Origin: Terriglobales bacterium
GTDB lineage: Bacteria; Acidobacteriota; Terriglobia; Terriglobales; Acidobacteriaceae
NCBI GenBank assembly: GCA_035457425.1
Contig: DATIBR010000117.1
Coordinates: 1 to 33,478 of the forward strand
Direction: 5' to 3'
DNA: 33,478 nt
Under the pieces are notes generated by a model. The model did not search any database, was not told the origin of the DNA, and worked only from the letters and a program-made list of their open reading frames with translations. A program made the position numbers and the translations under genes. Below are positions 1-33,478 of the stretch, piece after piece. Numbering within the stretch: the stretch's first letter is position 1; every line of letters begins with the position of its first letter.

Positions 1-1
1 G

Positions 2-577
2 CCCACCGACCGCGAGGACAGCTTCGCCGCCACGCTCGACCTGGCGCGGCGCGCCGGCCTGACCTTCGCGCAGTTCGTGATGCTCACGCCCTTCCCCGGC
101 ACGGTGGACTTCGAGCACTGGGAAAAAGCCCAGGGCGAGGAGGTGCCCAGGGTGGAGGGCGTGCCCATGACAAGGTACTGGCTGATCCCGGCCGAGCGGC
201 GCCCCAAGATGTTCATGCCGCATCCCAGCATGAACTCGGAGGAATTGCGGCAGCGGACGCAAAGCGTGTGGGACGCCTTCTACAGCTTCTCTTCCATCTG
301 GGAGCGCTCCAAGTGCACGCCCAACCTGCGCGCGCGCCTGGCGTTCCTGTTCATCTCGAAGCTCTACCGCCAGATGTACGCCAGCACCGGCATCGCCACC
401 GACAGCGCGCGCCGCAGCAAGGCCACGCGTTGGGCACGCATGCTGGCGAAGCCGTGCCGCCGCCTCTTCCAGGCCAAGCCCATGCCCGACCTGCAGGTGC
501 CGGCACGCAAGGCGCCGGAGTCACCCGGCATGTTCGCCGTCGAAGGAAGCGCCCGCGGGTTGCGGATCTTGCAGTAG
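2..577 (+). CDS. Radical SAM protein, C-terminal part (5' truncated by window)
   Basis: The reading frame is open from the window edge and ends at 577, so only the last ~191 residues are seen. The fragment has the LTPFPGT motif typical of the late barrel of B12-binding-domain radical SAM enzymes (HpnJ- or BchE-like architecture), followed by a family-specific tail with an RRPKMFMPHPSMNSEEL stretch and a very basic C-terminus. The radical SAM CxxxCxxC cluster motif and any cobalamin domain would lie upstream, outside the window. The substrate cannot be told from this part. The gene is convergent with the response regulator that follows, with only 26 bases between the two stop codons. Confidence 0.75.
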   Translation, partial: PTDREDSFAATLDLARRAGLTFAQFVMLTPFPGTVDFEHWEKAQGEEVPRVEGVPMTRYWLIPAERRPKMFMPHPSMNSEELRQRTQSVWDAFYSFSSIWERSKCTPNLRARLAFLFISKLYRQMYASTGIATDSARRSKATRWARMLAKPCRRLFQAKPMPDLQVPARKAPESPGMFAVEGSARGLRILQ

Positions 578-603
578 CGAGCGCACCGGGCGCGGCCGCC
601 GGC

Positions 604-1242
604 TCACGATGCTCTGCTGCTGGCCTTCACGGCTTTCGGAGAGCACACCGCGACCGAGAAATCGATGACGTAGCGCACCTGCGTCCGGCAGAACAGGCAG
701 CGCGTCTCCTGGATCTCCTGCACGTCCTCGCGGGTCACGCTCAGCGGGAACGAGCGCAGGCACTCGGTGCAGGTCAGCACGATGAACGGGACGCCGCTCG
801 AGTCCTTGCCGTTGCGCGGGATCCAGACCGGCGCCGGGTGGCGGTGGTGGACCACGGCGCGCGCCGCGGAGGTCCGGATCAGCTCGGCGACCGTGCGCAG
901 CAGCTCCTCGGGGTGATGGTGCCCCTTGGGATAGAACGCATCCGCGATCACGCCGCCCGGCACGTGCTCGCTCTGCTCGTACGCGCCGCTGAACGCGATC
1001 ACGGGGATGTCGGGGAACCGCCGCCGCACCACGAAGAGGAACTCGAAGCCCGACATCATCGGCATGTTGAGGTCGGAGATGATGACGTCGGGCGTCATCC
1101 GGCGGAGATGCAGGAGCGCGTCGAAGCCATGCACGGCGGTGCTGACGTCGTATCCCGCGTCGCGCAACAACATGGCAGTCGTCTCGCGGACGCTGGACTC
1201 GTCATCGACGACGAGCACGTGATGTTTGCTGGGGCTGGTCAT
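604..1242 (-). CDS. Response regulator: REC domain fused to a Cys4 zinc-ribbon-like tail
   Basis: The 212-residue protein begins with a complete receiver domain (about 6-125). It has the acidic pair D13/D14, the likely phospho-acceptor D57 in ISDLNMP, a SGAY switch region near 85, and the conserved lysine in FYPKG near 106. There is no DNA-binding helix-turn-helix or enzymatic output domain. Instead the last ~60 residues hold two Cys pairs, C158-x2-C161 and C182-x2-C185, which look like a zinc ribbon. The receiver call follows known family features; metal binding by the tail is inference. The output is probably protein-protein or nucleic-acid contact. No cognate kinase is adjacent, so it is an orphan regulator. 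Confidence 0.85.
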   Translation of the reverse strand: MTSPSKHHVLVVDDESSVRETTAMLLRDAGYDVSTAVHGFDALLHLRRMTPDVIISDLNMPMMSGFEFLFVVRRRFPDIPVIAFSGAYEQSEHVPGGVIADAFYPKGHHHPEELLRTVAELIRTSAARAVVHHRHPAPVWIPRNGKDSSGVPFIVLTCTECLRSFPLSVTREDVQEIQETRCLFCRTQVRYVIDFSVAVCSPKAVKASSRAS

Positions 1243-1442
1243 GACAGGGGGAACCTTTCGACTGCGACGGCCAGATCACAGCAGAGACATCTTAGGTCGC
1301 GGGTGGCCTGCTCCGCTGTTCAGGAGTGACCACCCTCGGACGAAGGCCCGGCAGTGGCGCCGTGAGGGCTCGCGCTGGCAATGTGCGCTCTTGCACAGCC
1401 CGTCGCGAACGCCTGCGAACCACTCGAGGGCGTCCCGTGCCG
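1243..1442. other. Intergenic region with no gene seen
   Basis: This 200-base stretch lies between the small membrane genes and the response regulator start at 1242. Frames on both strands are Arg-rich and look non-coding. It should contain the response regulator promoter, but no convincing box is visible. Confidence 0.5.
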
Positions 1443-1598
1443 CTACTTCGGCTTGTCGTCACGGCCACGACGACGCCGGCCCGGAAGCAGGGGCGGCCAG
1501 TCGCCACGGCTCGGCCGGCCGCGCGGCCACAACCAGACGAACACCAGGCCGACGACCAGCGGGATGATCAGCCAGATCGGGTTGAACGTAGAGATCAT
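1443..1598 (-). CDS. Small single-pass membrane protein, 51 aa
   Basis: A short frame begins with MISTFNPIWLIIPLVVGLV and continues through one hydrophobic segment (about residues 8-24) into an Arg/Pro-rich cytoplasmic-looking tail that ends in RRRRGRDDKPK. It starts 7 bases after the stop of the 73-residue gene upstream and probably shares its transcript. The Shine-Dalgarno sequence is weak (GGTGA-like). The hydrophobic start followed by a strongly basic tail is typical of a real small membrane peptide, but no family is recognised. Confidence 0.5.
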   Translation of the reverse strand: MISTFNPIWLIIPLVVGLVFVWLWPRGRPSRGDWPPLLPGRRRRGRDDKPK

Positions 1599-1605
1599 CT
1601 TCGGT

Positions 1606-1827
1606 TCACCCGCGCACCGCCGAGCGGCCGGCGATCATCATGCCGGCCGCGCCGAGGATGAGGGCACCGCTCACCAGCGGCGACACCCTTTCGCTGTGCT
1701 GGGTCTGGATCCCCACCGACACGCCGCCGGCCGAGAACCCTTCGCGCTCGTTGTGCGCGATGGGGATCACCAGCGACAACAGGCCGAGCACGCCGATCGC
1801 GACTCCGAACCAGAACAGCAGCTTCAT
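1606..1827 (-). CDS. Small two-pass membrane protein, DUF3185-like, 73 aa
   Basis: The protein starts MKLLFWFGVAIGVLGLLSLV (first membrane segment). A polar middle section with a VSVGIQTQHSERV stretch follows, then a second segment (SPLVSGALILGAAGMMIAG). This layout matches the small DUF3185-type proteins common in Acidobacteria and Proteobacteria, in which a central loop ends in S-P before the second helix. The start at 1827 is preceded by a strong GAGGAG ribosome site 4 bases away, so the longer upstream reading in the same frame is not needed. It lies between two other tiny membrane genes. Function unknown. Confidence 0.7.
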   Translation of the reverse strand: MKLLFWFGVAIGVLGLLSLVIPIAHNEREGFSAGGVSVGIQTQHSERVSPLVSGALILGAAGMMIAGRSAVRG

Positions 1828-1874
1828 CGCACTCCTCTTTCCAGCGCTGGAACGCACGTTCCGTTCCGCTTCGT

Positions 1875-2024
1875 TTAGCCCAGTGCGCGGCGCCCGCGCA
1901 GCAGGTTGAACACCACCACGACCAGCGCTACCACCAGCAGGAAGTGCACCAGGCTGCCGCCGATATGAAAGCCGAATCCCAGCAGCCACATGATCACGAG
2001 TATTGCAACGATGGTCCAAAGCAT
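1875..2024 (-). CDS. lmo0937-family small membrane protein, 49 aa
   Basis: The peptide reads MLWTIVAILVIMWLLGFGF, then a short HIGGSLVHFLLVVALVVVV segment and a basic end (LLRGRRALG). The MLWTI start, the two short hydrophobic helices, and the GG-x2-VH-x-LLVVALVVV pattern are those of the lmo0937/DUF5670 family, which is widespread in bacteria and of unknown function. A GAGGAG ribosome site stands 7 bases before the ATG. It is the first of three consecutive tiny membrane genes read on the minus strand. Confidence 0.8.
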   Translation of the reverse strand: MLWTIVAILVIMWLLGFGFHIGGSLVHFLLVVALVVVVFNLLRGRRALG

Positions 2025-2081
2025 GGTGTGTCTCCTCTTCCGTCTTGGTTCTTCAGCAAGGGCCTGGCCTGCCGCGCGACC

Positions 2082-2300
2082 TCACTGCCCGCGGGCGACG
2101 CGCATGCGGTCCCAGTCGTAGCGCAGTCGAGTCGCGCACTGCAGGCAGCTCACCGTGACGCCGGTGGCGCCCGGCAGCCGCATCGGCACGGTGTAATCCT
2201 CATGCGTGCACCCGCCCCGCAGCGCCTTCCACATGGTGGCGAGCATCCCGGGGCCTGGCGTTTCGGTCGTGCGGGTCGATCGCTCCACTAGGTTCCTCAT
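2082..2300 (-). CDS. Small Cys/His protein, possible zinc-binding, 72 aa
   Basis: The C-terminal half, CTHEDYTVPMRLP followed by VSCLQCATRLRYDWDRM, resembles short acidobacterial proteins in which a CxH and a CxxC pair precede a YDW motif. A single zinc site is likely but inferred. The annotated ATG at 2300 has a close GGTGAG ribosome site. An internal ATG at 2234 would give a 50-residue form that begins just before the Cys/His core and could be the true start, because the first 22 residues look unconserved. Function unknown. Confidence 0.6.
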   Translation of the reverse strand: MRNLVERSTRTTETPGPGMLATMWKALRGGCTHEDYTVPMRLPGATGVTVSCLQCATRLRYDWDRMRVARGQ

Positions 2301-2368
2301 TTCTCACCACCGCCGTCCCCGGCGCGTGGCCCGATCAGGCCGGACGCGCCGAGGATGGTGCAGGCCGG

Positions 2369-3073
2369 CTATTTCTCGCCCTGCACCACTTCGGCCGCAT
2401 GCGCCTGCCGGCTGCTGCTGGCGACCGCTGCCATGAACGACGCGGCGACCGCGGGAGCCGGGACAGATCCGCTCAGGATGGCCTTCTGGCGGATCTTCTT
2501 GCCGTAGATGGCGCGGGTGGAATCGTTGTCCTGCTGGATCACCGCACCGGTCAACGAGATTCCCGCGAACAGCCCTTTGGCACGGGAGTAGGTGAGGATC
2601 TCGCTGTCTGCTTTCCAGTCGGTTCCGGCAGAAGCGTGGCGTCCGACCGGTCCGGCGGCAGCCGAGGCGTCGCCGCCCACCTGGAATTTGTTCGAGAGCA
2701 TGCGCTGCATGCCCTGTTCGTTCATCACGACCATGACGAGGTCGATGCCCTGGACCCCGGCTTGCAGACCCCAGCTCCCGCCGCCGACCGAGATGAACGC
2801 CGGCGCGCTCCAGCCTGAAGCGGTGCGGCAGGTCGCGACGCCGCGGCCGTGCTTGCCGCCGAAGATGAACCCGGCCTTGATCATGCGGGGAACGACCGCG
2901 ATGCACTTGGCGTTATCGATCACTTCCTGCGGGATGCCCTTGTCGGGCGCGGCCATGATCTCGTTGAGTACGACGCCCGCGTTGGTCAGGCGCTCGGTCG
3001 AGTCCTCGCGACCGTTCGCCCAGGACAAGCTCGTCAGGGACAACGCGATCGTCAGTAGTAATAGCTTTCTCAT
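2369..3073 (-). CDS. Exported SYLF (YSC84) domain protein
   Basis: The 234-residue protein has a signal peptide (MRKLLLLTIALSLTSLSWANG). A SYLF/YSC84 domain follows, recognisable by CIAVVPRMIKAGFIFGGKHGRGV, SWGLQAGVQGIDLVMVVMN and the late SRAKGLFAGISLTGAVIQQD stretch. In eukaryotes this domain binds phosphoinositides; bacterial members are exported proteins of unclear role, probably envelope or lipid associated. An AGGAGG-like ribosome site lies 9 bases before the ATG at 3073. The Ala/Ser-rich C-terminal tail is not part of the domain. It is the first of three neighbouring genes for secreted proteins on this strand. Confidence 0.88.
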   Translation of the reverse strand: MRKLLLLTIALSLTSLSWANGREDSTERLTNAGVVLNEIMAAPDKGIPQEVIDNAKCIAVVPRMIKAGFIFGGKHGRGVATCRTASGWSAPAFISVGGGSWGLQAGVQGIDLVMVVMNEQGMQRMLSNKFQVGGDASAAAGPVGRHASAGTDWKADSEILTYSRAKGLFAGISLTGAVIQQDNDSTRAIYGKKIRQKAILSGSVPAPAVAASFMAAVASSSRQAHAAEVVQGEK

Positions 3074-3185
3074 GTAAGACAGCCTCCACGGCTGTGGGTG
3101 GTGCGTTTCGCCGCCATCGCTAGCCGCGTTTTGCTTCTTGCAGGGTCACGAGCCTGCCCATCGAGCGCCTTCGCCCTCCGTGCGT

Positions 3186-5510
3186 TCAGCGGGAGGACTG
3201 CAGGCGTAGATCCTGATCGAGCCGGAAGGTCAGCAGCGTCTCGGCCGGGACGCGCACTTCTTTGCCGCGCGTGAGCACCTGGGTGCCCAGGCCGGCGCCC
3301 GCTCCGATCGCGGCGCCGATGGCCGCGCCCTTGCCGCCGCCCACGATGGCGCCGATCAGCGTGCCGAGTGCCGCGCCGCCGCCCACCATGATGGCCGTCT
3401 TCTTGTTCGCGCCTACGCCCTGCCCACCTTGCTGCTCCAGGTCGCCGGTGCTCACCAGGTATCTGGTTCCGGAGATCGTCACGGAAGTGACGTCGAGCAC
3501 CAGCTCCGATGCGGAAGTGATGCCGCCGCCGTCCGCGCTGCGGATGACGAGCTCGGCGTCGGAACCTTTGGGGATGGTGACCGCGCCGAAGCCGTCGACT
3601 ACGTCGGTGCTGACCACGGCGGAATACGTCTGGCCGGCAGTCGCCGTCTTGGAGTCGATCGCCTCATTGGTCCGGACTGAGAGCTCCGTCCCATTGGGAA
3701 TGGTGGTAGCGGCGCCGCTGCCGGTGTAGCGCGCATTGCCGAGCTCGAAGTCGGCACGGCATCCTTTGTCCACCCACACGCGCGAAGCGTCATAGCCCCA
3801 GCTGGAGCCCTGCACGCATTCCGAATCGCTGAGCCGGCGGCTGAGACGGATCCCGCTGCGAGTATCCGCCGCGCAATACGTCCGCCCGTAGTCGTTGGAT
3901 TGCGATTCGCAGCGGACACGGCGCGAGAGTTGGCTGGTGTTGTCGCCATATCCGAGACGCAGCGCATCGCCCTCGTTCAGCGTGACTTGGTTGATCCTGC
4001 CGTCGAGCGTGTAATCGACCCGCAGCGTCTTGCTCTGGTTGGGCGCGGGGTCGCCGCCCATGGTGTCGTTGTTCACCTGGAGGTTGAGCTGATTGCCCTG
4101 GATCCGCGAGTTCAGCCGTCCGGTGACGTCGGAGTTGCGATAGCCCGAGCCATAGGTCGCGCGGTCGATGCGCAACGTGCCGTAGTTCCCGCTGTTCTCG
4201 CCGTACCCCAACCGCAGCGTGTCGCCTTCATTGATGACCGCCTGGTTGGTGCGGCCGTTGAGCGTGTAGTCGACGCGCAGCGTCTTGCTCTGGCTGGGCG
4301 CGGGGTCACCGCCCATGGTGTTGTTGTCCACGCGCAGGTCGAGCTGGTTATTGCGGACCTGCGAGCTCAGCCGCGCGGTGACGTCGCTGCTGCGATAGCT
4401 CGAGCCATAGATGGCACGGTCGATGCGCAGCGTGCCGTAACTTCCGTTGCCCACGGACAGGCGCAGCATGTCGCCTTCGTTGATCACGACCTGGTCGCTG
4501 CGTCCGTTCACCGAATACTGCACGGTGAGGGTCTTGCTCTGGTTGGGCGCGGGATCACCGCCCATGGTGTCGTTGTTCACCCGGAGGTTGAGCTGATTGC
4601 CCTGGATCTGCGAGTTCAGCCGTCCGGTGACGTCGGAGCTGCGATAGCCTGAGCCATAGATGGCGCGGTCGATGCGCAGCGTGCCGTAGTTCCCGCTGTT
4701 CTCACCGTACCCCAACCGCAGCGTGTCGCCTTCGTTGATGACCGCCTGGTCGGTGCGGCCGTTGAGCGTGTAGTCGACGCGCAGCGTCTTGCTCTGGTTG
4801 GGCGCGGGATCACCGCCCATGGTGTCGTTGTTCACCTGGAGGTTGAGCTGATTGCCCTGGATCTGCGAGTTCAGACGTCCGGTGACGTCGGAGCTGCGAT
4901 AGCCTGAGCCATAGGTGGCGCGGTCGATACGCAGCGTGCCGTAGTTCCCGCTGTTCTCACCGTACCCCAACCGCAGCATGTCGCCTTCGTTGATCACGAC
5001 CTCGTTGGCGCGACCGTTCACCGCGTACTGCACGGTAAGGGTCTTGGATTGGTTCGGCGCCGGGTCGCCACCCATGGTGTTGTTGTCCACGCGCAGGTCG
5101 AGTTGATCGCTCCGCACCATGGAGCTCAAGCGCGAGGTGACGTCGGAGTTGCGGTAGCCCGTGCCGTAGATGGCGCGGTCGATGCGCAAGGTCCCGTAAT
5201 TCGCGGCGTTGATCTGCAGGTTGACCTGCTGACGGTCACGATAGGAGACCTGCCGGGAGCGTCCCTGGCTATCCTTCAACTGCAGGCGCAGGACCCGTCG
5301 CCCCTGTCGCCCATCGTTGGCCAGCGTGTAGCGGCTCACCCGGAACTTGAGGTTGCCGTCCTGCACCAGCGAGCGGACGCGGTCGGTGACATCCACCCAG
5401 TTATTTCCCGAGCCGTAGTCGGCGCGGACGATCTCCCAGCCCTCGGCGGCCGCCATCACGGGCAAGGCCAGCAGGCATAGCAGGACAAGAGCAACACATG
5501 ATCTCTTCAC
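3186..5510 (-). CDS. Large exported repeat protein: DUF3395-like repeats + DUF3011 + glycine zipper
   Basis: The protein is ~774 residues with a signal peptide. The GTG at 5510 was chosen because AGGAG sits 7 bases upstream. An ATG at 5525 in the same frame would add five residues. Residues ~24-104 form a divergent first unit. Residues 105-527 hold five near-identical units of 83-85 residues built on YGTLRIDRA-x-YG, DVT-x-RL, NTMGGDPAP and VINEGD-x-LRL; this resembles DUF3395, the beta-rich domain at the end of DnaJC11-type proteins. Residues ~528-595 match DUF3011 (paired Cys, SRRLSDSECVQGSSWGY). A beta-rich section follows, then a Gly/Ala zipper (about 705-748) that could insert into a membrane. 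Probably a surface or periplasmic structural protein; function inferred only. Confidence 0.85.
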   Translation of the reverse strand: MKRSCVALVLLCLLALPVMAAAEGWEIVRADYGSGNNWVDVTDRVRSLVQDGNLKFRVSRYTLANDGRQGRRVLRLQLKDSQGRSRQVSYRDRQQVNLQINAANYGTLRIDRAIYGTGYRNSDVTSRLSSMVRSDQLDLRVDNNTMGGDPAPNQSKTLTVQYAVNGRANEVVINEGDMLRLGYGENSGNYGTLRIDRATYGSGYRSSDVTGRLNSQIQGNQLNLQVNNDTMGGDPAPNQSKTLRVDYTLNGRTDQAVINEGDTLRLGYGENSGNYGTLRIDRAIYGSGYRSSDVTGRLNSQIQGNQLNLRVNNDTMGGDPAPNQSKTLTVQYSVNGRSDQVVINEGDMLRLSVGNGSYGTLRIDRAIYGSSYRSSDVTARLSSQVRNNQLDLRVDNNTMGGDPAPSQSKTLRVDYTLNGRTNQAVINEGDTLRLGYGENSGNYGTLRIDRATYGSGYRNSDVTGRLNSRIQGNQLNLQVNNDTMGGDPAPNQSKTLRVDYTLDGRINQVTLNEGDALRLGYGDNTSQLSRRVRCESQSNDYGRTYCAADTRSGIRLSRRLSDSECVQGSSWGYDASRVWVDKGCRADFELGNARYTGSGAATTIPNGTELSVRTNEAIDSKTATAGQTYSAVVSTDVVDGFGAVTIPKGSDAELVIRSADGGGITSASELVLDVTSVTISGTRYLVSTGDLEQQGGQGVGANKKTAIMVGGGAALGTLIGAIVGGGKGAAIGAAIGAGAGLGTQVLTRGKEVRVPAETLLTFRLDQDLRLQSSR
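3930..5198 (-). repeat. Five in-frame tandem repeats of 249-255 bp inside the exported repeat gene
   Basis: Units run 5198-4944, 4943-4689, 4688-4440, 4439-4185 and 4184-3930 in reading direction. Four are 255 bp and the third is 249 bp because its linker is shortened to SVGNGS. Units 2, 3 and 5 share the GRLNS-x-IQGNQLNL variant. Units 1 and 4 share the DLRVDNNTMGG variant. Long stretches are identical at DNA level, which suggests recent unequal crossing-over or gene conversion. All indels keep frame, so selection acts on the protein. Confidence 0.9.
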
Positions 5511-5551
5511 GGTACATCTCCTCATCGAACTTCCAGCTTTTTGCCGTCGAG

Positions 5552-6058
5552 TCAGCGGCGGCCTGTCACATCGCGAATGATGTCCATAACCCTTTGGGTT
5601 CGGCCCTCGACGATCAGCGCATCCTTCCCGATCAGGCCGCGGGAGTATCCCCACGGCAGCGGGTTCAAGGTGCGTTCGACCTCGCCGTCGAGCGGCTCGA
5701 GCCGCTGCTGCAATCTCGGTGACAACAGGGCGTTGCGCCGCAGTTGCTTGCGAAGTCCCGGAGAAAGTTTGCCGGTCTGCTTGGTCGCCCCTGCGGGCCT
5801 TCTCTGGCCCGCGGCGCGGTAATGGCGGCGGATCGTCGCGCGATCCCGCGCGCTGAAGGCGATCGGATCGCGCTCCCAGACCTCTTCCGCCGCGGAAGCA
5901 TCGGTCGCCCATGGTTTCTCGCGCGCATCCGCGACCAGGTCGCGCGGTGCGGCCCTGTGCTTCGCTGCGCGGTCACTGGCGGCCGCGACAGGCGGCAGAG
6001 GCAGAGCCATTGCGGCGCCGGCAGCGATCACCAGGGCGTAGTGCGTGATACAGCTCAT
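5552..6058 (-). CDS. Exported CigR/RcnB-like protein
   Basis: The 168-residue protein begins with a signal peptide (MSCITHYALVIAAGAAMALP). A charged middle region follows, then a C-terminal half organised as KLSPGLRKQLRRNALLSPRLQQRLEPL and ending in GKDALIVEGRTQRVMDIIRDV. This pattern of Pro-Gly-x-x-K/R-x-L steps followed by a final beta hairpin is that of the RcnB/CigR-like periplasmic proteins. Members have varied or unknown roles (metal homeostasis accessory, virulence modulation), so no specific job is assigned. It is 26 bases upstream of the ATG of the repeat-protein gene on the same strand and may be cotranscribed with it. Confidence 0.65.
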   Translation of the reverse strand: MSCITHYALVIAAGAAMALPLPPVAAASDRAAKHRAAPRDLVADAREKPWATDASAAEEVWERDPIAFSARDRATIRRHYRAAGQRRPAGATKQTGKLSPGLRKQLRRNALLSPRLQQRLEPLDGEVERTLNPLPWGYSRGLIGKDALIVEGRTQRVMDIIRDVTGRR

Positions 6059-6087
6059 GAGGAAGACTCTCGACTAACAGGACGACG

Positions 6088-6240
6088 CTAGCAGTGAGAG
6101 GGCACGAGAGTCTGCTCACAACTGCTCATCCGCCCGTTGTGGTCACTTGTGACCAGACAGGAACACGGCCACATCCCATACTTGGCCTTGCGGTTGGGAC
6201 TCTGGAGGCAAGCGAGTTCGTCGACTGTGCCGTACCGCAT
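6088..6240 (-). CDS. Doubtful small ORF, 50 aa, with strong ribosome site
   Basis: A 50-codon frame starts at an ATG that is preceded by AGGAGG at 9 bases. The peptide is rich in Cys, Ser and Met, has no hydrophobic segment, and resembles nothing known. The composition looks non-coding; only the ribosome site argues for it. It lies inside the 351-base gap between the CigR-like gene and the LPxTA-protein gene, overlapping the palindrome at 6140-6155. Confidence 0.2.
   Translation of the reverse strand: MRYGTVDELACLQSPNRKAKYGMWPCSCLVTSDHNGRMSSCEQTLVPSHC
6140..6155. promoter_or_regulatory. Perfect palindrome, operator-like
   Basis: TGGTCACTTGTGACCA has 7-base perfect arms around TT. It sits in the gap between the divergent CigR-like gene (start 6058) and the sorted-protein gene (start 6410). 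The size and symmetry suit a dimeric repressor or activator site. No matching regulator can be named from sequence. Confidence 0.35.
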
Positions 6241-6409
6241 CTCTAATCCCCTCCTGAATCGGTTCCTGCCGCGAGATCTCGCGCTTGCTTTGCGACTGAG
6301 CTTCTGCTGATAGATCCAGCGATCATCATTCCAGGACGCGCCGGCCCCGCACCGCTCCGCCGCGCAACTTCGCGCGACGGCAACCCGAATCTTCAGAGAG
6401 AAGGCTGTA

Positions 6410-7063
6410 ATGAGACTCTTCAACAGGTTGTTCACCATTGTCTGCATCGTCGCCCTTTGCCTTGCCGTTCTGCCGGTCGCCTCGGCTTCCGAGTGGAACC
6501 GCAAGACCATCGTCACCTTCAGCGGCCCGGTCGAAGTTCCTGGCGTGGGCGCGCAGGTGCTGCCTGCCGGCACGTACGTCTTCAAGATCATGGACTCGCT
6601 CTCGGACCGCCACATCGTCCAGATCTTCAACGAGCGCGAAGACCACCTCTACACCACCATCCTGGCGATCCCGAACTTCCGTCTGCAGTCGACTGACAAG
6701 ACGGTCATGACGTTCAAGGAGCGCGCGGAAGGCCAGCCCCAGGCGATCCGTGCATGGTTCTATCCCGGCCGTCAATGGGGTGAGGAATTCGTGTATCCCA
6801 AGGCGAAGGCGCTCGAGCTCGCGCGAGTCAGCAACGAGCCGGTGCTCTACGCCGAGGCCTCCAGCATCGAGGACCTCAGGACCGTGCCGGTCGAAGCGGT
6901 GAAGCCGACCGGAGAACCGGTCGCGATCGCTGAAGTCGTTCAGCCGCCGCCGATGGAAACAGCCGAGGCTCTGCCGCACACGGCAAGCTATTTGCCGCTG
7001 CTGGCTCTGCTCGGGCTGCTCTCGATGGGCGCGTCTGGCCTGATCAGGAAGTACTCCGCCTAA
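6410..7063 (+). CDS. Exported protein with LPHTA sorting signal (predicted sortase substrate)
   Basis: The 217-residue protein has a signal peptide (1-27, cleavage after ASA). A ~130-residue beta-rich domain opens WNRKTIVTFSGPVEVPG and LPAGTYVFKI. A Pro/Glu-rich linker ends in the sorting motif LPHTA (188-192), followed by a hydrophobic segment (195-210) and the short basic end IRKYSA. The globular part resembles small acidobacterial exported proteins that begin KTxVTFSxPVxVPG. The C-terminal triad of motif, membrane helix and basic residues is the classic sortase substrate layout. A GAGAAGG ribosome site precedes the ATG by 5 bases. It is upstream of the VWFA and sortase genes on the same strand, so it is the natural substrate candidate. 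The acceptor is unknown. Confidence 0.85.
   Translation: MRLFNRLFTIVCIVALCLAVLPVASASEWNRKTIVTFSGPVEVPGVGAQVLPAGTYVFKIMDSLSDRHIVQIFNEREDHLYTTILAIPNFRLQSTDKTVMTFKERAEGQPQAIRAWFYPGRQWGEEFVYPKAKALELARVSNEPVLYAEASSIEDLRTVPVEAVKPTGEPVAIAEVVQPPPMETAEALPHTASYLPLLALLGLLSMGASGLIRKYSA
6971..7060 (+). other. LPxTA cell-surface sorting signal (LPHTA + TM + basic tail)
   Basis: The codons for LPHTAS are followed at once by YLPLLALLGLLSMGASGL and RK. The same arrangement, LPQTAS-PLPLIGLLG with an RKRK end, closes the gene at 23681-23977. The shared LPxTAS-x-LPL-x2-LLG pattern goes beyond the bare motif and points to one sorting enzyme. Confidence 0.8.
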
Positions 7064-7222
7064 GGGCACTCGCGGGGTCGACTCTGCGGCGTGAGCGGTG
7101 AACATCGCTCAAGCAGGCTGTACGCTTCCGGAAAACAAGCCGGGGCGTGCAGCCTTCGCAGCGTTTCAGCGGCCCGGGCCATCGTTCTCCGCGTCATCGT
7201 CTAGCCGACGGACTGAGGTTGC

Positions 7223-8356
7223 ATGTTCGCGATCCGTGAATACGCTGCTGTCCTTTCCATGCTTCTCATCGCGGGAGCGCTGCTGGCCGTCGCCGCACTG
7301 CTGCTCTGGGGTATCGTGTATCTACTGAAGACAGCCGCCACGCACGCCGGACGAGCGGTAGCAGCCTCGCGCGCGGTTCCCACGCGCGCCGTTGCCCTGG
7401 TCCCGATCCTCTGCGTCCTGGCACTCGCCTTCTTCGTGCTCCATCCCGTGGCCGATCGCGCTCAACAGATCGCCGCGGCCCCTCCGGACGACTACACCAT
7501 CAACGTGAGCGTGAACGAGGTCGTGTTGCACGCGACCGTGCGCAACCACAAAGGCGCCCCGGTGGCTGGGCTCGCGCGAAATGACTTCCAGATCCTCGAG
7601 GACGGCGTCCCGCAGCCCATCCGGCACTTCGGGCAAGCCGACATCCCGGTCACCGTCGGACTGGTGATCGATAACAGCGGCAGCATGCGGCCGAGGCGGG
7701 CGGAGGTGGTGGCCGCAGCCCTCGCTTTCGCGGCCTCCAGCAATCCGCAGGACGAGATCTTCGTGGTCAACTTCAACGAACACGTCCGCTTCGGCCTGCC
7801 GCGCGAGATCCCGTTCACCGACGAGCCCGCCCGGCTGAGAGCAGCCCTCGGCACCGTCAAGAGCGACGGCAAGACCGCGCTCTATGATGCCGTGGTGGCG
7901 GCGCTCGAGCATCTGAAGCAGGGCAACCGCGACAAGAAGGTGCTGATCGTGGTCAGCGACGGCGCCGACAACGCCAGCACGCACACCAAGGCGCAGATGC
8001 TGGAGCTCGCGACCCGCTCCGACGCCATCCTCTATGGCGTCGGGCTCTACGAGCCGGACGACCCCGACCGCAATCCCCACGTCGTGAAAGAACTCGCGCG
8101 GGTCGGCGGCGGCGAAGCGTACTTCCCGCGCGAGCTGCGCGATGTGGTTCCGACCTGCGAGCGTATCGCGCATGCCATCCGGAACCAGTACACCCTCACC
8201 TACGTTCCCACCAACCAGAAGAAGGACGGCGCGTACCGCACCATCCAGGTACAGGTGACGCCCGCCACCCGGGACCTGACGGTGATCACGCGACGCGGCT
8301 ACGTCGCGCCGTCCGAGGCTGCGCCGGGCGCCGGCAAGCCGCCGGCTCGGGACTGA
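7223..8356 (+). CDS. Membrane-anchored VWFA domain protein (acidobacterial VWFA type)
   Basis: The 377-residue protein has two N-terminal membrane helices (about 9-35 and 56-76). A beta-rich Ig-like stretch follows (VNEVVLHATVRNHKGAPVAGL, then FQILEDGVPQPI). This stretch marks the VWFA-related acidobacterial family (TIGR03436-like). The VWA domain (about 143-330) has a full metal site: D150-x-S152-x-S154, T218 and D246. VWA domains bind protein ligands through the metal. There is no C-terminal sorting motif. A TGAGG ribosome site lies 4 bases before the ATG. The stop codon is one base from the sortase ATG, so the two are translationally coupled. It may present or receive substrates for the sortase; this is inference. 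Confidence 0.9.
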   Translation: MFAIREYAAVLSMLLIAGALLAVAALLLWGIVYLLKTAATHAGRAVAASRAVPTRAVALVPILCVLALAFFVLHPVADRAQQIAAAPPDDYTINVSVNEVVLHATVRNHKGAPVAGLARNDFQILEDGVPQPIRHFGQADIPVTVGLVIDNSGSMRPRRAEVVAAALAFAASSNPQDEIFVVNFNEHVRFGLPREIPFTDEPARLRAALGTVKSDGKTALYDAVVAALEHLKQGNRDKKVLIVVSDGADNASTHTKAQMLELATRSDAILYGVGLYEPDDPDRNPHVVKELARVGGGEAYFPRELRDVVPTCERIAHAIRNQYTLTYVPTNQKKDGAYRTIQVQVTPATRDLTVITRRGYVAPSEAAPGAGKPPARD

Positions 8357-8357
8357 C

Positions 8358-8981
8358 ATGGCTTGGATCACTCCTCGCGCGCGGGGCCCCCGGCTGCGAT
8401 GGATGCGCTGGCCCTTCCTCGCGCTGGGGCTGCTCTGCCTCGGCTACGTCGGATTCGCGTTGCTGGATGCCGAAGCCTTTCAGGCGTACGAGAATTGGCG
8501 CCTTGCGCGCGCTGCGAAGAACTCCCCGGTGACGGCGCCCTCCCCGCCGCCCTCGTCGACACCCCTCGTCGCCACCCGCCGGACCGCCGCGCCCGGGGCG
8601 ACGCTTGGGCGCATCGAGATCGCACGCATCGGCGTCGACTCCATCATCGTAGAAGGCACCGACAGCCGCAGCTTGCGCCGCGCGGTCGGTCACGTCAATG
8701 GCACGGCGTTCCCCGGCGAGCATGGCAACACCGCGATCGCCGGGCACCGCGACACGTTCTTCCGGGGATTGCGCGACCTGCGCCAGAGCGACGAGATCAC
8801 CGTGACCACGCTGGAAGGGATTTATCGCTATCGAGTCGACTCGATGACGGTCGTGGCCGGCGACGATACTGCCGTGCTGAACGATTCGGCCGGCTCGACC
8901 CTCACGCTGGTGACCTGTTATCCGTTCTCCTACGTGGGCCCGGCGCCGCAGCGGTTCGTCGTGCGCGCCCATCTGGACTGA
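8358..8981 (+). CDS. Class D-type sortase
   Basis: The 207-residue protein has an N-terminal membrane anchor (about 17-36), a Pro/Ser-rich linker (55-78) and a sortase domain from LGRIEIARIGVDSIIVEG. All catalytic residues are present: His130 in IAGHRDTFFRGLRDL, Cys187 in TLVTCYPF and Arg199 in PAPQRFVVRA. The HRDTFFRGL and TCYPFSYVGPAP context fits the class D group, whose Bacillus members process LPNTA-like signals. The enzyme would cut between Thr and Ala of LPxTA and join the protein to an amine acceptor outside the inner membrane. The upstream gene ends in LPHTA. In a diderm the acceptor is unknown. No strong ribosome site is seen, consistent with coupling to the VWFA gene. Confidence 0.93.
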   Translation: MAWITPRARGPRLRWMRWPFLALGLLCLGYVGFALLDAEAFQAYENWRLARAAKNSPVTAPSPPPSSTPLVATRRTAAPGATLGRIEIARIGVDSIIVEGTDSRSLRRAVGHVNGTAFPGEHGNTAIAGHRDTFFRGLRDLRQSDEITVTTLEGIYRYRVDSMTVVAGDDTAVLNDSAGSTLTLVTCYPFSYVGPAPQRFVVRAHLD

Positions 8982-9070
8982 CTCGCAGTGGTCGCTTTGG
9001 TACAGACCGCCGCCGGCGCGATCGCTACAGTCGAGTCATCCGCAAACCAGCGCGAAGACCGAGGGACCCC

Positions 9071-9262
9071 ATGCACTCACCGCACGTACCATCCGAATCA
9101 GGCCGCGACGACAATGACGTGAAGAAGGGTTCGGTCGAAGACCAGGCCCCGGGCGAGGCGTCGATGAACTCGATGTCGAAGCAGCTCGGCCAGCGCGATG
9201 ACGATCCCGCGCTTTCCGATCACGACAGCAATTTCCCCAGGCCTCCACTCGCCACCAGCTAG
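9071..9262 (+). CDS. Small hydrophilic protein, conserved-looking, 63 aa
   Basis: The 63-residue peptide is Asp/Ser-rich and has no hydrophobic segment. Its end, LGQRDDDPALSDHDSNFPRP, resembles small acidobacterial proteins that end in a DPx-x-DxDSDFPEPG type motif. A GAGGG ribosome site lies 5 bases before the ATG. It probably exists as an intrinsically disordered cytoplasmic protein. The similarity is from memory of the motif rather than a search. It follows the sortase gene by 89 bases and precedes the tRNA on the other strand. Confidence 0.55.
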   Translation: MHSPHVPSESGRDDNDVKKGSVEDQAPGEASMNSMSKQLGQRDDDPALSDHDSNFPRPPLATS

Positions 9263-9309
9263 GAAGCACACGACTGGGACATGGGAAGAGTGCAATGCCA
9301 AAAAAGAAA

Positions 9310-9384
<75 letters not shown>

Positions 9385-9493
9385 GTGTGGTCAGTGCGCG
9401 CGCCCTGGCGGGCACACTCCATTATTGTGTCATCTTTCGCGCAGGTTGTCATCCGCGTGAACACGTGGTGGGATGAGCAGCGAGGTTCCCGGG

Positions 9494-9841
9494 ATGCGGA
9501 TGTGGATGGTCGACCCGCGGCGGATGTGCTCGCAGCACCTGCTGGGCGAGCACGTGGAGCTGCACATGCTCGTCGGGACGCTGCGGCGGAAGCGGTCGGT
9601 AGCCGGGTTCGTGGCCAACGGGCTGATCGAGGTGCACAACGTGCGCGCGCGCCACGCCGCGCTGGTGCGCGAGATGCGGCGGCGCGGCTTCCGCCACCGG
9701 TCGCCGCTGCCGACCTTCACCGCGCGGCGCCTGGGCAGGGTCGTCCGCAAGAAAAGCCTCGCGGACCTGCTGGCGCGGTGCGCCAGATGCAGGTCCCTCG
9801 ACTCGGCGCGGAGAGCGTCGCGCGCGCCTCGCTCGCGATGA
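9494..9841 (+). CDS. Pyrimidine dimer DNA glycosylase/endonuclease V family (DenV-like)
   Basis: The protein begins MRMWMVDPRRMCSQHLLGEH and continues with GLIEVHNVRARHAALVREM and a RRGFRHRSPLP stretch. This is the layout of the small Pyr_excise family related to phage T4 endonuclease V, which cuts the glycosidic bond at UV-induced pyrimidine dimers. The start at 9494 was chosen because family members begin M-x-x-W and a GAGG site precedes it by 8 bases. An ATG at 9473 would add seven residues. The last ~35 residues, rich in Arg and Ser, look like unconserved tail. It is a single gene divergent from the tRNA. Confidence 0.75.
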   Translation: MRMWMVDPRRMCSQHLLGEHVELHMLVGTLRRKRSVAGFVANGLIEVHNVRARHAALVREMRRRGFRHRSPLPTFTARRLGRVVRKKSLADLLARCARCRSLDSARRASRAPRSR

Positions 9842-9856
9842 CGTCCCTCGGACAGG

Positions 9857-10318
9857 CTACTTCTTCTTCTCTTCCACGGGCGGCTCGCTGGTAGCGATGT
9901 CGAGCGCGACCTTCCAGGAGCCGTCGGGCTTGCGCCGCCATACGGTGGCGTAGCGTCCCTTGCGCTGCAGCTTCCCCGCCTTCCTGATCTCGAATCCGCC
10001 GGAGGTGTAGCCGAGCCCGCCGGAAGCTTCCGCGAGCTCCGGCTTCCAGACGATGGACACTTCCTTGTCGGCGAAGGTCTTGGTCCAGTTCTCTCGTTCC
10101 TTGTCCTTGCCCGTGACCATCTTGCCGTCGACGAAGAAATGCACGTCGTCGTCGACGAAGCTGAGGAACTTCTCCAGGTCGCGCGCGCGGGCGGCCGCCG
10201 CGAAGCCGGTGTCGGCGCCGCGCACTTCCTTCGTTTCCTTGGTCTCGGCGCTGTCCTTGGCGAGCGCGCAGCTCGACAGCAGAACGGCGCAGAGTGCGAT
10301 GGTGAGCGTCTTTCTCAT
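9857..10318 (-). CDS. Exported DUF4440 / NTF2-like protein (copy B)
   Basis: The 153-residue protein has a signal peptide that ends in a lipobox-like LLSSC (residues 13-17), so it may be a lipoprotein. An NTF2/SnoaL-fold domain follows with AAARARDLEKFLSFVDDDVHFF, GKMVTGKD and a final YATVWRRKPDGSWKVALDI strand. DUF4440 proteins are pocket proteins whose ligand or reaction is often unknown. It is a clear paralogue of the gene at 10360, with the same order of motifs. A GGGAGG ribosome site lies 4 bases before the ATG. It ends the run that starts with the S9 peptidase. Confidence 0.85.
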   Translation of the reverse strand: MRKTLTIALCAVLLSSCALAKDSAETKETKEVRGADTGFAAAARARDLEKFLSFVDDDVHFFVDGKMVTGKDKERENWTKTFADKEVSIVWKPELAEASGGLGYTSGGFEIRKAGKLQRKGRYATVWRRKPDGSWKVALDIATSEPPVEEKKK

Positions 10319-10328
10319 GGTGCCTCCC

Positions 10329-10352
10329 GGCGGGCGAGTCGCCCGCCTCCAC
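10329..10352. repeat. Intergenic hairpin repeat, copy 1
   Basis: GGCGGGCGAGTCGCCCGCC forms an 8-bp stem with an AGT loop and is followed by TCCAC. It fills most of the 41-base gap between the two DUF4440 genes. A second copy at 32292-32315 keeps the loop and TCCAC but swaps the sixth stem pair. Confidence 0.7.
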
Positions 10353-10359
10353 ACGAGTC

Positions 10360-10833
10360 TCACTTCTTTTCCGGAGGTTCGGGGCTGCCGATGTCGAGCG
10401 CGGCCTTCCAGGAGCCATCGGGCTTGCGCCGCCAGATGGTGCAGTAGCGCCCGCGGGTCACGCGCTCGCTGCCGTCGGCCTGCTTCACGTGGATCTCGTA
10501 GGGCCCGGTGGTGTAGCCGATCCCGCCCGAGGCCTCCACGACTTCCGGCGACCACGTGATGGTCAGGTTGGGGTTCTTCAGGAACTCCCAGTTCGCGCGC
10601 TGCTTCTCCATGCCGCGCGACATCTTGCCGTCATTGAAGAACATGATGTCCTGGTCCCAGTAGCTCATGGCTTTCTCGTAATTCTTGGCGCGGGCGGCGG
10701 CGGCGAAGTCGAGCTCCGCCTGGCGGACCTCGGCGGTTTGCCTGGTCTCGTTGCTCTTGTCTTTTTCGTCGTGCGCGGCGAGCAGGGCGCCGGCGGCGAG
10801 CGTGAGTGCGAGGAGCGCGGTGAGTCGCTTCAT
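10360..10833 (-). CDS. Exported DUF4440 / NTF2-like protein (copy A)
   Basis: The 157-residue protein has a signal peptide (MKRLTALLALTLAAGALLAA). Its NTF2-like domain has AAARAKNYEKAMSYWDQDIMFF, GKMSRGMEKQ and the closing GRYCTIWRRKPDGSWKAALDIG. Its ATG overlaps the stop of the S9 peptidase gene in the form ATGA, so it is translationally coupled to it. The paralogue at 9857 lies just downstream. It is likely periplasmic. A role in handling a small product of the peptidase is possible but unsupported beyond the coupling. Confidence 0.87.
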   Translation of the reverse strand: MKRLTALLALTLAAGALLAAHDEKDKSNETRQTAEVRQAELDFAAAARAKNYEKAMSYWDQDIMFFNDGKMSRGMEKQRANWEFLKNPNLTITWSPEVVEASGGIGYTTGPYEIHVKQADGSERVTRGRYCTIWRRKPDGSWKAALDIGSPEPPEKK

Positions 10834-12980
10834 GGTTTTCCCTTCCCTTGCAGATGGCGGTCGAAGAAATCGGCGGTGGCGCCGTAGGTGCGCACCCAGG
10901 TGCGCCACAGCAGGAAGTCGTGGATCTCGTCAGGCATGTAGATGAGCTCGAACGGAACGTTGTGCGCCCGCAACCGCTGCACCAGGTCGGTGGTCTGGCT
11001 CTGCGGGACGTTGCGGTCGTCGTCGCCCTGGATGAGCAGCACCGGCGAGCGCCACGTGGCGATGGCGGCGTTGGGCGACGACTCGAACGCCAGCTTGCGC
11101 GCCTGCTCGAGGTCGGGCGCGTTCTTCGTGCCCGGCGCCCACTGCGGCAGGAAGGCCGACCAGTCGTGCACGCCGTGGAAGTCCACGCCGGCGGCGAAGA
11201 TGTCGGAGTTGCGCGCGAGGCCGAGCGCGGTGAGGAGCCCGCCGTACGACCCGCCCCACAGCCCGATGCGCGATTTGTCCACGTACGGCAACGACTGCAA
11301 GTAGCGCGCGCCCGCAAGCACGTCTTTGTATTCGGAGCTGCCGCGCCAGCCGCCGTCGTGCACCTCGCGGAAGTCGCGCCCGTACATCACGCCCAGGCGG
11401 TAGTTCACCGAGAGCACGGTGTAGCCGCGGCTCGCCAGGTACTGATTCATCGCGTAGGCGTTGTGGTAGTAGTACATGTAGTGGAACGCCGGCATCATCT
11501 GCCGGATGGGTCCACCGTGCGTGAAGATGAGCGCCGGCGCGAGCCGCTTCGGCTGCTGCCCCTTCGCAATCAGATTCCACTCAAAGCCAGATGGGACGAA
11601 CAACTGGCCGTGGATGATCAGGCCGTCTTCGCTCTTGAAGGTGACGACCTGCGGCGTGACCAGTTCGTTCGACGGGAAATCTTTCGGGAGCGCGTCGGCG
11701 GCGAGCATCTCGCGTCCGCCCGATGCCAGGCGGTACGGCATCGCCGGGGTCGTCGCGCTCGCGCCGAGGCAGATGACCTGTTCGGCGACCTCCACCGGCG
11801 CCCACTCCGCCGTCTCGCCTTTGCTAAGCGCTTGCGGCTTGCCGCCGCTCGCCGCGACGCGCCAGATGTGCCGGCGCTCGACATCGTCCTGATTCGACGA
11901 ATAGAGGACCGACTTCTTGTCGGCCGAGAGCGCGACGTCTTCGACGTCGAACTCGCCCGGCGTGAGCAGCGTGGGCTGTCCACCGGTGTCAGCGATGGAA
12001 TAAAGGTGGTTGCGGCCGTCCTGCTCCGAGGCGAAGGCGATGCGTCCGCCGGCCGCGTAGTGGAACGAGAGGGCGGCGGTGAGGTCGGGGAACGAATCGC
12101 GCTCCGCCGGGCCGCTATGCCATATTTCGCGCGCCGCGCCGGTCGCCGGATCGGCGACGTAGATGGCCCACGGGTCGGGCCGGATGGGGATGAGCGGCAA
12201 TCCCGCCTGCGTGCCGCGGCGACGCGTGAAGGCGAGCTTCGTGCCGCCGGGCGACCAGCGCGGCAGCGAATCCTTGTCGACGCTGGGCGCGACCCAAAGG
12301 ATCCCGTCGCCGCCCAGCGTGTAGATGCCGATGACCGAGTGGTCGTCGCGGTCGCTGACGAAGGCGAGGCGCTTGGAATCCGGCGACCACGCCGGCTGGG
12401 CGTTGTCGCCGCGCGCGGTGAAGAGCTGCTTGGCCGCGACCGCCGGCTGGCCCGGCTCGGGCACGTCGGCCATCCAGAGCTGCTTCTTCGCCGCCCACAC
12501 GGCGTGCTTGCCGTCGGGCGAGATGCGGATGTCCTCGCAGCCCTCGAAGGCGCAGCCCATGTCGCCGAGCAGCCGCGGCTCGGCCGCGCCGTCGACGTCG
12601 GCGATCCACACCTGCTGCTTGGGAGGCGTAGCGCGGCTCTGCGGGTTGGGCGACTCGCCCGCGTCGTTCACCTCGCCGCCGCGCGCATAGAGCACGCTGC
12701 GCCCGTCGGGCGTGAGCCGCAGGCTCATGATGGCCATGCCGTCGTCGGCCGTGTAGTGCGTGACCGGCCGCGCATTCTTGAAGTCCGGTCCGTCGGCGAC
12801 CCAGGCGTTGCGCACGCCCTTGGCGTTGAAGACCCACGCCACGCGCGGGGCTTTCTCGGCGGCAACCAGGTTGTCGGGGAATGGCGAGCTCATCACCTGT
12901 TCGAGCGTAAAGCGCTGGGCAAGGGCGGCGGGGACGAGCGCGAGCAGCAGGGCGAGTGCGAGCAAGCGGCGGAGGCGCAT
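10830..12980 (-). CDS. S9 family prolyl-oligopeptidase-type serine peptidase, exported
   Basis: The 716-residue protein starts at MRLRRLLALALLLALVPAALAQ, a signal peptide; a longer frame adds 13 unconserved residues. The N-terminal half carries WD40/TolB-like beta-propeller repeats (SPDGKHAVW, WSPDSKRLAFVSD, WSPGGTKLAF). The C-terminal alpha/beta hydrolase has the nucleophile Ser578 in GGSYGG, Asp655 in GDDDRNV and His687 in EIHDF. This is the full S9 triad, so it should be an active dipeptidyl or acylaminoacyl type peptidase in the periplasm. It heads a run with two DUF4440 genes and is divergent from the SAM hydrolase gene. Confidence 0.93.
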   Translation of the reverse strand: MRLRRLLALALLLALVPAALAQRFTLEQVMSSPFPDNLVAAEKAPRVAWVFNAKGVRNAWVADGPDFKNARPVTHYTADDGMAIMSLRLTPDGRSVLYARGGEVNDAGESPNPQSRATPPKQQVWIADVDGAAEPRLLGDMGCAFEGCEDIRISPDGKHAVWAAKKQLWMADVPEPGQPAVAAKQLFTARGDNAQPAWSPDSKRLAFVSDRDDHSVIGIYTLGGDGILWVAPSVDKDSLPRWSPGGTKLAFTRRRGTQAGLPLIPIRPDPWAIYVADPATGAAREIWHSGPAERDSFPDLTAALSFHYAAGGRIAFASEQDGRNHLYSIADTGGQPTLLTPGEFDVEDVALSADKKSVLYSSNQDDVERRHIWRVAASGGKPQALSKGETAEWAPVEVAEQVICLGASATTPAMPYRLASGGREMLAADALPKDFPSNELVTPQVVTFKSEDGLIIHGQLFVPSGFEWNLIAKGQQPKRLAPALIFTHGGPIRQMMPAFHYMYYYHNAYAMNQYLASRGYTVLSVNYRLGVMYGRDFREVHDGGWRGSSEYKDVLAGARYLQSLPYVDKSRIGLWGGSYGGLLTALGLARNSDIFAAGVDFHGVHDWSAFLPQWAPGTKNAPDLEQARKLAFESSPNAAIATWRSPVLLIQGDDDRNVPQSQTTDLVQRLRAHNVPFELIYMPDEIHDFLLWRTWVRTYGATADFFDRHLQGKGKP

Positions 12981-13109
12981 GGCGCGCACCAGCCTAACGG
13001 CTCGGCGCAAGCTTGCCAAGTCCGCGTGTTCCTTGACTTTCGCGCTCTAGCCGCGATACTTTCCGAGAGCTTTCCGAAGCAATCATCCAGCGAACCTCGA
13101 GGGAAACCC

Positions 13110-13934
13110 GTGGCCCAGCGCTTGCTCACCATGACGACCGACTTCGGCCTCTCCGACCACTTTGTCGGGACGATGAAGGGCGTCATCCTCAGCATCAATC
13201 CCAACGCGCAGATCGTGGATATCTGCAACTCGGTCCACTCGTTCGACATCCTGGACGGCGCGCTGACGATCGCGCAGGCTTATCGCTACTTCCCTTCCGA
13301 CACCGTCCACATGGTGATCGTGGACCCGGGCGTGGGCACCAACCGCCGGCCGCTGCTGGTCACCGCGGAGAAGCACATCTTCCTGGCGCCCGACAACGGC
13401 GTCCTTTCGCTGGTCTACGAGAAAGAGGAGCGGCTCAGCGTACGCCACATCACCGCCGAACACTATTTCCTGCAGCCGATGAGCAACACCTTCCACGGGC
13501 GCGACCTGTTCGCCGCCGTCGCGGGCTGGCTGAGCAAGGGCGTGGAGGTCGCAAAGTTCGGCGACGAGATCACCGACTTCGTCCGCTTCGCCGCGCCCAA
13601 GCCCAAGCCGGTGAACGAGAAGTTGATGAAGGGCGTGGTCTTGAAGGCCGACAAGTTCGGCAACCTCATCACGAACTTCACTCCCAAGGAAGTGCCGCAG
13701 TTGTTCCAGCCCGACCCGCCGCCGTTCAAGATCCTGGTCGGCAAGTCGGAGATCACCCGCATGCGCGATACCTATTCCGGCGGCGCGGCCGGGGAGGTCT
13801 TTGGCGTGCTCGGCAGCATGGGTTACCTGGAGATCGCGGCGAACCGCGGCTCGGCGGCCAAGATGGTCGGCGCGGACAAGGGGTCGGACGTCGGCGTGCT
13901 GTTGGAGGGCGCCGCGGCCGCGCCGGCTTCGTAG
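13110..13934 (+). CDS. SAM hydrolase / SAM hydroxide adenosyltransferase (DUF62)
   Basis: The 274-residue protein begins VAQRLLTMTTDFGLSDHFVG at a GTG preceded by GAGGGA. Family signatures are TTDFG, VHMVIVDPGVGTNRR, APDNGVLSLVY and TFHGRDLFA. The Asp of VDPGVG, the Arg after TN and the His of FHGRD form the Asp-Arg-His set that activates water in DUF62 enzymes, which split S-adenosylmethionine into adenosine and methionine. Halogenase members of the fold lack this set. The C-terminal domain has DKFGNLITNF. It stands alone and is followed by a terminator. It is probably cytoplasmic and maintains or removes SAM. Confidence 0.92.
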   Translation: MAQRLLTMTTDFGLSDHFVGTMKGVILSINPNAQIVDICNSVHSFDILDGALTIAQAYRYFPSDTVHMVIVDPGVGTNRRPLLVTAEKHIFLAPDNGVLSLVYEKEERLSVRHITAEHYFLQPMSNTFHGRDLFAAVAGWLSKGVEVAKFGDEITDFVRFAAPKPKPVNEKLMKGVVLKADKFGNLITNFTPKEVPQLFQPDPPPFKILVGKSEITRMRDTYSGGAAGEVFGVLGSMGYLEIAANRGSAAKMVGADKGSDVGVLLEGAAAAPAS

Positions 13935-13940
13935 AAACCA

Positions 13941-14018
13941 GCCACGGATCTCACGGATGACACGGATCAAACCGTGTCATTTCTTTTTTGCCCGTGTTCA
14001 TCCGTGGCCATCCGTGGC
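13941..14018. repeat. Nested inverted repeats built on CCACGGAT / ATCCGTGG
   Basis: GCCACGGAT at the left edge is matched by ATCCGTGGC at the right, and CACGGAT occurs three times on the left and ATCCGTGG twice on the right. The terminator hairpin lies inside. The same word family is known as scattered intergenic repeats in several bacterial groups. Confidence 0.6.
13957..13989 (+). terminator. Rho-independent terminator after the SAM hydrolase gene
   Basis: A perfect 9-bp stem, ATGACACGG with CCGTGTCAT and a six-base loop, is followed by TTCTTTTTT. It starts 22 bases after the stop codon. It is embedded in a larger set of CACGGAT words. Confidence 0.8.
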
Positions 14019-14251
14019 TAAGGATTTTTTGGTTTCGGACGCGCGTAGCGGTCCATCTCGGAGGTCCAGTGCAGGAAGCGGCCGAGCTGGTTGCGCTCCT
14101 TCCACACGAAGCGCCAGAACTCGAAGAAGCCGATCTTGTCGGCCTTGAGGCCCGCGTAGGTCTCGATGCGCCACTTCAGGTAGGGACTGCGCCAGGGCGC
14201 GAGCCGGTGCCCGCGCGAAGCGTTCCACAGGAATCGCAAGACGTAGCGCAT
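14018..14251 (-). CDS. Hypothetical protein, 77 aa, Trp/Arg-rich
   Basis: The peptide starts MRYVLRFLWNASRGHRLAPW and continues with SPYLKWRIETYAGLKAD, FFEFWRFVWKERNQLGRFL and a basic end. It is rich in aromatic and basic residues, has no true membrane helix, and looks coding by composition. The W-R-I-E-T-Y-x-G-x-K core suggests conservation, but I recognise no domain. It is downstream of pilR on the same strand and convergent with the SAM hydrolase gene. Confidence 0.65.
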   Translation of the reverse strand: MRYVLRFLWNASRGHRLAPWRSPYLKWRIETYAGLKADKIGFFEFWRFVWKERNQLGRFLHWTSEMDRYARPKPKNP

Positions 14252-14357
14252 TGGAATGAGTATAGCGGGACGGCGGCTGGCGGCTCGCGGCCGGCCGCGC
14301 CGCTCGGTTGCTCAACGATGCGCTGCCCGCCGCAAGCGGTCCGCCGCCGGCTGTGTT

Positions 14358-15728
14358 CTACAGCTCGTATTTCTTCATCAGGTGGCGGAACGAGCGGTAG
14401 GAGAGCTTGAGCAGCTCGGCGGCCTTGGTCTGGACGCCGCCGGACTGGCGCAGCGCCGACTGCAGCATCGAGCGCTCCAGGTCGGCGACGTAGCGCTCCA
14501 TGTCGACGCCCTCCGGCGGCACGCCCCGGTCGCCGTTCCCGCCGATCGCGACCGCAGCCGCGCGCGCGCGCTCCGGCGGCGCTTCCACGTGCAGCTCCTC
14601 GCCCGTCTCCATCGCGACGGCGCGCTCGATGGTGTTCTCGAGCTGCCGCACGTTCCCCGGCCACTCGTATTCGGCCAGCGCCTCGAGCGACTTTTTTGCC
14701 AGGCGATGGATGCTCTTGCCTGCCGCCGGCCCGTACTTCTTCAGGAAGTGCGAGGCGAGCAGCGGGATGTCGTCGCGACGCAGGCGCAGCGGCGGCACCG
14801 TGATGGGGATGACGCTGATGCGGTAATAGAGGTCCTCGCGAAAGCTCTTGTCGGCGACCATCGCCTCCAGGTCCTTGTTGGTCGCGGCGATCAGGCGCAC
14901 GTCGATGGCGATCTCATGCGTGCCGCCGACCGGGCGCACCACGCGCTCCTGCAGCACGCGCAGCAGCTTCACCTGCATCGCCAGCGACATCTCGCTGATC
15001 TCGTCGAGGAAGACGGTACCGCCGTTGGCGACCTCGAACAGGCCGCGCTTGTTCTGCGTCGCGCCGGTGAACGCGCCTTTCACGTACCCGAATAGCTCGC
15101 TCTCCAGCAGCGTCTCGGGGAAGGCGCCGCAGTTGATGGAGATGAACGGCTCCTCCGCGCGCGGCGAGCAATCGTGCACCGCGCGCGCCACCAGCTCCTT
15201 GCCCGTGCCGCTCTCGCCGAAGATGACGACCGTCGAGCCGGTGGGCGCGACCGTTCGGATGGTCTGCTTGAGCTTCCCCATCACCGGGCTGGCGCCGATG
15301 ATGTTGTCGAGCGAGTTGCGCGAGGCGGCATCGCGCTTGAGCGCCAGGTTCTGCCGCTCCAGCTCGCGGAGCTTGAGCGCGCGGCCCACGAACACCCGCA
15401 GCTCCTCCAGCAGGCTCGGCCCCTTGTGGATGTAGCCGAACGCGCCGGCGTTCACCGCGTCGACCGCCGCCTCGTAGTCTTCGAAACCGGTGATGAGGAT
15501 GACGGCGGAGTCGGGCGAAGTGCGGCGCGCGTGCTTCAGCACCTCGATGCCGTCCACCCCGGGCATGTTGATGTCGGTGATGACGACGTCGTAGAGCGCG
15601 GCGTCGAGCTTGCGCATGGCGGCCTCGCCGCTGTTGACGGTCTCGACCTTGTGGCCATCCTTCCGGAAGGCGATCTCCAGCATCGAGCAGGTGTCCTTGC
15701 GGTCGTCGCACACGAGCAGGTTAGCCAT
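14358..15728 (-). CDS. pilR: Sigma-54-dependent response regulator, PilR-like
   Basis: The 456-residue NtrC-family protein has a receiver domain (D52 acceptor in ITDINMPG), an AAA+ domain with Walker A GESGTGKE (171-178), intact GAFTGA (218-223) and Walker B VFLDE (239-243), and a Fis-type helix-turn-helix at the end (TKAAELLKLSYRSFRHLMKKY). GAFTGA contacts sigma-54, so this is expected to be an active sigma-54 activator. Its start overlaps the pilS stop by 8 bases and a GGAAGG site precedes it. Position after pilB-pilT-pilC-pilS supports PilR, the activator of pilin transcription. The kinase partner is the next gene upstream. Confidence 0.9.
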   Translation of the reverse strand: MANLLVCDDRKDTCSMLEIAFRKDGHKVETVNSGEAAMRKLDAALYDVVITDINMPGVDGIEVLKHARRTSPDSAVILITGFEDYEAAVDAVNAGAFGYIHKGPSLLEELRVFVGRALKLRELERQNLALKRDAASRNSLDNIIGASPVMGKLKQTIRTVAPTGSTVVIFGESGTGKELVARAVHDCSPRAEEPFISINCGAFPETLLESELFGYVKGAFTGATQNKRGLFEVANGGTVFLDEISEMSLAMQVKLLRVLQERVVRPVGGTHEIAIDVRLIAATNKDLEAMVADKSFREDLYYRISVIPITVPPLRLRRDDIPLLASHFLKKYGPAAGKSIHRLAKKSLEALAEYEWPGNVRQLENTIERAVAMETGEELHVEAPPERARAAAVAIGGNGDRGVPPEGVDMERYVADLERSMLQSALRQSGGVQTKAAELLKLSYRSFRHLMKKYEL

Positions 15729-17370
15729 GGGCCACCTTCCCGAGCGCGAGCGGCGGCGCGGCGGCCTCGGCGGCCGCGCGCTTCAGTTCCAGGATGAACT
15801 CCGTCCCCTGCCCCGGCGCCGACTGCACGCGGATCGCGGCCTCGTGCGCCTGCGCGATCTGGTAGACGATGGCGAGGCCCAGCCCGGTCCCTTCTTCGAA
15901 CTGCGACTGGAAGGGCTCGAATATCTTCTCCGCTTCCGCTGCGCTGAAGCCGTGGCCGGTGTCGCGGAAGCCGATGCGCCACAGCTCGCCCGCCGGCGCC
16001 AGCCGCACGGTGAGCGTGCCGCCCTGCGCCATGGCGCGCACCGCGTTCTCGCAGATGTTCCAGAAGACCTGCTTCATCTTGTCGCCGTCTACGGTCGCCC
16101 AGGCCTCCGCCACCTGGAAGTCGCGCACGATCGCGATCGGGGGCCCGCCCGCCGCCGGGCGATTCTCCAGCAGCGTGAGCGTGTCCTCGAGCAGCGGGCG
16201 CAGGTCGCAGCGTGTGAAGCGGTAATTCTTCTCGCGCGAGAAGATCAGGAAGTCGGTGACGATGGAGTTCAGCCGGTCGCTCTCACGCGTCACGATGTCG
16301 AGCAGCTCGCGCTGCTCCTCGGTCAGGCTGGCGGTCGAAGACAGCACCTTGACCGAACCGCCGATGGAGGAGAGCGGGTTGCGGATCTCGTGCGCGATGC
16401 CGGCGGCCATGCGTCCGACCGCCGCCAGCCGGTCGCGCATGCGCACCTCGCGCTCCAGCCGCCGGATGTCGGTGAGGTCGTCGAAGGTGTAGACGTGGCC
16501 GAGCACGCCGCGGTCGGGGATCATCAGCGCCGAGCCGGTGACGGCGAATGTCTTCTCCTCCGCCGCGGGCGTGGCGTAGCGCACCTCGGCGTGCGCCGGC
16601 AGGGAGCGCACCTCCGGCAGGCGGTCGCGGAAGAGCGCGCCGATGGGCTTGCCCAGCAGGTCGGGCGCGGGCCGCTCCAGCAAACGCTCCGCCTGCGCGT
16701 TGACCACCGAGATGCGCCCGTCGAGGCCGGTGGTGATCAGCCCGCCCGACATCGAGTTGATGATGTTCTCGTGCAGCGCCTGCAGGTTCTCGAGCGCGCC
16801 CGACATGTCGGCCAGTTCGACGTCGGCCATGCGCAGCTTGTTGCTCAGGCTGGTGGCGAGGTAGGCGATGGCCAGGAAGGCGAACAGGTTGATGAAGATG
16901 ATGGCCTGCAGCGACTTCGGGTCGGGCCGCGTGGTGGAGTAGGTGCGCAGGACGTCGTAGTACGTAAGCTCGACCAGCGCGCCGAACAGGATGAACGAGA
17001 GCGCGGCTGTCAGGTACGCCCACCCGCGCGAGAACAGGATGCTGGCCATGATGATGACCAGCGGGTAGAGGAAGACGAACGAGGTGTCCTGGCCGCCGGT
17101 GACGTAGACGATGGCGGTGGTGAAGATGAGGTCGCTGAAGACCTGGAGGCGCGCCTGGTTGCGGTAGTCCTCCCACAGGAACAGCAGCAGGACGTAGAAC
17201 ACCGCGACCGTGAACCACAACATGATGATGCTGACGAAGACGCGCTCGGGCAGGGGCGTCGGCGTCAGGCGCGTGATGGCCAGCTCGATGCCCAGCAGGA
17301 AGGTGATGACGATGATGCGGACCTTCGCCAGCCAGGTGAGCCAGGTGCGCTCGTTGAAGTTCGTCTGCAT
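15721..17370 (-). CDS. pilS: Sensor histidine kinase, PilS-like
   Basis: The 549-residue protein has several hydrophobic helices in the first ~180 residues (for example VRIIVITFLLGIELAIT and FVFLYPLVIIMASILFS), a short coiled region, a PAS domain (about 195-305), and a HisKA domain with the phospho-acceptor H327 in GIAHEIRNP. An HATPase follows with NICENAVRAM and GTGLGLAIVYQ. In known systems PilS senses pilin in the inner membrane and controls PilR. Operon position and the overlap with pilR make the pairing firm. An AGGAAG ribosome site lies 4 bases before the ATG. Confidence 0.9.
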   Translation of the reverse strand: MQTNFNERTWLTWLAKVRIIVITFLLGIELAITRLTPTPLPERVFVSIIMLWFTVAVFYVLLLFLWEDYRNQARLQVFSDLIFTTAIVYVTGGQDTSFVFLYPLVIIMASILFSRGWAYLTAALSFILFGALVELTYYDVLRTYSTTRPDPKSLQAIIFINLFAFLAIAYLATSLSNKLRMADVELADMSGALENLQALHENIINSMSGGLITTGLDGRISVVNAQAERLLERPAPDLLGKPIGALFRDRLPEVRSLPAHAEVRYATPAAEEKTFAVTGSALMIPDRGVLGHVYTFDDLTDIRRLEREVRMRDRLAAVGRMAAGIAHEIRNPLSSIGGSVKVLSSTASLTEEQRELLDIVTRESDRLNSIVTDFLIFSREKNYRFTRCDLRPLLEDTLTLLENRPAAGGPPIAIVRDFQVAEAWATVDGDKMKQVFWNICENAVRAMAQGGTLTVRLAPAGELWRIGFRDTGHGFSAAEAEKIFEPFQSQFEEGTGLGLAIVYQIAQAHEAAIRVQSAPGQGTEFILELKRAAAEAAAPPLALGKVAHG

Positions 17371-17438
17371 CCTGCTTCCTATGGTCCGGGCACACTACGC
17401 CGGTCGCGGGCGCACGCGGTTCCCAGGACCTCCCAGGC

Positions 17439-18647
<1,209 letters not shown>

Positions 18648-18681
18648 GTGACCTCCCTAGCGTTTCCCGTTGAACCTGCTG

Positions 18682-19800
18682 CTATCTCTTGGCTGCGGCC
18701 GCGCTGCCCGGCGCCGGACGTGCGACGCCGCCGGAGCGGTTGATGATCTCCTGCAATTCGTCGGGGTTCGACGAGCGGAGCAGCGCCGTGTCCAGCGTGA
18801 TCTGCTTCGTCAGGTAGAGCGTGGCAAGCGACTGGTTGAAGGTCTGCATGCCGAACTTCTCCTGGCCCGACTGCATGGCGGAGTAGATCTGGTGGATCTT
18901 GTCCTCGCGGATCAGGTTGCGGATGGCGGCGTTGGGCACCAGGATCTCCATCGCCATGGCGCGCCCCTGCCCTCCGATCTTCGGCAGCAGCGCCTGGCAC
19001 AGGATGCCTTCCAGCACGAGCGAGAGCTGCGCGCGGATCTGCGACTGCTGGTGCGAGGGGAAGACGTCGATCACGCGGTTGATGGTCGACGACGCCGAAT
19101 TCGTGTGCAAGGTGCCGAAAGTGAGGTGGCCGGTCTCGGCGATGCGCAGCGCCGCCTCGATGGTCTCCAGGTCGCGCATCTCGCCGATCAGCACCACGTC
19201 CGGGTCTTCGCGCAGCGCGGCGCGCAGCGACTCCGTGAACCCCTTGGTGTCGGAGTGCACTTCGCGCTGGTTCACCAGGCAGTTCTTGTGCTGGTGGACG
19301 AACTCGATCGGGTCCTCGATGGTGATCATGTGCTCGTGCCGCTCGCTGTTGATCTTGTCGAGCATGGCGGCGAGCGTGGTGGATTTGCCGGAACCAGTCG
19401 GGCCGGTCACCAGGATCAGGCCGCGCGGCCGGTCGCACAGCTTCGCCACGACGGGCGGCAGCGCGAGCTGCTGGAACGACTTGATCTCGAACGGGATCAC
19501 GCGGAAGACCGCCGCCGTCGCGCCCCGCTGGTTGAAACAGTTGCCGCGGAAGCGCGCCAGCCCTTTCAGGCCGAAGGAGAAGTCGAGCTCCAGGTTCTCC
19601 TCGAAGCGGTGCTTCTGCGCGTCGGTGAGCACGCTGTAGGCCAGCGACTTGGTGTCGGCCGGCGTCAGCGGCGGCATGTCGAGCGGCGTCAGGTGGCCGT
19701 GCACGCGCACCTGCGGCGGCGAGTTGGTGGTGATGTGCAGGTCGCTGCCGCCCATCTCGAGCATCTTCTTGAGCAGGTCGCTGAGCGTTGCTGTAGCCAT
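18682..19800 (-). CDS. pilT: Type IV pilus retraction ATPase PilT
   Basis: The 372-residue protein has the PAS-like N-domain (MGGSDLHIT-x-NSPP), Walker A GPTGSGKS (133-140), an Asp box near 160, Walker B in DPDVVLIGEMRD, and a His box ETGHLTFGTLHT. The AIRNLIRE motif near the C-terminus is the PilT hallmark needed for retraction. It powers pilus depolymerisation. It lies 18 bases after pilB. The Ala-rich tail is a normal variable end. Confidence 0.96.
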   Translation of the reverse strand: MATATLSDLLKKMLEMGGSDLHITTNSPPQVRVHGHLTPLDMPPLTPADTKSLAYSVLTDAQKHRFEENLELDFSFGLKGLARFRGNCFNQRGATAAVFRVIPFEIKSFQQLALPPVVAKLCDRPRGLILVTGPTGSGKSTTLAAMLDKINSERHEHMITIEDPIEFVHQHKNCLVNQREVHSDTKGFTESLRAALREDPDVVLIGEMRDLETIEAALRIAETGHLTFGTLHTNSASSTINRVIDVFPSHQQSQIRAQLSLVLEGILCQALLPKIGGQGRAMAMEILVPNAAIRNLIREDKIHQIYSAMQSGQEKFGMQTFNQSLATLYLTKQITLDTALLRSSNPDELQEIINRSGGVARPAPGSAAAAKR

Positions 19801-19818
19801 TCCGCTTCTTCCCCTTTA

Positions 19819-21534
19819 TTAGTGGACGGTCTCGCGCGCGATCTCTTCCAGCGTGGTCACGCCCGCCATCGCCTTGATCAGGCCGCTGCGGCGGAGCGTG
19901 ATCATGCCACGCTCGATCGCTTTCTTCTTGAGTTCGACCGCCGAGGCGCCCACCAGGATGAGCTCGCGCAGCTCGTCGTCGATCTCCATCACTTCGTACA
20001 GGCCGGCGCGTCCCTTGTAGCCGCTGTTGTTGCAGATGCCGCAGCCTTTGCCCTTGTAGATCTTCGCCGTCTTGGCTTCGTCCGGCGTGAAGCCGTTCTC
20101 GATCATGGTCTGCGGCGGCAGCTGCACCTCTTCCTTGCACTCGCTGCAGATGCGCCGCACCAGGCGCTGCGCCACGATGAGGTGCACCGAGGTCGCGACC
20201 AGGAAGGGCTCGATGCCCATGTTCATCAGCCGGCTGATGGTCTCGGGCGCGCCGTTGGTGTGCAGCGTGGAGAGCACCAGGTGGCCCGTGAGCGCGGCCT
20301 TGATGGCGATCTCGGCCGTCTCGAAGTCGCGGATCTCGCCCACCAGGATGATGTTCGGGTCCTGCCGCAGGAAGGAGCGCAGCGCGGCCGCGAAGTTCAG
20401 CCCGATCGACTCCTTCATCTGCACCTGGTTGACGCCCGAGAGCTGGAACTCGACCGGGTCTTCCGCCGTCATGATGTTGGTGTCCGGCTGGTTGAGCCGC
20501 GAGATGGCGGAGTACAGCGTGTTGGTCTTGCCGGAACCCGTCGGCCCGGTGACCAGCACCATGCCGTACGGCTTCAAGATCGCCTTGGTGAACTTCTCCA
20601 GCGACTCGGCCTCGAAGCCCAGCTTGGTCATGTCGAGGCGCAGGTTCTCCTTGTCGAGCAGCCGCATCACGATCTTCTCGCCCCACAGCGTGGGCAGCGT
20701 GGAGACGCGGTAGTCGAGCTGCTTCTTCTTGCCGCCGATCTGCATCTTGAGCATGATGCGGCCGTCTTGCGGCAGGCGCTTCTCCGAGATGTCGAGCTTC
20801 GCCATGATCTTGATGCGCGAGGTGATGGCGTCTTTCAGCTTCGACGGCGGGTTCATGATGGTGTGCAGCATGCCGTCGACGCGGAACCGCACGCGGTATT
20901 CCTTCTCGTAGGGCTCCACGTGGATGTCGCTGGCGCCGCGCTTCACCGCGTCGGTCAGGATCAGGTTCACCAGCTTCACGATGGGCGCTTCGTCGGCCGC
21001 TTTCTCCAGCTCGTTCAGCCCCATCTCGGTGGGGTCTTCGGTGAGCTCGACGTCGGCCTCGCCCATCTCCGCCACCGAGGCCATGACCTTCTCCATGTCC
21101 TCTTCTTGCGACGAGCCGTAGGCCTTCTCGATGTGCTCCATGATCGCCGTCTCGCTGGCGACCACCGGCTCGATGTTGAAGCCGGTCATGAACTTGATGT
21201 CGTCCATCGCGAACACGTTCGTCGGATCCACCATCGCGATGGTCAGCGACGCGCCCACGCGCGACAGCGGCAGGATCTGGTAGCGCTTCGCCGTCTCCTG
21301 CGGGATCAGCTTCACCACCGAGGGGTCGATCTCGAAGAACGAAAGATTGATCGCGGGCACGCCGTACTGGCGTGATAGGAAGTTGGTGACGTCCTCGTCG
21401 GAGAGGAAGCCGAGCTTCACCAGCGCGGAGCCCAGGCGCGTGCCCGTCTCCTTCTGGGACTTGAGCGCCTGCTCCAGTTGCTCGGGGCTGATGACCTTTT
21501 CTTTGACCAGCAGATCGCCAAGACGCTGCGACAT
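19819..21534 (-). CDS. pilB: Type IV pilus extension ATPase PilB
   Basis: The 571-residue protein has an N-terminal MshE_N-type domain (about 1-140) that in relatives binds cyclic di-GMP. The GspE-type ATPase domain has Walker A GPTGSGKT (330-337), Walker B DPNIILVGEIRD, and a His box TGHLVLSTLHTN. A tetracysteine zinc site is formed by C463/C466 and C498/C501. It powers pilus extension. It is the first gene of the minus-strand pil run and the promoter candidate lies ~90 bases upstream. The ribosome site is AAAGGA close to the ATG. Confidence 0.95.
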   Translation of the reverse strand: MSQRLGDLLVKEKVISPEQLEQALKSQKETGTRLGSALVKLGFLSDEDVTNFLSRQYGVPAINLSFFEIDPSVVKLIPQETAKRYQILPLSRVGASLTIAMVDPTNVFAMDDIKFMTGFNIEPVVASETAIMEHIEKAYGSSQEEDMEKVMASVAEMGEADVELTEDPTEMGLNELEKAADEAPIVKLVNLILTDAVKRGASDIHVEPYEKEYRVRFRVDGMLHTIMNPPSKLKDAITSRIKIMAKLDISEKRLPQDGRIMLKMQIGGKKKQLDYRVSTLPTLWGEKIVMRLLDKENLRLDMTKLGFEAESLEKFTKAILKPYGMVLVTGPTGSGKTNTLYSAISRLNQPDTNIMTAEDPVEFQLSGVNQVQMKESIGLNFAAALRSFLRQDPNIILVGEIRDFETAEIAIKAALTGHLVLSTLHTNGAPETISRLMNMGIEPFLVATSVHLIVAQRLVRRICSECKEEVQLPPQTMIENGFTPDEAKTAKIYKGKGCGICNNSGYKGRAGLYEVMEIDDELRELILVGASAVELKKKAIERGMITLRRSGLIKAMAGVTTLEEIARETVH

Positions 21535-21622
21535 ACTTCCTTTATCCGATCAAAACTGGATTCGACTGCGCCCCCGAAAGACGCGGGGCCCTGAAGCAAA
21601 CTGGGGGAAAAGATGTGCGCGC

Positions 21623-21652
21623 ATCGTATGTCGCGTTGACACAAATTGTCAA
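21623..21652 (-). promoter_or_regulatory. Candidate sigma-70 promoter for the pil operon
   Basis: On the minus strand a perfect TTGACA is followed after 18 bases by TACGAT. The -35 box is also half of the inverted repeat TTGACACAAATTGTCAA (21636-21652), which could be an operator. Transcription would begin roughly 80 bases before the pilB ATG. Confidence 0.45.
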
Positions 21653-21830
21653 TTCAGAACTGTTGCTGAATTGGTAACAAATCAAGGCCCTAGAGCGCCT
21701 AAGAGAAGGCCGAAGAACCGCCGGCCATCTCCTCCCAAGCAGCACCCCGAACTGCCGTGTGAGTCGTCACTTGCGACGTCCAGCAGGCCGCGGGTTTCGG
21801 CCGGTGGGGCCGAACGGGTAAGGTAGTGGC

Positions 21831-22577
21831 ATGGGACGAGCGGCGGCCAAGGCGAACCGCAAGCGCGCGGTCCGCGACTACTACTCCGCCCTGCTCGGGC
21901 GCTGGGGAGCGCAGCACTGGTGGCCGGCGCAGTCGCGCTTCGAGGTCATCGTGGGCGCGTTCCTCACGCAGAACACGGCATGGACCAACGTGGAGAAAGC
22001 GCTGCGCCGGCTGCGGCAGGCGCGCAAGCTCTCGCTCCCCGGCGTGCGCGCGACACCGGAGCCGGAGCTGGCTGAGCTCATTCGCTCTTCGGGCTACTAC
22101 CGCCAGAAAGCGCATCGGCTAAAGCACTTCGTCGCGTGGCTCGACGCCGAGTATGGCGGCTCGCTCGACCGCATGTTCGCGCAGCCGACCGAGAAACTGC
22201 GCGCCGAACTGCTCGCGCTCCACGGCGTCGGGCCCGAGACCGCGGACTCCATCCTGCTCTACGCCGGCAATCATCCGGTGTTCGTGGTGGACGCGTACAC
22301 GCGCCGCATCTTCGAGCGCCACAAGCTCGTCGCGAAGAAAGCCAAATACGACGAGCTGCGGCTTCTGGTCGAGAGCTCCCTGGCAGAGTTCGAGGGCGGC
22401 TGCGCGCGCGGCGCCGACCCCATGCATCCGCCTTCGCGCATGAGCCGCGCCGCCCGCGGCGAGCTCGCGCAGCACTTCAACGAGTTCCACGGTCTGACCG
22501 TCCGCACAGCCAAGGACTACTGCGCCACGCGGCCCAACTGCGCGGGGTGCCCGCTGGAGAAATACCTGCCGCGCTAG
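21831..22577 (+). CDS. HhH-GPD DNA glycosylase, endonuclease III-like / MagIII-like
   Basis: The 248-residue protein has the endonuclease III fold signatures: FEVIVGAFLTQNTAW, the helix-hairpin-helix LLALHGVGPETADS (127-140) and the catalytic Asp154 in VVDAYTRRI. The lysine that gives endonuclease III its lyase activity is replaced by Glu136. This is seen in the MagIII group of monofunctional 3-methyladenine glycosylases. The C-terminal C231-x5-C237-x2-C240 resembles the iron-sulfur loop but the fourth Cys is missing after CPLEKYLPR. The enzyme would remove damaged bases, probably alkylated purines. Its stop overlaps that of the convergent DUF421 gene by four bases. Confidence 0.87.
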   Translation: MGRAAAKANRKRAVRDYYSALLGRWGAQHWWPAQSRFEVIVGAFLTQNTAWTNVEKALRRLRQARKLSLPGVRATPEPELAELIRSSGYYRQKAHRLKHFVAWLDAEYGGSLDRMFAQPTEKLRAELLALHGVGPETADSILLYAGNHPVFVVDAYTRRIFERHKLVAKKAKYDELRLLVESSLAEFEGGCARGADPMHPPSRMSRAARGELAQHFNEFHGLTVRTAKDYCATRPNCAGCPLEKYLPR

Positions 22578-23056
22578 GCGGCGCGCCGGCGCTCGCCGTC
22601 CGCCGCCGCCGGCTGCTCCCAGGGGATGATGGAGATATCGCCCGAGCGTTCCAGCACGGCGTACTTGATCTGCTTCATCCCTTCCAGGCCCTGTAGCTCG
22701 CGCGCCGCCTCCAGGATGTCCCCTTCGTCCACGCGCACCTTCTCCAGCCGCTCCTTCAGCACTTCCCCCTGCCGGACGAGGATGAGCGGCAGCCCGTTGA
22801 CCACGCGGTCCACCTTGGCGAACCTCTGCTTGAAGAGCGAGATGAGGATGTCGATGCCGGTGAGTGTGGTGATCAGGATGACGGCGCTGACGACCGAGTA
22901 GTCGTTGGCCGTGATGCCCTGCTGGGCACTCTCGCTGATGATGAGCAGCAACACGAAGTCGAACACCGTGATCTGAGCCAGCGTGCGGTTCCCGGTGATG
23001 CGGAACAGCAGCAGCAGCACGAAGTAGATGGCGGCGGCGCGAAGGACGGTATCCAT
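22574..23056 (-). CDS. DUF421 (YetF-like) membrane protein
   Basis: The 160-residue protein has two to three N-terminal membrane helices (MDTVLRAAAIYFVLLLLFRI, TVFDFVLLLIISESAQQ, VVSAVILITTLTGID). A cytoplasmic domain follows with the DUF421 signature NGLPLILVRQGEVLKERLEKVRVDEGDI. The function of DUF421 is not settled; members include spore and stress proteins of Bacillus. It starts 4 bases after the stop of the preceding gene on this strand. It is probably cotranscribed with that membrane protein. Confidence 0.88.
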   Translation of the reverse strand: MDTVLRAAAIYFVLLLLFRITGNRTLAQITVFDFVLLLIISESAQQGITANDYSVVSAVILITTLTGIDILISLFKQRFAKVDRVVNGLPLILVRQGEVLKERLEKVRVDEGDILEAARELQGLEGMKQIKYAVLERSGDISIIPWEQPAAADGERRRAA

Positions 23057-23060
23057 AGGC

Positions 23061-23573
23061 TTAGGGGTAGATGAACTGCCAGTATTCGAGCTCCGCGCCG
23101 CCTTCCAGCCCCGCGCGCGCACGCCGCAATCCCACCTGCTGGGGCTGCAGCTCGAAGGTGACGCGCAGGTCCTGGCCCTCGGCAGCGGCGAACGTGTAAA
23201 GCAGCTTGCCGTCGCGCAGCTCGGCGCGCTCCGGCTCCGGAGTCACGTGCTCCAGGCCGAGCTGCTCGATGTAGTCCTGCTGCACCCAGACGCGCAACTT
23301 GCCGTCCGCCAGCGGCGCCGGAGAAAAATGAAAGGTGATCTCCGCCGGAGCCTGGCGACGCGCGAAACGCTCGTACTCGACCTCCATGCGGGCATCGGGC
23401 GTGGCGGCTTGGCTGCGGCTCAACGGGCCGGAGCCGAACAACCCGAGAAATGCCAGCAGCACGAAGAGCGCCAGCGCGATCCAGCCGGCGCGCTCGAAGC
23501 GCCACTGCCGGCGGTGGAAGCGCAGGTTGTCGGCCTCCCGCAGCCCCGGGTCGAGCTTGTTCTTCTCAGGCAC
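23061..23573 (-). CDS. Membrane protein of unknown function, paired with DUF421 gene
   Basis: The frame holds a charged N-terminus (KNKLDPGLREADNLRFHRRQWRFERAGW), one membrane helix (IALALFVLLAFLGLFG) and a beta-rich extracytoplasmic domain of ~110 residues that ends WQFIYP. The frame opens further upstream to 23669, but that part overlaps the terminator hairpin of the LPQTA gene. The GTG at 23573 is the more likely start, though no clear ribosome site is visible. The tight spacing to DUF421 suggests a two-component membrane complex. No domain name is recognised. Confidence 0.7.
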   Translation of the reverse strand: MPEKNKLDPGLREADNLRFHRRQWRFERAGWIALALFVLLAFLGLFGSGPLSRSQAATPDARMEVEYERFARRQAPAEITFHFSPAPLADGKLRVWVQQDYIEQLGLEHVTPEPERAELRDGKLLYTFAAAEGQDLRVTFELQPQQVGLRRARAGLEGGAELEYWQFIYP

Positions 23574-23633
23574 GTCAGGATGGATGCGCCGCAAAATAGG
23601 CAAGTTGGCGCGCCGCGCGAGCGGCAAGGAGCG

Positions 23634-23661
23634 ACAAGAAAGGGCAGCCCGGAGGCTGCCC
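23634..23661 (-). terminator. Rho-independent terminator after the LPQTA gene
   Basis: On the minus strand GGGCAGCC and GGCTGCCC form an 8-bp stem around TCCG and are followed by TTTCTTG. It starts 19 bases after the stop of the LPQTA protein gene. Confidence 0.75.
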
Positions 23662-23680
23662 GCTTGCACCGGAGGTACGG

Positions 23681-23977
23681 TTATTTCCGTTTGCGCGCCA
23701 CCACGCCCGCGACCAGCGAGCCGACGCCGAGCAGCCCGATCAGCGGCAGCGGCGAAGCCGTCTGCGGCAGCGTCTCACCGGTGCCCTGGTTGGCGTTCTG
23801 GTCCGCGGCGCCCTGGGTGTCGGTCGTCGTGGCCGGCTGGTCCGGATTGGCAGGCTGCTGCTGGTCAGCGGCCGGCTGCTGCGCCGCAGAGTCCGGCGGC
23901 GGCGTGGTTTGGTCCTGGGCGATGCCGGTTCCAACAAGTAGCGCCAGCAGTAATGTCAGGAAAGCAAGTTTCCGCAT
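23681..23977 (-). CDS. Short exported Pro/Gln-rich protein with LPQTA sorting signal
   Basis: The 98-residue protein consists of a signal peptide (MRKLAFLTLLLALLVGTGIA), a ~45-residue low-complexity spacer of Gln, Pro, Ala, Asp and Thr, the motif LPQTA (70-74), a hydrophobic segment (PLPLIGLLGVGSLVAGVV) and the basic end ARKRK. It has no globular domain, so after sorting it would display only a flexible peptide. A strong AAGGAG ribosome site lies 8 bases before the ATG, and a terminator follows. It is the second predicted substrate of the sortase at 8358-8981. An alternative is a simple membrane-anchored linker peptide. Monocistronic. Confidence 0.85.
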   Translation of the reverse strand: MRKLAFLTLLLALLVGTGIAQDQTTPPPDSAAQQPAADQQQPANPDQPATTTDTQGAADQNANQGTGETLPQTASPLPLIGLLGVGSLVAGVVARKRK

Positions 23978-24073
23978 GCGTTTTGCTCCTTACTGGTTTT
24001 TGCGTCTCAGTCGGTTAGAGGAGGGCGGGGGCGGAGGGTTTGCCCTCCCGAAAGCGCTTTCCAGGGTCTCTGC

Positions 24074-24295
24074 TCAGGCGGCGCTCGGATGCGACGGCAC
24101 CACGGCGACGACCCCGTCTTCGTCTTTCGTCAAGGTGAATTGCTGCGCGCAGCCGGCGCAGAGCCAGTAGTGCTCCACGTTGTGCCCGGTTGGGCTCACG
24201 CCTTTCACTCCCCGACGTTCCACCTGAAAGAGCTTTCCCTCGTTCAGGTAGCGGAAGCGGGCGTCGCAAGACGGATTGGCGCATTTGGCCACCAT
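24074..24295 (-). CDS. Small zinc-ribbon protein, 73 aa
   Basis: The peptide MVAKCANPSCDARFRYLNEGKLF has a first CxxxxC pair, and HYWLCAGCAQQFTL supplies a CxxC pair, together a typical zinc ribbon. The pattern CANPSC-x2-FRYLxEGKLF is common in short acidobacterial proteins. The ATG at 24295 was chosen as it begins the conserved part. An ATG at 24370 would add 25 residues without homologous look. It could bind nucleic acid or a regulator. It is divergent from ntrY. Confidence 0.75.
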   Translation of the reverse strand: MVAKCANPSCDARFRYLNEGKLFQVERRGVKGVSPTGHNVEHYWLCAGCAQQFTLTKDEDGVVAVVPSHPSAA

Positions 24296-24378
24296 CACCG
24301 ACTCGTCACTGGAGACAAATCGTGAGATGCCGCTAGAGACCCCGCGGTGGTGCAGGCTGCAGGGCGACATTCCGCGAC

Positions 24379-24384
24379 TATAAT
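24379..24384 (+). promoter_or_regulatory. Perfect -10 element (TATAAT) upstream of ntrY
   Basis: A TATAAT occurs 57 bases before the ntrY GTG in an otherwise GC-rich region. No good -35 box lies 16-18 bases upstream, so this may be an activator-dependent promoter or coincidence. Confidence 0.4.
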
Positions 24385-24441
24385 GAACGGCAACCTCCGG
24401 CCCATCAGTGTGTTGCGACGTGCTCGCCGGAGCAGCTCCCA

Positions 24442-26686
24442 GTGGCTTCGAAGCCCCACAATGCGGGTACGCCGGAGCGGCGGCGGACGGGCGTGGTCAT
24501 CGCGCTCGCCGTCGTGGTGCTGGTGCTGTTCGTCGCGCTCGGCTCGCAGACCGCCTTCAACCTCAGCCCCATCCTGCGCCCCGAGACCTCGGAGCAGACG
24601 CTGCTGTTCACCGCGCTCTCCGCGCTCATCTTCCTGGTCTTCGTCGCGCTCACCTTCGTGCTCGCGCGCAACCTGCTCAAGCTCTACGCCGAGCGCAGCG
24701 CCGGCGTGCTGGGCTCGAAGTTCCGCACCCGCATGGTCGTGGGCGCGCTGCTGCTCTCGTTCCTGCCTGTCATCTTCCTCTTCCAGTTCGCCTACCTCTT
24801 GATGAACCGCTCCATCGAGAAGTGGTTCTCCGGTCCGGTGGAGGAACTGCGCGAGGAATCCGGGCGCGTGGCGACCATGATGGCGCGCTACGCCGCCGAG
24901 AGCGCCGGCGCCGAGGCAGAATCCATCGCGCAGGACCCCGACGTGCTGCGGGCCTTCGCCACCGGCAACTTCTCGCCCGTGCTGGCGGAGTTCCAGCGGC
25001 ACAAATCCACGCTGCGCGGCGGCTTCGCCGTCGCCACCGTCGACGACGACAGCGTCGCCAGCCTCGGCCTGCCCGAACCCTGGGGCGTGCTGCGCTCCAA
25101 GCTGCCCGCCGCCGCCGAGGCGCATGGCAAGCAGCTGCCTTCCTTCCTGCTGGGCGAAAAGGAATACGTGCTCGGCAGCGCCGGGGTCGGCGGCAGCAAC
25201 GGCAAGATCATCGTGGCGGTGCCGCTGCCGGCGCAGTTCTCCTCGACCCTGCGCGAGATCGAGCAGACGCAGAAGCGCTACTTCGAGCTTGCCCAGCAGC
25301 GCAAGCAGGTCCGCCGGACTTACATGGGCTTTCTCCTGCTGCTGACCGTGCTGGTGCTGTTCGCCGCCACCTGGCTGGCGCTCTTCCTGTCGAAGCTGGT
25401 GACACGCCCCGTGGCCGCGCTCGCCGAGGCCACCGATCAGATCTCCAAGGGCCGCCTCGATTACCGGGTGGAAGTGCGCGCCACCGACGAGCTGGGCGAC
25501 CTCATCCACTCATTCAACCGCATGGCGGGCGAGCTGGAGGGCAGCCGCAAGCAGATCGAGGCCTCCACGCGCGAGCTGGAAGACGCCAACGTCGAGCTCG
25601 AGCAGCGCCGCCGCCAGATCGAGACCATCCTGGAAAGCATCCCGACCGGCGTGCTCTCGCTCAACGACGGCCGGCGCGTCACGCGCACCAACCACGTCTT
25701 CCTGCGCATGTTCGGCGTCGAGCAGGTGGCGACCGGCTCCGTGCTGCGCGACGTCTTCGCGCCCGAGGTCGTGCAGGACATCGAGCACATGCTGCGCAAG
25801 GCCGACCGCATGGGAACCTCCAGCAGCCAGATGGAGATCAACACGCCGCGCGGCCGGCTGAACGTCGCGCTCACCGTCGCCTCGCTCCAGCATGAGGGCC
25901 AGCGGCTGGGCTACGTGCTCGTCTTCGAAGACTTGTCGGACCTGCTGAAGGCGCAGAAGCAGGCGGCGTGGCGCGAGGTGGCGCGGCGCGTGGCGCACGA
26001 GATCAAGAACCCGCTCACGCCCATCGCGCTCTCGGCGGAGCGCATCCGGCGGCACCTCGAGCGCGGCGGCGTGCCCGACGAAGAGTCCATCGCGGTCATC
26101 CACGGATGTGCCGAGACCATTGCCGGCGCCATCGAGACCGTGCGCACCCTGGTCGACGAGTTCTCCACGCTCGCGCGCTTCCCTGCCTCGCAGCCCGAGC
26201 CCGCCGACATCAACTCCGTCATCGAGGGCGCGCTGGCGATGTTCAACGGCCGGCTCGACAACATCGCGGTGCACACCGAGCTCGCGCGCTCGCTGCCCAA
26301 AGTCATGGCCGACCCCGAAGCCATCAAGCGCGCGGTCGCCAACCTGGTGGACAACGCTGCCGAAGCCATGCAGGACTCGCTCGTCCGCGAAGTCCACATC
26401 TCGACTGCGCTGCTCAGCTCCAAGGATGCCGTCGAGATCGTGGTCGCCGACACCGGCCACGGCGTCACCCGCGAGCTCAAGGAGAAACTCTTCCTGCCCT
26501 ACTTCTCCACCAAGAAGCGCGGTACCGGGCTCGGCCTCGCCATCGTGAGCCGCATCGTGGAAGACCACCACGGCTCCATCCGGGTAGAAGAGAACGTCCC
26601 GGTGGGAGCGCGCTTCATCGTGGAGCTGCCGGTGGCGAGCGAGGCCGAGCGGCGGCAGCCTCCCGCGGATACACTCAAGACCCAAC

Positions 26687-26709
<23 letters not shown>
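24442..26709 (+). CDS. ntrY: NtrY-like sensor histidine kinase
   Basis: The 755-residue protein starts at a GTG preceded by GGAG. It has four membrane helices: GVVIALAVVVLVLFVAL, LLFTALSALIFLVFVAL, MVVGALLLSFLPVIFLF and, near 300, MGFLLLLTVLVLFAATW. A periplasmic sensor loop lies between the third and fourth. A HAMP domain (LVTRPVAALAEATDQIS), a PAS domain, a HisKA with H519 in VAHEIKNP and an HATPase (DNAAEAM, GTGLGLAIVSRI) follow. This matches NtrY, the envelope kinase of the NtrY/NtrX pair. It overlaps ntrX by 23 bases. The signal sensed is unknown. Confidence 0.9.
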
Positions 26710-28039
<1,330 letters not shown>

Positions 28040-28102
28040 CCGCTTGATCCGCAGGCCAACACTCTATTCGGCCGCGCATTGCCGTCGAACATCCACGCCC
28101 CA

Positions 28103-28147
28103 GGCCCGAAGGGCCGAACGCCAATAGCCCAGCCCGGAAGGGCTGGG
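28103..28147. repeat. Pair of intergenic hairpins after ntrX
   Basis: GGCCC-GAA-GGGCC (28103-28115) is followed by CCCAGCCC-GGAA-GGGCTGGG (28128-28147). Neither is followed by a T run on either strand. They lie in the 154-base gap between the convergent ntrX and era genes. Their shared NGAA-type loops suggest a mobile repeat family or a shared bidirectional stop signal. Confidence 0.5.
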
Positions 28148-28193
28148 TGAAGATCAAGAAATGTTTAGAGAACCCGATTTAGCGGGCGGCACA

Positions 28194-29120
28194 TCAGTCT
28201 TCGCGTGACGACAGGTCTTCCAGCTGCCTTCTCCAGTCCAGTTCCTCGACGAACCCTCTCGACTGTCGCCAATCCGGCTGGACCTTCACGAACAGCTCCA
28301 GGAACACTCTCACACCCAGCAGGCGCTCGATCTCGTGGCGCGCCGCGGTGCCGATCTTCTTGATCATCTCCCCGCCGCGTCCCACGATGATCTTCTTCTG
28401 CCCCTCGCGCTCGATGTAGATGACCGCCGCGATGCGCGTCAGCTTGCCTTTCTCTTCCCACTGCTCCACCCGGACGGCGGCAGCGTACGGCACTTCCTCC
28501 GCGGTGTGCGTCAGGACTTTTTCTCGGATGATCTCCGACACCATGAACCGCTCCGGCTGGTCGGTGAGCTGGTCCTTGGGGAAGAGCGGCTGCGCCTCCG
28601 GCAGCGCGTTCGCGATCTTCGCGATGAGCACGTCGAGCCCGCTGCGCGTCTTGGCCGAGATCGGGATGATCTCCGTGAACGGGTGACGCTCCTTCCACTC
28701 GGCGATGAGCGGCAACAGCTTCTCCTTGTGGACGAGGTCGACCTTGTTCAGCAGCAGCACCACCGGCCCGCCCGCCCGCTTCACGGCGTTGAGCGTGAAC
28801 TCGTCGCCGGTGCCGAACTTCTGCGTGGCGTCCACGATGAGCAGCGTGAGGTCGCGCGACGCCAGCGCGTCGTAGACCTCCTGCATCATGCGGCGGTTGA
28901 GCTGCGAGTCGGGCTTGTGGACGCCCGGGGTGTCGACCAGCACGATCTGCGCGGCGGGAATGCCCTTGCGCGCCTTCAGGTTCACGATGCCGAGGATGCG
29001 GTTGCGCGTGGTCTGCGGCTTGCGCGTGACGATGGCGAGCTTCTCGCCCACCAGCGCGTTCAGCAGCGTGGACTTGCCGGCGTTGGGCCGCCCGATGATG
29101 GAGACGAATCCGGCGCGCAT
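28194..29120 (-). CDS. era: GTPase Era
   Basis: The 308-residue protein has G1 GRPNAGKS (10-17), the effector stretch QTTRNRILGI, G3 DTPG (63-66), G4 NKVD (125-128) and ISAK. A C-terminal KH domain carries GRGGEMIKKIGTAARHEIERLLG. Era helps assemble the 30S ribosomal subunit by binding the 3' end of 16S rRNA. It starts two bases after the stop of the CorC-family gene. With ybeY and phoH nearby this is the usual ribosome-maturation neighbourhood. Confidence 0.96.
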   Translation of the reverse strand: MRAGFVSIIGRPNAGKSTLLNALVGEKLAIVTRKPQTTRNRILGIVNLKARKGIPAAQIVLVDTPGVHKPDSQLNRRMMQEVYDALASRDLTLLIVDATQKFGTGDEFTLNAVKRAGGPVVLLLNKVDLVHKEKLLPLIAEWKERHPFTEIIPISAKTRSGLDVLIAKIANALPEAQPLFPKDQLTDQPERFMVSEIIREKVLTHTAEEVPYAAAVRVEQWEEKGKLTRIAAVIYIEREGQKKIIVGRGGEMIKKIGTAARHEIERLLGVRVFLELFVKVQPDWRQSRGFVEELDWRRQLEDLSSRED

Positions 29121-29122
29121 GT

Positions 29123-30442
29123 CTACACGCGCTTCGCCGTGCGCTGGTCTCTCGTCTTCGCCTTGGGCGCCGGCGCCGCCTCGCGCGCGGCTTCGCTCCC
29201 CCGCCCGCGCGTCACCCGCACCCGCTCGACGCGCCGGTCGGTGGATTCCAGCACCTCGAAGCGCAGGCCCTCGTGCTCGACCACCGCGCCCGGCTCCGGG
29301 ATGCGTCCCATCAGCTCGCTCACGAAGCCGCCCACCGTCGAGGCGTCGCGCGGCTCCAACCGCATGCCGAACAGCTGCGGGATGCGGTCGATGTCCATGT
29401 TGCCCGGCACCAGGTACGAGTTCGGGTTCTCGTTCACGATGTCGGCCTTCGCTTCGTGCTCGTCGCGGATCTCGCCGACGATCTCCTCCACCAGGTCCTC
29501 GATCGTCACCACGCCGGCCAGCGACCCGTACTCGTCGATCACGATGGCCATGTGGATGTTCTCGCGCTGCATCTCGCGCAACAGCAGCGAGACGCGCTTG
29601 GTCTCCGGCACGAAGTGCGCCGGCCGCATCATCTCGCCCACCGTGCGCACCTTGGCGTCGATGTCGGGCATCTGGAGCGCGTCGTGCACGAACACGATGC
29701 CCTTGATGTGGTCGAGCGTGTCTTCGTACACCGGCACGCGCGAGTACGGCTTGGTGCGCTGCAGCTCGATGAAGCCCTCGACGGTCATCGTCGCGGGGAT
29801 CGCGACGACCTCGGGACGCGGCGTCATCACCTCGCGCACATTCTTCTCGCTGAACTCGACCACCGAGTGGATGAGGTCGCGGTCCGCTTCCTCGAGGATG
29901 CCTTCCTCCTGCCCGGCCTCGATGAGCGCGTCCACCGCTTCCGAGGGATGCTCCGGTTCCTGCGGCTCCTTCGGCTCCGCCAGTGCCGCCACCTGCAGCG
30001 CGAACCCGAGGATCACCGTGATCGGGAATACCAGCCAGATCAGCAGCCGCAGCAGGATGGTGAACGGGCCGAGCCATTCGCCCTTCGTCCGCGTGAACAG
30101 CACGAACGGCAGCAGGCGGTTGAAGATGATGATGGCGAACACCACGATCACGCCCGCGCGCACGAACTCCCCGGCGCTCCACGCGGCGTCGTAGAACACG
30201 TAGTAGGCGGTGACCATCGAGATGCCGGCAGTGGCGAGCTGCGCCAGCACCGACATGGAGAGCGACGCGCGGTTGCGGCTCACGCCCAGCCGCGTTTCCA
30301 CGGTCTTTTCGAAACACTCGATGTTCTCCTGGAACTCGCGTGCCAGGAACTTTCCCATCTCGCCGTAGATGCGCTCCACGTAGGAGACCAGCGTGAGCAG
30401 CGCGAGCAGCACCAACATCGCGGGAAGCAGCGCCCAGATCAT
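29123..30442 (-). CDS. HlyC/CorC-family transporter-like protein with CBS pair
   Basis: The 439-residue protein has an N-terminal DUF21-type membrane part (about 1-155, starting MIWALLPAMLVLLALLTLVS) and a cytoplasmic CBS pair (MTPRPEVVAIPATMTVEGFIE and MMRPAHFVPETKRVSLLLREM). VIDEYGSLAGVVTIEDLVEEIVGEI marks the second CBS repeat. A C-terminal CorC_HlyC domain follows, and the tail is rich in Lys/Ala/Arg. Members move or regulate divalent metal, often Mg or Co. Its ATG overlaps the ybeY stop by four bases (ATGA). Confidence 0.9.
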   Translation of the reverse strand: MIWALLPAMLVLLALLTLVSYVERIYGEMGKFLAREFQENIECFEKTVETRLGVSRNRASLSMSVLAQLATAGISMVTAYYVFYDAAWSAGEFVRAGVIVVFAIIIFNRLLPFVLFTRTKGEWLGPFTILLRLLIWLVFPITVILGFALQVAALAEPKEPQEPEHPSEAVDALIEAGQEEGILEEADRDLIHSVVEFSEKNVREVMTPRPEVVAIPATMTVEGFIELQRTKPYSRVPVYEDTLDHIKGIVFVHDALQMPDIDAKVRTVGEMMRPAHFVPETKRVSLLLREMQRENIHMAIVIDEYGSLAGVVTIEDLVEEIVGEIRDEHEAKADIVNENPNSYLVPGNMDIDRIPQLFGMRLEPRDASTVGGFVSELMGRIPEPGAVVEHEGLRFEVLESTDRRVERVRVTRGRGSEAAREAAPAPKAKTRDQRTAKRV

Positions 30443-30885
30443 CGCCGGCTCCGTTTCCGCGGGCGCTCCGCGCGCGCGATGAGCGTGACCGGCAGCCCGA
30501 GCCGGCGGCGCAGGCGGTCTTCCTCGCGCCGCATCTCGCCCTGGTCGCGCTCGTGGTCATAGCCGGCCAGGTGCAGCAGCCCGTGCAGGATGAGGACCTT
30601 CAACTCTTCGCCCGCCGAGTGGCCCAGCCGCCGCGCGTTCGCCTGCGCGATCGCGCTCGAGATGGCGAGGTCATCCGGCAATCCCGGGCCGGGGGCGCGG
30701 AACGAGAGCACGTCGGTCGGCTTGTCCTTCCCGCGAAAGCGTTTGTTCAGCCGCCGCAGGTCGTCGTTCGTGGTGAGCAGGATGTCCACCGGGCCGCGCA
30801 CGCCGGCGGCGCGACGCGCGCGCGCCGCGAAGCGCTCGAGCTCGGCCCGGGTCACGCCCTCGATGGGTTTTCTCATCACGATCAT
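30439..30885 (-). CDS. ybeY: Endoribonuclease / rRNA maturation factor YbeY
   Basis: The 148-residue protein has the zinc motif HGLLHLAGYDH (H101, H105, H111) and the NKRFRGKDKPTDVLSF stretch that is diagnostic for YbeY. It is a metal-dependent RNase active in 16S rRNA 3'-end maturation and ribosome quality control. It overlaps the corC start by 4 bases. The basic tail RPRKRSRR is unusual but harmless. A terminator-like hairpin lies 20 bases upstream, between phoH and this gene. Confidence 0.95.
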   Translation of the reverse strand: MIVMRKPIEGVTRAELERFAARARRAAGVRGPVDILLTTNDDLRRLNKRFRGKDKPTDVLSFRAPGPGLPDDLAISSAIAQANARRLGHSAGEELKVLILHGLLHLAGYDHERDQGEMRREEDRLRRRLGLPVTLIARAERPRKRSRR

Positions 30886-30904
30886 GTGGCCGTAGATTGC
30901 AGCC

Positions 30905-30941
30905 CCAAAACGAACGGGAGGGCTATCGGGCTGCCCTCCCG
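30905..30941 (-). terminator. Rho-independent terminator between phoH and ybeY
   Basis: On the minus strand CGGGAGGGC and GCCCTCCCG form a 9-bp stem around a nine-base loop, followed by TTCGTTTTGG. The stem begins 19 bases after the phoH stop codon. It would separate phoH from ybeY-corC-era or work as partial attenuator. Confidence 0.65.
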
Positions 30942-30959
30942 GAATGATTGTACAGAGCC

Positions 30960-32027
30960 TCAGTCTGCGATGCGATCTTCAGCCTGCGTCTCCACTTCCT
31001 CCGGGACGGGTTCCGGCTTGGCCGAGCTGGCGCCGCCGCCGTTCTCGGTCTTCGCGCCCAGCGAAAGCTGCATCTGCGCCTCGCGGATCGCCTTGGCCTC
31101 GTCGTACGCCCGGATGATGCGCTGCACCAGGTGGTGCCGCACCACGTCGCCTTCGTCGAAGTAGCAGAACGAGAGCCCGTCCACGCCGTGCAGGATGTCG
31201 ATGGCCTCGAGCAGCCCCGAGCGCTTGGCGCCCGGCAGGTCGATCTGCGTGATGTCGCCGGTGATCACCGCCTTGGCGTTGAACCCCAGGCGCGTGACGA
31301 ACATCTTCATCTGTTCCGAGGTGGTGTTCTGCGCCTCGTCCAGGATGACGAACGAATCGTTCAGCGTGCGCCCGCGCATGAACGCGATGGGCGCGATCTC
31401 GATGATGTTCTTCTCCAGGAAACGGTCGACCTTTTCCGCGTCGAGCAGGTCGTAGAGCGCGTCGTACAGCGGCCGCAGGTACGGGTCGACCTTCTCCTGC
31501 AGCGTGCCCGGCAGGAAGCCGAGCCGCTCGCCCGCTTCCACCGCCGGCCGCGCCAGGATGATGCGGTTCACCTGCTTGTTCACCAGCGCCGAGACCGCCA
31601 TCGCCACCGCCAGGTACGTCTTCCCGGTCCCCGCCGGCCCGATGCCGAAGACCATGTCGGTCTTCTCGATGGCCTCGATGTAGCGCCGCTGGTTGATGCT
31701 CTTCGGCTGCACCGGCCGCTTGCCGAACGAGCGCTGCTTGCCGGCTTCCGCCAGCGAGCGCAGCGAGACGCTCGGGTCGCGCGTCACCACGCGCAGCATG
31801 TCGCCCAGGTCGCCGTTGGTGAACTTGTGTCCCGCGCGCTGCAGTTGCTCGTAGTCCACGAACACCTGCTCGGCGCGCCCCACGTTCTCGGCGTGCCCCT
31901 TGATCTCGATGGAATCGGCTTTCAGGTCGATCTGGACCCCGAGCCCGTCTTCCAGGATGCGCAGGTTCTCATCGCGCGTGCCGAACAGTCCTTCGATGTT
32001 GCGGCCGATCTCGATGTTCTTCTTCAT
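30960..32027 (-). CDS. phoH: PhoH-family ATPase
   Basis: The 355-residue protein has an N-terminal KH-like domain (about 15-70) and the PhoH P-loop domain with Walker A GPAGTGKT (130-137), an [18 protein letters not shown] stretch and the Walker [12 protein letters not shown]. PhoH-like proteins bind RNA and hydrolyse ATP and often neighbour ybeY and era. The start at 32027 (MKKNIEIG) fits the usual N-terminus. A longer form from 32069 would add 14 basic residues. Neither start has a clear ribosome site. Confidence 0.93.
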
Positions 32028-32268
32028 CAGTCCGAGGGGTTCCCTCCGCCGCGCGCGCCTGGGATACACACACCAAGGCCGCGGCTGCTGCGTGCATGGA
32101 TTGGGTTGGAAGCCTTGCGGGCGGGTTGGACGCGCGACGCGCGAACGACCATCGCGGCCAGAGTACCCCGCTTATCGGTGACAGTCAATCGGGTAACCGC
32201 CGAAGTGCCCACTTCCGTCTTAGATGGCTGCCGTCTATGAAAGGAGCGCCTCCGAAGATCGTGTGAAC

Positions 32269-32315
32269 GCGGGCGATCTCGCCCGCGCGCCGGCGGCCGA
32301 GTCGGCCGCCTCCAC
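32269..32315. repeat. Tandem GC hairpins after the AAA ATPase gene, includes repeat copy 2
   Basis: GCGGGCGATCTCGCCCGC (32269-32286) is followed by GGCGGCCGAGTCGGCCGCC (32292-32310) and TCCAC. The second is the partner of the hairpin at 10329-10347. They lie just downstream of the minus-strand AAA gene and could stabilise its mRNA end. No T run follows. Confidence 0.6.
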
Positions 32316-32320
32316 GTGGA

Positions 32321-33478
32321 TCATTTCCGCGCCGCGGCCGCATCCGGCAGCGACGCCGGCACCGCCCGTTCCTTCGCCCATCTCCGCAGCGCCGCGATGT
32401 CCTCCGCGCGCGTGGTCGAGAGCGGCACCGTCTCCCTCAGCGCCGCCGCGATCGCGGCCGTCGAGAGCGGCTGCTTGTCGCCGAAGCTGGCGTAGAGCGC
32501 GCTCTGGATCGCGGCCTCGATCTCCGCGCCCGAGTACCCCTCGGCCGCCACCACCAGCTTGTCCAGCTCGAACTGCTTGGGGTCGCGCTTCCGCTTGGCG
32601 AGATGCAGCGTGAAGATGGCACGGCGCTCGGCCGCGTTCGGCAGGTCGACGAAGAAGATCTCGTCGAAGCGCCCTTTGCGGATCAGCTCCGGCGGCAGAA
32701 CCAGCACGTTGTTCGAGGTCGCCGCCACGAACACCGGCGTCTTGCGCTCCTGCATCCAGGAGAGGAACGCGCCCAGCAGCCGCGCCGAGACGCCCGCGTC
32801 CGACGCGGCCGAATCCGGTCCCGACCCGGCAAACACTTTTTCCAGCTCGTCGATCCACAACACCACCGGCGCCAGCTGCTCGGCGACGGCGAACACCTTG
32901 CGCACCCGCTTCTCCGTCTCGCCGATGTACTTGTCGTAGATGGCGGCGGTGTCGAGCCGCACCAGCGGCAGCTTCCACGCGCCCGCGATCGAGCGCGCCG
33001 CCAGCGACTTGCCGCACCCCTGCACTCCCATGATGACCACGCCGCGCGGCGGCTCCAGCCCGAAATTGCTTGCCTCCGGGTCGTAGGCGCCCTTGCGCCG
33101 CTCCAGCCACTTCTTCAGGTTCTCCAACCCGCCGACCGCCGACATGTCCTGCACGCCGTCGACGAACTCCAGCATCCCGCTCCGCCGCAGCGTCTCCTTC
33201 TTCGCCGCAACGACGTCGGTCACGACCTCGGGGCACAGGGCATAGCGCGCCACGATGGCCTGCGCCACCGCGCGGTCCGCTTCTTCCTCCGTCAGCCCCG
33301 TCAGGTTTCCTGCAAGCGCGTCCAGGCCCGTCGCATCGAGCGTGCGCTTCAGCGTGCGCGTCTTCGCCAGCCGCGTGAACGCTGCCTCCACGATCTCGCG
33401 CAGCCGCTTGCGGTCCGGCAGCGGCAGGTCCACGTACTCCACCTGCTTCTCCAGCTCGGCCGGCAGCTTGAACGCGGG
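32321..33478 (-). CDS. AAA ATPase, Ycf46-like (5' end outside window)
   Basis: The frame stays open to the window edge, so the N-terminus is missing and at least 385 residues are seen. The visible start KLPAELEKQVEYVDLPLPDR matches the linker of Ycf46-type AAA proteins. The AAA domain has Walker A GVQGCGKS, Walker B VVLWIDELEK, sensor-1 ATSNN and the RKGRFDEIFF segment with the arginine finger region. A small C-terminal helical lid ends the protein. Ycf46-like proteins are linked in cyanobacteria to carbon use, but the role here is unknown. Transcribed toward phoH. Confidence 0.88.
   Translation of the reverse strand, partial: PAFKLPAELEKQVEYVDLPLPDRKRLREIVEAAFTRLAKTRTLKRTLDATGLDALAGNLTGLTEEEADRAVAQAIVARYALCPEVVTDVVAAKKETLRRSGMLEFVDGVQDMSAVGGLENLKKWLERRKGAYDPEASNFGLEPPRGVVIMGVQGCGKSLAARSIAGAWKLPLVRLDTAAIYDKYIGETEKRVRKVFAVAEQLAPVVLWIDELEKVFAGSGPDSAASDAGVSARLLGAFLSWMQERKTPVFVAATSNNVLVLPPELIRKGRFDEIFFVDLPNAAERRAIFTLHLAKRKRDPKQFELDKLVVAAEGYSGAEIEAAIQSALYASFGDKQPLSTAAIAAALRETVPLSTTRAEDIAALRRWAKERAVPASLPDAAAARK

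Follow-up and report, generated by a model that had tools for sequence, protein, structure and literature searches.

DUF3395 is known chiefly from DNAJC11 and its function is obscure; the locus raises the question of what a tandem array of such units does in a bacterial protein that appears to be exported. The array gene lies in the window, the whole 33,478-nt stretch of DNA that was analysed, which belongs to an acidobacterial draft genome of 3.14 Mb in 192 contigs whose closest named relatives are Acidobacteriales. The 908-aa open frame containing the array is too long at its 5′ end, and translation likely begins at GTG 5510 rather than at the ATG of that frame, because GAGGAG lies 7 nt upstream of the GTG and the starts of the orthologues (ATG, GTG or TTG) align there. 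The features of the gene are as follows.

3186-5510, minus strand, whole gene: 774 aa from GTG 5510 (779 aa from ATG 5525), start at GTG 5510 likely
5442-5510, minus strand, N-terminal Sec-type signal peptide, KRSCVALVLLCLLALPVMAAA-E, judged by eye
5199-5441, minus strand, unit 0: divergent N-terminal unit, predicted permuted RBL-like, with a degenerate putative sugar site (Glu to Asp, Lys to Arg)
4944-5198, minus strand, unit 1: 85 residues, first half of 1,4 type and second half of 1,3 type
4689-4943, minus strand, unit 2: 85 residues, first half of 2,3,5 type and second half of 2,4 type; the sugar site is predicted at the codons Tyr 4911-4913, Asn74-equivalent 4824-4826, Asp 4809-4811, Lys 4788-4790 and Glu 4731-4733
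4440-4688, minus strand, unit 3: 83 residues, recombinant, its first half matching unit 2 at 97% identity and its second half closest to unit 1
4185-4439, minus strand, unit 4: 85 residues, recombinant, first half with the diagnostic sites of unit 1 and second half 97% identical to unit 2
3936-4184, minus strand, unit 5: 83 residues, the last unit, with its own C-terminal hairpin (LNEGDALRL) at the end
3720-3917, minus strand, DUF3011 domain (PF11218), the sole match within this genome
3195-3710, minus strand, C-terminal module that recurs in numerous other acidobacterial proteins; its glycine-zipper-like stretch lies at 3285-3401

Five tandem units of 83-85 residues had been proposed from the sequence alone, and they were confirmed on the minus strand from 5198 to 3936 (85, 85, 83, 85 and 83 residues). 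A sixth, unit 0 at 5441-5199, had been missed; it shares approximately 30% identity with the others and is recovered by the unit profile. Apparent export agrees with the signal peptide recognised by eye, and the proposed junction with DUF3011 was borne out by PF11218 (E 7.4e-16; 59.1 and 60.5 bits, above the 25-bit cut-off). The glycine zipper stood in part, as the stretch matched PF13441 at E 6.1e-5 but scored under the cut-off of that family. A search of the C-terminal module against solved structures returned nothing convincing. Genomes of the family each carry several copies of this glycine-zipper module, in some cases about ten or more, in frames of varied length. Another genome (G019:C8:127152-128036) carries a 463-aa frame in which four tandem stretches match the query over its DUF3011 part (residues 529-609).

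Directly downstream of the array gene, at 2369-3073 on the minus strand, is a gene for a secreted-looking Ysc84-domain protein (PF04366, E 5.6e-39). The plus strand at 6410-8981 carries what is likely a sortase cassette, in a Gram-negative phylum.

6410-7063, plus strand, protein ending in LPHTA, a hydrophobic stretch and RK
7223-8356, plus strand, acidobacterial VWFA protein
8358-8981, plus strand, class D-like sortase

As the sequence-only reading had suggested, the units belong to DUF3395/DnaJ-like_C11_C (PF11875). The whole protein matched this family at E 3.9e-37 (127.4 bits), single units lay close to its 27.1-bit cut-off (unit 2 alone, 27.4 bits), and 18 of 21 units were matched at E up to 1 (best, 1.4e-10). 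The match above the Pfam cut-off runs through the core and the C-terminal hairpin of the unit. Because a profile search found no J domain in it, the protein is a member of the DUF3395 domain family and not a DNAJC11. Unlike eukaryotic DNAJC11, which is mitochondrial and carries the domain in one copy, it is apparently exported, bears the domain in tandem and is joined to DUF3011 and the glycine-zipper module.

A second family was matched at lower scores. RBL/SUEL domains are the sugar-binding lectin domains of fish eggs and animal latrophilin receptors, and the corresponding profile, PF02140 (rhamnose/galactose-binding SUEL lectin), matched 10 of 21 units (best E 0.0067), the next unrelated family matching 3 of 21. 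Unit 2 alone scored 13.5-14.7 bits, below the single-domain cut-off of 31.4 bits, and the whole-protein score of 44.6 bits is a sum over repeats in which no single stretch passes. In hhalign, the unit profile aligned to the RBL profile with a probability of 81% (P 1.3e-5) and a score of 33, while 300 column shuffles gave a mean of 9.7 (SD 2.1) and a maximum of 18.6. The protein sequence alone gave no match to solved structures. In the PDB profile search, the two best matches, designed dTor repeats, were set aside as summed weak matches; after these came the lectin domain of latrophilin-like protein 1 (E 0.18).

The relationship became clear when the structure of the unit was predicted in two phases, from shallow alignments (17-21 rows). 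In the DUF3395-order model, composed of a unit and both flanking hairpins, the C-terminal hairpin was packed and the N-terminal hairpin was disordered. The best VIA-align matches of this model were the LAT-1 lectin (Z 5.9, 3.0 Å, 64 aligned) and the latrophilin-1 lectin (Z 4.8), in alignments to lectins that covered residues 14-84 and left the hairpin out. This packing and the hairpin-less alignments suggested a circular permutation, which was then tested with an RBL-order model, a natural segment of the window consisting of the unit 1 hairpin and the unit 2 core. The RBL-order model had a mean pLDDT of 86.9, and RBL-family entries took all of the first 13 places in Foldseek (E 7e-4 to 0.05, probability 1.00, TM to query at most 0.82). 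The DUF3395-order model gave nothing under E 0.8 in Foldseek, so that only the re-phased segment was clear. In VIA-align, the RBL-order model matched salmon lectin CSL3 with Z 11.5 (1.7 Å, 78 aligned, 32% identity), the LAT-1 lectin with Z 11.5, latrophilins with Z 10.1-11.3 and sea-urchin SUL-I with Z 10.9; altogether, ten RBL entries shared the sandwich fold of this predicted model at Z 10.1-11.5 and rmsd 1.6-2.0 Å over 78-81 residues. Plasmodium P113 and RIPR, the C-terminal domain of rice beta-galactosidase and an ASFV protein followed at Z 8.3 to 6.5, and others from Z 4.8.

These models make it well supported that each repeat is a circularly permuted RBL/SUEL domain, in which the beta1-beta2 hairpin, placed first in the classical RBL domain, would lie at the C-terminus of the bacterial unit. 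With the upstream strand included, the profile score rose very little (31.6 without it, 33.0 with it); the permutation therefore rests on structure prediction and domain boundaries rather than on sequence score. The boundaries come from isolated single domains in other proteins, in which the core and downstream hairpin matched the full model, and the upstream-hairpin model was matched only from approximately position 20. As lone domains carry the hairpin downstream, the permuted order appears natural and not a product of how the array is cut.

The units resemble RBLs (CSL3, SUL-I, SUEL) and latrophilin lectins of PF02140 in predicted fold (Z 10-11.5), in tandem repetition, in the motifs A-x-Y-G and D-P-x5-K-x-L-x-V-x-Y, and in the sugar-contact residues Glu, Tyr, Asp and Lys. 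They differ from RBLs in their permuted order with a C-terminal beta1-beta2 hairpin and in a shorter loop 1. From the RBL motifs YGR and DPC, together with the residues that follow, YG, DP, K and L are kept in place, and the Arg and Cys are not; whereas RBLs have eight conserved cysteines forming four disulphides, the six bacterial units have none. A stretch similar to the classical SUEL lectin exists in another bacterial protein, the cell-surface protein RemA of Flavobacterium johnsoniae (solved chain 8gl6_D). It was found at E 1.5e-6 with a classical sea-urchin lectin query, which itself matched solved RBLs at E 1.6e-61. A search with the unit profile, taken to E 10, did not recover it.

Whether the predicted fold could bind sugar was considered from residues known in two lectins. 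Rhamnose is contacted in CSL3 by Glu7, Tyr27, Asn74, Asp79, Lys86 and the main chain of Gly83 (PMC3269628), and the contacts in latrophilin-1 are Glu42 in the beta1-beta2 turn, Tyr63, Lys120 and Gly117 (PMC2430599). The Glu, Tyr and Lys equivalents are thus contacts in both lectins, and the Asp equivalent in CSL3 only. Every one of the five inner units has all four bacterial counterparts: Glu in the NEGD turn of the hairpin, Tyr in A-x-YG, and Asp and Lys within DPxxxxxK. Among 93 bacterial domains (effective number, 40), Glu was conserved in 89%, Tyr in 92%, Asp in 96% and Lys in 92%, ranking 10, 8, 5 and 11, respectively, among 77 positions; the Gly83 position was Gly in 62% of domains. The Asn74 equivalent was poorly conserved (rank 68 of 77); units 1 and 4 have Asn there and units 2, 3 and 5 have Asp, so that the two unit variants differ here, among other positions. 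When all five side-chain positions were taken together, the conservation test gave only p 0.026. Because Lys120 also stabilises the latrophilin-1 fold (PMC2430599), conservation of the Lys need not mean binding. Unit 0 has Asp at the Glu position and Arg at the Lys position. The changes E42D and K120R strongly reduced or abolished binding by latrophilin-1 (PMC2430599), and the sugar site of unit 0 is predicted to be lost.

We propose, with a probability of roughly 0.6, that the gene encodes a secreted, multivalent glycan-binding protein built of circularly permuted RBL domains. Each of the five inner units would bind rhamnose- or galactose-like sugars weakly, and their arrangement in tandem would provide avidity. 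Unit 0, with its site presumably lost, would probably serve as a structural cap, and attachment of the exported array to the cell envelope would fall to DUF3011 and the glycine-zipper module. There, the array may bind a rhamnose- or galactose-rich polysaccharide in adhesion, matrix building or substrate capture. The computations show the units, their mosaic, the copy-number differences between species, the fold and the permutation; that the array binds sugar, which sugar it binds, that it sits at the envelope and that copy number affects avidity are inferred.

The main rival to a glycan-binding array is the same permuted RBL fold acting as a rigid stalk or a protein-protein interaction surface, which we consider unlikely but deserving of weight. 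In several receptors, RBL domains without the sugar residues are believed to have proteins as ligands (PMC2430599), protein interaction has been discussed as the role of the DNAJC11 domain, and both the variability of the Asn74 equivalent and the loss of the site in unit 0 would suit such a surface. It is opposed by the four sugar-contact residues (Glu, Tyr, Asp and Lys), which every inner unit has kept and which are 89-96% conserved in the 93 domains, and by the presence of the domain inside an enzyme that acts on carbohydrate: in L044, and also in L045, a GH106 alpha-L-rhamnosidase has one DUF3395-type domain (residues 504-582 of the L044 open frame) separating its catalytic part from its jelly-roll part. 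This location fits a carbohydrate-binding role, although the Glu position is Asp in that domain. One unit is also found in a Tat-type Streptomyces protein with weak similarity to kojibiose hydrolase, adjoining a GH97 gene, and it likewise has Asp at the Glu position. In both proteins, the Asp counts against binding, because such a change harms binding by latrophilin-1. A paper on ulvan-binding domains was discarded as not relevant, since it concerns a ricin-like domain.

The second part of the question is how the array arose. TRF reported the array with a score of 1539, a period of 255 and 4.8 copies. The units had been described as nearly identical and recently homogenised, which overstated the case: units 1-5 share 70-87% protein identity and 72-89% DNA identity, and dS between units is 0.23-0.82. 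This dS range shows that most homogenisation of this array was not very recent and that much of it is old, and the dN/dS of 0.19-0.47 shows units evolving under purifying selection. The proposed split of units 1 and 4 against 2, 3 and 5 exists but is confined to the first unit half, at about codons 22-40; the second half (codons 53-74) splits mainly into 1,3 versus 2,4,5. Across 30 two-versus-three sites, 12 pattern changes were observed versus 22.8 expected, and none of 20,000 permutations gave a number as low. This incongruence between unit halves is the actual recombination signal. The switch lies near codons 45-53 of the unit, within the conserved GGDPAPNQSKTL block; units 2 and 3 are 97% identical over codons 1-44 and 75% over codons 53-76, and units 2 and 4 are 82% and 97% identical over the same segments.

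Orthologues that keep the same five units with the same variants would speak for an old, fixed array; none was found among other species, in which the inner units range from two to five. In the same architecture there are five inner units in the window, four in each of two other loci (G023 and L036), three in L037, two in G241 and five in G295. Another orthologue (L038, 5001-6835) has three inner units and a broken frame, the break lying between two units and perhaps reflecting decay or an assembly error. The five inner units of the G295 array (L060, G295:C162:40208-41689) share 90-96% DNA and 91-99% protein identity, and this array is homogenised more recently than that of the window. In phylogenetic trees, the inner units tended to cluster by protein (supports of 100/98 for G295, and 82/78 and 92/90 in the two trees for the window protein, several supports being modest), and unit 0 formed its own clade across proteins (100/99 and 100/100 in the two trees). 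Unit 0 is thus an old, fixed element, and turnover affects the inner array.

The mosaic, the copy-number differences between species and the clustering of inner units by protein agree with the unequal crossing-over or gene conversion proposed earlier, and recombinational turnover of the inner array is supported by these comparisons. The inner array would grow, shrink and reshuffle by either process, with the switch at the conserved GGDPAPNQSKTL. That the mosaic is instead an assembly artefact, from repeats collapsed or mis-joined in a draft contig, is conceivable in a 192-contig genome with similar units, but highly improbable, as the units are 11-28% apart in DNA, well beyond usual collapse, and independent genomes carry the same architecture with different copy number.

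Of 200 genomes in the family, 40 had a match to the unit profile, against only 5 of 199 across the phylum, where PF11875 had a match in this genome only. A genome search with PF02140 gave no match, and its controls gave none either. The unit profile also found the domain on Mitsuaria and Streptomyces plasmids, and it had no match in the phages searched. One other genome of the genus (G001, 90% complete) gave no match, and the domain is thus an accessory trait.

A DnaJC11-type, co-chaperone-related domain with an Hsp40-C-terminal-like beta fold is the least probable reading of the repeats. The Pfam name and the PF11875 match would point to it, as would PMC4128653, in which the C-terminal domain of yeast Ydj1 was the template for a model of the mouse domain. 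Against it stand the missing J domain, the apparent export of the protein and fold searches that placed RBL lectins first, with no Hsp40 C-terminal domain among the matches listed.

Five open-access papers naming DUF3395 concern, by title, mostly eukaryotic J-proteins, and in the open-access literature consulted no statement was found linking DUF3395 or DNAJC11 to a lectin domain, or the RBL fold to circular permutation. The circular permutation linking DUF3395 to the RBL fold thus appears to be new; tandem lectin domains and repeat turnover are of already known kinds. We lean towards the wider view that the entire DUF3395 family, with the C-terminal domain of mitochondrial DNAJC11 among its members, consists of circularly permuted RBL domains, that the bacterial tandem arrays are a recombining lectin of variable valency, and that eukaryotes took the fold inside the cell; the link to human DNAJC11 rests on Pfam family membership. 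In mice, a DNAJC11 splicing mutation altering the C-terminal part leads to neuromuscular disease (PMC4128653). The placement of the units as RBL permutants would give a concrete binding-site hypothesis for the bacterial proteins and a new structural frame for DNAJC11. The domain, which also occurs inside an alpha-L-rhamnosidase, may be a carbohydrate-binding module of soil bacteria, and the array illustrates how recombination can alter the valency of a lectin.
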